NCBI GenBank assembly: GCA_964017195.1
Contig: OZ024890.1
Coordinates: forward strand, 65,956,367-66,020,366
Direction of reading: 5' to 3'
Length of the DNA stretch: 64,000 nucleotides
From: Siderastrea radians
Lineage: Eukaryota; Cnidaria; Anthozoa; Scleractinia; Rhizangiidae
The notes under the pieces were generated by a model that searched no databases, was not told the origin of the DNA, and saw nothing but the letters and a program-made list of their open reading frames with translations. This document shows positions 1 through 64,000 of the stretch, piece after piece (within the stretch, counting starts at the first letter, position 1; every line of letters begins with the position of its first letter). The position numbers and the translations under genes are program-made.

Positions 1-231
1 GGTAGAAGTGGCATTATAGCTGAAATGTTTTAGTGCGAATTTGCATGTAGAATCGACGAGGTGAGTGGTTCTGTTTTATGGATTGCCTTAAAGGTATCAG
101 AGTCATACTTTTATTTGCTTGGCTTCGCTCGATTCAGTGTCTCCGTCATTGAAAATTTCGATGTAAACGCCTGGTTTCCTTACGTTTTAAGCTCTCGTCA
201 TTTTATTTGGCCTTTATTTCGTTTCATGTAG

Positions 232-368
232 GTTCTTTATTTCTTGAATATGTTGCCTCGCCAGTATTAACTGAAGTATTAAGCGGAATACTGAACCAAT
301 ATCCGTTGTTAAAGACATTTACTGACAATCACCATACTGAAGAACAACGAAGGCGATTTTATAGTAGG
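232..368 (+). CDS. possible internal exon, unrecognised gene
   Basis: The open stretch is bounded by an AG acceptor (ending 231) and a GT donor (369). It encodes about 45 residues of ordinary composition, with a leucine-rich helix followed by an arginine-rich end. I do not recognise it. It may belong to the same upstream gene as the exons at 2504 and 3229, but the phases cannot be checked because no intervening exons were identified. Chance ORF is an equal possibility. Confidence 0.2.
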
Positions 369-2503
369 GTATATAAAAGTTCTTTGTTTTCATTTGTTTT
401 TATATTTCCTTGCACGGTACACACCAATAGTCTATAAAATTTTACGGAGCTTTCCGGCTTATGCTTTTAATTTGTAAAGACTAGACGACACAGTTTGCCT
501 CGGCCATTTCGTGAAACATATATCAAGCGCTGCTGATTTATTCCTTTCGCCATGTTGTCTCAAATGACTTAGAAGAACCGTATCTCAGTCGAAACGATCT
601 AGTTTGTTTAAGTTAATGAAGTATACAAGTTATATCATCATTGACTCATCACTGTGTTTGTAAAGTAAGTACAATGTTTTAATATTGCCACAAACTTATC
701 AAAGTACAACTGATATATATTTGCCACACCATATCACTGATCTCAACGGTCGACAATCGAAAGAATTCTAAGCGCAAGCAAGAGCGTCACTTTGTTAAAG
801 ATTTGGCTATGGGCAAGTTGTTATGGCTCGAACGAGGAGAATTATACGCACTCGATCGTAAAAGAATCAAAATAATAGAATGGCGAACGGCACGGAAAAG
901 GACCTGGGGAGAAGAAAAAATAACGCACGGGGAATTTAAACTTTCAGTTTCATTCTGACTTCCGGTGTTTATGGACTTTATATTGTTCGTGGTGATCATT
1001 TGAGTGATGTTGTTGATTTATCGAATTTTTGAACTACTTCAAGTATCCTTGGTTATCATACTTTTGTTTTGCATTTTTTTCTTTTTCTGCCAATAGAATA
1101 ATCTTTTTCAAAATATGTTAGTTTATCACCAATTTTGCCTCCATTCGTAGCCCTTGAATCGAGGCCGTTGTCGAACACTCGACCGTCGACAAAGTTTTAC
1201 TGGGTCGATATTGGGATTCATTCTGTTGTATTTATTTCATTGAGTCAATCGATTCTGAAAGAAAACACACCATTTAATTGTTGGTACCCGAAAGAACACT
1301 TGACCGTCGTTAAAGTGGGATGTGGAAAACTAATAGCGGAGATATCCTGTTTCGTGAAGAAAGCCACGTTTTTGCAAAGGATTCCCTTGAAAGTTTCTCA
1401 GAATATTCAAGCAATTCCTGGAATTCTACGGTAAAATATATTTGATGTTTTATTGGGGATTAATTTTGTTGTATTTATTTCATTGATAGAATGCAGCAGT
1501 TTTTGAGAGTTTTCGTGGAAAACGTGGAAAAGTCGCGTTGTTTAGATCTTTTGAACCGGGAATGGCCTACCATTCAAGATTTTGGGGCCACGTACTCGTC
1601 ACGTATGTGTTACGGATGCGTCAATGACACCCTTCAGTACTTGACCGTTACGCGTTTTACCAACGACCAAAAGTTTTTGGTTTGAGGCCAAGTAAAAAAA
1701 AACTCTTGGGCGTCAAACCGCTGTTCATGACCCGACCGTTTTGTCCCTTTCAGATGTCATTTCTCGCTGAAATCATTTCAACCTCGTTTCCATGGTCTCT
1801 CCTCTTCCCCTCCCCTGGATGATATCATTTTGGTTCATTTAACAATCGTATGATTTCACTCTTGAGTACTCGTGCTGGCATTGCATCGGATCTAGAAAAA
1901 AAGGCCAAATTGAACGAGGAAATGTCTTTCACAGTTGCAAACTTTCAAATTCCAGGACAAGGAAATTAACACGTACAGGAACTGTTCAAATATCTGGCTT
2001 TGTGTCATTTGCAGCAATTTTTGTTTTTAGTTTTTAGGTGAAATTGGATGCAAGCGTAAACAAGCTTGTCAGAACAGAATCTGTGGATCTCAGACATAGA
2101 GAACTGAAAAGCTAGAAAAGGATGGAGGTAAGCACCAGAGGCTGTTGTCTTCAATTGTGCTTTTGTCCTCAACTTAAAATTCAACTTGAGATTTCTGGCT
2201 TGTACCCCATCCCGGTTTGAACACCGGCACTCGGTGTACAGGTACCGATGTGCATTCCAGATCTTTATATAAATCCCATAGTTGGCCTATTAGCGCATGC
2301 TAAATTATCATTGAAGAGCAACCCTAAGACATCCTGATTGGCAGGGTTATTTTCATTGAAAACTAGATAAAAGAAACACCTGTGTGTATTCATATTTAAT
2401 TTTTTTCCTTACTTTTTGCATTCAATGTAAAAACAGATATTCTGTGTTTGCTATAGTGAAATCCAGCTTACTAACTGTTGTCTCATTTGACATTTCTTAT
2501 CAG
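369..2503. other. intron or spacer without a supported gene
   Basis: This AT-rich stretch has only short, non-conserved ORFs. A motif resembling CTTGACCGT recurs several times between about 1150 and 1740, as in degenerate dispersed repeats. No RNA gene or transposon ends were recognised. Confidence 0.4.
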
Positions 2504-3291
2504 AGATCTTGGATAGCAGAGTATCAGTCAGTGGAGGATGAGGATGAGGCTTTAGCCAGGGCAATTAAGCTTTCGCGCATAGAGTATGAGAATAGTCAAT
2601 CAGTAAGTGTATTCTCGCAACAATGACATTTTTTTGAGTAGCTTTTACTTGAAATCTGATTTTTTTTCGACCGGATGGGACGTTGTTAACGAAAAAAAAA
2701 AGCGCATCGACGTCTGTTAGTCACTCTCGTGTCAGAAAGGAACAAAATTTAGCAATTTTTTGATGCCTGAATCCTCAAACTGATCAACCAAGGCAGCATT
2801 CAAAAGGCAATAAAAAATTATCACACCAGACCACAAGAACAATACAAAAAATGCCTCAACATGAAACCACATGGGAGATAGGATATTTCGATTTTTATGC
2901 CCAACCTTGAAAAAATTGGTTATGAAAAACAATATGCGTGTTTCTTTCTTTTTTTTTTTTTCGGAATCGTTGAAGATTAAGTGGCCTTGAGCAGTAGTTG
3001 TATTGTTGTACTAAAGAGTCAATGGCCTCGAGCAGTAATCTTACTGTTGTACTGGGTCCGGTGTGCAGGCCCTGACTTGAAAACGAAGGTCTGGAATTCA
3101 GGTCGTCCTCTTTACACGAACTGAGTTTACAATTGCTGGATACAACCTCATCTACCACATCAACGTAAATATCTCATGTAGTCATTCACCTAGTAATTGA
3201 ATGTTCTTTTTTGTTTATCAAATTGAAGATGGTTCCCTCTCAAAGCAGCCAGCCCTTTAGTTCAGGAACAGTCCAATCGAGAACAAACTAA
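2504..3291 (+). CDS. 3' exons of a gene with a ubiquitin-interacting motif
   Basis: Two compatible exons are proposed: 2504-2602 (acceptor CAG, donor GTAAGT, 33 codons, phase 0 at both ends) and 3229-3291 (acceptor AAG, 20 codons and a TAA stop). The first encodes an acidic run followed by DEALARAIKLSRIE, which fits the ubiquitin-interacting motif pattern (acidic cluster, then hydrophobic-x-x-Ala-x-x-x-Ser). The second encodes a short Ser/Gln-rich tail. Such single helices bind mono- or polyubiquitin in adaptor and trafficking proteins. The exon cannot splice in frame into the GBP-like gene downstream because the phases disagree, so I treat it as the end of a separate upstream gene. Its N-terminal part and identity are unknown. 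Confidence 0.45.
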
Positions 3292-3989
3292 TATAGAAGC
3301 TAATAATATGTACAAACAATAGAAATAGTGGGTAGCTTCATAATTGACAAAATATGTATTTTTATCAAACAGAAATCCGGGAAGCAGCAAGAGAAACCAA
3401 ACTTAGGAAGTGGACCATTAACGTCACGCGAGGAGCACCAAGGTGGAAAACAAACATGGAGCGAGACCCGAGCAGCACGAGGCGTTCCCCAAGGTGACTG
3501 AAAGAAAACTATTATGAAATCGAGTGGTTGTTGGCTATATAAAGAAACAGAAAAGAAACCTGGAAAACTGCAAACAAAGGCAAAATAATGATCAAATGGG
3601 TGAAGATTGAAACGTGTTGCAATAATCATGAATTCATTCTTTTCAAAACGAAAGAAAATAATTTGAGCAACTTGTGCCGGTTAATCTTGCATTAAGAACT
3701 GAGCATGCATTGAAGTACGGAACCCCATTCCGTAAGGGGGGGGGGGGGGAGGAGTGGAGGGTAAGATGGGCAATGGTTCTCCTTTACGTTTCCCCCACGC
3801 CATTTTGAACGCAAGCTTCATATTCTACTTGTCTGGTATTTTATGCCCAGATTGGTATTTGGCACTCGTGCTTGTGGTTTGTCGCATTTCATGTTTAATC
3901 AAATTGTCCCAGAGATGTCGAAAAGGCAAAGCAAACAAAATAATACAAAAAACGAAACAAGAGTGACCGTAGTTTTACTGACTTTTTTC

Positions 3990-6900
3990 ATGCCAGGGAT
4001 TGTGACTTCAAGCACGGCAGGTAAAAGAGCAATTCCTCTTTGCCTGCCTAATAACTTAAAGTGGAATTCAGAAAACTGCGACTGCATCAGCACGAAGGAG
4101 CAACGTTCTTCACTCTATGTGGTAGAGGAAGCACTTGAGAAGCTGAGGAAAGTAAAAGGTACAAATTGTTTTCTTCTGCATTGTCTTAATTACGAAAGTA
4201 GAGGCATCTGTTCAATGAAGAGACTACAATAGAAAATAACAGGATGCTTCATTTTATCCTGTCATGTGCAGATGACGTTTTTTGCAATCTGACTTTGCGC
4301 TGGTTCATTGATCCATCAGGCAACAAATTAAACGTTGTACAACTGAGAATGGAAGCAGGGATGGTGCAGTGGCGAGAACTCTCACCCGTGTGGTCTGATT
4401 TCGAATCCTAGAGCTGCCGTTACATGGGCTCCGAGCCTTTTTCGCGGGGATTCTCCGGATTTCTAAACTAACAAAACCCAACATGTCTAAATTCCTATCC
4501 CATCTGAAAACTTCGAATTCGATTTTATTTATTTCTTATCAACTCTTTCTGTTTTGTTATCATTATGTTTGAAACCTGTTTTGTAGGTCCCGTCTGCGTG
4601 GTGTCTATTGCTGGCCCGTACAGAAAGGGAAAATCTTACATATTGAGTGAAGCTTTTAACCAACCAGAAGTCTTCCCTCTTGGACATGAAATGACGCCTG
4701 AGACCATGGGAATCTGGTTGTGGATCGTGCCTGAGAAATTTAAGGTAAACACTTAACCCTCAAACGTCCAAGGGGAGGGGGGGGGGGAGAGGTGTATGCC
4801 ACTCCCCCACAAGGTTTTTCTTGATATTTTCAAGACGAGTTTTCATCAGCACCTGCCATTTTCAGTAGCTTATGGCATATCCTTTACACACATTTTAAGA
4901 CAATTTTGGTGAGAATCGGTTGCTATGGTTACGAGGTATGACGCATTACGGTACGAAGGTGGGGGTGTGAGTTTGCTTGGACGTCCGGAGGGTAATAAAG
5001 ACTAATGAGCACGAACATGTCTTGATTTTTCTATTTATTCATTGATCCCGATAGGATTCCAGAGGCCAGGAATTCACTGTGGTACTGCTCGACTCAGAGG
5101 GAATTGACGCTGCTACCAGTGATGGCTATGACGATAATCAGATTTTTACCTTGACTGTCTTATTGGCCTCTGTGCTGATTTACAACTCGCAAGGTGTCCC
5201 AACCAGACGCGATCTTGAGGGACTGGAGTATCCTTGTTTATAATGAAAGTGAGTTCAAAAACAGAAAGGACATCCATGTGCTGTGCTTATTCTGCATCTA
5301 CTTTCATGTAATGTAACGTCATGTCGCGAAACAAGAACCAAACAACATCACAGTCTCGTATTAATGAACACTAAGGATTTTACAAGAGGTGTCCTTCCAA
5401 GGACACCTCTGGCTACCTCTAACAGACTATTCACGATCCGCTGCATCCACCCACATCACCTACGAATGTGAGATGAACAAGAAAATTAATATGAGTTGGT
5501 CACACCACATACTCTTTTTGGCTCTTTGACACCTTCTTTGTGAGAAGACGTAGTAGACAAGGCTAGGAGCTAAACGCCACTGCCCAGTGACGCAATCCTC
5601 CGAACTAACATAAGGTGTCGATCACAGCCATCATGATTTTGTACCCTGGTTAGTAACCCTGTCGCGTTCCGAACCCACGACTTTCTGATCTGTGGTCTGG
5701 CGCCTTTCCAATTTAGCTACCTAAATAACTTCACAATTTTAAGAATACGTCATGATTTCTGTTTAATAAAACCACGTTTTTTAATTATAACAATCTGAGA
5801 AACTTCTGAGCTGTCAGGTATCTATAACAAGCAGGATTCAGTTCAACTTATTCACTACACTGAGTGGGATTGGCTAGAGTAATTTAGTGGCTTACTCAGT
5901 GCTGGTGGGTATAGATTGGCAATCATCAGTTAACCTCTCTCATTTTTTTTTAATATTCACGTATGCATGAATGTTCTTTAACGGATAAATAGTTTCATCG
6001 TAAAGCTGTCTCAAAGAATCCAGGTTCGATCCAACCAAGATGCGTTCGCCAGCAGGGCAGACACGGAGTTCTTTCACAGAACATTTCCCTTCTTTCTTTG
6101 GCTGTTGAGGGACGTAACACAATCCATTCCACGCGATTGCAAAGACTTGAAAGATTACTTCTTAAAGAAGGTAAGAATCTGACAAGGAACTTTTGCGATT
6201 GTGGTAATGAATCTGAAATACTTAAAGGGCGTTAAAATAAAACAACACGAGTAAAAACTACCTGTCACGTTAAAATGCCATGTACAACGGTAACATACAA
6301 TACACACACCCACCGTCAAATCCTTGTGTAGTCAGATAACATTACTGTATCAAATATTCTTTCAAAGGAGTATGGTGTGTTGCAAGTTTCAAGGATGGGC
6401 TCATATCACATTGCGGATACGATCGGATTGAGCCTTGCGCTGTTTCCTTTGCACAGGTTTTCAGAGAACAAGGTTCATCTTCAAAACCCAGTCACAACAG
6501 CCAGGAAGTAGCGGAGAGCATCTTGCGTTTCTTTCCCGGTTTTGATGCATTCCATTTGCCCCCACCTACGGCTGACGATGAAATAATGAGAAGTCTCCAC
6601 GAGAATAAGAGCCAATTACGCTCTCAGTTCCTAAACAGACTAGAACAGTTCAAGTCCTTGCTAAGGTCTGTTTTGGTTCCAAAACATAGCTGCATGGATG
6701 GACAATTTGTGACTGGAGAAGGTATGAATTTTTGCCTTTACGATTTTTCAAGGTAATGATATTATTTAAAGAGTACCTAAAGACCAAGTTATTCTGGAAA
6801 CACTAATTTCTGCAAATTGTGGCACAAAAATGTTCTAGCGTTACAGTACTACCTCCGCGATAAACACATTTTGTTGCAAAAGGAGGAAGGGTCGTCTACT

Positions 6901-9900
6901 TTCTGCAACTTGAAATTTGTTGCGTGAAAAGGTCAGTGGTAATACGCGCAACAAACGATCTCAACTTGCAACGCAACATGTTTTGGCCTTCAATTTAAAA
7001 CATAGAATAATGTACGGGACGACGTTATTCATACGCAAAATTATTACCAAAGTTCAAACATTAGAGGACTGATGAATGAACTTTTTTCTACATATTAGGA
7101 CTGGCAGCTTTGGTTACATTGTACGTTGAGGCCATCAACACTCCTGGTAACATTCCAAATGTGCAATCGGCATGGGTGATATTTGTTGAAGCAAAGTGTT
7201 TTGACGCCAAACAACTGTGCCAGCAGACGTACGATGACCGCATGAGGACGTTATTAGAAAATAAAATGCCTTGCGACAACGAGGAGATACGTGAGAATCA
7301 TAACATAGCGTTGGAGGAAAGTCAACGGCAGTTTATGGCCGAAACTACTGGGATATCCACAAACACAATTGAAAAGCATTTGTGGGTACTTAAGGTGAGA
7401 TAAAGATACTGTGCATTAATTTTTCAAGACGAAATAAAGGTGAAAGCGTCCATCCCTCACACAAGCCCTATTTTGGGAATGGGATAGATCAGTCACAACT
7501 AGCAGGTGAGTCGAACGTGACCTACTGACAGAAGTGGTATTTTATCAGATTTTTGAATGATTAAAAAACAGCGCTTCTCATGTAAGGTTGTGCTTTCAAG
7601 CACTCTTGCTATGGCATAAACAAGAAGAAAAAGAAAGTAAATAGTAAGAAAAATTTATCCACTGATTCCAAATCGAATTTGGAAATGTTTTCTTTTTTGG
7701 AAATGGCGTTTCTCAATGTTTATGCTTAGATCAGATATAAACAAACAAACAGCATTTATTTAACTATTCTGAGTCGAGTTTGATCAACTGCTTCTCAAAA
7801 GCGGAATTGGACTTCATTTTGGAATGTACAGAATTTGTACTTGATCTGGAATCGCTGGACGAAAGGCCACTCTGTGGAGATGCCACTGCAAACTTTCAAT
7901 TTACTTATTTATTGTTATTTATTTGAAAATCTTGAAAACGGGAGAATGACTTGAAATAACTCAAAGCGCATGTACAAAAGAATTCACAAACGGTTACAGA
8001 AATTTTGTATCTTCCAACATAATATCCAATTCTGCTTTTTGAGCAGCAGTTGATCAAACGTGACTCAGAATAGTCAATGCCGTTTGTTTATATCTGATCT
8101 AAGCACAAATACTGAGAAACACCATTTACGGAAACGGAGTGGACAATCGATCCTCCTTTATCTCAAGTCAGTCAATAAAACTGGATAAAGATCACTCACG
8201 AAAATAAGGGCAACTGTTACTGTAATTTTTCAGAATTCATTGGCCAAAAAGTTGGAGCTCTGGAAGACTGATAACGCCAAGTTAACAAAAGAATTCTGCA
8301 ATAAACTGCTGCTGCAATTAAAACGTAAACATCTGGATCCAGTCCTTCAGCAGCTCCAGGGAGGCAACGGATCAAGATTATCTTTTGATGACATCATTGG
8401 AGTATATCATCTCATTAAAGATGAGTACGAGAGGCAAGCCGTGGGTGCCAAGGATGTGATTGCTGCAGCCTTCTTCGATTTTCACCCTGTAAGTGTCCAT
8501 TTCTTTCAATTTACCAGTATCTGATTCCCCAACGTACATCATTGTGTTAACAAAACTGCTATTTTAGCTATAAGAGTTCCTGTCTGTTCCATTGGGGTAT
8601 TTCCCATTTCTCAGTTCTGGTTCTGGTTCTGGTGAACCCTCACCAGTTTGTATAACATGACATTAACCCTCGGACGAACAAGCACAGACATACTCCCCAC
8701 CCTGGTACGGGAATTGGGGAGAGTGGGGCGGAGGGAGCCCCAGTCATGGGTTTTTGCTGTGTGATGACATTTTGAAGGGGTTTTTAATACATGTACCTTT
8801 AATATGTAGCCACTTTGGGTTATAAAACATGCAACATGTGTTTTTATATAAACAAAATGCTTCAACTTATAATTTTCAACTTTATTTAATTTTCTCAATT
8901 AATTAAATACAGTAAAATTTGATACCACCTGCAAATAGCAAAGAGCTAATCCAGGGAAGCGGTAAAACCTTTGTAATATCACTTTGTGAAAATACTTCCT
9001 CCTTTCTTTTAATTTGTACGATCTGCTGTCATGAAAAACAAAAACAAAAAATGAAATAAAGAGAGAAATATCAAACAGCTACTGAAAACCACGGATCCTG
9101 AAAAGGAATGTTCTTGACACTAAACTGGACAAAATCAGATAAGGTGGGTGAACAAGGGCTGTCAGCTTTTCATCCAGGGTAGGCCAATTGAGTCTATAAT
9201 AGATTTTCCCTTAATTCCTTGTTCCTTTTAGCTTTCAAACTATTACTATTCACACAGCTTAAGGTGGTCTTATACTCAAAAAAGGTGATGTTAGGTTGCA
9301 AAAGTCACTTTTTTTTAAATGGCAAAATTGTAAACTTTAAACACTTGGGAATGCTGTCTTGAAATAATCTCACTCGATTTCCAGCATTAAAGCAGCGAGA
9401 TTTAAGAAATCCAATCAGCAGTATGCGACTTTTTCCATAGCAACGGCCATAGCAACAATTGTTTACATTTATTAAATGCGCACAAACAAGCCTCAATAAG
9501 AACATTACCTCCCCCCCCCCGCCTCTCTGTAAAATGAAATCTGGTACTACTGTGGAGAAACACCTGACTGAGCAGAGAATCCTGAGGTCCGAGTTTTAAC
9601 GGACAAAACATGACCCAAATCTTACAGAAATGATGGTTTTTGCATCAAATTACCGCTCAGCTTGTATTTTAGTGTGCCAACTTGAATTTGACGATAGTTT
9701 TAGGATAATGAGCGACGGATAAGCTGTCTAGAATCCGTTCTCTTATCTTTAAGACCGTTTTTCTCCAATAACAGCATTTCTCGAACTGAATGAACTTTTG
9801 AGCACGATATCTCCGGGGCATTGTAACCTAGTGTTCTGAAATTTTCAGCAAGATTAAAGGACTTAATTTCCTAGGTTGTAAACCTAAAAAATGCTCACGA

Positions 9901-12900
9901 TCTTGAACTGCTTCTCAGTAAGTGAAACCTTGCCCTCTTTTTTATTTCCTTCTACCTTACTTTCTGGAAGAAAAGAATAAAAATAAATTCGAAAGAGGCC
10001 AAGCTGCTTAATTTTCGAGGTTTAGCCCCTGAAGAATTCATCTGTGCACAGATCTAAGTTGATTTCATACTTATCCAACCGTGCATCAGTTAGATATCGT
10101 GCTTACAATGAACCCCCTATTTTTTTTACTGAGAAGGCTGGTTAATCATTAACTATTATGTCATGTGACCTGAAAAGACTCAGTTTGAAGTCAGGGCGTG
10201 AATCCGCAAAGTTCTTTTCTAAAGAAATTCACTTTTTGGGTTTAAGACCACCTTAATGGAGAGACGGTTGATGAAGTATCGTACTAATCTAGCTGTCATG
10301 CCCTTTAGGAAGTGATACGTCTTTTAATTGTCAACTTCTTGAAACAATTATAGGAACTAACAAGAGAGACAAAACATTACCTTGAAATACTGAGGCAAAT
10401 GAAGAACTTTGACGACAAAGCAGCGCACGAGATCGCAGTGAAAGCCTATCAAGAGCGAGAGAGGAAAAGGCTTGAGGTAATACGACAAAGTCCATTGTTT
10501 ATGTGCTCTTTGTAAGCTCACTCCTATGCCTAGTATCTGTTTGGCAACCTGAGGATGTAAGAGCCTTGCGGTTGTGAGTATGCTCATGGACTTATTCAGA
10601 ATCATCAACACGTCCACACCAGCAAAGGCTTTCCGAATGGTCTGGAATATTTTTTTATCTGGCTGTTGAAGCTCCCCCCCCCCAACCCCACCTCCTACCC
10701 AGGCCATCTTACCTCTCGCTTACTCCAGGGCCTCATTTTATTTCAGCAACCATGTTTGTATTTAGTTGGATTAACATCTTACATGTGTCCAAAGTAGAAC
10801 CTATCACACAAAAAATAGGGCTGATAACTGATATAAATGACACGCATCGGCAACAGAAACAATGATCAAAATAAAATTATATCAGACACTCTGGGGGTAG
10901 GAACGAAAGTGGCACCTTCATGGTTAGTAATACGTGAAAAACAGTGTCACTCATTTTCACAAAATCAACTACAGAAAGGGACACTCGCCAGTGGCTGTGC
11001 AGAAATGGTGATTCCACTGATTAAGTAAGTTACAGATAAAATAAATCTTTAATTTATTTCCAGATGATCTAGTATATATGATAGTCTGTTTTTGTCTATT
11101 TCAGAAGTTTGTAATAAGATTATTGATTTTATTTCTAAATAAATAAGTCAACACGACCCTTTTCACAATCTGGAGTAAATACTTGCCAGCAGGACCCCAG
11201 TAAGCTAGAGATTCAATCTCTTGTTAGACTGGAATATTATAAATGAACGTGAATTGACGTAATTATATTCTAATAGGAACAACAATTATGCTTGCAACAA
11301 GAAAACCAAGAGGTCAAAAAACAGGTGAAATAGTTTGTTTCGTAATACTAATTTTGTCTTTGTGAATGGGACGCAGTTGAAAAAACGACCATGTGATCGC
11401 GACGCTATTATACAGTCTTCTTTGTTGACACAGAGACTCCTATTCGCGTAGTGATGCCTGACATCATTAATATTATCCTTATCAAAAACGTTGAAGCTAA
11501 TTTTTATCTTCATTTATTTATTGAACAATTGTTGGTTAAATACTGAAGCAACTTATTTATGATTGACCTGTGTGTGATGATAGCGCATGTAGACATGAGC
11601 TATAGGAAACATGGATTTTGACTTCTCACCGAACGTTGTTTCAAGTAAACAGCTGAAATATGTAGGCACTTCAATAAAACTATCACCTTACCGCCAGTTC
11701 TGCCGTCCCGTATTTTGATTTCTGCATCACCTTCTGCAAATATCCCTGTTTCGCCCAGACTTTTCGGCGAGTTAGATGTTAACCGCTCGCAATTTTGGAA
11801 AACCACCCAGTCCCAGTTCTTCGCAGCTCACCAGAAACTGGGTAGGCCATCTTTACCAGGTCATTGTATCGAGCTCGCAAGAAACGTGCACGATTCACCT
11901 CCATATATGGAAAGTCATCGTGCAAGGGAGTAAAATTTGCAATTCAAATTAAGTTCTGTCGGGGGACTGGAAAGAGCTTTTTGCTCTTACCAGCTAAAGA
12001 CGAATTTGAAAAACAATAGCAAATGTCTTTTCGGTCCTACTATTGGTCAACGGCACAAATCTCCTAGCAACCGCCCAAAACCTTCCCACCCAGTCAATTT
12101 TAGGAGGAGGTTTTTAAGAGGCGGTGTAGAACTGGGACTGAGTGATTTTTCAAAATGGCAGGCGGTTAAGCATCTACCATCGAACTCACCGAAGAGTCGG
12201 GGAGAGACAAAAATATCTGCTTGCAGAAAGTGATGTAGACATCAAAGACACGGGACAACAGAACTGACGGTAAGGTGATAGTCTTATTAAAGTGTCGACA
12301 TATTTCATCGCTGTTTGTTTGAAACAACTTTCGATGAGAACTCGTAATCCATGTTCCTATAGCTCACAATTTAGATCGAGGACTGCAGTCTGCGTCTGCG
12401 TGAGGTTCGCGTGTAGAGAGCAGTAAGAATATTAACCGTTTTTCCTCTCTGCCTTCGGGAACTTTTTCAGGTCATCAGAAATAGGGGCTAGTCGGATGGG
12501 AAGTGGGATAATTGAGGGGAGGGTTTTCAGTTGTCAAGAATTTGAAAAAATATAGTAGTTAAAAAGCAGTTATTTGAGCGATACGGCCTATATCTGTGTT
12601 CTAGTGGTTCTTGAAAGATTGGTACATTTGAAACACAAATTTCACTTCCCTTTTTATGTCATTTGCCGAATGCATTCCTTTAAGCTTATCTTTAAAATTA
12701 TTTTACACAACACAGAGTAATTCTTAGAAAAGAAAGACGTATCTTTCGTGAAAATGGGACGGATGACCGGTTCGCCCAATATCGCTATGTTTACCACCTT
12801 TTACCAAGGAAACAGTTCACTTACTCCTAAACATATTCGCTGATTTAGATCATAGAGAAATTCAAGTATCTGGGTTTTTTTTGTTTCCTTTTCCTTTCTG

Positions 12901-13739
12901 GATGCTTTTGAGGGGGGAGGAGGTCAAATATAAAGAGGAGCTTAAAAAAAGGGAGGGAGCGCTAGCGTAACAGAGTGAATTGACCTTAATAAACTTTTAT
13001 TTTATTTGCTTGATTTCCAAAGATGGAAATGTTGATCGCTAGATTAGCGGAGGAAAGAGCTGGACTCCGGCAGCAAATTCAGAGTGAGCTTGAAGCACAG
13101 CGAGTTCAGATGCAGAATATGATGGCAGCAAACATGAGCCAAGCCGAACAGGAACGAGAAGCATTCATACGAGAAAACCAAGGCCTGGAGGAGCGTTTTC
13201 TAGCAATGCAAAAATCAAATGAAGATAACATGAGAGTAATTAAGGATATGTCAGAATTGATTGCCAAACAGGAGAGAGAGAAAAAGGAACTTCGAGCAAA
13301 TGTCGAGAAAATACCTAGAGACGAGATGGAAGGTCTGTTAGAGGAGATGAGTAACAAACACAATAAGGAGGTCAAAGCATTGCTTGAAAAGGCAGATGAT
13401 CAACTAGAAGGGATGAAGAAAATTAAGGTACCAAGCGGCGATCAAGAGAAAGAGGAAACATGCAGCAAGAATTTGGACGAACTGCCACAGTTGATTAATT
13501 CAAGAACAGAAATGGTCGGTAATCTACAGCAAAAGATAGCAGACACCCAACACGAGCAAGAAGAGGTGGAGAAACCAAGCTCCATGAAGAAAGGGCTCAA
13601 AATTTTCGCAAAGTTAGCTCCAATGGTTGGTCAAGTTGCAGCTGCTGTTAGACCTGAAACAGCAGCGTTTGCAGTACCAGTTGCTAGTGCTGTAGGAGCT
13701 GTTGCTCAAGAATTGTCCAACGAATGCAGTATCATGTAG
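3990..13739 (+). CDS. guanylate-binding-protein-like large GTPase, copy 1 (10 coding exons)
   Basis: Proposed exons are 3990-4158, 4587-4744, 5055-5227, 5993-6170, 6457-6721, 7099-7394, 8234-8488, 10354-10476, 11277-11324 and 13023-13739, with intron phases 1,0,2,0,1,0,0,0,0. Joined they are in frame, about 793 residues. G-domain motifs are visible: P-loop GPYRKGKS (residues 66-73), switch threonine in PETMGIW (96), DSEG (122-125) and LRD (near 206). Helical middle and effector regions follow. The long last exon is coiled-coil-like, rich in Glu, Gln and Lys, and ends CSIM, a CaaX box expected to be prenylated (Met favours farnesyl). GBPs are dynamin-related GTPases that assemble on pathogen-containing membranes in innate immunity. 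The ATG at 3990 is uncertain: it has a weak context, and an acceptor at 3996 could instead join an upstream exon. Confidence 0.82.
5228..5992 (+). promoter_or_regulatory. U12-type intron of GBP-like copy 1
   Basis: The donor reads GTATCCTTG, matching the minor-spliceosome consensus RTATCCTTT. The branch-site-like TTCTTTAAC (5974-5982) lies about 11 bases before the terminal AG (5991-5992), the short distance typical of U12 introns. The phase 2 junction restores an Asp-Phe-Ile-Val-Lys sequence that is also produced in copy 2. Confidence 0.7.
7701..8127. mobile_element. foldback (inverted-repeat) element in intron 6 of GBP-like copy 1
   Basis: The left arm (about 7701-7812) is the approximate reverse complement of the right arm (about 8025-8127), for example TAGATCAGATATAAACAAAC against GTTTGTTTATATCTGATCTA. 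The central 200 bases are unrelated and AT-rich. There is no coding capacity, so this looks like a non-autonomous MITE-like insertion. Confidence 0.6.
9259..10256. mobile_element. TTAA-flanked inverted-repeat element in intron 7 of GBP-like copy 1
   Basis: The left end reads TTAAGGTGGTCTTA and the right end reads TAAGACCACCTTAA, so the TIR is bounded by TTAA on both sides. TTAA is the target duplication of piggyBac-type transposons, but the terminal bases do not match the usual piggyBac end, so the family is uncertain. No transposase ORF is present, so this is a non-autonomous copy of about 1 kb. Confidence 0.55.
11597..12366. mobile_element. long-armed inverted-repeat element in intron 9 of GBP-like copy 1
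   Basis: Arms of roughly 230 bases face each other. The left arm starts GAGCTATAGGAAACATGGA, and the right arm ends with near-complementary sequence at about 12345-12366. Matching interior landmarks include the CACCTTACCGCCAGTTCTG and CAGAACTGACGGTAAGGTG stretches. The arms differ by scattered substitutions and contain only chance ORFs. Confidence 0.6.
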
Positions 13740-16440
13740 AAAATCTGAACGAGGTTTAAAACTTAATACTAGCTGCCGTTGTTCAATAGTGTTAGTTTAT
13801 ACTTGACTTAATTGCTAACCACACCTTCATTTACAGCAGCTTCTTTGTAATACGTTATAAAAATAGTGTCTAACTGGCTGTTAAACATTTTATATAACTG
13901 AGCTCTATCAGACATTGTAGTTGCGTACATGTGCACCAATTCTGAAGTCACTGCTACCGAATTTCATAACTTATATTTCATAATGAGGACATTTTAATAC
14001 AGTATGTTTAGTAACGAAAAGTTGTTATATTATCAAATGACAAGCCGACTGGGTAATTCCGATTATGAAGTAGAAAATGTTAAGGTCTAGGTCTAGGTCC
14101 TCCGGTCCCATGATAAGGGTGTAGTAATTACCTGAGGTACATTGTTGTAAAGTAACAAGCGATCACTGTCTGCTTAAACGTTGAACGTTGTAAGTATTAA
14201 ATGGAGATTTTGTGGATGTTCAAGCAAATATTTTTCTTTCATTTTCGTAAGTTGATTTAAAAAGACTACTTTTTCTACAACCCCCCTACCCCCCCTTCCA
14301 ACCCACCAACCCCGCTGCGCCCCTGGCATGACGAGCAGCTCAAGTGTGAACGCTATTTTTGTGTTCACTCAAGTGGATTCTTGGAATTGCGTTATTTATG
14401 CTTTTGTCAAACGTGCGCGTTTTTCTGGGAAACTGGGCACTGGTTACTCTTGGAAACAAGTCAATACACCATCAAGTGTCATCCCAAAGACATTCTTACT
14501 TTTGATACTATTAACGCCAGACCAGGAGCGTACGTTTTGATTGAAATCTGCAGCTGCTTGGAGAGGTAATTTGTCAAATTGTAGATTCTTGAGTTGCACT
14601 CATTCTTGGTTAGCACATGCCATTTGGCGAAGGGTCGTTCGGGGTTTTCAGAGGTTGCTTCGGAAATCTTTCTTAAGTTAGCTTTTGGTGGGTCCCACGA
14701 ATAGCTGTTTGTCCTTAAATCAAATCTGTTCATCCGACCTTTAAGGGTATTTAAGTTAGGTATTACTTGAACCAAATTGAAAAAAATTAAGTACACAGAC
14801 TTACTGAAAGAAGTTGTTTGGCTGATGATGTATTCCCGAGGAGCGTATTGTAGTTTCAATGTAAACAAACTCTAAGTTCCCGCTACCGTGTCACATTGAA
14901 ACCACATTCAGTTTATTTTCTTTAACAATATAAACCTTCTGACTTTGAAGGTGTAGCCTTTGTCTCCTGGATCAAAATCGTTTGGCTGGATCAGTTTGTG
15001 AGAGAGAAATACTAAACATTGTTATTTCCGGTTTACTTCCGAGTAACCTTTCAAAGTTCAAACTCCAGAAATTTGTGCTTCGTGGCTTATCTCCCTTCAT
15101 GTGCGTGTCGGATATGTTACGGAAATCGTTTTAGGTGTTCGATATACGAAGAAAAAGGTAGGATATGCTTAATCCATACGCTCTGAGTACTGTAATCATG
15201 TTAAAATTTTGTTTTGCGACCGAAATCATAGACCAAGAAGTCACCGCTGAACTGTGTCGTCGATTTTAATAACAGCTATCGCAGCTCTGTTTTCGATCCT
15301 TTCGTTAGCAGAGTAGTAACTGAGTCTGCAAGAGGCTAGGGTTTAGCTGAAACTAATGACTGGTGGTTTATATTGAGCCTACATTGCAGAGTTCAGGCCA
15401 AAACTTTAAGGCCATTCGTCGGAAGTTCACGCAATCACTTTATGCTAGTTCTTAATTATGTTTATGCTAATAATTTTGTCTGCACTTTGCCAAAATATGT
15501 TATTCAAATGTGCTACTCTTTTTTGCTACAAAACGAGCTGCAATCACAACACTAAGAGGGATATAAATCGAAATTAATGCCAATAAACAAGGCTTATGTG
15601 ACCAAATTACTTGGACTCATGAGCCACTTTGCACAATTATTCTTTCATATCGATTCATCAATGGTCGTCAGGGGCACCCATCGGTTCGTTTCGGGGAATA
15701 TCTGTTCGGAAGGCCTAAAATGGCCTGAATTTTCACTGCAATTTTTAAATTGCAGTGAAAGCTAGAGATTTCTTTGGCGAAACAACACCTCGGGACTTTT
15801 GTAACAAGAGGACTTATTAGTTCCTACTGTTTCCAGAGGGACAAATTTGTCGTTTAGACCGGCAAAATAAGGTCAGCTAGCATTTTCGGCGAGCCCTTAG
15901 CAGCTCAGAAATTCGGCGGATAGGATCAATCTGTATTAGCTTACAAAAATATGCCTTTAATTTAAAAAAGCTCTGAAACAATCTAAGAAATCAGAAAATG
16001 ATAATTCGAGTATTTTGCTAAAATGTTCTCGTTGGGTTGCCCCTGAATGGTCAAATCACTACCGGATTTGCTCCACAGTTATACAGAAGATCATCTACAG
16101 CACCACAGAACCAATAAATGTGCCCGTTCAAAACAGAGCTTGTCTTCGAGTCTTGAAGTGTTATTCCGAGAAACATAAAGATCCTGTTGCACAAATTAAA
16201 ACTCGCACACCGTGTAAACTATGCACGTTGAGTTCGTTTGTTTAAAGGCACATACATATTTCTCATCATTAATTTCTAATCCACCTGAGCTTCCTACAAC
16301 ATTTCAGTTTGAGTTTCGAGGGATAAACACGTTTATTACAGTTTACAAGTGTAGAAGGAGGCGAGTGACATTTATCCATGTTCTTAGAATAGATTACGGG
16401 ATTCCCCGAAATATACGTATTTCAGTTTCAAATGCAGCTT
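13740..16440. other. 3' flank of GBP-like copy 1 and intergenic DNA
   Basis: No supported gene was seen. A small perfect hairpin with 14-base arms and a 2-base loop lies at 15731-15760 (TTTCACTGCAATTT arm). Homopurine and poly-C tracts occur near 14280. The ORFs of 60-130 codons here have no recognisable domain. Confidence 0.4.
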
Positions 16441-17863
16441 CCCTGCTAGCAGAGGCCCCTTTTCCTTTGTATTCGCTGAGCTGACGGACGGGACGAAAAG
16501 GGACCTCTGCCATGGGTCGAAATGAACTGTGTTGAGCATGCGCCACGGTTACTTAGCGACCGAAACGTCACCTGATGCTTTTAGCACGTGATCAGCTGAC
16601 GACTCCCACCTTTCTCAACTAGCGCGCCAAAAAACAGCTGCACAGTTTTGTTGTCGTGAATGGCGAGTTCACCAAAACCCTAAAAAACGTAGACAGTTCG
16701 TCTAGAGATAGTTGTTGTCTAATCTACGGTATTACTTTCAAGTTATCTGGACAAGGAAGCTTTTTTAACATGACCACAACTCTAGGAATCAAAGAGAATT
16801 TAACCCATTGAAGGCTGCGTGTTTTATGATCGCTTCACTAAATTAGCAGTTGCATTGCGAAAGGACAATTTATAGGTTCGAAAAAACAAAACTCACTTGA
16901 TCTAGAATAGCTAAAATTTCTTACTTTTAAATAAATTACACCAGTTGTCAATTAAGAATTAGCCAAAAATACATTCTCAAAGTCAAAATTTTGAAAATTT
17001 CCGCAAGAGATTTCTCATGTTGTCTCGCGCGTGAAATCAAACCACAACGGAGCATTTGTGTCTGTTTAGGTCAGATTACTACTTTTCGCATTTTTTTGAA
17101 TGGAGGTACACAGAAGAAGACACAGTAAGCTTTTCTTAATAATACATTTATTAAAACACGCCTTTACTTGTTTCTGAAGACCAAACGCGTTCAATTCTTT
17201 CTTCGAGAGAAGCTACGCGCAAGCGATTTCGCTCGATGTGCAAGTTATTTTGAAGAGCATTTGGTGATACGAACTGTGCACATTTTTCAAAACTATTACG
17301 AAAACTGTAAGGAATATGAAGAATCCCTCAATTAAAAAGCGAATTCGATACAAATTTGCAATCAAATGTGTAATTTACTCTACCGTAGACTCGTAGAAGT
17401 GCTGGCGCATTTCACAGAAAGTCCGCAGCTCGAAAAATCTTTGGAGTTGGAAGGTTGTCCTTCGCCTTGACAGATGTTTTCTTCGCTCTAAATTCCATTC
17501 CTTGACTTGTCGAGTGTTTCTTAGAGGTTCTTCTTTCGATTGTTTATCTTTCCGTCGTCCATGTTAACAAAAACAAGAAAAAGTAAACGTTGTAACTCTT
17601 CACGAGTTTAGTTCTCTTTCCACGGCAAGTTACTATGCAGGCTCACTAAATGACAGCGGAATAACTGTAAAGGAATGCGCGAGATACGGTGGGCTCAAGT
17701 TCCGGTCAGCAAACAATACAGGGAGCATGCGTTTCGGAAACCGCCGTCCACCGCCATGGACGGCGGTTGGATCAAAGGGAGTTTCGACCCATGGCAGAGG
17801 TCCCTTTTCGTCCCGCCCGTCAGTTCAGCGAATACAAAGGAAAAGGGGCCTCTGCTAGCAGGG
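16441..17863. mobile_element. 1.4-kb element with about 82-bp terminal inverted repeats
   Basis: The left TIR (16441-16522) begins CCCTGCTAGCAGAGGCCCC. The right TIR (17782-17863) is its near-perfect reverse complement, ending GCCTCTGCTAGCAGGG. Just inside the right TIR is a hairpin at 17738-17767 with 12-base arms (AACCGCCGTCCA) and a 6-base loop. Small ORFs that cross the right TIR are translations of repeat sequence. No transposase was seen. Confidence 0.65.
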
Positions 17864-18899
17864 AAAAATGCAGCCAACATATTCGCGAAAGGCGGAAGTC
17901 ACAACACAACGAAAGAGAGACGTCGTTTTTTCAGGTAAGGAGATTTATTGTTTAAACATAGCTAGGAAAGACCAACCATTAGGCATTAATTTTCGGATGA
18001 ATATTATTATTTTCCATCGTAAACAAACCTTCCATATTCGTCTACTGGTTTCCAGAAACCAGGGTCTTCCGAATAGTTTGCAGATCGCCACTCGGCCGTA
18101 GCGAGAAAGGGGGTTAGCATATCTAATACGTACACCCGTATAAAGCTTCACAGACGTTGTGTGTGAATCCAGGTAGGAATTAATGTAAAACGTGTGGAAA
18201 CGCACTTGAGGGCTTGAGAAATTTGTTTTAAATATACCATTCATGAATGATGTTGCGCCGGATAGCTGAAGTAGTCTTGAGCGAAAACAGAATTTCGAAA
18301 ACGTAAATGTAGTTGTCGAAAACTGAAACTTCATTCCAGAATTTCAGTTGCTGTGTGTGTGGTAAGGGAAATTGAACACGGAGCTCAGCTAGTAAGCGTA
18401 GGGAAGTTTTGGCAATGTTCATGCAAACTAACACTTCATGCAGGCAATTTACATAATTTATATTTCCATCGTCACACAACTTTCGACTTCAGTAACGTCA
18501 GTATCCCGTAACGGCATCGTCCTATGGCGTGAGTTATTAACGCAACGCTATCGGTACTAGCGTTTTGTGAAAATTCCTATTTTTTTATCGCAGAAGTTGT
18601 TGGCAAAGTCTAGCTTCGTTTAAGTAAGCAAAATAATATTTCTAATAAATAAATAAATAAATAAATTATTATTATTACTAAATTAATTAATTTATAAAAA
18701 CCTATGGATGGTTTAATGATATTCTATCTTCCGAATGAACCTCGATCCTTTACAAGTCCAATCGTGGGAAACGAACGTGCTCTCTTTTAAGTACCTATGT
18801 AATAAGCTTTTCAGCAATCGCGACTTTAAGTGCAGAACCAGATGACAGAATTTTTGAAACATAAACTGACCACAACTCTCACCTTGTAAATCAGGAAAC
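17864..18899. other. presumed promoter and 5' flank of GBP-like copy 2
   Basis: This AT-rich non-coding stretch includes an (AAAT)n-like tract near 18645-18690. No consensus NF-kappaB or interferon-type site was noticed here by eye. It is the likely site of the copy 2 promoter or 5' untranslated exon. Confidence 0.35.
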
Positions 18900-21800
18900 A
18901 TGGAATTCAGACGAAATTCGGACTTAGCGATCCCACTTTGTCTGCCCAACAACTGCCACTGGAATCCAGCAACCGGAGAATACAGCAAAACAGGGGGTGG
19001 GCGTACGTCACTTTATGTCGTCGACGAAGCTCTTCAGAAACTCAGGACCGTAAGGGGTAAGCTTGCTAAAACTCTTTTCGTTGCGTGCAGCAACCAACAG
19101 ATATGTTGGTCACAGATTCATCACCTCCTTTCTGCCTCCAGGTTTCCTGTATTTGCCGCACTAAGAGCAGAAAAATTCAGCGTATGTCCAGTGAGGGCAC
19201 GGTGGTGTAGTAATGTTGCACTTAACCTGCTGTAAATATTGAAAAAAGCTTTCTTCCTTCCAGCAATGCTTCTTTTGTTCTCGTCAAGCTTTCTTTCTTA
19301 ACCCTATTCTGCCTGAGCTTTTTTTGAGTTTCTGAGCCTGGGGGGGGGGGGGGGCACAAGTGCCCCCCTGTAGATCTCGAGAAGTATTAATGCTCTTGCG
19401 ATGAAACTTGGCACGTTTGTAGCACGTCATTAGCTTAACAGATTGGGCTTATGACATGTCAATTAGGACGTGACATGACACACTCATGTCCAATACACCC
19501 AAACTGAGTCGAAACGTCGTAAAGCAAAGACGATTCGAGTCAGCTCGAGGATCAAAGACTTCCGTTTAGCGGAACGCGACTTACCGGAAGTCAGGTCGCG
19601 AATAAATGCGCAGGGAGGTGAAAAATTTTGACGAATCGACTCGAATCGACTCGATTCGAGCCGATTCGTATTCCTAAAAGTCGATTCTACTCAAGGGAAA
19701 TCAGGTTGTAAAGTCCTTCAAGTATCTGCCAGTGACACAATAAGACATAACAAGGAACGCATAACATGGACCTTTCTCGTTCTTAAAGCGTCACTGATGC
19801 GACACTAAACAGGAACATTGTAATGAACCTTCTTCTTCGCTTGTGTTGTCGGTCTGAAGGATTTGCACACGGAACGACAAGAAGATAACATGAACCTTCC
19901 TCGTTCTTAAAGCGTGATGCGACACTAAACAGGAAAATTGCAATGAACCTTCTCCCTCGCTTGTGTTGTCGATCTGAAGGATTTGCACACGGAACGACAA
20001 GAAGATAACATGAACCTTCCTCGTTCTTAAAGTGAGTCGATTCGACCACTTTTCCTACCCTCCCTGTTCGCCTTCTTGTGTGATTTTTTCTAAGTGTCTC
20101 GCAAATCGACTTTCCAGTTAGTCGGATCGACTACACAACAGACGATTTGAGTCGAATCGACTCGAATCGAGTCAATTCGACCACTTTTTCTACCCTCCCT
20201 GTTCGCCTTTTTGTGTGATTTTTTGTTAGTGTCTCGCAAATCGACTTTCCAGTTAGTCGAATCGACTACACAACGGACGATTCGACTCGAATCGACTCGA
20301 ATCGAGTCGATTTGACCACTTTTCCTACCCTCCTTGTTCGCCTTTTTGTGTGATTTTTTCGAAGTGTCTTGCAAGTCGACTTTCAAGTTAGTCAAATGGA
20401 CTACACAAAGGACGATTCGAGTCGAGTCGACCACTTTTCCTACCCTCCCTGTTCGCCTTTTTGTGTGATTTTTTCTAAGTGTCTTGCAAATCGACTTTCA
20501 AGTTAGTCAAATGGACTACACAAAGGACGATTCGAGTCGAGTCGACCACTTTTCCTACCCTCCCTGTTCGCCTTTTTGTGTGATTTTTTCTAAGTGTCTT
20601 GCAAATCGACTTTCAAGCTAGTCGAATCGACTACACAAAGGACGATTCGAGTCGAATCGACTCGAATCGAGTCGATTCGACTACTTTTCCTACCCTCCCT
20701 GTTCGCCTTCTTGTGTGATTTTTTCTAAGTGTCTTGCAAATCGACTTTCCAGTTAGTCGAATCGACTACACAACGGACGATTCGAGTCGAATCGAGACGA
20801 GTCGTCACTACCTTAGACGAATCGAGTCAGTTTGGGTGTACTGGACAACCCTCACATGACGTCACAATAGCTGACAATGACGTCACCAAAAAATATATGA
20901 TTTTGTTCTAAGAAACATATTTAGTCAAAAGAAGCACACAAAAGTAAAAAAATTACCTTCTTCTTACAAACGGAGGGGGGAAACCTGAAAAAGACTGAAA
21001 AAGGACAGAAAATAGTCAAAATACACTTCTGAGTAGACGGTTGCCATGGAAACGTCAATCATCATAGACACGTCATTGACACAGGAAAATTTTCTCTGAT
21101 AAATTTTACGAAAAGTCACGAGGTTTGGTGATTATTCGTCCAGCCGTTTAAAAGTTATAATTCGTTAAAGTCAGCGCGGGCACAATGTGCCCCCCCCCCC
21201 CCCAGGCCGAAAAGGGTTTATCTACGTTCAAGCATGTATAAATTAATATCACTCTACAGAATTTTTCGTCTAACATAATAAACTATTGTCTAACAGAGAG
21301 CACCCAGGCAACTCTTCAAGCATTGGGAACTGTAGCTAACGCTTATTCCTCGCTTAACTGAGCTCTATTGAAAGAAGGGCTTGGTTTATATCCAGGAATG
21401 CGAGCAAGAGATGGAAGTGGGGTTGGGAGGGTGCTGATAACTGGATTGGATTTTTTAACGAGATTTGTTTGATAGAGTTGTTCTCAATTTAACCATTTTG
21501 CATTCCTTTCTTTCTTTTCTTAGGTCCCGTTTGTGTAGTGTCGATCGCTGGAGCATACCGAAGGGGAAAGTCCTACATTTTAAGCGAGGCGTTTGACCAA
21601 CCAGTGGTTTTTCCTCTTGGACACAATTTTGACCCTGAAAACATGGGAATCTGGATGTGGGTTGTGCCACAAAAGTTTCGGGTAAGGGCGATAGGCATTC
21701 CACAGTTGTGTTCACTACTTTCTTCTTCTTTTTTCAATCTCTGGTATTCCTAGTAAATTCAACCTCAATTTGTATATTGCCTTTGTAAACTTACACCAGG

Positions 21801-24800
21801 ACTCCAATGGACAAGAATGCACCGTTGTGTTACTGGATTCAGAAGGGATTGATTCTGTTGGGGTAGATGGTTTAGATGACAAGCAGATCTTTACACTCAC
21901 TGTGTTGCTGGCATCTGTCCTGATTTACAACTCAGGTGGCGTTCCAACGAGACACGATCTTGATGGTTTGGAGTATCTTTTTTTTTTCCAAATGCATAAT
22001 TATAATGATCTGCTGTTGCCTGAAGAGGGTTTCTTTGTATGACGAGTCAACCTACGGATGGATAACGAAAAAGCCAAATTTTTCGTTACATTCAAGCTGT
22101 TCTGCATGGTTATGGCCTTTTAAGCTCTCATGTTTCGAAAGAAAGAGAAATGGGCCCAACGAACGTTTCACACTGCTGCCGCAAAACGCATGCTACTATA
22201 AACAAAGAAAACGTACAATCGAGAGAGTGGAGGATTTCCTTTACTTAGTACACCGTTCCCCTAATATCTCAATAATCTAAGTTTTGCTTGGTGAAAAATT
22301 TCTTAATCATATGTTCAGCTTTATTGTGAAGTTGTCTCAGCGTATAAAAGTTCGTTCAAAGAACGGAGGACCGAGCATGGGAATGGGACAAAAAGACACA
22401 GAGTTTTTCCACAAAACCTTTCCATTCTTTGTATGGCTTCTGCGCGATGTAACACAAGCTGTTCTTCCTGACTGCAAGGATATCAAAGAGTACTTCTTGA
22501 CAAGGGTATGCATACACGTAACAAAGGTAGCTACATTATAAGGTCAATACAAAAATCGCCAAAATGGTTGGAGATTTATTGTTTTTACCAATTTCCTCGT
22601 TTTTATTTATAATTTACCATTTAGGTCTTTAAAGATCAAGGTTCGTCACACGGAGATCAAAGCCAGCAAGTAGCTGAACGTATTTTACATTTCTTTCCTG
22701 GATTCCAAGCCTTTAAACTGCCTCCTCCCACTGTCGATGATGAAGTTCTAAGAAATATAAACAGGAACAAAAGCCAGCTGAATCCTCGGTTCCTCGATGG
22801 TTTTGATCAATTTAAGAGAGTACTGTGGTCTATGTTGTCTCCCAAACACAGCTTTAATGACGGAGAGGTTGTAACTGGTGAAGGTGAGGCTCAATGCTCC
22901 TGTAACTCTCATAATTCCTGTGTTTTGTGCATCTGTACATCTGTTGCAATCAAAGATGACTTATCAGCTTAACAAATTGACGTCAGTTTTTTATGCGTCT
23001 GTCCTCTTATTGATGATATATTTCGTCATAACATTGTCAAAGTGTTGTAGATTCACGAGCCGCAGGCGAGTGGATCTACAACAAACTTTGACAATGTTAT
23101 GACGAAATTTATCATCAATAAGAGGACAGACGCATTAAAAAACTGACGTCAATTTGTTTTTTGCAATAACAAAAAGCCCAAACTGATTTTCAAACGAAGG
23201 AAAGAAATGCTATCTAGAGTCAATGGAAGATGCGATTGCCGCAGAATCTGAATTTCATCGCTGTAATTCGGAGAATCACAGGCTCGTAAATTAAAAGTTT
23301 AGTAAGAATAGGTCAAAAATACAAGGACAAATTCGAATTGCTCAACTAACCTTTAATCCAGTTAAAACTGTTCACAAAATAATCCGTTAAAACACGGTTC
23401 AGCTTAATTTCATCGACAGCACAAATTCCCGCTCACCGCCGATTTTCAGGTCTGAATCCACAATAAACATCCTCATCTTTTCGCTCTAAGGTTGCAATGG
23501 TTTCTTCAGTTTTAACCCATAAAATTTAGATGATTTCCTCATTGACGGCTACTAGATGTGTGGTACAATTCTCGCCTCATCAAGAACGCAGCACTAAAAA
23601 GTTTGACAAACCTTTTGCTGATTGCGTCAGCTTTACGTGTTTCATCCGTCTGTACTCTTATTGACGATAAAAATTAGCCAATCAGCGCGCGAGAATTCGC
23701 TCAGTTATTGTAAAAACATCCTTTGCAGGTTCTGTACTTTTGTGTACAGATACGTGTGCCCTAACGTTACGAGGGCCAAATGTGCTTGTGCCTGTCGCTT
23801 TGAATTCTGTTTGTGTGTTAAATTTATCACGTACGAATGAATATAAGTACATATCCTATCATGTAATCTTATTCTATTTTGTTCTATAAATGTTGTTAAT
23901 TCTCCGTCGCCTAGTTTCTTGTTTGCTGCATTAGATTAGCCACTTATCATAGATGTGGCTTGGGAAAATTTAAGAGTTTCAAAGGTATCCGAGATGTACT
24001 TATAAACTGGGGTACTGTTTAAGTTGAATTCTGTGTTGTGTAATATATGTTCAGGGATTATGATTAAGGACACGAGACCATGAAGGTGACCCAATGAATA
24101 TTGCAGGACTTGCCGCTCTGGTTCAACTTTACGTGGAAGCCATCAACACTCCTGGTTTGATTCCTAACGTGCAATCAGCCTGGGAGACGTTTGTGGTAAC
24201 AAAGTGTTCAGAAGCCTCTCAAGCGGCTCTCAACATTTATGACACCACGATGACTTCAGAACTGTCGGGCCAGCTGCCGTGTGATAATGATAAGATTCGA
24301 CAGATCCATAAAAATGCCCTTGCGAAAGGTGTTTCTCAAATGGAAGGTGAAACGTTTGGAATATCCGCCATAACATATGAGAAGTACCTGCGAGAACTGA
24401 CGGTATGGACTTAAAAGATTTATCAGCATTGTTTATAGGGCCAGTTCTTGATGTGTATGTTGTTGTAGTCGTTAGAGTGAAGACTGGAGGTCTTTCAGGT
24501 TTCAATCCTGGCCTCCCCCACTGTGCTGTTCCTTTGAACAGTGATATTTTGTACTGTTAAACGTAGGTGTGATAATCAACCGTATTAGGATATTCCATAT
24601 TTTGGTAATTTCCAAACGATCGCTACTAGCTTCACCTCTTCCCTCCCCCAACCAAATCTACCCGAGTAAATGTAATGTTAGGCATAATAAATTAAACGTA
24701 AGAGGAAATGGGGAACCGTGGTTGGGTAGAGGGGGGTGGTTCTTAATTGTGCCTAGGACGATCGGCCATCATTGTGGCTCTAACGGAGTGAAATACTACG

Positions 24801-25046
24801 AAAACTGAACAAATACTTGGGAAACTGTTGAATGTACTATTATTCCATCATAAAAGAAAAGCAACTCTACCAATTGTTTGGCCCTGCCATAGACACTGGT
24901 GGTAAATACTGGAAGACTTACAGGACGGTTACTGATTCTGCTGGGTCGGTTTGCCGATCCTGGCATGTCTGTAAAACACCAAAAATCGCCTTCGTAATTA
25001 CATGGAAAAATCTCAGTCGGGCGGGCCAACAAGTTCTCACGACTGC

Positions 25047-25093
<47 letters not shown>

Positions 25094-27464
25094 TTTCACA
25101 TTGTTTCTCGTGACAGCTTGAGCTTCTGACTTTAGTCGGAGTTGGGCTGGCAGTCACCTCATGTAATACCGGGCTGAAATTCAGATCTCTCTGAAGCGAG
25201 CCAGTTCGGTTTATCAGGCCAGCCTTGCTAATGTAATCGGCCCCTTAAGGTAATTATCCTAGGTAAATCGCATTTTTAGCGATCCTAAGCATGTAAACAG
25301 CTTAATTCCTTTTTTTTCTGATATAGTCTTGTGACCCGGGCCTGCACTCACATGCATCTCCCTTTTGTTTCCCTGCAATTCTGTCTTCATGGCGGAGTAG
25401 TCTTCCAGTTCATTTGACATGTATTTGTGATTTATTTATTGGCAGGCAACTTTTGATAAAAGGTTGGAGTCTTGGCAGCTCGAAAATGAAAAATTGACAC
25501 GGGAAGCCTGCGACGGTCTTCTAAAGCGTCTGAAAGAGGAGCACTTAGATCCAATCCTCGCTCGTCTTCACGGAGAGGAAGGGGCGAAAGTATCATTTGA
25601 GGATATCCTTGAGGGATACAACAGGATTGAACAGGATTACAAAATCCGTGCCACTGGCGCTAAAGATGTTTGTGCTGCTGTATTCTTCGAGTTTCATCCG
25701 GTAAAAATAACTTTTTTATTAGGTACCTAGAAGTTACAAAATAAAATACAAACTCCAGTTCTTGCCAGTCTGATTTGCAGAATTCAAACATCTTTGAACA
25801 CTTATATGTATTAGGTACTGATGGAATAAATGCAGCAATACTTGGGAGTATTGCGGCAACTAAAGGACTTTGACGAATATAAAACTACAGAAATTGCTGC
25901 AAGAGCCTATCAAGAGCAGGAAAAGATGAGACTTGAGGTAAGAGTATCAGTAAGCTGTGCAAAGGGAGGCAAACAGACGGAGCCAATACCCATTTGTTAA
26001 TTTCTTTTTTCGAGTTAAGCCGAGAACTTCGACAGGAAGATCCCACTTCAACGCAACGCTTGATCTGAATTCAATGTCATATAAATATTGAGTTCAGGAA
26101 ACCTTTTAACCTTCTTTAGCGGACTCGTAAAAGCGATCATACCATTCTGGCAAACTAATGGATTGTTTGTTTTCATAGATATGTGAAATACTTTTAAGCT
26201 TCTTATCTTGTGGCTTTTTAAAACGAAATAATTGAGTTAGGCGAAAACATTAAGTAACTTCTTATTGCTTGGTTGAAGAGGAATAGTCGTTTAGCCTTTT
26301 CATGGTGAAAAAGGGTCGTCTTCCTTAGAAACTGTGGGACTTGAATTCTAATCAGGATCGGGTTCCACAAAAGTTTACATTTTTTAATTCCTTATAGCTC
26401 AGAAAAACTCTTACAAACTGGTTACTTCCTGAATGAGTTCCATGTAAGGAATCCCCCTGCATGCGTAAATAGAATAGATGCGTTTTTCAATATTCAATTC
26501 GATATTACATATCAGATTATTACTGTTTTTTTTAAGGAGGAACACGCCCGTTTGCAACAAGAAAATCGCGAACGGCAGATGGAAGTAAGAACCAACAGTT
26601 TTATGTGTAGTTTTAAGTTTAAAAAATGCTAGATACATGTTAATATGTGTTAGAGGTTGAAATCTTTTAACGTCTAACACGCGCACACATCTAATTAAAC
26701 AAAGTTATCATACAAAAATTAAAAACAAAAAAACAAAAGGAATAATCAAGCATACAATTTACATACTTACATTTTAATAATTCTTTAAAGCCCTCATGCA
26801 CTACGGTGTAATAGTTCAATTTTGATGGCAACTGAGCTGATATTCAGAAGCTAACGTTTCATACTGCGTTTTTTCGCATAAATAGGTTTCCATCCACCAT
26901 TCCTTAGTTAGTTAAGGTTTGGCGATTCTCCTTCTCTTTCTGTTTTAATTGGGAAACACAACGTTGAAAATATTGGCAGCAGGGGGAGGTGTGGAAAAAT
27001 TGCCAACCAGACCTAGGGCAGCAACTCAACAGTATGATGTCTAAGTATAAATTACCAAAACGTAAGGCTGGCTAAGCTAGTATGTATTGTTTTTAAAACA
27101 GATGGAAATGCTGCAAACAAAATTTGAAGAGGAAGGAAAGAGACTCCGTGAGCAGATGGAAGCAGATGTAAAGGCTCAACGAGATCAAATGGATAACATG
27201 CTGAAGGCCAGCATGAAGAAGGCTGAAGAAGAACGAAAAGCTTTCATGCATGAAAACCAAGCATTAAACGCAAGGCTCGGAGAAATGCAAAAGTCAAATG
27301 ATGAAATGCAGCGAATGATGGAGAGCTTGAAAATGCAGCTACTGCAAAACCAGAGCAGGCAGCAAGAAGTTAGAAAGCCTGGATTCTTTGACAAAGCACT
27401 GCAAGTGGTGACTGGTTTAGGGACCATTGCTGGAGTCGTTTCATCCAGGTGTAGTGTTATGTAA
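18900..27464 (+). CDS. guanylate-binding-protein-like large GTPase, copy 2 (10 coding exons)
   Basis: Proposed exons are 18900-19056, 21524-21681, 21800-21972, 22319-22505, 22625-22883, 24107-24402, 25446-25700, 25836-25937, 26537-26584 and 27102-27464. Every intron phase equals that of copy 1. Joined they are in frame, 665 residues. Motifs are GAYRRGKS (62-69), DSEG (118-121) and LLRD (203-206), with a C-terminal CSVM CaaX box after a coiled-coil-like last exon half the length of that in copy 1. The switch threonine of copy 1 is Asn here (residue 92, PENMGIW), which may weaken Mg-GTP handling. Exon 8 has a choice of acceptors: the one aligned with copy 1 (25814) would include an in-frame TAA, while one 21 bases downstream (25835) avoids it. 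The start at 18900 sits ten codons before the conserved IPLCLPNN segment and is plausible. Confidence 0.82.
19299..21220. repeat. composite repeat element with inverted ends, in intron 1 of GBP-like copy 2
   Basis: The left end TAACCCTATTCTGCCTG and the right end CAGGCCGAAAAGGGTTTA are imperfect inverted copies. Each is followed on the inside by a long G or C run and a GGGCACA/TGTGCCC core. The body contains a 120-bp duplication (19861 and 19981 start the same sequence) and the TCGA-rich satellite. A related end occurs at 28553. Confidence 0.55.
20035..20815. repeat. TCGA-rich tandem satellite with 115- and 135-bp units
   Basis: Six copies of the block starting TACCCTCCCTGTTCGCC begin at 20056, 20191, 20326, 20441, 20556 and 20691, giving spacings of 135, 135, 115, 115 and 135. 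The 20-base length steps fall in the flanking run of GAATCGACTC-like decamers, which is itself palindromic. ORFs across it are artefacts of the repeat. Confidence 0.85.
21973..22318 (+). promoter_or_regulatory. U12-type-like intron of GBP-like copy 2
   Basis: This is the equivalent of the copy 1 intron starting at 5228. The donor is GTATCTTTT, and a branch-like TTTCTTAATC (about 22299-22308) lies about 12 bases before the AG at 22317-22318. Joining 21972 to 22319 gives Asp-Phe-Ile-Val-Lys, identical to copy 1. The signals are weaker than in copy 1, so a shift toward the major spliceosome is possible. Confidence 0.55.
22971..23158. mobile_element. foldback element with about 83-bp arms in intron 5 of GBP-like copy 2
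   Basis: The left arm (22971-23053) and right arm (23074-23158) are near-perfect reverse complements, joined by a 20-base loop containing GAGCCGCAGGCGAG. The arms begin AACAAATTGACGTCAG and end CTGACGTCAATTTGTT. A partial relative of the arm recurs at about 23625-23690, so 22971-23690 may be a larger nested insertion. Confidence 0.65.
25046..25097. repeat. (ATTT)n microsatellite
   Basis: This is an uninterrupted run of about thirteen TTTA units inside an intron of GBP-like copy 2. Confidence 0.9.
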
Positions 27465-27743
27465 ACCCTGTGAAAGCTACGCAAGATTTTTCTCCTTTAT
27501 GATTAGAACTTTGATTTTTATGATGCACCAGTCTATAATGCAGTGGTCCGCAAGTGATTCCTTAAGTGTCACCTGACTGGCCACTTTAGAAACAATTACT
27601 TTTTTTGATTGAATGTAATCAATGCTCTTTATCTTCTTTCCAAATTTACATCGTCTACCCAGAGGCAGAGTCCTCTATTTTTTGCAACAAGATGAAACTC
27701 GTAGTCCTGTTTGGCCCGAAGTGATTTTACATGCACCACGACC

Positions 27744-27807
27744 GCAAGTGGTGACCGGATTAGGGACCATTGCTGGAGCCGTTTCATCCAAGTGTAGTGT
27801 TATGTGA
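27744..27807 (+). pseudogene. duplicated 3' tail of GBP-like copy 2 last exon
   Basis: This stretch repeats the last 64 coding bases of copy 2 (27401-27464) with six or so substitutions and ends in the same Cys-Ser-Val-Met followed by a stop. The similarity continues into the 3' flank (27579-27606 resembles 27937-27963), so a segment of about 350 bp was duplicated in tandem. It has no acceptor directly in front and is probably untranslated, unless it serves as an alternative terminal exon. Confidence 0.6.
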
Positions 27808-28063
27808 ACACTGTGAAACCTATGCAAGAAATACTCTTTTCCCCTTTGTGATTTTAATGAAAACCTAGATTTGTAGAATGTGCCGGTCTGACGTATTAGT
27901 ATTTGTCCGAAATCGATTCCTGAAGTTTTACCTGTCTGGCCACTTAGAAAACAATTACTTTTTTCGGTTCAAGGCCAAATTATGCTCGTTAACTTCAATT
28001 CATTCCAAATTTGTCCAGCCAGAAGTAGAGTTTAAGGTAGAGTTCCCTGCTAGTTACAACTAG

Positions 28064-29680
28064 GCGATTCTTATACAGGTGTAGCGAAGTCCCGTGTTCC
28101 CCTAATAAGCGATTGTACTAAGAATGTAGGTTAATCAAATATTGAAATAAATTGCTTGTTATTCCCTTAGTCTTTCCGTGGTCAATATCAGTTGAATTAA
28201 GCGTGTCTTTGTTTGTTCTCGATAGCGATTCCCTATTTCAATTCATTTGGCGGACATATTTTGGCATTTTGCAACAGTTAAAGGGCGGATAAACATAAAG
28301 ACCTATAGCAGCTTCTGTCTGTTACCAATCTTTATGTTATTTGCCAGTTAAGGATTTCAAAATAACATACTATACCATGCGTAAATTGCGAGACCTGCAA
28401 CCACGAATGTTATATGCCGTCATTGTTCTGTACTCTTCTGTAATTCATGCTTGCTATCCACTGGTTTGGTATATACTAAAACAGTTATTCACCGAAGTGC
28501 AGGTAAAGAGTGGTAAATCTTTACGTCGTCGTTAAATATACCTAGTGAAATTTAACCCTATTAAGCCTGGGCTATTTGGGTTTTGTTTTTCGTTTCTGAG
28601 CTTGTGGTGCGCGTGTGTCTGGTGTGAAAAAGGGTGCGGGGTGGGGGGGGGGGACACATTCCCTATTCTTATCTCCGAGAATATTAAAGTTCTGCAACAA
28701 AACTTCGTGGTAGATACTTGATGACGTCATATGATGTTGGAAGTACGTCACGATTTCCAAAATGGCAGCCTTCTTGGGATTTCTCTCTTTTTTTTTTTCC
28801 AAAACGTTGCAAACCAATTACTGTTGCCTAAATGTCACGAAAAGCAATCAAAGAATACTCGTATGGTTTAAGAAATTAAAATTTAGCGAAGAGAATATAA
28901 AAATATTCATTTCAAATAGTAAAATTCAAAATTTTGAGGAACTCTTGTTACTGTTGTCTTTAGTAAACTGTTTTATTGTTATAATGTCTATCAGCTGTGC
29001 AGAATTTGGCCTACAGAATTTTGAGTGGTACATGGAGATACAACCACGTCACTACTGTATTGAAAGAGCTTAATCGCTTCCAGAAGCTGGCCGGCGTTAT
29101 CACCGAAGTGCCACGCTTTTCTTCAAGTGTAAATGCATGACGTTTTTTGCTCGATCCGTTCTTTTTTACCTTCAAATGTATTGATCACACAAACATCAGT
29201 AATTGCACCTCTGGAATCTCCCTGTAATTGAACTTTCTCTATTCAAAACTACTTCTGACCAAAGAATGTTTTATTATGGACCGAACTGTCACTCTCTGGA
29301 ATTCCGTTGAACCTATCCTAAATCTACGTCTTTAAAAAAGTTTTAGGGTTCAAGCTACTTACTCAGTGTTTTTGAATTCTGAATTTGTTATTTTTTCACG
29401 TAGTTTTATAGTAGTTTTATTTAGTGATTATTACCTAAAAGCCCATTTGAGGAAAGATAATTTGTATGTAAATTACCTGTCAAAATGTGGTTGCCATGGC
29501 AACATCACAGGATCAACGCCGTTTTATACTAAATTGTTTCCAGAAAAAGGAAAAGTCACAAAGACAAAGTGTGGGAGTTAAGGAACTGAATATCACGCTA
29601 AAGTTTTACATGTACTTAATATGGAGTAGAGTATTATAGAGGTTACAATATCACCAAAGATAATCACCGTTACAGCTGCT
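28064..29680. other. intergenic DNA with a repeat end
   Basis: At 28553 a TAACCCTATTAAGCCTGGG sequence followed by a G run resembles the end of the 19299-21220 composite element. A perfect CCATGGCAAC block near 29492 also echoes that element (near 21046), so a diverged copy probably spans 28553 to about 29540. No gene was supported. Confidence 0.4.
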
Positions 29681-29681
29681 G

Positions 29682-29683
<2 letters not shown>

Positions 29684-29722
<39 letters not shown>
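29684..29722. repeat. (AATC)n microsatellite
   Basis: Ten tandem CAAT units lie in the spacer before the zinc-ribbon gene. Confidence 0.85.
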
Positions 29723-29726
<4 letters not shown>

Positions 29727-30017
29727 CCTTTATTTACACACGATGACAAAATGGGCCACTCCTGTCAAAATATTTTCAACAAACGTTGAAACGTTTAAAC
29801 AAATTATGCGTCTTCTAGAATACACACGGCCACTTTTCCAATACGTATACCTGCCTCCCCTGACCCTTATGCCGGGTTAATAGGCAACCAAAACTCGGCT
29901 TTGAAGATGCAAGGATGATCGGACAGCTAGTGTTTGGATAATTTTGCTCCATAATTTGTTCTGACAAAACTAACCTCATCGGAGGGTTAAAATCTACGAT
30001 GGCCCACAAGAGACACG

Positions 30018-30215
30018 CTGCAAGCAAAAAAGAAACCACCCAAACAAAAAAGAAAACACGCAAATAAAACAGAAACCACGCAAATAAAAAAGAAACCACG
30101 CAAACAAAAAAGAAAACGCAAACAAAAAAACAGAAACCACGCACACAAAACAGAAACCACGCAAACAAAACAGAAACCACGCACACAAAGTAGAAACCAC
30201 GCAAACAAAAAAGAA
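30018..30215. repeat. 20-bp minisatellite upstream of the zinc-ribbon gene
   Basis: About ten imperfect copies of a unit like GAAACCACGCAAACAAAAAA occur. The minus strand is open in all frames and appears to encode Cys/Phe/Val-rich proteins, but these are translations of the repeat. The array ends 130 bp before the ATG at 30348 and may overlap the promoter. Confidence 0.8.
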
Positions 30216-30347
30216 ACTCGTTCCCAGAGCCCTTGCGGATTTTTTGTGTTGTTTCGCTGACCAAAGTAATCGCGGTTGGGGAGAGTGTTTCCCGCCAAGC
30301 GTTGTGTGGTCGACCGTACGAAGCGTGTTCGATGAAGAGTTTAGAAG

Positions 30348-30977
30348 ATGTTCTGCTCACTCTGTGGGTCTGAATTGATCACTGATGCTAAATTTTGTCA
30401 CCTCTGTGGGTCGGCAAATGGAACAAATGAAGACAACCCCACTCTTAGTGTGATAGAAGCCGCCCAATCGGCCAAGAAGCGCCCTAGCTCTGTCCTCACT
30501 TTTGATGACTACAGAGAGCGTAAAGGACAAGAACGAAGATCAAGATTTGGGGGAAAGAAACCGAAGAAAGAGAAGAATGAGAAAGTTAACGAAGTCACGA
30601 TTCAGATCGGCCTGATACGATTGAAAGATGGTGAACTGAAGGTGATTCGTGGGTCGACCCTACCGCTGAAAGTTACAGAAACAATAGGTGCTCCCGAGCT
30701 ACTTCAGAAAGGAAGCGAAAAGATGGTGAAGTTTAACAAAGATTTAGCGTCTGGTGGGGGTTTTACTTTGCTATATCCAGATAGAACGGAAGTGAAAAAC
30801 CTACCTGGAAGCACGGAAGCGTTCACTCTCAACCGTTACCGAGAAGAATTGGGGAAGCCGTACGCTCGTATAACGTTATACATCTGCAAGACTCTCGCCA
30901 TCTTGGATTCGATGTTTCTGAAAACATACAATAGCGACGATAGTGACACCGAATTGCCTTCTTATGAAGAGGTGTGA
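30348..30977 (+). CDS. single-exon zinc-ribbon protein, family unknown
   Basis: This intact 209-residue ORF has no obvious intron. Residues 3-20 form a zinc ribbon (CSLCGSEL then CHLCGS, two CxxC knuckles 11 residues apart). A basic linker follows (about 60-85, with a GGKKPKKEK run), then a folded-looking domain (85-180), and an acidic C-terminus ending LPSYEEV. The zinc ribbon suggests nucleic-acid or protein binding. The central SSVLTFDDYRERKGQER segment is one I associate, without certainty, with expanded invertebrate and fish proteins that also carry HECT-like domains. The absence of introns fits a retrocopy or a gene-family expansion. No molecular function is assigned. Confidence 0.6.
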   Translation: MFCSLCGSELITDAKFCHLCGSANGTNEDNPTLSVIEAAQSAKKRPSSVLTFDDYRERKGQERRSRFGGKKPKKEKNEKVNEVTIQIGLIRLKDGELKVIRGSTLPLKVTETIGAPELLQKGSEKMVKFNKDLASGGGFTLLYPDRTEVKNLPGSTEAFTLNRYREELGKPYARITLYICKTLAILDSMFLKTYNSDDSDTELPSYEEV

Positions 30978-31129
30978 ACATGTTTTAAATTATAGTTCTG
31001 AACTTCTTACTCAGTGCCATGGCCCTGGTTGAGGTATACAATACTGTATTTCTTGTGTGAGGTTGGAAGGGGTGGAGGGGGAAGTTGAGCTGTTTGTTGT
31101 GTCTTGGGCTTTTACTTTCCTGATTACCC

Positions 31130-31330
31130 GGGGGGGAGGTACTTGACCCATGTTTGGGTATAGGGCTGCCGCTGAAACCCTGACTGTGTTTAGGACAAAA
31201 AAAGCCTTAAAATAATACCTATCCTCTGTAGGACAACACCCTTCATTTTCGGTCCCTGTTTAGGACAAATGACAAAATACACACCCTGTTTAGGACAGTC
31301 ATATGGCCATATGAGGGAGTACCCCCTAAG
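31130..31330. repeat. short dispersed repeat with TTTAGGACA motifs
   Basis: Four imperfect copies of CTGTTTAGGACAA lie within about 120 bases, next to a CCCGGGGGGGAGGTACTT head. This looks like a small non-coding dispersed repeat. Confidence 0.35.
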
Positions 31331-31902
31331 TTTGTGCCAAAGTGTTTAATTTTCCTTTGCCAAATAATTATTGTGAATCATTGTGAAGGACTTCAATACT
31401 TTCATTCTAGAATACTGCAATTTTCAAACAAAGTGAGAATCAGCATTATTATTTTATTGATTGCTTCCCAACCACTTGTGTTGGTATATAGCATCAGGGT
31501 TTTCAATAGGAATCTGAATAGGTGGCAAAATTGTAGGAGTAGGTGGAGAATGAACTACTCGCACCGAAGTTGCGAAATCCTAGTGGTGTCCGGGGGTATG
31601 CTCCCCCTAAAAATTTTGAAAATTTGGGACTCTTAGAATGCATTTCCTGCATTCTGGAGCAAGAATTAGGGTATTTGAACAGAAAAGGAAACAAAAATCG
31701 CCACTGAAATTACTCAGAATGTAGGGAAGATTCTTTTGTTTTTCCTGAATAAATCTTGGCCGATCCAAAGCTCGTGTTTTGTGGCGAATGTTTCTCATGT
31801 TAGTCGTATGAGGTAATTTCTCAATCAAATGGGAGGTGAGTTCATGTGGAATAGCTGGCAGTTTCGCAGCCTTCCGGCCTTTTTGAAAACCCTGTCGCAT
31901 AG

Positions 31903-31946
31903 ATAATAATAATTATAGTAATAATAATAATAATAATTATAATAAT
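31903..31946. repeat. (AAT)n microsatellite
   Basis: This is an imperfect run of AAT/ATT trinucleotides. Confidence 0.8.
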
Positions 31947-31994
31947 TAGATCCACACCACACCCTCAACCATGCAGATTTGCTGAAGAATTGAT

Positions 31995-32938
31995 TTGAAC
32001 GAATACTCAGCTGTTGCCCCACACAAACTACTGATTAGTAGGATAATGACTGACATAATTAACATAGCATTGTTTGAAACACAGTTGATGACGGTGACAG
32101 GAGAAATGCAAGGTGAAGAGAGCAGTGCAGAAGAGAACAACACAAGCACAAACCATATAGCCACAACCCATACAGTCACGAGCTTTAGCCATACAGCCAT
32201 TGCTCACACAACTGCCAGAAATGCAGCAACCACCAGGACAACTGCAAGTGACTGTGTTGTCACAAATTGCGCAAGCACCACCCAAGCAGACCTAGCCAAC
32301 CCAGATACTAACAATGAAGCTGTGGACAGCTCAGACACCACAGGTCAGTAAGAAGGTATTACTGTTTTATGAAGGGAATTCGTCTTATGTTCATCTATGA
32401 GGACTCCTTTTGAGTATGATGTATGTTTTATTGTAGACAGTGAAGTGGTTTAGTGGTAATATTTACTCTTGGAACAATACAACAAGATATTGAGAGTACA
32501 TTTCGAATTTTACAAATTTTTATTTTGTAAAATGTATTTTATTTTGTTTACAAAATTTTACGAATTTTTATTTGTGAATCATTGCAGGCACCTTTGACTC
32601 CTGTGCAAGCATGCACATCTATAAAAAGTCAACATTATTAAATACCCCTTTGTTCTGATCCTGGTTAGGTCAAATGTCCATCCCAAGTTGAGATAGAGGT
32701 TCACTTTCTGGCAGTCAGCTTAAATATTTTGGGGTGTTTAACCCAGTTTAATTATATGGTATCTTTCAAGGTCCTTTTTTTATTTATGATTTTCTGGTCT
32801 GTTTCAGCAGTGACCAATGCAGTTTTGGACCTCACTCATTGTCCTACCCAGACAATTAGTTTGCACAGGGCTGTACTGAAGGACAGTATGATAGAGGCGT
32901 TTAAAAATCCTGAAATTCTACACACGTGCGAGTCATAG
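31995..32938 (+). CDS. possible two-exon gene, Thr-rich then HECT-family-like tail
   Basis: Exon 31995-32343 (donor GTCAGT) ends in phase 1, and exon 32808-32938 (acceptor TTTCAG) begins with the two bases that complete the codon. Joined they give 159 residues. The first half is rich in Thr, Ala and His with no fold evident. The second half ends LHRAVLKDSMIEAFKNPEIL and a short tail, which resembles a segment seen before HECT-like domains in invertebrate and fish G2E3-like proteins. That comparison is from memory only. It could be a truncated relative of such a gene, perhaps linked to the zinc-ribbon gene 1 kb upstream. The start is the first ATG and is uncertain. Confidence 0.35.
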
Positions 32939-33539
32939 CGTTTCGAGGAAAGGAGATAATTTTGACAACCTGCTGTCAGTTAGCTGGGACGTGTATTTAT
33001 TTACTGTGAAAATAATGCTGAACAAAAGTTGTACAGTCTCTTCACTGTCTCTTGTTAACTACTTGCCACATTGTTTGAATCCTCTGCACGAAACAGATAA
33101 TGATACGTATACAAGCGATATGAATAGTCCTTGTGATGATAATAAGACTCTGGATTTGCCTACAGCAGTACCGTAACACGTTATTCGCAAACCGGTTTGT
33201 CTAGCCTACGACATTGAACTTCAATTTTAGTGTAATATTATTTATTTTTAATTGATTATTGTATTTTATTTTCGGCGTTATTATCACAGAAGTGCATCTC
33301 TGAAATCGAAGGTGAAATAAAGTTGCCGATGATAATAATGATGATATATAGTGATCCACATCTATTCCACACACACACATGCATAGGAAGTAAATGCAGT
33401 TAATAAACACAAGGAATGCCAAAATTGTTGCATATGCAGGCCAATTCTTGATCATGCACAGAATCGCTTTAATCAAACGTTATGTTTTATAAATGGTCCG
33501 TGAGAGCAGTGATGCAATTTAAAGCCATAATCATATATA
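32939..33539. other. spacer, no gene supported
   Basis: AT-rich DNA with short ORFs only. An AATAAA-like signal occurs near 33318, downstream of the possible gene ending at 32938. Confidence 0.35.
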
Positions 33540-33800
33540 TCATGTTTTAACACAACCGAGCACGTTGTTACTTTAGAGGTATCATGTTAAAGAGTAAACA
33601 TTTGAGTCAAGTTTGATAGCCCTAAACCGTAAAGAATAAACAAACATTTGAGAAAACATTTGAGTAAACACAAGGCATTTGAGAATTTTTACAAATATTT
33701 GACATGCAAAATCACACGACAGACACGTTATATATGTCGTCTGCAGTAACCTCTATAGAAGCTTTTCACGCATAAAACCACAATGTAATCAAACATTGTT
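33540..33800. repeat. left arm of a long-range inverted repeat
   Basis: The sequence is the diverged reverse complement of 37630-37820. Shared landmarks are the CATAAAACCACAATGTAA and TTACATTGTGGTTTTA blocks, the TCGTGTGATTTTGCA block and the TAACAACGTG block. The arms enclose about 3.8 kb that includes a separate TIR element. Confidence 0.55.
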
Positions 33801-35231
33801 TGACATCTTCTTTTAAATAATTCTGTCCCTGTAGAACATGCTCGACTGACAGATGCCATCACGCATTTCTTACGAGCCGTTATACATGTCACTGGCTAGG
33901 TTATATTTGGGTATTCCGAGAAAGCTTTGTACTGGCGCCAAACTATTCGGATATAATTGCCCGCAGTACCGTTCCTCCCACAAAATGCTTACCTTATCTG
34001 TTTTTTTCCTAACATCCCATTACTCTTGTTTTCGTCTTAATAGAAAATAATAATGATTAAATCATTAAAAAAACCGACGACAACGATGATGATGATGAAG
34101 ATGATAATAATTTAACATCCGCGATATTGTTTTTTTATTATAAGAAGGAATTAGAAACGCACGAGAGGACACAAGCGCAGCGTGTATAAATATTCATTGC
34201 ATGTGAATAACCGTGAAATAGACCAGGAAAAACAAAATAAAACTGTTGCTTGTTGAAAGTTAATAACGACTGAAACTTGACCGAGATTCAGCCTTCTTAT
34301 CTAATAAAAGAAATGTTTGTTCAGCCTAAAACTCACTGGAACATCAAGAAGAATTATTATTCCAACGGTAATCAATGTAAGAGAAAAATCTGTAAGGGCA
34401 GTTTAGAAATATTTCTATTTATGCAAATTACGCACTTTTTGGCTGATTTGTGCTGCATTTTAGCAGTTTTTAAATATAAATATCTTAAAATAGCAGCCAC
34501 CTAGGAAGCTCAACGTACATTAAGAATGTTTTGATATCATAAAAAATCCTTCAACTGAAAAGAGAAAGTGTTACGTCTTATCTTTTTTGAAATATTGGAG
34601 AAAATTCCAGGAATGACCAAAATCAGTCCGTGAAAAAATGAATCATGATTTACATGAAAATGCTCTTACAGATTTTTCCCTAATTTTGCATACAACTTGT
34701 GTAGGTTAAGTAGTTCAAATAGTTCAAGTTTCGTCATAAAGTGTCTGACTAGTTTTCGAGATATTTTACATTATTTAAAATGGGGGGTTGTCCATTACCA
34801 TTACCATGGTGACAGCTGTTGCTAGGAAATCATAAACTTTGATCATTTGTTGAAAAGATGGTGTAGTATCAAGGAAATCGAAGTTTATAATTATCTTCTA
34901 TGTGAAATTATGACTTCAAAAGATACACTCCAAGGCCAAAAAAACTGTTGCGAACCTCCTTCAGTATTATACTCGCAGTTACACACCACTAAGGGACTTG
35001 TCAGAAATTAGCAGGGGGGAGGGGGGTGGGAATTTTAAATTGGGGGTTGGAAATGACGTGGCCCACCCCAGCAACAGAAACGGAATTTCCTAAACCCTCC
35101 CCTTGGGCTTGGCCGAAAATACCCTGACCCCCCCCCCCTCCCCCTTGTATAAATGATACCTGTAGCTCTTGCAATAACTGCAATATAGTTTTGAATGCAG
35201 GCGATTTACTCGAAAAAAGCAGGGATTTGGA

Positions 35232-36266
35232 TTGAAGTATTCCAATGGCGATACAGTTGGCAATATAAACACGATCCAGGTTCAGATCGGACAACAGCTT
35301 ACCAAGCATATGGGACTTCTCAGACCGTATCGACCACCTCCTGCATGGAAATCTACACCTATGGGATTCATTCCTCATCCAACTACAACAAGAGCTTTGT
35401 TTATGAATTCTTTTCTTCCTGAATTTTACAATGCAAAGTACAAGTACTGTAAAAATCCCAAACATTTTGTAAAACAATTTCATGGGACCGGAAGACAGCT
35501 TTACCAGTGGAAGCAGCAAATTGATGGTATAGAGAAACTCAGTAATAGACTCAATGATGAACAAAGAAAATCCTGCTGCAGCAGGAGCTGTTTTTGACAG
35601 TGATTATCCCTTGGATCCTAGTGATGATATCATAATTACAACAACATTGAAAAGGCCAAACAATTAACGTCAAAGCTGAGTTCTCTTGATGGTGACATTA
35701 AAAATATGGACAGCAAACTGTTCATTACTTTGGGGAAATTAACACCTGGAGAGGAAGCTACCCATAAGATATTTGAGCAACAAATTGGCAAAATCACCAT
35801 TCTCCAAACCAGAGTAAAAGATATTAACAACAACCTTATGGAATTGAAAGAAAAATGTTCAAGGCTCTTTACGGTGCAGTATTCCAAGCCAAAAAGCCAA
35901 AAAAGGAAACAAAAACAAAATAAAAGGAAAGCTACGAAAGCTAAAGCAATAAGAATGGAAGATAACTGCAAAAGAGTTATTGAAACCATTGCACCCCAGC
36001 ATCAGTCGCATGATGTTACAGAGCCCATTGGCCCATTATCCCTTCATTATGAAGGAATAAGTGGGCTCCTTAAGAAACAAAAGCCATATATCCAATTTGC
36101 CTTTGAGAAGGGATTGTTCATTAAAGAAGCACAGGATATCATCAAGCAATATCTATGCTTCAACCTAAATGAAAATGATGACGATGAAAGTGGTTATATC
36201 AGTGCTGATGACATAAATGATGATGATGAAGATGCTCATAGCAGCATTGATGGTTATGCTAAATAG
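35232..36266 (+). pseudogene. decayed gene inside the 34992-36672 element
   Basis: Two open frames look like pieces of one protein separated by a frameshift and a gap. 35232-35597 (121 codons) contains a Pro-rich segment and a helical end. 35706-36266 (186 codons) has a coiled-coil-like start, a lysine-rich basic patch (about residues 60-80) and a strongly acidic Asp-rich tail. No transposase triad was seen. It is probably a remnant of the element's own gene; function unknown. Confidence 0.4.
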
Positions 36267-36349
36267 TGATGAAGAGGATAGTGCAAAACTCTAAACAATA
36301 ACAATATTCACAATTTAAGGCATATGACAGTTTACTTTTTGCATTAATC

Positions 36350-36469
36350 CATAAACTGTGAAGTACTAACAAGAATTTAACAATAACATCTAATTATTAT
36401 ATATAACAATTGTTATATATAATAATTAGATGTTATTGTTAAATTCTTGTTAGTACTTAACAGTTTATG
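36350..36469. repeat. 120-bp palindrome without spacer
   Basis: The centre lies between 36409 and 36410. The inner 98 bases (36361-36458) are a perfect palindrome with no loop, and the next 11 bases on each side continue it with one mismatch. It sits inside the right half of the 34992-36672 element. Confidence 0.9.
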
Positions 36470-36672
36470 TATCATAATGTTTTGTTGTTGTTGTTATACA
36501 ACAAATATAGAACTTATTTTTTCTTCTGTTAGTGTACGAACGTAAATTTGCATGACCCTCCCCTTTTATACGGCCCATTTTCTCTTGACCCTCCATTTTC
36601 AGCGTCTTAAAAAGTTACGACCCTCCCCCAGTTTCCACCCCCCTCCCCCCTGCTAATTTCTGACAAGTCCCT

Positions 36673-37629
36673 AATTAGGGGACAGTAGTTTATGAAATTC
36701 TAGAACAGTCAAATAAAATTCCCTCTAAAATTACATAATATACAAGATAATGATAAAAAATTTTCAAATACCAGTCTAACAATAAAAGTTGCAATTATGT
36801 TATGAACTACAAAGTTTGCAATTTTTACATGTATTTTCCCTGAATTGTGTTAAATTCACTTTTCATAATGCTCTCTTAAATGCACCTATTGATGGCAGGT
36901 TCCTTATGCCAGTTCCAATTTTATTCCTGAGAGTAGGTCCCGGGTACCTAATAACGAGTGTTTGCCATAAGTCACTATCTCAAATCTTGGTATTTCATAT
37001 CCCTTACTTTCAGATTATAGCCTCAATGACTGAAATCTATTTCAGTGGATTCCAATATATATCAATTAACCTGTTAATCACTGGAAATCGGTTGACAATC
37101 GTGTACATTTTGACCTAACTACATGTATAAGCCTCTCACTAATCACCATAGGCTAACAGTCTGTGTATAGTCGCATTACCTCATTGATAATAATTGTTGA
37201 ATCAATTGATATCACAGTCATTTTAAATCAATAATATAATTACTGATGTTTTGTAATTGGTGTTTCGATAGACGCTGGTAACAAAACAAAAACGAGTGGA
37301 TTGTTACTCCCAAAAAAAGGCACAAGTCTGAAAATATAAAAATTGAAATCTTACACAGCATCACGTAAATAAGGCTGCCATTGTGTGTACTCAGTTTCTT
37401 TGAGCCTTTCATTTGATATTACTAACTAAATGAATAATAGATTCCCTAGTTTAGTCTATAATTCGATATTGAAAGAACATATTGTATTGATTTCTTTTTT
37501 CAGACATCTCTTTCGGGCAGGATCTGTTTATCAGAAAAAAAAAAAACGGCAAAATACGTGCTCGACACAGAGCATCTGTTTTGTAATATGAAAACTGTTA
37601 AAAAAGGTGCCAATCAAGAAAAGCAATGT
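36673..37629. other. spacer, no gene supported
   Basis: AT-rich, with short ORFs. No domain, RNA gene or repeat end was recognised. Confidence 0.35.
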
Positions 37630-37820
37630 TCAGGTTACATTGTGGTTTTACGCGTGAGAAGTTTCTAAACAGGTTACTTCAGATGATATTTTTGGCGACG
37701 TGTATTTATTAATTTATCGTGTGATTTTGCACGTCAAATACTTGTACATTTCTCAAATGCCTTTTCTTAAGCATGTTACCTCTGCAGTAACAACGTGTTA
37801 GCCTATGCTGTGCTGTGCTT
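37630..37820. repeat. right arm of the long-range inverted repeat
   Basis: This is the diverged reverse complement of 33540-33800. The divergence includes substitutions and small indels, so the pair is old. Confidence 0.55.
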
Positions 37821-38089
37821 AATTTTACTACTCCCACTATTTTATAATGATTTTGTGATTTTAAATGATTTTGTGCGTGACCATGAAACAATTCAGATGT
37901 GACAAGACATTGAATTACTAAATTCTTTCGAACATTCTTTCTTTTGGCTTCTTAAATGCGCTTACTTCATACGTATGCATGTATATAGGGAGAATACTTG
38001 TAGAACAAGACGTTAAAGTAAACTAAATTGTATAAAATAACTAACACTAGATTCACTACCAATCGCAGTTTAATGAAAATGCCATTAAA

Positions 38090-38400
38090 AGCTTGTTAAA
38101 AACCCATGAACCCATTTTTCATGGTCATGAAAATGGAGATTCCCCATGGCCTGTGTCATTAAATATTATGTGACTTAATTCATGAACCATGAAGAATCTT
38201 TCATGCCCATGAAAATTCCATGAAATATTACGTGATTTAATTGATGACCCATGAAAACATCTTTTATGGCCATGAAAATCTTGGACCACACCAAAGTTGA
38301 TTTCATGGGGCATGAAAGTTTCATTGCGCCCATTAATTATCCATGAACCAAAGGTCATGAAAATTAGGGTAAGGTACATTAACCTACAAAACATGAGACA
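38090..38400. repeat. TTTCATGG/CCATGAAA motif cluster, left
   Basis: CATGAAAA, CCATGAA and TTTCATGG words recur every 15-30 bases. The motif is close to self-complementary (TTTCATGGCCATGAAA), so the region can pair with itself and with the cluster at 40800-41440. The minus-strand ORF across it is made of the repeat. Confidence 0.6.
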
Positions 38401-40799
38401 ACAATTTTAATTTCACAAGGATCCACACAGAAAGTAAGCACACAACTAGTTTATACAGCAGAAACAAATCAAAAGGAAATTTTGACTTACAAACTTTTTG
38501 TTTTTCTGTTTTCCTTGCTTTTCAAGTCCATTTAATAACAAATCATAAGTCAAGCACAACATTGCACCAGCTCTGATTCTTGTGATAACATATACTATTT
38601 CAGTATGAAGTCCACAAAGTTTATTGGTCATAATTTTGTCATAATTACAATAAAAGGGTAACACTATCCTGCGAATAGCAATGGCTAGTCTGGGCAGGTA
38701 GTGTTTTACATTAATGAAACGAAAGAAGTCAAGTAACATACAAAATATATACACGTGTGAATGTGTATATTCCATTTGTGTATAACCATATATGTGTATA
38801 ACAATTTGTCCTTTAATCCAAGCTTTAAGCCAGGCTCAACCACACTGGAATTTCAGTCGGTTATCACTGTGCTCAAGGAGAGAAGGCGCAGTATTGTAGT
38901 GGTTACCGTGTTGGACTTCAGAACTGTGTTGTTTTGTTGTTTCCTCAGTGGAAGCCTTTTCTTGCAGCCATGTGTAAATTACTCATACACAAGGTCACTC
39001 CACCTTAAAAGTTAAGGACCTAAAAAATGATTCAGCAGTTTTGAATTTTTCATAGGCTTAAAATTCCTTCATCAAAAGTGTTCTTTAACATTGCCTTGAC
39101 GCGCAACGAGCACAATTAACTGCTGTTAACTGTTAATATATATGTTGTAAAAGACTGCTTTCAGATTGAGCTAAAAGAGAAGCTTTAAAAGATAGAGTCT
39201 ATTAATTTAGAGTCATTTCGTTTTCTGCTAGAAATATGTGAAAATGGAGGACTACGTTTTGTATACTAAAATCCTGTACTCAAAGAAAGCAGTTTACCTT
39301 GATTATCTGAAGGTTGTAATCCGTGACAACACGTGTATGGGTCACTTGTGTGAACTTCGTTGAGCTCGCTTCATAATACATTTTTCAGAATGACAACCCG
39401 ACTTCGAACTTTTGCCAGGAGCAAACTGTTTTAAGTCACCAGAAAAATCAGCAAATGATTTTGGTGTGGCATCATGCTAGCTTTTAAAATCGGAAAGAAA
39501 AGCGGAGCTTGTTTGCAGCATGAGATTTCCTAGAGCCGCCATGTTGGACACACATCTGAGGAGCCTGGGAACAAATGAGCTATTTTGGTCAGCAGCCGGA
39601 CTACTGCGGGCTCTGAGGCTGACCGTTGATTTCGGTTTTGGGTTGAGTTGTGTGCAGCTCTTTGGTCTGTGTAAAGTAACTTCATTCAGGAATAACAGGA
39701 TTTGAGTTCGGGTTATAACTTTCGAATGGGTATACTAAAATATAAAATGAATTGGGTTTACAGACTCAAAAAGAATTGCTCATGTCTATTTTCAATGCCC
39801 TCACATGAACAGCTTTCAATGACCACTCAATGTTTTGTTGTAGGTATATTGACTGCATTCAGCTTCATGTTCTTGTGAGAGTCTGAGACTTGAACAGCTT
39901 CAGAGGGATAACAAGTCAATAATGAAGGCTTTTAATAAGCTAAGTTGGCTTGCTTAAAATTTACTACTAAGTACAGAACACAGCTAATTTTGTAGATGTA
40001 AGACTTTTAAATGATCGACTCTTATAAAGCAATCGTTGTTGAAAACATCAAATGATTTGCAGGGACAAAATCTTTTTTGATCAGCAAAATGATTATTGAT
40101 TCATTCAATTCATTCAATATAAGCCTTACAAAATGTAAACATCGTAAGGTACCCAATGCTGCAAGTTTTGCAGGTTTGCCTTTTTGGACAAGGAAAAATA
40201 ACCTTGTTCGGAAAATAAGTTAAGACTCTATTTTTTGAATTATATTTTAATTGTTGGACATTCTTCCTTTTTAAGGAATCCATTTAATACAATTATTGTT
40301 AGGTCATATTATGAGAAAGGTTCTAGCTGTTATGTTGTAGTAAATATGTAACTGAATGAAAACCTTTCAGTGTTTGACGCGCAACACTGCATTATAAATC
40401 AGAATATTAAATGATTTTCTGCATTGCTTATCTTCAACTGGTTGGGGATGGCAAGTAACTAGGAATGAAATGTCACTGTTTAGAAATCAAAATATATACG
40501 TAATCATTAAAGAAATCGCCGTAGATCTAATGATATTACAACTTAAATCCAACATTACATGATTTTGAGTAAGAATTGTATGATAGCAAAGTTTATTCAT
40601 TTTACAAGACTGAAATAGAGAATCGGACGTTTATTATAATATATTTTCTAATGCAGAGTATACATCTTCACAATATAAAATTTGTAAGAAAATATGACAC
40701 CAAGGTGGGTTCAATAAAAACATTTATTATTATTATCATGAGGAGCAGATTGATGTTTCAGTTGTTTGTACAATGATATACATGTAAACAGCACATTCC
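38401..40799. other. spacer between the two CATGAAA clusters
   Basis: No supported gene. Several short ORFs lack domains. The two flanking motif clusters suggest that 38090-41440 as a whole may be one large old element with repetitive sub-terminal regions. Confidence 0.35.
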
Positions 40800-41440
40800 A
40801 TCTTTTGTGCCTGGGCAGATGGGCAATGACATTATTATCTTGTTTAATGGACTCTTAAAAGAATTTTCATGGCACAGAGCAGTTATCATTTACACCATGG
40901 AAATAAAAGGGAACCAAATTTCATGGAATTTAATGGTACACAGTGGTCATTGTTTAACTCATGAAAATAACAGGGACTCACATTTCATGGACCATGAAAA
41001 TGATGTGAAAGGCCATGAAATAACAAAGAAAATTTTCATGGACCATTAAAAATTCCCCGTTCACAGGGTTTTCATGGGCCATGAAATTGTTAGACCATTA
41101 AACTCCATGAATTCCTGTGCCATGAAATTCCAGTGGTTAGTTTCATGGCTTGTATCCAAGACCATGAAAATCCCATTAAAGTACAATTGACGGCCCATTA
41201 AAATTTAATGGCATTTTCATGCGTTTTTAATGACTTGATACAAACTTTTGACTTTTCATGGGCCATGAACGGTGAAGTTTTAAGAGGATTTTCATGGCCT
41301 TTTTAATGGTTTTTTTCATGGGATAAAACCCATGGAAATACCCTTAATTTTTGCCATGAAAAACCTGTGAAATACTACTGAAAACCTTGTGAAATTGTCA
41401 TTAAAAAATTCACAAGATTTTAATGGGTTTTGATTTCATA
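40800..41440. repeat. TTTCATGG/CCATGAAA motif cluster, right
   Basis: More than twenty occurrences of CATGAAA, TTTCATGG or CATTAAA words are packed into about 640 bases, often as short palindromes. The composition is the same as at 38090-38400. Confidence 0.6.
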
Positions 41441-41608
41441 GTGATTATAGTTTTCCCGAAAGTCCAAGTACATCAATATAATGTATAAAGCTCTGCAATG
41501 GATGGTATGCTAGACGTCGGACATTTTTCTATAACATGTTTAAATTGCAAACTCTGTTGTAGTCATATCTGCTTCTCTTCAAACAGTGAGAGTTCTCAGC
41601 CGCACGCT

Positions 41609-42181
41609 CTAACATTTTAATTGCAGTAAAATTTGATGGGTCACGAAACAGCCTGTTAATAATGTGGTGTCACTGCATTTACAATTACAGGCTACCAAAA
41701 GGTTTATTATCATCACAATGACCATTTCGCTTGAATATGTATTACTATGTCTGTTCATACTGTTCCGACATTGTAGCAAGTAGTGAGCAAGAGACTGTAC
41801 ACTTTTTGCCGCATCGGTTTCACCGTAAATACACCCACCTTTAGCAGCAACTCGCCTCGTTCCAGCTACCATTGATCGCAGGTTGTCAAAAATCATCTCG
41901 CTCCCTGAATACACCAAGAGTAGCACGATTGTGCAATATCGGCTGTAAACATAGTTAGACGTCATAAGTATGTGTTTACGTTCAATTGATGATTTAAGGT
42001 GGCGCATGACTAGTGTAACCAACACAAGTTTCAATTTATTTCGGATACGGATGAAGCGGATTAATTTGGCAATTAAAGGTGACAAAACAGTTATAACAAA
42101 GCTAACGACAGTGAGAACAACCGTCAGCGTATTTGCAAGAAACTGAGCTCTCGTTACGAGAAACAGATCACGTTGCTGCAA
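41609..42181 (-). CDS. doubtful membrane protein ORF
   Basis: This is a 190-codon open frame on the minus strand. It has three hydrophobic stretches (about residues 18-45, 83-97 and 150-165) and a cysteine-rich end. The first could be a signal anchor. No family recognised. It may be a single exon of a longer gene or a chance frame; its length and even composition favour the former slightly. Confidence 0.3.
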   Translation of the reverse strand: MQQRDLFLVTRAQFLANTLTVVLTVVSFVITVLSPLIAKLIRFIRIRNKLKLVLVTLVMRHLKSSIERKHILMTSNYVYSRYCTIVLLLVYSGSEMIFDNLRSMVAGTRRVAAKGGCIYGETDAAKSVQSLAHYLLQCRNSMNRHSNTYSSEMVIVMIINLLVACNCKCSDTTLLTGCFVTHQILLQLKC

Positions 42182-42380
42182 GTAATTACTTACCGAATTT
42201 AATCTCCCTCTTTTTCCAAGAACGTTTTCCTAGAAACGCGCTGGAACCACGAAAGAACGCTATAGATATAGCAGAGCGGAAAAGATTGAGCCAGTTGAGT
42301 TCCTGATGCGATTAGGTGAAAAGTTCGTCTCAATAATTTGTGTCAAAACTTAATCTAAATTGATATCGTCTTAGTTATCA

Positions 42381-42704
42381 GGCCTCAGTTGTGAAGTTAT
42401 AGTTTCAACGACCAGGGACTGTTAAGGCAGGAATACAGGTATGACCATAGTAATCTCTCGTTTCTGATGTGAAAATACGAGATTCATTCAAGTAAACGGC
42501 TACGTCGGCAAAAATTGAATTTGCTTAATTATCACAAGTTAAGGCCTCAGTTGTGAAGTTATAGTTTCAACGACCAGGGACTGTTAAGGCAGGAATACAG
42601 GCATGACCATAGTAATCTCTCGTTTCTGATGTGAAAATACGAGATTCACTCAAGTAAACGGCTACGTCGGCAAAAATTGAAATTGCTTTAATATCGCTAA
42701 AGGC
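42381..42704. repeat. 162-bp tandem duplication
   Basis: Two copies start at 42381 and 42543 with GGCCTCAGTTGTGAAG and differ by only a few substitutions, so the duplication is recent. Confidence 0.9.
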
Positions 42705-43862
42705 CGGAAATCTTACATAAATTGTGACTCAAAGGTCTTTATGCATGGAGCACCATTATTATTTCAAATATAACTGGCTGTGCTAGAAGACTGTGTTTCC
42801 TTGACGAAAAAGAAAAAAAGCCAAGGGAAAACCGAAGGTACAAAAACAAACAAAACTACAAAAATATACACTTAGAAAGCAAACCCTTATCACCACAAGA
42901 AGGACAAAACTGTCTGGTTCTGACATCTAGCATGCATGTTTGCGTTCGTGGCATTTTCAGTTTGTACCATACGGTTCCCAACTGAGGAACTGTAACATAA
43001 CTGGGAAACACAAGCGATGAGTGCTTGCCATCGTTGAGGCCAAAAGAGAACCAAAGCACTAATATAGTAAACCACATGTTTTTAAATAGGAATTTGACAA
43101 GTTTATTTTCATTAGATTAACTGCCAATCGTATATGTTTTGGCTCATTGCACCTTCTCAAGCCATGCCGTCGACAGCAGTAGGCATTTTTAGCACGAAGT
43201 GCAGTTTAGTGGAGTAAAGCCTCTTTAAACCTATGCCAATGATTACTTCTGAGTGTATTCTTATTTCTTTTACAGAAAAATGAGGTGCAGCATGCTGGAA
43301 TTCAACACTCACCTATAATAATGCTTCTTCATATTATCTTTGTTTTGTGAGGTAGCAGAAAGCATTACGCAAAATAGCACTGCACTGGTCAAAACACAGT
43401 TTGGTATTCGTGTAAACCTAAGAGCAGATTCAAAGAGGAATACTCAAGATATCATGGAGGTAAGTCCTGTCCGATTTGGTAGTTTTTTCACATTCCAAGG
43501 GAACATTAATTAGTTACTCGTAACCTGAACTGCTTGACATAACGCATGGCAAAGGTTGTAAACTTGTAGAAACATACACGCAAACATACAAACAAACATC
43601 AATTGCATTTTCTTTTCTTCACTAATGCAAATCTTTATTGAATATAGCAAGTGTCAATAAACGTTGCTTATAGTACAATGAAAAAAACATATAGGGCATA
43701 TAGTAATATTTATAGTAGGAGCTTTTCTTAGGTTAAATTTATTTAAGTAGTCAGCAACGAAAACGATTTTATAATTTTGTATCTTATTACAGGAAAACGA
43801 TCAAGAAGAAAAGATATTTATTATTCAACTGCATTCAGTAGAGTACAAATAACATCCAAAAC
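42705..43862. other. spacer with one exon-like stretch
   Basis: A stretch at about 43359-43460 is bounded by an AG and a GTAAGT donor and is open for about 33 codons, so it could be a host exon. Nothing else supports a gene. Confidence 0.25.
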
Positions 43863-43892
43863 GAGTACAAATATCCCACGATATTTGTACTC
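43863..43892. repeat. perfect hairpin sharing its core with the 44736 element
   Basis: Arms of 13 bases (GAGTACAAATATC) surround the loop CCAC. The core ATATCCCACGATA also occurs in the arms at 44736-44875, so 43863-44875 may mark the two ends of one element of about 1 kb. Confidence 0.6.
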
Positions 43893-44735
43893 CAAAAGAC
43901 CGGTTTGACAGGTTTTCTACAAATGCCACGTCAGGCTTTAGGCTTACAAGGTGAACGATGAAAAAATGGCCGAAACGCTCGTTTTTCCGGAAGAAAACAA
44001 TGAATGCTTACCAAATTTTGAGGTTTTTAACGAAAACGAGATCCTAGAGACAAGCAATGACCTAGACGACAGTGAAATTTCTTTCTTTATTGAAGAAAAT
44101 CGAAACGTATTAAAATACAACAGAAAATACAAAAACTGACCTCAAGTCCGTTAAAGAAACAAGGGCCATTGAAGAAATTCCCGCCGAGGAACTTAACAAC
44201 CTTTTATGTCATTTGTTTGTCAAAGTCAGGAAACGGAACCCATCATTTCTCAGGAGCTGTCTTCAACAAATGCACAATTGTTGTCGGTCAGAAATCTCCA
44301 TCGCTATCTCTTCCAAAACGACCCGTGGTTAGTGATTCGGACGAAGATGACTGAGCTTGAAGTGCTGTATAACTTTTTTTGACTTGACTTTCGAGTTCTG
44401 TTTGTTCTGTCGAGTTCTTTCTTTTCGTAGTTTTACTCGGTGACCAAGAACATTGTTGTTTATCTAACTGTAAACCCGAAAATAATTCAGTTTTGCCTTG
44501 TTCCATCTTTGTTTTCCTTGCAAGTTTGAAATAAAATCCCGACGCTTCGCTCGATTGACACAGGTTTGACAAGTTTTTGTTTTTGACCAATCAACAACAA
44601 CCTCACGTCAAGCGCGCGAAACCTGACTCCGCTGGCGCGCTCACTCGCTGCTCAGAAGTCACGTTAGTTTGTCACGCAACTCAGGCAGTTTATAAACCAC
44701 TTTTCCGTTTTGTAGCTAAGTTGAATAATAAATCC

Positions 44736-44875
44736 CTTATTAGACGGTTTAGTGTGTAGTATCGTGGGATATTTTTACGAGTCGCGCCGTATTTTGGCGA
44801 GCCCGTAGGGCGAGTCAAAATACAAGAGACGAGTAAAAATATCCCACGATACTACACACTAAACCGTCTAATAAG
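44736..44875. mobile_element. foldback element with perfect 43-bp arms
   Basis: 44736-44778 and 44833-44875 are exact reverse complements. The 54-base loop contains GAGTC and GACTC-like words. No mismatches between the arms suggests recent insertion or conversion. Confidence 0.8.
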
Positions 44876-47267
44876 ATATATTTATCACAGTTTTGTTATT
44901 CAGTCGCCTTTATTTGGGTGACTTGGCAGTATGGTTTTGTAAACATAACGATAATGACTCACCGATCAAATTTCATTGCCCATATTTGAACGAATAACTA
45001 CGACTAAGAATAACTAATAATAATAGTAATAATAATAATAATAATTTATAATAATAATAATAATAATAATAATAACGACTAACTAATAACTAAGGCTTCG
45101 ACACTGTCGAAGCATTTTTAACATTTATCAAAGATTTTTTTTTTAGAATGATCTCGTTTCATTTAAAGATACATTGTCTATTTGGAGGAAAATTTGTGCC
45201 CGCAGTACCCTTGTCTGAGCTATAAAGTTGCATCTTTGCTCTTTGCAAATTTTTTGATGATAGGTTTCATCGTGGAAGTTATTTTTTAAACTCTCTGCAA
45301 ATGCTTGCTTAGCCATGTTTTTCTGCAGTAAAGAGAAACTACTTGTTTGATTGCAGCCTAGAATCTTCTCTTGACTACACCTTGTGGAGTTATTTAGCTA
45401 TACATTTATTCAGTTACACACCAAAAGAAAGCAATAAGTTATAATCATTGAAACAAAAAAAAGTAACCTTCATAGTTTTCCAGTAGTGAAATCTTTGACT
45501 ATAGCAAGAGTCAAGTACAATATTGCGATTAAAAAATGAATTAATATACATAGCAGAGGTTTCTTATGTTACATTTATTTATGTAGTTGTAACGTCAATA
45601 CTAATTTGTATTATTTTGTATCTTGTTATAGGAAAATGATCAAGAGACAAAGGTATTCAGTCACCTTTATTTGGGTGAACTGTCACTGAGTGTGGTTTTG
45701 TAAACGTAACGATTATAGCTCGCCTACCAAGTTTCATTTACCGCCCATAATTGATACTACGTTCCTCTTAGGAGAACACACCTGCTTGGCGATTTCGACA
45801 AGGAAAGGTAATTTCTTTATTTTATTTCTTTATATTTTTTTGTGAAAGCTAATTCGTTAAAATCGAATTCAGATTTTAATGTTGCTTGTTTTACCCTATA
45901 AAAATTCAAGTTGCATGTGGGAGTTTTTCTTTTTATAAAGTAATGCTATCTCACCCAAGTCACGTGTAGATAAAGACCTAACCTCCTTTCCCCCGTTCAG
46001 GTCCAAATACTAGAATACCCGAAAGAAGATTAAAGAACTGTCCAAGCAGGGCCTGTCAGCAATAGAGTTCGAAAGTCAATTTACATGCACGATCTAGCCG
46101 GCAAATATTCTTAAAATATTATTATCTGGAATTTCCAACAGAGTCAAATAAATAAAGAAGGTGATGAAGGACAATTATTGAGGGCTGTTGCACCAACAGT
46201 GAATTCACTTGATAATCTGATAACACGAACATACGTGGAAGTGAATGATCATCTTCAGCGGACGGCTGAAGAAGGTTAGCGACAGTATTCAGATTCAGTA
46301 GACGTAGCTAGTAATAGCTGTCACCTGACGGTCGAGGAAAAACAAATTACTAGCTATTTCTTGCAGTTAAGCGTCGAAAGGCCGTTGAAGAAAGGTCTTA
46401 ATTAAACCTTGATAAAGGCCCTCTACAAAGCCTGTAACTTTACCTTATGTAATTTTCATGTACTTTTCATGTTCCATTAACAAGAATGCTTAATTGTCAT
46501 GTGCGTTATGTCCTTGGAACACGTTGTTTGTTCGCTTCTTTTTCTGCAGTAGGAAACTTGTTTCTGAAACTTTTTGACTTACTTACTTGAGTAGAGGGTC
46601 GGCTGACCGTAGTTTTACAAATGTCTGTAAGAAACGTGCTATCTTACATAAAGGTGATGGAACCTTTTATTATTTATGGGGACCGTAGTTTTACAAATAT
46701 ATATTTAATGCAGCATTTTAGCGTAAAAAGACAGCCTTTTCATGGTCCCGATTTTTTACACAACATATATGTATATATTTCGCATTCAAGTCGTCAAATA
46801 TGCCACGCACGCTGACACTTCTTGACAAGGTTAATTTACTACTTATTACTTTTCCCGTGACAAGATTCCTATCGACATGAACATGCTGGTGTTTTTCTTG
46901 GGAAAATGTGTTCCAACCGCCACAAAAACCATGGTTTTGGACAGAAAAAACTAGAAGGCACTAGCTCTGCTATGTTTTTCGTCGGGACTGCGGCCAAATG
47001 CTGCGAACTCAAGCGTTGTGCTTAGCTTACCGAGTTCGCAGCAGAATCAACAACTAAGATGAAGTCCTTGAAGGCACATTTCCTACTTGAACTTTTTGCA
47101 TTCAACCAAAAAGACAACTGAGTATTCTTTAGAACTTTTCCTTCCATTTATAGATATTTGATATTTTTGTCAAGTTCTAAAATTCACTTCGGTCGAACTG
47201 ATTCGTTTTGCTAAACAAGCTAAGCTTTTTTAAAAAAACCTCTTTTTCAAAGGCGACGGTGGTCACG
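44876..47267. other. spacer with AAT microsatellite, no gene supported
   Basis: An (AAT)n tract lies at about 45017-45075. Two related blocks beginning GGAAAACGATCAAGA and GGAAAATGATCAAGA (near 43793 and 45631) point to a diverged tandem duplication. An exon-like stretch (about 46141-46275) is open for about 45 codons before a GT. No complete gene can be built. Confidence 0.3.
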
Positions 47268-47344
47268 AGTAGTTATAGAGTTGGCGGTTCGAGACCAGTT
47301 TTGAAGCAAAACTGTTCTTGAACAACGCCAACTCTATAACTACT
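47268..47344. repeat. 77-bp hairpin near the left edge of the viral element
   Basis: Perfect 19-base arms AGTAGTTATAGAGTTGGCG (47268-47286) and its complement (47326-47344) enclose a second perfect hairpin (CAGTTTTG, AAG, CAAAACTG at 47296-47314). It may be a foldback insertion or part of the terminal repeat of the virus-like element. The window lacks the right terminus needed to decide. Confidence 0.75.
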
Positions 47345-47396
47345 ATTCATTTGATGGAAATCATTTTTATGGAAAATCATTTGGAAATCATTTTAT

Positions 47397-47458
47397 GGAA
47401 AAGGAGCCGAGCAGGCTCGGGAAGTCGTTGACGAAGTCAACGAGTGAGGCTCCTTTCC
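47397..47458. repeat. T-shaped multi-hairpin sequence
   Basis: An outer stem (GGAAAAGGAGCC with GGCTCCTTTCC) encloses two adjacent perfect hairpins: CGAGC-AG-GCTCG and CGTTGAC-GAA-GTCAACG. The fold resembles the two-armed terminal hairpins of parvoviruses in shape only. Confidence 0.65.
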
Positions 47459-47460
47459 AG

Positions 47461-47649
47461 TTTTTTTGTGGGTAGAGATGTAGTCTCGTAGAGACTACGT
47501 CTCGTAGGGCACCAAAAAAACAATATGGTTTCATATACTTGATGCATTATATTGCTCCACATCTTTTTTCATATGCTGGTTCCATTTTTGCATTGGGGAA
47601 CAAAAGCGGAGCTTTTGTGAGGCAGTGAATTGATCGCTTTAGCGATCAA
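47461..47649. repeat. run of three further perfect hairpins
   Basis: GTAGTCTC-GTA-GAGACTAC (47480-47498), CAAAAGC-GGA-GCTTTTG (47601-47617) and TTGATCGCT-TT-AGCGATCAA (47630-47649) lie in under 200 bases. The first is flanked by T7 and A7 tracts that can extend the stem. Confidence 0.7.
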
Positions 47650-47798
47650 GAGGGGATGTTTCTTTTTGCGATGCTGGTTTCATTTTATGGATAACTATAT
47701 GTATTTTATTTCATGGACACAATTATTTGGATACTATATGTTTTTATTTCATGCGGTAACCAACGCATTCTTCCATCGCGTGACTTCTTTCAACTGGA

Positions 47799-48090
47799 AG
47801 TCTTAAAAACCACAGGGACTTTCCCGAGGAAATGAGTCATTAAGTTTTTCAATTGTTTTTCTAACGCGTTAGACAGTTCTTTTTGTCTTAAAAACCACAG
47901 GGACTTTCCCGAGGAAATGAGTCATTAAGTTTTTCAATTGTTTTTCTAACGCGTTAGACGGTTCTTTTTGTCTTGAAAACCACAGGGACTTTCCCGAGGA
48001 AATGAGTCATTAAGTTTTTCAATTGTTTTTCTAACGCGTTAGACAGTTCTTTTTGTCTTGAAAACCACAGGGACTTTCCCGATGAGTCAT
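47799..48090. promoter_or_regulatory. 85-bp tandem enhancer-like repeat with NF-kappaB and AP-1 consensus sites
   Basis: The NF-kappaB consensus GGGACTTTCC occurs at 47815-47824, 47900-47909, 47985-47994 and 48070-48079, exactly 85 bases apart. TGAGTCA, the AP-1 consensus, follows each at 47833, 47918, 48003 and 48083: 8 bases after the first three and 3 after the last. Between units lies the palindrome CTAACGCGTTAG. The array is at the left end of the virus-like element, beyond the 3' end of its polymerase gene. The sites are seen directly; enhancer function is inferred. Confidence 0.8.
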
Positions 48091-48128
48091 CAGATTGTCA
48101 TGTAATATCAGATGAACTTGTATTTGAA

Positions 48129-48219
48129 GTAAAGTTTGTCAGTAAAGTTTGTCAGTAAAGTTTGTCAGTAAAGTTTGTCAGTAAAGTTTGTCAGTAAAGT
48201 TTGTCAGTAAAGTTTGTAG
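48129..48219. repeat. 13-bp tandem array, seven units
   Basis: The unit GTAAAGTTTGTCA is repeated at 48129, 48142, 48155, 48168, 48181, 48194 and (last two bases changed) 48207. It lies between the NF-kappaB/AP-1 array and the CRE array. Confidence 0.95.
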
Positions 48220-48263
48220 TGAACAGAAAAGTAGACTGTGCTTACGGAACTTGTATGGAGACC

Positions 48264-48519
48264 GACACAGCTGTGTCGTGACGTCATCACTAATAGCTAT
48301 TGTGTCAATGGGTTTAAATAATATTAAGCCACAAAACGCCACAGCTGTGGCGTGACGTCATTACTGATAGCTATTGTGTCAATGGGTTTAAATAATATTA
48401 AGCCACAAAACGCCACAGCTGTGGCGTGACGTCATTACTAATAGCTATTGTGTTAATGACATGAGACTATCGTATGATCTCGGTCAACCACAAAACGCCA
48501 CAGCTGTGGCGTGACGTCA
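48264..48519. promoter_or_regulatory. four composite E-box-palindrome plus CRE repeats
   Basis: The full CRE, TGACGTCA, occurs at 48279, 48353, 48427 and 48512. Each is preceded at one or two bases by a 14-base palindrome with a CAGCTG E-box core: GACACAGCTGTGTC at 48264, and GCCACAGCTGTGGC at 48338, 48412 and 48497. Spacings are 74, 74 and 85. The last CRE ends six bases before the polymerase stop codon (48525). Confidence 0.8.
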
Positions 48520-48524
48520 CATCT

Positions 48525-50747
48525 TCAGATTGCATAATGTCCGTAAGAGAAACTGTTGATTCCATCGTTTGCTATATATCGTTTATCGTCGAAACAGCTA
48601 AGTGACACTTTGTTTATTTCATAACTTCCAAGTTGATGTTTGCTGCTTCGAATAGTTTTCATGGTATGATGTATTTGTTTGTTATTAATTAATACATTTT
48701 TATAACCTTCATGTTTGATATTGTTCTTTATTATGTTCTTCTTGATTCCCTTGGCTGTTTTCCCTACTTTCTGGTTGTCTTTTATGTAACTGTACATTTT
48801 TGATCGCAAACCGACGAATTCTGTGATTGGTATTCCAGCTGCTTCATCCTTGAATTTACCGATTACCTTCTTGTTTGTCTTATCGAAATACGGAGAGTTT
48901 TCTGGATAGTCGCTGTTGTCAAATCGATCTTTGTCATTCCAAAAGTCTTGGTACACATCTTCGGCTTCAATCTCATATGTCAGACTGTCTGTGTCGGTGA
49001 AGAGCAGCTTGGCTTTGTCTCCATACTTTTCTTTTATGTAGTTATAATGAAAATTATACATCAATGTCTTGCTCAGATCTAGAATACACATTCCTACATA
49101 TGCAGGCCTGTTTAAAGTGAGCGTTTCCTTTATTTTATGCACTGCAACTAGATTTTCGTTGAATATCTTACTGCTTACATAAGTAGGTTTAGAAGCCATC
49201 TTCAATAGTTTCTTTTCATCTGTAATAAGTCTGATATCGATCCGTCTTTTTAAATTTTCCATAGTTTTACCGAACACTGAGTTATTCATTAGTTTGAAGA
49301 AATCTTTTTCGAATGAATTTTTCGCTTGAGTACGTTTCAGTGTATTGAATTGAATGTATTGTTTGAGCCAAGGTGACTGATTGAATTCTAAAACTCTATG
49401 GACTTTGTTTATTTTCAATCCAAGATCAAGGTACAGTTGCAGGTTTCTGTAATGCAGAACATATTTTTCTTTATTGCTTAATGTAGGGATCAGTTTGCTT
49501 ACTAGTCCTGTCGATATATTGTATTTTGTAGCTATTGTTTTACAATACTCAGACAGCATATGTTTATTAACACAAACTCTCTCGGCGGCTAATGGATAGT
49601 CGTTATGAAGGTTATGTAACTCTTTGGGGTATTCTAGATCAACTTCTAGTATCAATCCTTTATTGCTGTCTTCATTATACTGAGCTAAATTGATTTTATT
49701 AATCTGCTTTTCAGTCATCCATTTGAAATCACCAGTGGGGAGATATTGACTCATAGCCCAACCGTATAAATTATTAGCATCAAGATACATGATATACTTT
49801 GATGGCGCCTTCTCATCGTATTCTTTCATGTACTTATTGTTTGCTTTACCATATCGATTGGCTATATAAGATATACCGCCTCTCATGCCTTTTTCAATGA
49901 ATTGAAACATGTCTATGTCTGTCATTAGTTCTAATTGAATATTAGTCATTTTTAGCATAGCATCCCAAGATAATCCTGGAGATGTAAAGTAGTGACAAGG
50001 ATCAAGTTTATAATACTGAAGACAGGTTTTACGGAAGTTTTCAAACACGTCAGCTAATAGAAGAATATCAGACTTAAGATATAGATTGTGGTATTCACCC
50101 ATATTTTTAAGATTGAATGTCTCCCAAACAATCCGAGCATGTTTATATTCATCATCTGAAATATGCTCATTATTCAATATGCTGTAAAATTCTTCTTTCG
50201 TTGGTAATTCTGTTTTATCGAATTTTTCAAAACTGTCCATGAAATCGTATGGATAAATACCTTTTCGCATCATAAGATTGAATTTTTCTTTTTTGAATTT
50301 TTTGCTTGTATATTTCAAAGCTTCTGACGGCAAATTACTGACTAATTTATCCAAACTTGAGCTCATAAACTGGAAACCATCAATGAAGGTAAGATGATTA
50401 CCAAGCATGAAAGCCGTATATTTTTCCATATTGTTTGGAATTGCATTGATATTCATTTGTTTCTCCTCTCCTTTCTTATTTTTGTATGCATGTTTCTTAA
50501 CAATAGCTCCAATTTCTTGCATAATGAAATGACTGTCATAACCTCTCAAATTATGGAATATAACAGGAATTTTAATTTCTTCTGGATTTATTCTAAGTTT
50601 CAGATTACAGTCTTGATGTGCTGAGCCTCTGTATTTGCCAGTAATATGGCAATGATCTCTGACTCGAATGTCTTTTTCAGTATATTTTTTATCACAGATG
50701 TGACATGTTGTTGCTTTTTTGAATTCATCTTCATCCTCTTTTGTCAT
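48525..50747 (-). CDS. protein-primed type B DNA polymerase, C-terminal part (Polinton/adintovirus)
   Basis: This 740-residue ORF holds the polymerase half and two exonuclease motifs. Visible in order: a zinc/HNH-like segment (CHICDKKY...CHITGKYRGSAHQDC), ExoII NLRGYDSHF, ExoIII YLKSDILLLADVF, motif A DANNLYGWAM, motif B KLMNNSVFGKTMEN and motif C TDTDS. All catalytic aspartates are present, so it looks functional. It replicates the linear viral genome from protein-primed ends. ExoI is in the abutting upstream ORF: the ATG here follows that ORF's TAA by two bases, in the -1 frame. In the family these normally form one polypeptide of about 1,100-1,200 residues, so a one-base frameshift, a sequencing error in an A run, or stop-restart translation are the alternatives. 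Confidence 0.92.
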   Translation of the reverse strand: MTKEDEDEFKKATTCHICDKKYTEKDIRVRDHCHITGKYRGSAHQDCNLKLRINPEEIKIPVIFHNLRGYDSHFIMQEIGAIVKKHAYKNKKGEEKQMNINAIPNNMEKYTAFMLGNHLTFIDGFQFMSSSLDKLVSNLPSEALKYTSKKFKKEKFNLMMRKGIYPYDFMDSFEKFDKTELPTKEEFYSILNNEHISDDEYKHARIVWETFNLKNMGEYHNLYLKSDILLLADVFENFRKTCLQYYKLDPCHYFTSPGLSWDAMLKMTNIQLELMTDIDMFQFIEKGMRGGISYIANRYGKANNKYMKEYDEKAPSKYIMYLDANNLYGWAMSQYLPTGDFKWMTEKQINKINLAQYNEDSNKGLILEVDLEYPKELHNLHNDYPLAAERVCVNKHMLSEYCKTIATKYNISTGLVSKLIPTLSNKEKYVLHYRNLQLYLDLGLKINKVHRVLEFNQSPWLKQYIQFNTLKRTQAKNSFEKDFFKLMNNSVFGKTMENLKRRIDIRLITDEKKLLKMASKPTYVSSKIFNENLVAVHKIKETLTLNRPAYVGMCILDLSKTLMYNFHYNYIKEKYGDKAKLLFTDTDSLTYEIEAEDVYQDFWNDKDRFDNSDYPENSPYFDKTNKKVIGKFKDEAAGIPITEFVGLRSKMYSYIKDNQKVGKTAKGIKKNIIKNNIKHEGYKNVLINNKQIHHTMKTIRSSKHQLGSYEINKVSLSCFDDKRYIANDGINSFSYGHYAI

Positions 50748-50749
50748 TC

Positions 50750-52246
50750 TTAATTTGGTTTATCGAAATGTTTTTTCATTACTTTTTTACAGTATTTCAC
50801 TTCTTCTAACATATTTTCCATGAATTTGTACACAGCCTTTTCGCCTCTATATATTTGTATTGGTTTTGTATATTTGTCATCATAACAACAAACCACTTTA
50901 TAACCATATCCACAGTCTGTATGTCTTTGGTATGCTTCTGTGTATGATTTCTTACCTTCTTGTCTACATCCATGAATTTTCTCTGTGATAGCCTCGAAAT
51001 CAGCATAAATAACAAATGGTACAGGTTGCTGTTTATGAAAGTTGTTGAATTTTAATATATTGTTATCTTTAGTTGGCATTTTAATTGCTTGAGTGCCATT
51101 AACTTGTATGCAAATATCTTTATGATTGATCAATACCCTGTCAGAACTAAAACATTGCAGACAGTGCATACAAAAGTGTTTTCTATGTTCATGTTTTGTT
51201 TGGTTATACATGAATTTGTTGAAATCTTTTATAAGAACATAATGATTGTTCTCATTTTCAGTTATTAAAAGTAGTTCCATATGATCTTCATTCTTTTCTT
51301 TTGAAATATAGATGGGGTAAGGTTGTTTGTTTTCATAGCCGAATACATTTATATTGATGCTGTTTTGCTTCTCAATTTTGTTGTAATGTTTGACACAAAC
51401 TGGGAATTCAATACCGGAGTAATTTAATTTTTCAATGTATTGTTTGTCAACCTTTTTTATTCTTTGAGGATATTTTTCTTGTGGATTTATATGTCTAATA
51501 TGACACCATCGGAAGCATTCATTATCCTTATTTTTCATGTTTATTAAACCTTTAGCACTGTTTCGCAGTTCTTCAGGAAGTTGGATATATGAGGATCCCT
51601 TCATAGGCTCATATTTAGCAATGTTTAGGTAATGGTCATTAATTTCTTTTACAGTCCATCCTGATCCTTCTGATATCCATTGAGCTATTTTGTTTATGAT
51701 GTTTTCTGAAGAAATTTTTAATGATTCACTGATTCCCACTTGGTTGATTATTGTTTGACTTGCGCTATTGAAATATGCTGACTTTTCGATTATTACATCA
51801 GCTGATATTTTTTCGAAAGTGACTTTCAATGTTTCAACGTATTTCAAGCCTTTCATTTCATTCAACAAAGTTGTTACTTGACGTTCTGCACCTTTTCGTG
51901 TATTTTGCATTTGAACAAGCGGATCTCTGTTGTTTCTTATGTTAATTTCATAAGATTTTACAAAACCTTTTAAAGCTTTGTCGGTTTGTTTTATTATGGT
52001 TCTTGGTGTTGGAACCGGTTTTTTGACAGCATTTTTCTTAGTTCTTAGTGCTGGGACTGGTTGAATAATATTATCTTCATACTGCTTGACCATTTCTTTG
52101 ACACTCTTACGAGGTGTTGGTATTGGTCTTCTTTTTTGTTGAACTAGCTTCTTATTCTCCTGCTTCAGAAGCAATTTAATAAGTTGTGATTTGCTGAGTT
52201 TCTTCAAACTAGCTTTATCCATATTAATATGATTAGATTCTTTCAT
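50750..52246 (-). CDS. type B DNA polymerase, N-terminal part (Polinton/adintovirus)
   Basis: This 498-residue ORF starts with a basic Pro-rich leader in which a PxPTPR motif recurs (PIPTPRK, PVPTPRT). A less conserved helical region follows, then a His/Cys finger-like segment (HFCMHCLQCF...H...C, near 365-385) and the ExoI motif YADFEAI (near 415). It ends just before the zinc/HNH segment that begins the next ORF, which places the break inside a conserved linker. The upstream region carries TATAGTAATATATA (minus strand, 52272-52259), shared with the next gene upstream. Together with the following ORF it makes the whole polymerase. Confidence 0.88.
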   Translation of the reverse strand: MKESNHINMDKASLKKLSKSQLIKLLLKQENKKLVQQKRRPIPTPRKSVKEMVKQYEDNIIQPVPALRTKKNAVKKPVPTPRTIIKQTDKALKGFVKSYEINIRNNRDPLVQMQNTRKGAERQVTTLLNEMKGLKYVETLKVTFEKISADVIIEKSAYFNSASQTIINQVGISESLKISSENIINKIAQWISEGSGWTVKEINDHYLNIAKYEPMKGSSYIQLPEELRNSAKGLINMKNKDNECFRWCHIRHINPQEKYPQRIKKVDKQYIEKLNYSGIEFPVCVKHYNKIEKQNSININVFGYENKQPYPIYISKEKNEDHMELLLITENENNHYVLIKDFNKFMYNQTKHEHRKHFCMHCLQCFSSDRVLINHKDICIQVNGTQAIKMPTKDNNILKFNNFHKQQPVPFVIYADFEAITEKIHGCRQEGKKSYTEAYQRHTDCGYGYKVVCCYDDKYTKPIQIYRGEKAVYKFMENMLEEVKYCKKVMKKHFDKPN

Positions 52247-52258
52247 TTATATTCTATG

Positions 52259-52366
52259 TATATATTACTATAGTAAAATATAATTTAAGTAGTTTTAATC
52301 CGCGTTTAAATATAGTCGAGAATTCAAATGATCCTGTCATGGATCCTTCGAACTGTAATTGTAACT
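52259..52366 (-). promoter_or_regulatory. replication-gene promoter, copy A
   Basis: About 105 bases here are repeated at 52623-52728. Shared features are the 14-mer TATATATTACTATA (plus strand), the TTTAATCCGCGTTTAAATAT block, GAGAATTCAAAT and GAACTGTAATT. It lies directly upstream of the polymerase ORF and probably drives it. Confidence 0.6.
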
Positions 52367-52620
52367 TATAACTTATAGGAGTCAACAAATCCCATAATAT
52401 CAAGTTGGTAGCAGTTTAAATTGTCTATACGATCAGAACATTTATGGCATATCAGACTTTTTTCATAGTTGGAATACTCACCGGTTATTAGTATATGTGT
52501 CGCTATTGAATGACAGTATTTACAACTAATTGATTTATATCTATTATCTTTTTCATAATTTCTTGATGCTATTTTTTGTTCTAATCTTTTGATTTTCAAC
52601 ATTGTCTTATTTAATTTCAT
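52366..52620 (-). CDS. small zinc-ribbon protein of the viral element
   Basis: This 84-residue ORF has a basic helical start and two knuckles, CKYCHS and CHKCSD, about 25 residues apart, consistent with one zinc ribbon. It sits between two copies of the same promoter repeat, upstream of the polymerase. Small zinc proteins at this position could act in replication or early transcription, but I do not recognise the family. Confidence 0.6.
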   Translation of the reverse strand: MKLNKTMLKIKRLEQKIASRNYEKDNRYKSISCKYCHSIATHILITGEYSNYEKSLICHKCSDRIDNLNCYQLDIMGFVDSYKL

Positions 52621-52622
52621 TC

Positions 52623-52728
52623 TATATATTACTATACTATAATATTATTTAAATATTTTTAATCCGCGTTTAAATATAGTTGAGAATTCAAATCATCCGC
52701 GATTGGATCCTTTGAACTGTAATTATGA
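52623..52728 (-). promoter_or_regulatory. replication-gene promoter, copy B
   Basis: Near-copy of 52259-52366, upstream of the 84-residue ORF, with the identical TATATATTACTATA 14-mer (52623-52636). It includes CCGCGTTTAAATATAGT and GGATCCTT. Confidence 0.6.
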
Positions 52729-52747
52729 AACATTATTATGCATTATG

Positions 52748-52984
52748 TCAATTATTTTTTTTCCATGATATTGATGCAATGCTATTTTTTTGGTGCTTTA
52801 TCGTCTTCAAATGACAATGCTTGCCAGCCAGTGTATAGTTACGACCTGTTTTACAAATATTACAATACCATTCTTTGTCTAGCATGTACTTCGATTTTTG
52901 TCTTCTTAAAGCATCCTTCCTCTCTTCTTCAGTTGAATATTTTGGTGGTCTACCTCGACCTCTCTTAACATTCTGATTTTCCAT
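52748..52984 (-). CDS. AT-hook and zinc-finger small protein
   Basis: This 78-residue ORF has an AT-hook near the start (KRGRGRPPKY, residues 7-16), a charged helix, then a C2H2-like finger (CNIC with H-x5-H at about 57-63). The AT-hook would bind the minor groove of AT-rich DNA such as this element's own promoters. A variant of the early promoter word (TATAGTATTAATATATA) precedes its ATG. A role as a small DNA-binding regulator is likely but unproven. Confidence 0.65.
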   Translation of the reverse strand: MENQNVKRGRGRPPKYSTEEERKDALRRQKSKYMLDKEWYCNICKTGRNYTLAGKHCHLKTIKHQKNSIASISWKKNN

Positions 52985-53020
52985 ATATATATTAATACTA
53001 TATTATTATTTTAAATCATT

Positions 53021-54058
53021 TTATATATCCTTCAAGTCCTTGAACGGTATCCAACTGTTGAATTCATCACTATACCCCTTCCACTTTACCAAAGCTTGTT
53101 TCTTCTTATAATCCCTCCGAATCACTTTATCAATTCTGAATACCTGTTGTTCAGCTTTCAGTAATTCAGGTTCATAGAAACTCCCTTGAATGTCTTCATG
53201 TCTGAGATCCTTTAGTTTGTATGTGATTGGATTCGTATGTTGTATTTCATCAACTGTGAAAATTTCCTCAGACCAATTTGGGGTATATCCTTTATCAAAC
53301 ACATTCCGTTTATACTTACTTATTCTAACCTTATCACCTATTTTGAATTTCGGTTTTTGTTTTAATGTTTCCATATCACCGTACAGATTAAAGTAAACAA
53401 CTCCTTCATTCTTCTTTTTGCTTGCTTCTGTAGGTGTCATCTTTGTGCTTGAATGTCTGGTATTGTTATACTGTTTCACTAATTTAGGTAACATGTCAAC
53501 ATACTGTGTATTACCTTGAACAGTAAACTGTTTCCACATTTTGGTTTTGATTGTACGGTTCCATCTTTCACAAACTGACGACTTTTCTTCATTCTCAGTT
53601 GAGTACAAGGTTATTTTATTCTTATCAAGTAGTTCGTTAACATGTTTGTTGTAATACTCTTTGCCTTTATCTGTCCAAAGATATTGTGGTTTACGCCCCT
53701 CTTTGAATATTGTTTTAAAAGCATTCATAACGGTTTCACCCTTTTTATCTTTTAATGGGACGATCCAACCGTATTTAGAGAATACATCTAGAATCATTAG
53801 AAGATATCTGTAGCCAGCGTTCCATCGACTGAATTTTTGCATCTCAACGATATCTGAACACCATGTCTCGTCAATATGGTTTACAATTACCCGCCGCCGG
53901 GTGAAGTTACGCTTTATCGGTTTATGAAGCTCATCAGCTAATTTTTCTTGCCAGTTTTCTTCACTCGACGGCCTTTTCCGTTTTTTGTCTTCCTTTGTTT
54001 TACACCAAGACCTAGTTTTTGTTTTGTGTTGATTAGAAATCGTGCTGTTTGTCCCCAT
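53021..54058 (-). CDS. retroviral-type DDE integrase with chromodomain
   Basis: This 345-residue ORF has an integrase core with the first Asp in CSDIVEM (near 70), the second in LWTDKGKEY (near 130) and the Glu in CERWNRT (near 164), so the triad is complete. A chromodomain lies at the C-terminus (about 305-345, with VKWKGYSDEFNSW). It inserts the element into host DNA. The chromodomain may steer it to modified chromatin. The N-terminal basic leader overlaps the 3' end of the PLA2-like gene by about 120 bases in another frame, so the true start may be an internal Met. It appears intact. Confidence 0.93.
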   Translation of the reverse strand: MGTNSTISNQHKTKTRSWCKTKEDKKRKRPSSEENWQEKLADELHKPIKRNFTRRRVIVNHIDETWCSDIVEMQKFSRWNAGYRYLLMILDVFSKYGWIVPLKDKKGETVMNAFKTIFKEGRKPQYLWTDKGKEYYNKHVNELLDKNKITLYSTENEEKSSVCERWNRTIKTKMWKQFTVQGNTQYVDMLPKLVKQYNNTRHSSTKMTPTEASKKKNEGVVYFNLYGDMETLKQKPKFKIGDKVRISKYKRNVFDKGYTPNWSEEIFTVDEIQHTNPITYKLKDLRHEDIQGSFYEPELLKAEQQVFRIDKVIRRDYKKKQALVKWKGYSDEFNSWIPFKDLKDI

Positions 54059-54573
54059 TTTGGCATCTGTCCATAAGGTATTTTATCCAATGACTTGACC
54101 ATTACTTTGTCACATTCACCTTTGTCCTTCCCCATGTCATAACAAATATCATGATGAGCTGATATTCTATCAACTTCATTGTAAGGTTGTACGTGCCACT
54201 TGGTGACCTCTCCAGTGTTTTTATCGTACTCTAACTGTTTATCTAGAGGGTTATATGCCCCCATGTATTTATACTTTCCAGGAGTCCATCCAGCTTTTGG
54301 TGTTGGTAATTTCCCAATTAGTTTATGGATATCAAAACCTGCGCCATCCAAATCCTTTCTGTCGGTTTTATACTTTCTATTTGGTCTGATTTTAGTAGAT
54401 AATTGATTAAGAGCTTGACTTCCAACATTCTGAATCATTGGATTTAACTTATCCAGAGTATAATCGATAGCCTTTTTCTGCAGTTTTGGGTTTCTCAAGG
54501 CTTCTGATCCATAATATCGTCCCATTTGAACAGCCTTTTTACCTAACCAAGGAATACCATGATGCACAAACAT
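53938..54573 (-). CDS. phospholipase-A2-like capsid protein, C-terminal frame
   Basis: This is a 211-residue ORF from its first ATG. The frame is in fact open upstream of that ATG to beyond 54633. It contains a glycine-rich segment (about 95-115) and a PLA2-like core with RISAHHDICYDMGKDKGECD, where the His-Asp pair corresponds to the active site of parvovirus-type PLA2. The tail is basic. In adintoviruses and parvoviruses such domains modify endosomal membranes during entry. The upstream open frame overlaps the 61-residue ORF at 54600-54785 and lies exactly -1 relative to it, so the two are probably one gene read through a frameshift or split by a mutation. Confidence 0.8.
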   Translation of the reverse strand: MFVHHGIPWLGKKAVQMGRYYGSEALRNPKLQKKAIDYTLDKLNPMIQNVGSQALNQLSTKIRPNRKYKTDRKDLDGAGFDIHKLIGKLPTPKAGWTPGKYKYMGAYNPLDKQLEYDKNTGEVTKWHVQPYNEVDRISAHHDICYDMGKDKGECDKVMVKSLDKIPYGQMPKWGQTARFLINTKQKLGLGVKQRKTKNGKGRRVKKTGKKN

Positions 54574-54599
54574 ATCTAAACCTGTTGATGCTACTGTAT

Positions 54600-54785
54600 C
54601 TAGTACGCCCGCCCCCTTCGACGGGCTAACCCGTTTCCCGATTGTTTGACAAATCTAGTTTTAGTAATACCACATTCTTGGCAAACGCATTTAAGCAAAA
54701 GTCTGTTATTTTTGGCTCTCACATATTGTTCGCTTCCTGGCACACATAGAGTCTGTTTCTTCTGTTTCACGCAATATGATCTCAT
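54600..54785 (-). CDS. DUF5679-like cysteine module in front of the PLA2 frame
   Basis: This 61-residue ORF begins MRSYCVKQKK and carries CVCQEC near residue 35, followed by ITKTRFVK. It resembles the small zinc module DUF5679 found in large DNA viruses. Its N-terminal 48 residues match those of the neighbouring 133-residue protein. TCTAA (54797-54801) lies 11 bases before the ATG. A GGGAAAC heptamer in the zero frame (minus strand, 54639-54633) would shift ribosomes into the PLA2 frame. Without shifting it ends in an Arg-rich tail and a TAG. Confidence 0.75.
   Translation of the reverse strand: MRSYCVKQKKQTLCVPGSEQYVRAKNNRLLLKCVCQECGITKTRFVKQSGNGLARRRGRAY
54607..54639 (-). promoter_or_regulatory. 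candidate -1 frameshift signal
   Basis: On the minus strand, G GGA AAC (54639-54633) is in the reading frame of the 61-residue ORF. After a 6-base spacer, GCCCG (54626-54622) can pair with CGGGC (54611-54607) across a 10-base loop. A -1 slip enters exactly the frame of the PLA2 ORF, open to its stop at 53938. Confidence 0.55.
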
Positions 54786-54806
54786 ATATAATATGATTAG
54801 ATAAGA

Positions 54807-55208
54807 TTACGGTTCAACGTACACATTCTCATATTTGCCAGTTTTCGGATTTTTTCTCATCATCATCACAGTACCCTTCTTTGGTTTCATCCAGAATTTC
54901 TTGCTTGTTATACCAGTTTGTCCTGTGAAAGCACCTTTCAATATATCACCAGACCAATATCTGTCAAATACATGGTTGGTTGATGGAATTACTTTGCGAG
55001 TTATTTGTTCGGCTATTTTGGCTGCCTCGAAAGCTTTACCTAATGGATTTTCACCTCCTTTTTGGCTTTTGACGAATTTCGTTTTAGTTATTTTACATTC
55101 TTGGCAAACGCATTTAAGCATAAGTCTGTTATTTTTGGTTCTCACATATTTTTCACTATTAGGTATACATTCTGTAACCTTTTTTTGTTTCACGCAATAT
55201 GATCTCAT
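54807..55208 (-). CDS. DUF5679-like module protein with basic C-terminus
   Basis: This 133-residue ORF has a first part (1-48: YCVKQKK, CVCQECKITKT) that closely matches the N-terminus of the 61-residue module next to it. The rest is unrelated: helical (about 55-75), then basic with KPKKGTVMMMRKNPKTGKY. TCTAA at 55218-55222 is 9 bases before the ATG and overlaps the stop of the protease gene. It is probably a virion or core protein. The shared head suggests a local gene duplication with tail replacement. Confidence 0.65.
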   Translation of the reverse strand: MRSYCVKQKKVTECIPNSEKYVRTKNNRLMLKCVCQECKITKTKFVKSQKGGENPLGKAFEAAKIAEQITRKVIPSTNHVFDRYWSGDILKGAFTGQTGITSKKFWMKPKKGTVMMMRKNPKTGKYENVYVEP

Positions 55209-55217
55209 ATATATTAA

Positions 55218-55649
55218 TTAGATATTTTTGAAATACTGTTCTATAAATTTCTCATTATTCGTCGTATCATATATGTCGAAAACTTTCAACAGATCAAAAT
55301 ATGATTTACCATTATTAATCTCATTTAAAAAGTATAAACAGAAGTAACCGCATGTTGTCGTTAGTAAATTTTGTATTTGATTGTTCTGATGAAGCAATGT
55401 TAAATTCTTTTTTCTCGCATGATTGACAATTTCTTGGAAGGGAGGCAAACCAAAGCTATCAAAGTAATTGATGACTTTATCCTTAACATAAGTAGCCACC
55501 CAATGACTCCCTGGCATATAACTCGGTTCAAGATTGTAAATGAATAATGCTTGTTGATGATCGTGAGGAACATTTTCATCTCTTGACAATACATCATTAA
55601 TTGGAATATTCAGATACTTACACCATTTTATTAAATCATAATTTGACAT
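55218..55649 (-). CDS. adenain-like cysteine protease
   Basis: This 143-residue ORF contains the catalytic His in GSHWVATYV (near 54), the acidic residue in NYFDSFGLPP (near 69) and the cysteine in TTCGYFCLYF (near 107), with a Gln-rich stretch just before. The order His-Asp-Cys is that of adenovirus maturation protease. It would cleave virion precursors such as the neighbouring pVI-like protein. It is shorter than adenovirus adenain (about 200) but similar to Polinton enzymes. Its last codons ATC TAA form the TCTAA motif of the next gene. Confidence 0.9.
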   Translation of the reverse strand: MSNYDLIKWCKYLNIPINDVLSRDENVPHDHQQALFIYNLEPSYMPGSHWVATYVKDKVINYFDSFGLPPFQEIVNHARKKNLTLLHQNNQIQNLLTTTCGYFCLYFLNEINNGKSYFDLLKVFDIYDTTNNEKFIEQYFKNI

Positions 55650-55675
55650 AGGAATGTTTTTATGGAATTTTGGTT

Positions 55676-56509
55676 TTACAATAGAATATTTAGAAGAGGG
55701 ACGTTTTTGAACGGCGAGTTCTTGCCTAATAGTAGACCTTCGCCCTTTTTTTGAGATTTTTTTTTTTTTTTAGTCCCCATGCCGATTGTATCGTCTGGCC
55801 AATTTCCGTAAAAAGGCGGTGTTCTATAAGTGTTGGTCATCAAACCACCATCCTGTTCTGGTATAGATCTGGGTGGTCTTTGTTTAGGTCGTCCCATCTG
55901 AGGAGCTCCTTTACCAGTCATCTTCTTTATTGCCTCAATAGCTAAAGGGACTCCAATTGATGCAAGGAGAGTCCCTAAGAACCCACCTGTTTGTACTTTT
56001 GTCGGTTTTATATGAACACCAGAGCCTGTTTGTAGAGCATTTAATATATCTTGTTTTTGTTTTGTGGTCAAAAGATGTTTATATGCTATCAACTGGTTGA
56101 TTTTATTTTCTGGTATTAGGAACCCACCGGTTTGTAAACCTTTTCCAGATATCTTCTTAACAATCTGAGATGCTCCTTCAGATGCTAAACCTGCCAAAGC
56201 TGACAATCCAATAGTCTTGGCAATCGTTGGAGCGAAAGTTCTTCCAAGCGACAGAACTGTAGAGAGGAGTGATCCACCAACTTGCTTTCGAATGTTTGTT
56301 TTGGCTAGTTTGATGTCCATTCCTTTTATCAATTTTCTATTTTTATTCAATCGCTTAACTATATTCTGAGGTACGTATAGAGTGTCATTCCCAGATAGAG
56401 AGTCCTTTGTCAGTCTCAAAATGATAGTTTCTCTTTTATGATACGCGTTACTAAGATTCTTTTTCTGGTTTGGTGATAAACTAACTTTAATTTCGTATAG
56501 TTGTGTCAT
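55676..56509 (-). CDS. pVI/pX-like virion protein
   Basis: This 277-residue ORF has an N-terminal charged part (about 1-85), then two hydrophobic, Gly/Ala-rich helical stretches (about 95-125 and 180-195). A QTGG word recurs (LQTGGFL, VQTGGFL, with LQTGSG between), and a Pro-rich part and Lys-rich run lie near the end. Gly-Gly sites fit adenain-type cleavage, although the residue spacing is not the exact adenovirus consensus. In the family this protein is a membrane-active minor virion component. TCTAA at 56520-56524 is 10 bases before the ATG. Gene order next to protease and capsid supports the call. Confidence 0.75.
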   Translation of the reverse strand: MTQLYEIKVSLSPNQKKNLSNAYHKRETIILRLTKDSLSGNDTLYVPQNIVKRLNKNRKLIKGMDIKLAKTNIRKQVGGSLLSTVLSLGRTFAPTIAKTIGLSALAGLASEGASQIVKKISGKGLQTGGFLIPENKINQLIAYKHLLTTKQKQDILNALQTGSGVHIKPTKVQTGGFLGTLLASIGVPLAIEAIKKMTGKGAPQMGRPKQRPPRSIPEQDGGLMTNTYRTPPFYGNWPDDTIGMGTKKKKKSQKKGEGLLLGKNSPFKNVPLLNILL

Positions 56510-56583
56510 ATATTATATGTTAGATAAATTCTATGTTAAAAAACATATTCATTTAAATTTTCATCGATGTAAAACTTATTTAT

Positions 56584-57873
56584 TTAAACTATCATCAATT
56601 CGTTTCCAACTGTCTTAACAACAACCTCACTCTCGTAAAATACGATGCTATGAGCTCGGACGTTTGCTGCTGGGGCTACATTCAAACGATAATGGAGAAT
56701 CAACTGTTTAGGATCTCTTGTCACTACCTCTTTCTGATATGACAAATCGAAATAGATAAGACCATATAAACTGGTGTAATTTGCTATATTCAATTGTGTC
56801 CCACTGTTATAATCGTTTTTACGAAATGCATAACTCATAAGATCATTGAATATCCTAATTTTTGAATCTGCATCATATTCGAGCTCTGGGTAAAAAACGT
56901 TATTCCCATATTCAAGCCTACAGCTTGATAAAGAGCTGTTAGCATTAGCTGCATTCAGTTTGAAAGTGTCAAACAAATATGGACTCCTCTCTTCTTCATT
57001 ATTATTTGGTGCATCTGTCCGTTGGAGATAAACAAAAACATGTTTAACGTGGTCGATAGCTGGACTGATTTGAAACATATTCTGAATAGCTCTGGTATTT
57101 GCTGACTGATTGTAGAGATCTCGCATATATGTCCAGGTTGTTGGCTTGAGAAACTCTGAAACAAAATTACTATACATAATGTTTTTTGGAATCAATCTTG
57201 GTAGCCAAAGATACAATCTTTTTACTACAACCCTTCCATCGTCAGCCGCTCCTGCTTTGTGAATTAATTCACTGTCTTCGTTAAGTGTAAGTTCAATTGT
57301 GAGCTGCATCGGGGGTAACATTTTTCTTTCTAATTCTTGGAAAAAACTGTATCGATTCAACGGTATCATCTCGTTAATCGTTTTAGCTCCCCCATTACCG
57401 TCGTTTTGTGCTGCTTGGGTTAAAATACGACGTGCCTCGAAACCTGTGTTTGTATTTGCTGTAGTTCCATCAGTATCAAGATACCAGAACGAATTCTTTC
57501 CAACGGATCGACTGAAGTCATCACTGTATTCAAGGAGATTTTTGACATTCGTTATTCTATGTAAATTATCACTCTCGTATACTATTTTACCAGACGATTT
57601 AATAACCATATGTCTGATTAGACTGTGAGATCCGTTTATCATTGTGATGCGATCTGCTGCAGCATATCCAGCACCATCTGCCCTTTTTTGAAGCTCTTTG
57701 GTTACTTCAAAATACCCATTAAAAAAATCGAACATAGTCGACCTATCGTTGATTGTGAATCTGTAACCTGTCTTTTTCTGCGATTGATTGTTACCAGGCT
57801 GTTCAATGACATTATCCAAATGGAAACGAACGTATTCATATCGTTGCAGATTTTCACTTGTTCTGAAACTCAT
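56584..57873 (-). CDS. major capsid protein (double jelly roll)
   Basis: This intact 429-residue ORF has the length and beta-rich character of Polinton/adintovirus hexon-like capsid proteins. Recognisable family segments are the start with FRTSENLQRYEYV, YLWLPRLIPK near 225, and the C-terminal FDLSYQKE...LHYRLN and FYESEVVVK region. It would form the trimeric capsomers of an icosahedral particle. Upstream on the minus strand are a TATATAAA box and TCTAA (57891-57887), 13 bases before the ATG. The call rests on pattern memory, length and gene order, not on a computed fold. Confidence 0.88.
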   Translation of the reverse strand: MSFRTSENLQRYEYVRFHLDNVIEQPGNNQSQKKTGYRFTINDRSTMFDFFNGYFEVTKELQKRADGAGYAAADRITMINGSHSLIRHMVIKSSGKIVYESDNLHRITNVKNLLEYSDDFSRSVGKNSFWYLDTDGTTANTNTGFEARRILTQAAQNDGNGGAKTINEMIPLNRYSFFQELERKMLPPMQLTIELTLNEDSELIHKAGAADDGRVVVKRLYLWLPRLIPKNIMYSNFVSEFLKPTTWTYMRDLYNQSANTRAIQNMFQISPAIDHVKHVFVYLQRTDAPNNNEEERSPYLFDTFKLNAANANSSLSSCRLEYGNNVFYPELEYDADSKIRIFNDLMSYAFRKNDYNSGTQLNIANYTSLYGLIYFDLSYQKEVVTRDPKQLILHYRLNVAPAANVRAHSIVFYESEVVVKTVGNELMIV

Positions 57874-57886
57874 TTATATGAGTAGT

Positions 57887-57891
57887 TTAGA
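57887..57891 (-). promoter_or_regulatory. TCTAA late-type promoter motif of the major capsid gene
   Basis: TCTAA on the minus strand, 13 bases before the ATG, with a TATATAAA box just upstream (plus positions 57904-57913). The same motif precedes seven other genes (54797, 55218, 56520, 58357, 59137, 60911 and 62773). Confidence 0.65.
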
Positions 57892-57971
57892 TAAAATTCA
57901 CTTTTTATATAAACCATTTCCCACTTGCTAGTCTATTTATAATTGGATAAAATTCACTTTTTAATAACATT

Positions 57972-58343
57972 TTATCGTCTTAATCCAGTACCAGATATAA
58001 GTCTATTCAGAATTGTGTTGTAATCTTCTTCTTGTTTTGGTTTAGTAGGTTTGGTTGGTTTCATGGTTTTATTCATTGATTGTTTAGTTAAACCGTGTAA
58101 TTTTCTCATAATAAGCTCTCCGCTTTTTTCAGCTGCTTTTTTTCCCAGTTTGTCTCCAGCATGTGAAATACCAGATTGAAGCGCTTTTTTCGCTAAAGGT
58201 TTTAAAACCATTTCTGGAACTTTACTTAACACCCTTCCAACTGGTTTGAATATGTTATCAACAATAATCCCAGATCCTTTATGCTTATACACAAAACGAC
58301 CTAGTTTCGGGTGATATACACGTTTATATTCATATGATGCCAT
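57972..58343 (-). CDS. small basic virion core protein
   Basis: This 123-residue, strongly basic ORF has a helical middle and GSGI (near 24) and SGTG (near 117) sequences that could be protease sites. TCTAA (58357-58361) is 13 bases before the ATG, the same distance as for the capsid and penton-like genes on either side. By position and charge it may be a genome-packing core protein, like adenovirus pVII or mu. Sequence similarity to those is not evident. Confidence 0.6.
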   Translation of the reverse strand: MASYEYKRVYHPKLGRFVYKHKGSGIIVDNIFKPVGRVLSKVPEMVLKPLAKKALQSGISHAGDKLGKKAAEKSGELIMRKLHGLTKQSMNKTMKPTKPTKPKQEEDYNTILNRLISGTGLRR

Positions 58344-58361
58344 CTATAACTATTAGTTAGA

Positions 58362-59123
58362 TTAATCTCTCTTCTCTCTTAAAATCAAACTGAATGAAGT
58401 GTCACTATGATTAAGATCAATGATTCTTCGTTTGCCGTCGGTGATATAAATCCGAATTTTATGAATCGTATTTTTATTGACTGGATTGAACTGTACTCGT
58501 CGAGGCTCTTGTGTGAAACTATAACTCGGAGTGAGAGTTGAAGTACTGAAACTATATATAATATCTGACTCTTCACCATCCACAAGACTGTCACTTATCA
58601 AATCACAATGAACATTCAATATTTCTCTGTCTTGTGAGAGATTAGGAATGTAATCTCCGACATTTACACTACTTGTTAGAATCTTTTTATTGAAACCAAT
58701 AAGATCATTAAAATTACTTTTAGTAAGATCTAATCTGTAATTTGATGCAAGTGTTATTATTGTTCGAAATATTGTATCGTTAAACTCCAGAGTGATTGGA
58801 TATTGAGGGTTTGATGAAGTCCCTGTTTTTGTTTTTTCTTTGATTAAATTGTCAAAATCAATGTAATTCCACACTCCAGGGTTGAATATAATTTCCGTCC
58901 AATTAGCACCACTATCTGTTGAATATCTTATTTTCTGATTATTGAGTTCGTTTGTCACATTAAACCAAGTGAATGACATCGAAATGATTCGGTCTAGGCC
59001 GATTTCATATTGTCTGTTTGAATCTAGTATTATCGGATTACGGTATTTGATTGTGAAATCCGATGGTTTATTACCATTTTGGTTTTTTACTGTATGGGAT
59101 GATAATACAAGTTGTCTATTCAT
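58362..59123 (-). CDS. penton-like minor capsid protein
   Basis: This 253-residue ORF is beta-strand rich. The N-terminal pattern (SSHT...NPSDFTIKYRNPIILDSNRQYEIGLDRI in outline) is typical of the single-jelly-roll minor capsid proteins of Polintons, in which a membrane-free vertex penton is built. TCTAA (59137-59141) is 13 bases before the ATG, inside the 3' end of the preceding gene. It sits beside the major capsid gene as in related elements. Confidence 0.75.
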   Translation of the reverse strand: MNRQLVLSSHTVKNQNGNKPSDFTIKYRNPIILDSNRQYEIGLDRIISMSFTWFNVTNELNNQKIRYSTDSGANWTEIIFNPGVWNYIDFDNLIKEKTKTGTSSNPQYPITLEFNDTIFRTIITLASNYRLDLTKSNFNDLIGFNKKILTSSVNVGDYIPNLSQDREILNVHCDLISDSLVDGEESDIIYSFSTSTLTPSYSFTQEPRRVQFNPVNKNTIHKIRIYITDGKRRIIDLNHSDTSFSLILREKRD

Positions 59124-59131
59124 ATATATGA

Positions 59132-60133
59132 TTAGTTTAGACTAAAATAGTTTTTGTATATTTTGTTGTATTGTGGCTTATTGAGTATTGAATTTCTCAA
59201 CAAGATGTCGAGAAGTGCAACACCTGTGTTTCTTAGCTCTATGCTATTATTACCGGCAATCATCGATCCGATAATCAGTTCAAGTTTTTTAATCATTTCT
59301 GTCGGATTGTTGAAAAACATTACCTGTCCACCTCTTTTTGTTTTTTTCTTCAAACCAGATCCTTTAATAGATTTGAGTTTTTGGAGTTTTTGTTGATGGT
59401 AATTCATATAATCAGTAAGAACCTTTCTTGTATCTTGAATAATTTTTCTTTGATATTGAGCCTCAGCTTCAGTGATTGAGCCACTATTTAATTTTTTAGT
59501 AATATTCATCGAATATCCAGAAAGTTGTTGTCGTTTCTCTTTAGCCTTTTGAAGGGTTTTGGTAAGATAAGATTTCCTCGTTTTGTCATTCATATCTTCT
59601 TGTTGAAGTTGTAATTCAATATCATCATAATTCGGTATTTGAAGTTGATCTAAAGCTTGATTTATTCTATCCTCTTCAAGAATTTCGTAATCTGGTACTT
59701 CTTCTTCGTATTCTGGAGGAAGATCTTCAGGTTCATACATGTATTCTGGATCTATATACATTTGTTTTTTACCTGATGCTAAATCCTCAAGGACATCTTC
59801 ATAAGATGGAGGTTTTGGAACTATCTGTTTCTCGTTTTCAGGTAAAACAGGTTGATCAAACAAATCGTCCAATCCATAATCAGGCACTTCATCATCAATA
59901 GCTATTCCATAATCTGGAACAGGTCGCTTTTTCTTTACCAATCTTCTCAACGGTGCTTTTGGGGCTGTAAGTTCCTTTAACTCAGATGTTATAGGTTTGA
60001 AAAGTTTCTCTGCCTCGACTTCACCCATTTGATCAGATATCTTTTTTTGTTTTATTGTATCTCTTACTGTGTTAATCTTTTTACCAAGCTCGGATCGTTT
60101 CTCAGCCATTTCTTTCCATTTGAGTAAACTCAT
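59132..60133 (-). CDS. PPxY-containing virion-associated protein
   Basis: This 333-residue ORF is coiled-coil-like at both ends, with an acidic Tyr/Pro-rich middle (about 70-165). It carries PPSYEDV (near 107) and PPEYEEE (near 138), which are PPxY motifs bound by WW domains of Nedd4-type ubiquitin ligases, and several PDYG/PDYE repeats. A KGSG and basic KKKTKRGG segment (near 268) could be a cleavage or nuclear signal. The C-terminus is helical. PPxY motifs are used by adenovirus pVI and retrovirus Gag. The family is unrecognised, but position suggests a structural protein. It shares a divergent promoter with the ATPase and lacks TCTAA. Confidence 0.65.
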   Translation of the reverse strand: MSLLKWKEMAEKRSELGKKINTVRDTIKQKKISDQMGEVEAEKLFKPITSELKELTAPKAPLRRLVKKKRPVPDYGIAIDDEVPDYGLDDLFDQPVLPENEKQIVPKPPSYEDVLEDLASGKKQMYIDPEYMYEPEDLPPEYEEEVPDYEILEEDRINQALDQLQIPNYDDIELQLQQEDMNDKTRKSYLTKTLQKAKEKRQQLSGYSMNITKKLNSGSITEAEAQYQRKIIQDTRKVLTDYMNYHQQKLQKLKSIKGSGLKKKTKRGGQVMFFNNPTEMIKKLELIIGSMIAGNNSIELRNTGVALLDILLRNSILNKPQYNKIYKNYFSLN

Positions 60134-60273
60134 TATATCATTTGTTTACATAAAATTTCGTATTTTGTTTGGAAAAATTAGGGTTATCATATATAAAAAC
60201 GCTCGCATAGCGTGTCGCATAGCGTGTCGCATAGCGTGTCGCTATGCAATAAAATTGTATAACATAATATCAT
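60134..60273. promoter_or_regulatory. divergent promoter with 12-bp repeats
   Basis: The spacer separates the leftward PPxY gene from the rightward ATPase gene. It has a TATATAAAA box (60191-60199, plus strand), then three exact copies of CGCATAGCGTGT (60205, 60217, 60229) and an inverted CGCTATGC. No TCTAA occurs before either ATG. The GC-rich repeat stands out from the AT-rich background. Confidence 0.6.
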
Positions 60274-60915
60274 ATGAAGATTCAAAATTACGACATCCAA
60301 GATGATGACAATGACGATTTTGTTCAATTAAAGAGTTTCATGCCAGACCGATGTTACAGGATGCTTATTTGTGCACCTTCTAATAGTGGCAAGACCAACC
60401 TAATTCTCGAAATGATCTACAGACTATTGTTCTTTGACAAGATATACCTTTACGCTCGCAATCTACAGCAAAGCAAATATAAGCACCTGTTGAAATCTTT
60501 CGAACCAATATCAAAAGAGGTCGGTTATGATGTGATAGAAGCGAGTAACAATGATATAATCCCTTTGACAGATTTGTCTGATGAAGGTCAAAAACTGGTG
60601 ATCTTCGATGATTATTTGAATACAGGAAAGAAAAACGACGAAAGGATAAGAGATTATTTCACAAATAGCAGAAACAAAAACTGCTCTTGTATCTTTTTGT
60701 CACAAAGTTATTATGGGACAGATAAGACAATCCGTTTGAACTGTTCACATTTTTGTGTTTTTGATTTTCCTTCTAGTAACGAGCAATCGATGATTTGTCG
60801 AGAACTGAACATAAATAAATCAGATTATCAGAAAGCTACTAAGGATCCATATAGTTTTTTGTATGTTGATAAGGTCAAAAAAAAGGTAGCCCGAAATTTC
60901 GACGAAAAAATCTAA
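60274..60915 (+). CDS. A32/FtsK-HerA-like genome packaging ATPase
   Basis: This 213-residue ORF has Walker A CAPSNSGKTN (near 35-44), Walker B KLVIFDDYL (near 108-116) and a sensor-like CIFLSQSYYGTDKTIR (near 146-161). The length and motif layout match the packaging ATPases of Polintons and other viruses with double-jelly-roll capsids, which drive DNA into the shell. It is the first gene of the rightward block. Its terminal ATC TAA supplies the TCTAA motif of the fibre gene 11 bases downstream. Confidence 0.88.
   Translation: MKIQNYDIQDDDNDDFVQLKSFMPDRCYRMLICAPSNSGKTNLILEMIYRLLFFDKIYLYARNLQQSKYKHLLKSFEPISKEVGYDVIEASNNDIIPLTDLSDEGQKLVIFDDYLNTGKKNDERIRDYFTNSRNKNCSCIFLSQSYYGTDKTIRLNCSHFCVFDFPSSNEQSMICRELNINKSDYQKATKDPYSFLYVDKVKKKVARNFDEKI
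60911..60915 (+). promoter_or_regulatory. TCTAA late-type promoter motif of the fibre gene
   Basis: TCTAA lies 11 bases before the ATG at 60927, and its TAA is the stop codon of the ATPase gene. Confidence 0.6.
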
Positions 60916-60926
60916 ACTAATATTAT

Positions 60927-62645
60927 ATGAGTTATACCAACGGTATCCTTAATCATGATGATTCTCAAGGACTAGGTAAGATAGGTTCAAGAGGTTTACC
61001 TGGTATTGGATTTAAATTAGATGCTAATAATGATTATGATATGCAGAATAAAAAATTAGTGAATGTAAAACAAGGAACCAATAATAATGATGTGGTTACT
61101 AAACAATATCTTGATTCAGAGATATCTAAGATTCCAAGTATTGATACATCTAAATTTGTTGCAATATCTGGTGATACGATGACAGGGTCACTCATTGTCC
61201 CAAAAGACAATTATCCAGTTCATGGTGATCTCAACAAGGTTATAAGTTATGAATCACAAAGGGAGATATTCTTGTCAAAGAAAGAAGGAGGTCGGATGGA
61301 GCAACCCATTAACATGAACAATAATTTCATCACAAATGTGAAAGACCCAGTTAATTCAGACCATTGTGTTAATAAAAAGTATGTCGAAAATCAGCTTGAA
61401 AAAAAACTGGATAAAGGATCTGATATTGATATGAAAAATAATTCAATTATCAATCTTGATCTTCCATCAAACCAAAGAGACGCCGCATGTGTCGAGTTTG
61501 TTAACAACAGAATTGATGACATGACACAAAAAAAGTTTCTCAAAGTTGATGGCACTAACAATATGACTGGAAACTTGAATTTAAATGAAAAAACAATAAT
61601 CAACTTGAACACCGATGACAAAGACATAAAATCAGCAGCTAATGTCGGCTATGTCAGCAGTAAGGTACACACCGCCAAAGGTGATGTGACTGTAGGGCTG
61701 AAAACTTACTTTGACACAAAAATCAAGGAGTCTCACATCACCAGCTCAACCAATAAGAAAGACGTTTTCAGGTATCTCATGGAAAATGCCGATGAATCTT
61801 CAAGTGAAAACAACATAATAGTTGATGGCATTGTTGACTTTTCTGGTTCCCCCCACAATGTCAACAAAAAAGCTTATAAATTTAAAATGGGGAAAGACGC
61901 TCAAAATGAGTATTCTTCTCGCATTGGCTTTAACATGTTCAAACTTCCAGAAGGCGAGTACACTTTAGCTATTGAATTTTTCGCTCCAAGCACAACAAAT
62001 TTGTCAGTGAGTGTCGTTTCCACTTCACTAAATATTGGTCAACAATCAACCAAGCTGTTTGTTAATTACAGTAGATCGATTGTTCACTTACATAAGTGGA
62101 GCATAACTCCTCCCGAATACATTTACATTGACATGCATTGTCAGGGCACTGCAAGTAGCTCCACTCAAGGAGTTAGTTATTTGATTGTATATGGAGTCAA
62201 AGGATCACAGAGTAATGTAGACTCGGATGTGTATGATACGGCGTACGTTGTAGAAAATGGTAAAATGGTAATGCAAACGGATTTGTCTTTAAATGGGTAT
62301 AAATTAAGTGGTTCAGTTCATTATATACATGGGTATTTAAATACGAAAAACGGGAACACATTTTTATTGAATGGTTGTGACAAAATAATTATTCCAAATC
62401 ATAGCCACATATTAACTATAACAGTGCTCTATTTCAAGCTCAAAAGTAAATATAAGCCTATTTCTTTAAAAATAAAACACAGTGACCATTTAACTCAATC
62501 AATCACTTACACTTCAACCCAATCAACTAAATCACAGACAATAAATATCAATTTAGTACTAGCGTTTGGTCATTTGGCTGTGGAACTGGGTTCAGTTGTG
62601 AAAAATCAAGAACTCTTAATGTTTGTTAAATATAGAGTGTCATAA
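60927..62645 (+). CDS. fibre/spike-like protein with phage-tail-fibre-type repeats
   Basis: This 572-residue ORF has a short collagen-like Gly-rich segment near residues 16-28 (GLGKIGSRGLPGIG). Repeated blocks of about 45-55 residues follow, each with an NNxIxN or DMxNxxxxNL word and a V-x-x-x-Y partner (about 35-260). They include GDTMTGSL and NNMTGNL, typical of trimeric tail-fibre shafts. From about 280 the sequence becomes beta-rich with two or more head-like domains. It would project from the capsid vertices and bind cells. The receptor is unknown. Fibres of this type are shared by bacteriophages, giant viruses and Polintons. Confidence 0.75.
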   Translation: MSYTNGILNHDDSQGLGKIGSRGLPGIGFKLDANNDYDMQNKKLVNVKQGTNNNDVVTKQYLDSEISKIPSIDTSKFVAISGDTMTGSLIVPKDNYPVHGDLNKVISYESQREIFLSKKEGGRMEQPINMNNNFITNVKDPVNSDHCVNKKYVENQLEKKLDKGSDIDMKNNSIINLDLPSNQRDAACVEFVNNRIDDMTQKKFLKVDGTNNMTGNLNLNEKTIINLNTDDKDIKSAANVGYVSSKVHTAKGDVTVGLKTYFDTKIKESHITSSTNKKDVFRYLMENADESSSENNIIVDGIVDFSGSPHNVNKKAYKFKMGKDAQNEYSSRIGFNMFKLPEGEYTLAIEFFAPSTTNLSVSVVSTSLNIGQQSTKLFVNYSRSIVHLHKWSITPPEYIYIDMHCQGTASSSTQGVSYLIVYGVKGSQSNVDSDVYDTAYVVENGKMVMQTDLSLNGYKLSGSVHYIHGYLNTKNGNTFLLNGCDKIIIPNHSHILTITVLYFKLKSKYKPISLKIKHSDHLTQSITYTSTQSTKSQTININLVLAFGHLAVELGSVVKNQELLMFVKYRVS

Positions 62646-62697
62646 ACATTTTTACATTCATCATATATCACAATGCGGATATCCATCTGATTGGAGT

Positions 62698-62772
62698 ATG
62701 GAATGCTTTTTAGAATATATTATCCCAAAAGAAATAAGCGTTGAGGTTTCCGATGAAAAACATAATGAATAA
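62698..62772 (+). CDS. possible 24-codon ORF or fragment
   Basis: The frame is open from before 62674 and encodes a plausible acidic peptide (MECFLEYIIPKEI onward), ending just before the TCTAA at 62773. Its only good ATG is internal (62698), and an upstream ATG (62673) is one base out of frame. It may be a small viral gene with a damaged start. Confidence 0.25.
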   Translation: MECFLEYIIPKEISVEVSDEKHNE

Positions 62773-62787
62773 TCTAAACAATATAAT

Positions 62788-62901
62788 ATGAAAACATCAA
62801 CTTTAATCAACGAAATTATTGAGAATATAGAAAAAATAGTTCGAAACATTAGAAAATTATACATCAGTATTAAGAAATCGTTCAAAAAAGAAAAAATGTA
62901 A
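62788..62901 (+). CDS. 37-residue viral ORF with a late-type promoter
   Basis: This short Ile/Lys-rich, amphipathic-helix-like ORF starts MKTSTLINEIIENI and ends KKSFKKEKM. It is supported by TCTAA at 62773-62777, 10 bases before the ATG, the same arrangement as the capsid genes. It could be a small membrane-active or virion peptide. No family recognised. Confidence 0.5.
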   Translation: MKTSTLINEIIENIEKIVRNIRKLYISIKKSFKKEKM

Positions 62902-62909
62902 CCATATAA

Positions 62910-63392
62910 TATATATGTAAAAGAATATTCAATTGGAACCATGTTTCAGAACATTTAACAGAAGATCAAATATCTGAGTTGAAAGCATTGTACAAATTCT
63001 ATCATAAGCAATACTGGCTCCACAAAGAGTCATTTAAAAGCTTCAAGAAAAAGAATATGGCATGTAACATTGGATCTGTTGTATTGATAGTAACTGGGAC
63101 TGTGGCTGGTGGTGTGACGTTAAACCCCGCTGTACTTGGATCAATATCAGGCGCAGGGCTTATACTAAAAACATATTCAGAGGTCAAAAATTACAAAAGA
63201 AAGATCGAGATGTGTAAATTCGCGTACACTACGTATGAAAAGGTTTTAACTCATTTACGATCCTTTATGAGAGGACTGGAGTATAATGAAAAAGAATTTC
63301 TTGATCATGTCAAAGTTCTTGATGAAATAATCATTGAAATGTGTCCTTTAACTGACAAATTTGAAAAGAAATATAATAAGGTATTCATCTAA
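62910..63392 (+). CDS. membrane protein of the viral element, start codon disturbed
   Basis: The frame is open from 62910 to the stop at 63392 but has no ATG in its N-terminal part; the codon at 62979 is TTG. An ATG at 62915 lies in another frame and is followed at once by TAA, so a one-base frameshift near the start is likely. The protein has a basic Tyr/His-rich front, a hydrophobic Gly-rich hairpin (63075-63165, with two membrane-length stretches around a GGVTLNP turn) and a helical C-terminus. Similar small membrane proteins are, from memory, common in invertebrate Polintons. Role unknown. Confidence 0.6.
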   Translation, partial: YICKRIFNWNHVSEHLTEDQISELKALYKFYHKQYWLHKESFKSFKKKNMACNIGSVVLIVTGTVAGGVTLNPAVLGSISGAGLILKTYSEVKNYKRKIEMCKFAYTTYEKVLTHLRSFMRGLEYNEKEFLDHVKVLDEIIIEMCPLTDKFEKKYNKVFI

Positions 63393-63963
63393 TAATAGAT
63401 TTTATTTTATCACCAATAAGAGACATAATACTTGCCCAATATCGATCGTAAAAAGCTAATGTTTTTTTCGATTTACTAATTGGAATATTTTTGTAAGGTA
63501 TTCCCATCATCTTGAATATCTTTCTCATAATGAAATTTACGCTAATCATCCTTTTCCTTGTACCATTAACTTCATTTATAATCTTACCAATCTCTGCATA
63601 GATTATATCAATCTTATGTTTCTGACAGTTTGATATTTCAATGTTATATTTTTCTTTGATATCAAGTAATATGTTGTTGATGTGGTACTCTCGATGGTAA
63701 ACAGATTTTCTCACAAATCGATGTCTGTTCTCATAAAAATTAACATATTCTTTCACATAATTATATCCTTGTACTACACCACAACTTAGACATGCTAACA
63801 TCCCATCGTCGTTAATAATATACTGATTATCACAGCATGAATAATATTTCACTAAACGATCTTGTGGTTTTTCATTAGAATCTTCCAATTTTTGGTCACA
63901 AAAAGGACATGAAATTTCTCCTAATTCTTTCAGTTCATCGTGTATATCTTTATTACAATTCAT
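63385..63963 (-). CDS. VLTF3-like zinc protein (putative late transcription factor)
   Basis: This 192-residue ORF has two zinc knuckle pairs near the N-terminus (CPFCDQ; then CCDNQY and CLSCG at about 43-62). A conserved helical domain follows, with SVYHREYHINNILLDI (near 86-101) and a basic C-terminal half. The layout fits the poxvirus VLTF3-like family found in Polintons, virophages and giant viruses, which acts in late transcription. Its 3' end overlaps the convergent membrane-protein gene by a few bases. Upstream is TATAGTA-like early sequence rather than TCTAA. It is the best internal candidate for reading the TCTAA motif. Confidence 0.7.
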   Translation of the reverse strand: MNCNKDIHDELKELGEISCPFCDQKLEDSNEKPQDRLVKYYSCCDNQYIINDDGMLACLSCGVVQGYNYVKEYVNFYENRHRFVRKSVYHREYHINNILLDIKEKYNIEISNCQKHKIDIIYAEIGKIINEVNGTRKRMISVNFIMRKIFKMMGIPYKNIPISKSKKTLAFYDRYWASIMSLIGDKIKSIIR

Positions 63964-64000
63964 TCTATACTATTATATGAGATATTTTTTTATGTAAATA

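Follow-up and report, generated by a model that had tools for sequence, protein, structure and literature searches.

What would an array of immune-type transcription factor sites be doing at the end of a virus-like element in a cnidarian genome? The window, meaning the whole stretch of 64,000 nucleotides that was analysed, contains an 85-bp tandem array in which a kB-type 10-mer, GGGACTTTCC, is paired with the AP-1-type heptamer TGAGTCA. An earlier note on this DNA read the array as an immune-type enhancer that couples the expression of an adintovirus-like element to host NF-kB and stress signalling. The array and the repeats beside it are as follows, with the single sites placed by motif scan.

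47800..48090, plus strand: 85-bp tandem array of four kB + AP-1 units (sequence, TRF, unit alignment)
47815..47824, plus strand: kB-type site GGGACTTTCC, unit 1
47833..47839, plus strand: AP-1-type site, unit 1, inside AGGAAATGAGTCA
47900..47909, plus strand: kB-type site, unit 2
47918..47924, plus strand: AP-1-type site, unit 2
47985..47994, plus strand: kB-type site, unit 3
48003..48009, plus strand: AP-1-type site, unit 3
48070..48079, plus strand: kB-type site, unit 4
48083..48089, plus strand: AP-1-type site, unit 4
48128..48217, plus strand: 13-bp tandem repeat AGTAAAGTTTGTC (TRF)
48263..48520, no strand assigned: 74-bp array plus an additional copy, palindrome CACAGCTGTG then CRE TGACGTCA, four times

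An exact-match scan agrees with the earlier note that the kB 10-mer occurs four times at 85-base steps with TGAGTCA 3-8 bases after each copy; the gaps in units 1 to 4 are 8, 8, 8 and 3 bases. Beyond these four sites, the window contains no exact match to GGGACTTTCC on either strand and two matches with one mismatch, and TGAGTCA alone occurs without excess across the window (11 against 10.7 expected). TRF reports an 85-bp tandem repeat at 47800-48082 with 3.3 copies that are 98% alike, and unit 4 lacks 5 bp between kB and AP-1, which leaves its gap at 3 instead of 8. Four NF-kB-type sites are thus present as described, but TRF and the unit alignment identify them as one duplicated unit, and a reading as four independent sites is rejected. 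Because one unit was tandemly duplicated, the four kB sites count as a single independent occurrence, and the same duplication explains the exact 85-base spacing and the kB/AP-1 pairing.

The 85-bp array adjoins the 13-bp array, which is repeated 6.9 times, and a 74-bp array follows at 48266-48458 with a unit made of a perfect palindrome and then a CRE; the earlier note mentions neither the 13-bp array nor the CREs. The palindrome, longer in full than CACAGCTGTG, forms four pairs with the CRE, which lies at 48279, 48353, 48427 and 48512. One palindrome copy is changed on both arms and is still perfectly palindromic. Such an end could be purely structural: a subterminal satellite-like array produced by slippage or recombination, with a role in replication or packaging or with none, whose likeness to factor sites is chance in palindrome-rich DNA. 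We consider this explanation rather unlikely, although the abundance of perfect palindromes around the array is in its favour and duplication of one motif unit accounts for all four sites.

The DNA to which the array belongs is a 17.6-kb Polinton that runs from window position 47268 to 64853 (L075:1320) and is flanked on both sides by the 6-bp target duplication GTCACG. The array sits inside its terminal inverted repeat (TIR).

47262..47267, no strand assigned: target-site duplication GTCACG, left copy; the identical hexamer follows the right terminus at L075:1321-1326
47268..48255, no strand assigned: left TIR, inner boundary approximate, compared by eye with the right end at L075:440-1320
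47268..47344, no strand assigned: terminal hairpin with 19-bp arms and a nested inner stem (folding z -13.3)
48525..52246, minus strand: family-B polymerase, two ORFs in one frame (740 and 498 aa), from conserved motifs
53021..54058, minus strand: rve integrase with C-terminal chromodomain (Pfam and PDB integrase matches)
60274..60915, plus strand: A32-like packaging ATPase (Pfam)
63385..63963, minus strand: VLTF3-like gene whose start codon faces the right TIR (domain match and position)

The integrase matches Pfam rve (1.4e-11) and chromodomain (2.6e-7) as well as PDB integrases, and the ATPase matches Pfam Pox_A32 (1.4e-8). Within the polymerase, the stretches DANN, NNSVFGKT and TDTDS are conserved in the homolog alignment, and we take them to be motifs of the protein-primed type B polymerase. 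Pfam names only an endonuclease VII-like domain in this protein, and a PDB search gave no significant chain match; the endonuclease VII-type stretch lies within frame 48525-50747. In the window copy, a single in-frame stop separates ORFs 50750-52246 and 48525-50747 (minus strand). A protein search scored 7995 polymerase homolog candidates, all above the cut-off; the best 120 are 77-92% identical, and the homologs among the matches listed are mostly about 1250 aa long. Most of the 60 scored polymerase relatives in the genome (of 1986) keep frames of more than 1000 residues. A 429-aa candidate for the double jelly-roll capsid protein has no PDB match, and its AlphaFold model (mean pLDDT 41) is too poor for a fold search.

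The window element has the integrase, polymerase, ATPase, TIRs and target duplication of a Polinton/Maverick, its nearest family. The accessible part of one source defines adintoviruses by an OTU-like N-terminal polymerase domain, a chromodomain integrase and a hexon recognisable by BLASTp (PMC11071296). The label adintovirus-like in the earlier note holds for the integrase, which has a C-terminal chromodomain, but is otherwise not established: Pfam finds no OTU family in the 498-aa N-terminal polymerase piece, where Nsp2_AV falls below the cut-off. Rfam and tRNA scans gave no matches. A 12-bp repeat, TCGCATAGCGTG, occurs 3.3 times at 60203-60242 in the short gap between two divergent element genes and is perhaps another promoter cassette of the element. 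A phospholipase A2-like domain lies in frame 53938-54573 (minus strand), overlapping the integrase frame; parvovirus VP1 carries a phospholipase A2 domain.

TIRs were also compared in six other end pairs, in which the alignments span 355-714 bp. In four of these pairs AGTAGTTATA opens the TIRs and the same hexamer stands on both sides of the element, namely GACATT, GTGTAG, GCTAAG or GAAAGC, where GAAAGC was read one position inside the limit given by blast; no clean TIR boundary emerged from the two remaining pairs. Perfect 6-bp target duplications are thus present in 5/7 elements, the window copy included. The tips of the TIRs (window 47268-47344, L075:1246-1320 and other loci) form hairpins of roughly 72-77 nt, and in 51 of the 52 tips examined the first 16 nt recur in inverted form within 95 nt. 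For 10 tips selected out of 33 distinct tips, both partners have changed in 7 of the 25 predicted pairs, and some predicted pairs are broken in single tips. The tip hairpin is possibly a replication or integration structure.

Given these boundaries, it is hardly credible that the array is of host origin, a repeat or enhancer with no relation to the adjoining element: in five elements perfect target duplications bound the TIRs that contain it, and it recurs at matching places in other copies. A host satellite beside the element is rejected by the same TIR boundaries and duplications. The alternative that the earlier note itself named, an unrelated host repeat, fails on the array's place inside the TIRs, and its claim that the array is part of a virus-like element is borne out.

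The left array lies 3' of the polymerase gene, whose 3' end faces it. It was this left array that the earlier note flagged; the promoter-side copy is the one in the right TIR, upstream of the VLTF3-like gene. The kB + AP-1 units are present in both TIRs of the window element, four in the left and two in the right (beyond the window), as the note had proposed to check, and one of the two right units bears the kB variant GGGACTTCCC. Relative to the VLTF3-like ATG, the right-TIR sites lie at -182 and -267 for kB and at -169 and -249 for AP-1. The left array would stand 3' of the polymerase gene because both TIRs are kept alike.

The array also recurs in other copies, with at least 45 matches in the genome, some overlapping (40 of 330 candidates scored). 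Thirty-nine loci were fetched because the array was present. Inward of the array, a VLTF3-like start follows after 136-437 bp at 18 of them (one start codon is ACG) and a polymerase 3' end at 11; at 7 a polymerase remnant lies on the array's outer side, and 3 have neither. Right-TIR kB + AP-1 units lie approximately 150-650 bp upstream of an inward-pointing VLTF3-like gene. The number of units per end varies from 2 to 6, counted with an alignment cut-off and with edge units included, and this variation fits a structural array. The seven loci with the array kept beside an outer-side polymerase 3'-end remnant (L037, L054, L065, L066, L068, L069 and L074) are rearranged copies that retain it. A first look at the 805-Mb genome gives 1986 candidates for the polymerase, of which 60 were scored, and 498 for the VLTF3-like gene, of which 150 were scored: a large Polinton population.

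The array is probably part of a modular promoter/enhancer in the TIRs of a recently active Polinton family that would use host stress and immune factors. It is improbable, by comparison, that the sites serve protein-primed replication instead of transcription, with host proteins at the termini helping initiation, as NFI and Oct-1 help start replication at adenovirus ends. The array is present in both TIRs, even at the end where it is 3' of a gene, the polymerase motifs are of the protein-primed type, and the tips carry a hairpin; yet the array stands about 530 bp from the left tip and about 600 bp from the right tip with a variable copy number, the kB site is missing from many polymerase-side ends (28/40), and the position of the CRE is constant relative to the ATG. 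A replication role at the ends would be compatible with the promoter reading.

Loci fetched for their array cannot reveal how general the sites are, and two samples of ends were therefore taken irrespective of it. The polymerase-side sample comprises the outer flanks of 40 ends, rows 2-41 of the 60 scored among 1986 candidates. The VLTF3-side sample comprises 38 of the 150 scored among 498 candidates, every fourth row plus the last, with 700 bp upstream of the ATG. Site counts were limited to sequence inside the element; the tip motif was in view in 29/40 polymerase-side and 13/38 VLTF3-side ends, and elsewhere counted sites could fall beyond the element, most of them lying in recognisable element sequence.

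At polymerase-side ends, kB occurs in 12/40, all exact GGGACTTTCC, and AP-1 in 33/40. The sequence AGGAAATGASTCA is found in 23/40 ends and in none of the controls (0/200 Markov sequences, 0/35 host segments). A perfect p53-type 20-mer is present in 16/40 ends and a looser p53 pattern in 28/40, alongside CRE in 16/40, CACGTG in 27/40 and the ETS site CAGGAAGT in 37/40. Among 35 host segments of equal length, 6 have kB, 4 AP-1, 4 CRE and 2 ETS, and the AP-1 composite, the perfect p53-type site and TCACGTGA occur in none. At VLTF3-side ends, the counts are kB 20/38, AP-1 25/38, CRE 16/38, ETS 32/38, E-box 19/38 and p53-type 15/38 (12 perfect), against kB 7, AP-1 6, CRE 3, E-box 4 and ETS 2 in 65 host segments and one each of kB, AP-1 and ETS in 20 element coding segments. 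These single-motif rates exceed the host and Markov rates, but the copies are related, so that counts are not independent, and the motifs were partly chosen post hoc.

AP-1 or CRE is present at 36/40 polymerase-side and 31/38 VLTF3-side ends. All 20 VLTF3-side ends with kB also carry AP-1, and one polymerase-side end (L113) has kB without it. The 18/38 VLTF3-side ends without kB parallel the polymerase-side figure given above, and kB, AP-1 and CRE are all absent from 4/40 and 7/38 ends, respectively. At the same place, other subfamilies have AGGAAATGASTCA, ETS, E-box and p53-type sites, or the palindrome plus a CRE positioned -49 to -54 relative to the ATG. The kB site is subfamily-specific, and AP-1/CRE sites are more general.

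Spacing within the VLTF3-side regions follows two patterns. Each of the 16 CRE-bearing ends has one CRE between -49 and -54 relative to the ATG, a tight distance. The kB distance is loose: where 13-bp repeats are present, kB mostly shifts in steps of 13 with the number of repeats, which sets most kB-to-ATG distances. In 28/38 upstream regions the last 40 bp contain a CATATAATAG core, and a pattern match places the start of another gene just upstream in 3/38.

The constancy of the CRE speaks against a structural satellite. So do the recurrence of sites, in samples not chosen by array, at ends whose flanking sequence differs, and the presence of kB and AP-1 in single-unit ends outside any array. 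A further point against chance likeness is the AP-1 centre, which in GGAAA context alternates between G and C (GGAAATGAGTCA 21, GGAAATGACTCA 17) with the consensus intact.

Whether chance could supply the sites was also addressed statistically, with general consensus sequences in place of database matrices for the motifs (kB, AP-1, CRE, p53, ETS, E-box, RUNX and a 59-motif library). For a deduplicated stretch of 554 nt, a Markov model predicts the exact kB 10-mer in 0.015% of sequences, and 0/5000 Markov sequences of that length combine kB, AP-1 and CRE, the motifs having been chosen after being seen. The 59-motif library matches the same stretch with 5 motifs against 1.9 +/- 1.3, a number reached by 13/400 Markov sequences and 3/84 host segments.

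The earlier note had suggested a motif scan against shuffled controls, and the outcome is divided. Among the 40 ends, 9 motifs of the fixed library recur in 8 ends or more, compared with 4.6 +/- 1.7 when the motifs are letter-shuffled, and 7/300 shuffled libraries reach 9. There is no enrichment when the library is restricted to motifs with an information content of at least 14 bits (3 against 1.7, with 75/300 shuffled libraries reaching 3). The second result favours a structural array. With ETS2 and a USF variant added after the sequences had been viewed, the library yields 8 motifs against a mean of 3.1 and a maximum of 7 in 100; the judgement of enrichment rests on the earlier fixed library without these two.

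Substitutions in the 85-bp unit were compared with L066 left out for its indels and the two ends of one element merged. Shared substitutions number 1 inside kB + AP-1 and 22 outside, and private ones 7 inside and 17 outside (Fisher one-sided p 0.028); when the mask is rotated round the 85-bp repeat, 9/85 positions are as extreme or more. Of seven shared alleles in kB, AP-1 and p53-type sites, chosen by hand, five retain the consensus (P 0.0036 assuming equal substitutions). The alleles that keep it include kB T to C and, in the p53-type site, T/C at position 10, A/G at position 13 and G to A at position 11; those that break it are T at p53-type position 11 (11/30) and TGACTAA (2). AP-1-linked kB-like blocks are exact GGGACTTTCC in 34/37 cases, blocks with fewer than 7/10 matches being left out. 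Shared substitutions tend, at modest significance, to spare the sites or preserve their consensus, and the three tests combined favour function of the sites, though not strongly.

A distant relative outside this genome bears on the structural explanation. Alignment-based scans of public viral contigs returned L022 (IMGVR_UViG_3300028392_002905), whose polymerase is 47% identical over query residues 1-738, and two short matches; scans that used one polymerase or integrase sequence as query gave no relative, and a scan with the L022 polymerase returned only L022 itself. At L022:14182-14487, reaching the contig end, subterminal arrays of 13/14 bp x 5 and 58 bp x 4 stand at the matching place, and short hairpins follow the last gene. 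Both elements have subterminal tandem arrays; their unit sequences are unrelated by eye. No kB, AP-1, CRE, ETS, E-box or p53 site occurs in the L022 arrays. Tandem ends thus seem to be a more general feature than the sites, as a structural origin of the arrays would have it.

The public viral contigs do not contain CCACAGGGACTTTCCCGA, and GGGACTTTCC with TGAGTCA within 30 bp occurs once each in 21 public viral stretches, none with a second kB 10-mer. Longer-pattern matches in Alteromonas and Akkermansia genome contigs (one each) look like chance and were set aside. A blastn of 44000-49000 against phage records returned nothing, and no report of host-factor sites in Polinton ends was found among literature titles and abstract openings.

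Vertebrate Mavericks, in the accessible part of their description, have TIRs of 46-1447 bp and sizes of 12.7-24.6 kb (PMC8097293). The window element is like them in its rve integrase, B-type polymerase, A32-like ATPase, TIRs and 6-bp target duplications, and its 17.6 kb falls within their range (PMC8097293). It is unlike them in its chromodomain integrase, the VLTF3-like gene beside one TIR and its hairpin tips, and its TIRs are packed with tandem host-factor-type sites, of which that part of the description mentions none (PMC8097293). For the human cytomegalovirus major immediate-early enhancer, the accessible part of one source reports AP-1 sites (PMC6116278). Unlike that internal enhancer of a vertebrate herpesvirus, for which binding is reported (PMC6116278), the present sites are predicted, occupy the TIR of a cnidarian Polinton and form longer units.

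The viral-enhancer traits present here are clustered or tandem consensus sites, a position upstream of an element gene and a host NF-kB-type gene. Adenovirus is a linear protein-primed virus with host factor sites in its terminal repeats, adjoining an early gene (E4 promoter); the present ends differ from its ITRs in their factors, hairpin tips and tandem 85-bp units. Endogenous retrovirus LTRs are mobile-element terminal repeats with inducible NF-kB, AP-1 or p53 sites, but the present case is a DNA element with TIRs and sites upstream of a VLTF3-like gene.

The host is a cnidarian by its mitochondrial cox1 (contig C439), which is in two parts with a LAGLIDADG-type frame directly before the second and reads TGA as tryptophan, a combination we take to be a hexacoral hallmark; this agrees with the cnidarian Rel proteins that the earlier note named for its reporter assay. 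Neither Pfam on 97 host-side ORFs nor a protein search with one such ORF identified the host. One host NF-kB-type Rel domain (RHD) gene was found, on C4, as two matches 2 kb apart with RFRYPCEGPSHGGLPG. In the accessible parts of two sources, the binding profile of anemone NF-kB resembles those of human p50 and Nematostella NF-kB (PMC5700166), and a 2026 review describes similar specificity with some variation for several holozoan NF-kBs (PMC13042239). Anemones without symbionts after menthol or heat have higher NF-kB binding activity, according to the same accessible text (PMC5700166). On the host side of the window (1-47000) there are guanylate-binding protein ORFs (GBP_C in 2/97 and GBP in 2/97 scanned), and a perfect 98-bp palindrome lies in host DNA at 36361-36458.

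Anatomy, position, recurrence and partial conservation of the array are established directly, and from these we infer its enhancer activity. Under the promoter/enhancer reading, host NF-kB, AP-1 and CREB/ATF-type proteins would bind at the predicted positions and stimulate VLTF3-like gene transcription in a stressed, infected or damaged host cell, perhaps also assisting terminal replication, and the element would presumably benefit from this induction. The VLTF3-like gene encodes a putative transcription factor, and the right TIR most likely serves as its inducible promoter. The parts of this TIR may behave as interchangeable cassettes: kB + AP-1 units and their 13-bp spacers; an AP-1 composite with p53-type, ETS and E-box sites; and the palindrome with a CRE next to the core. 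This arrangement suggests that the element senses host alarm signals.

A broader proposal, possible but doubtful, concerns the whole lineage, which has almost two thousand candidate polymerases in this single cnidarian genome. It may swap and duplicate cassettes for NF-kB/AP-1, p53-type, CREB-type and ETS pathways, so that subfamilies would wake under different stresses, while each insertion would scatter two inverted stress-responsive enhancers that may rewire host immunity.

If the sites work, a virus-like lineage of a non-vertebrate animal hangs its own gene on host immune and stress factors, as cytomegalovirus does; HIV likewise ties its own gene to such factors. Given the rise of NF-kB activity in anemones, bleaching-type stress could lead to transcription or mobilisation of the elements, whose numerous insertions would offer a ready supply of inducible enhancers.
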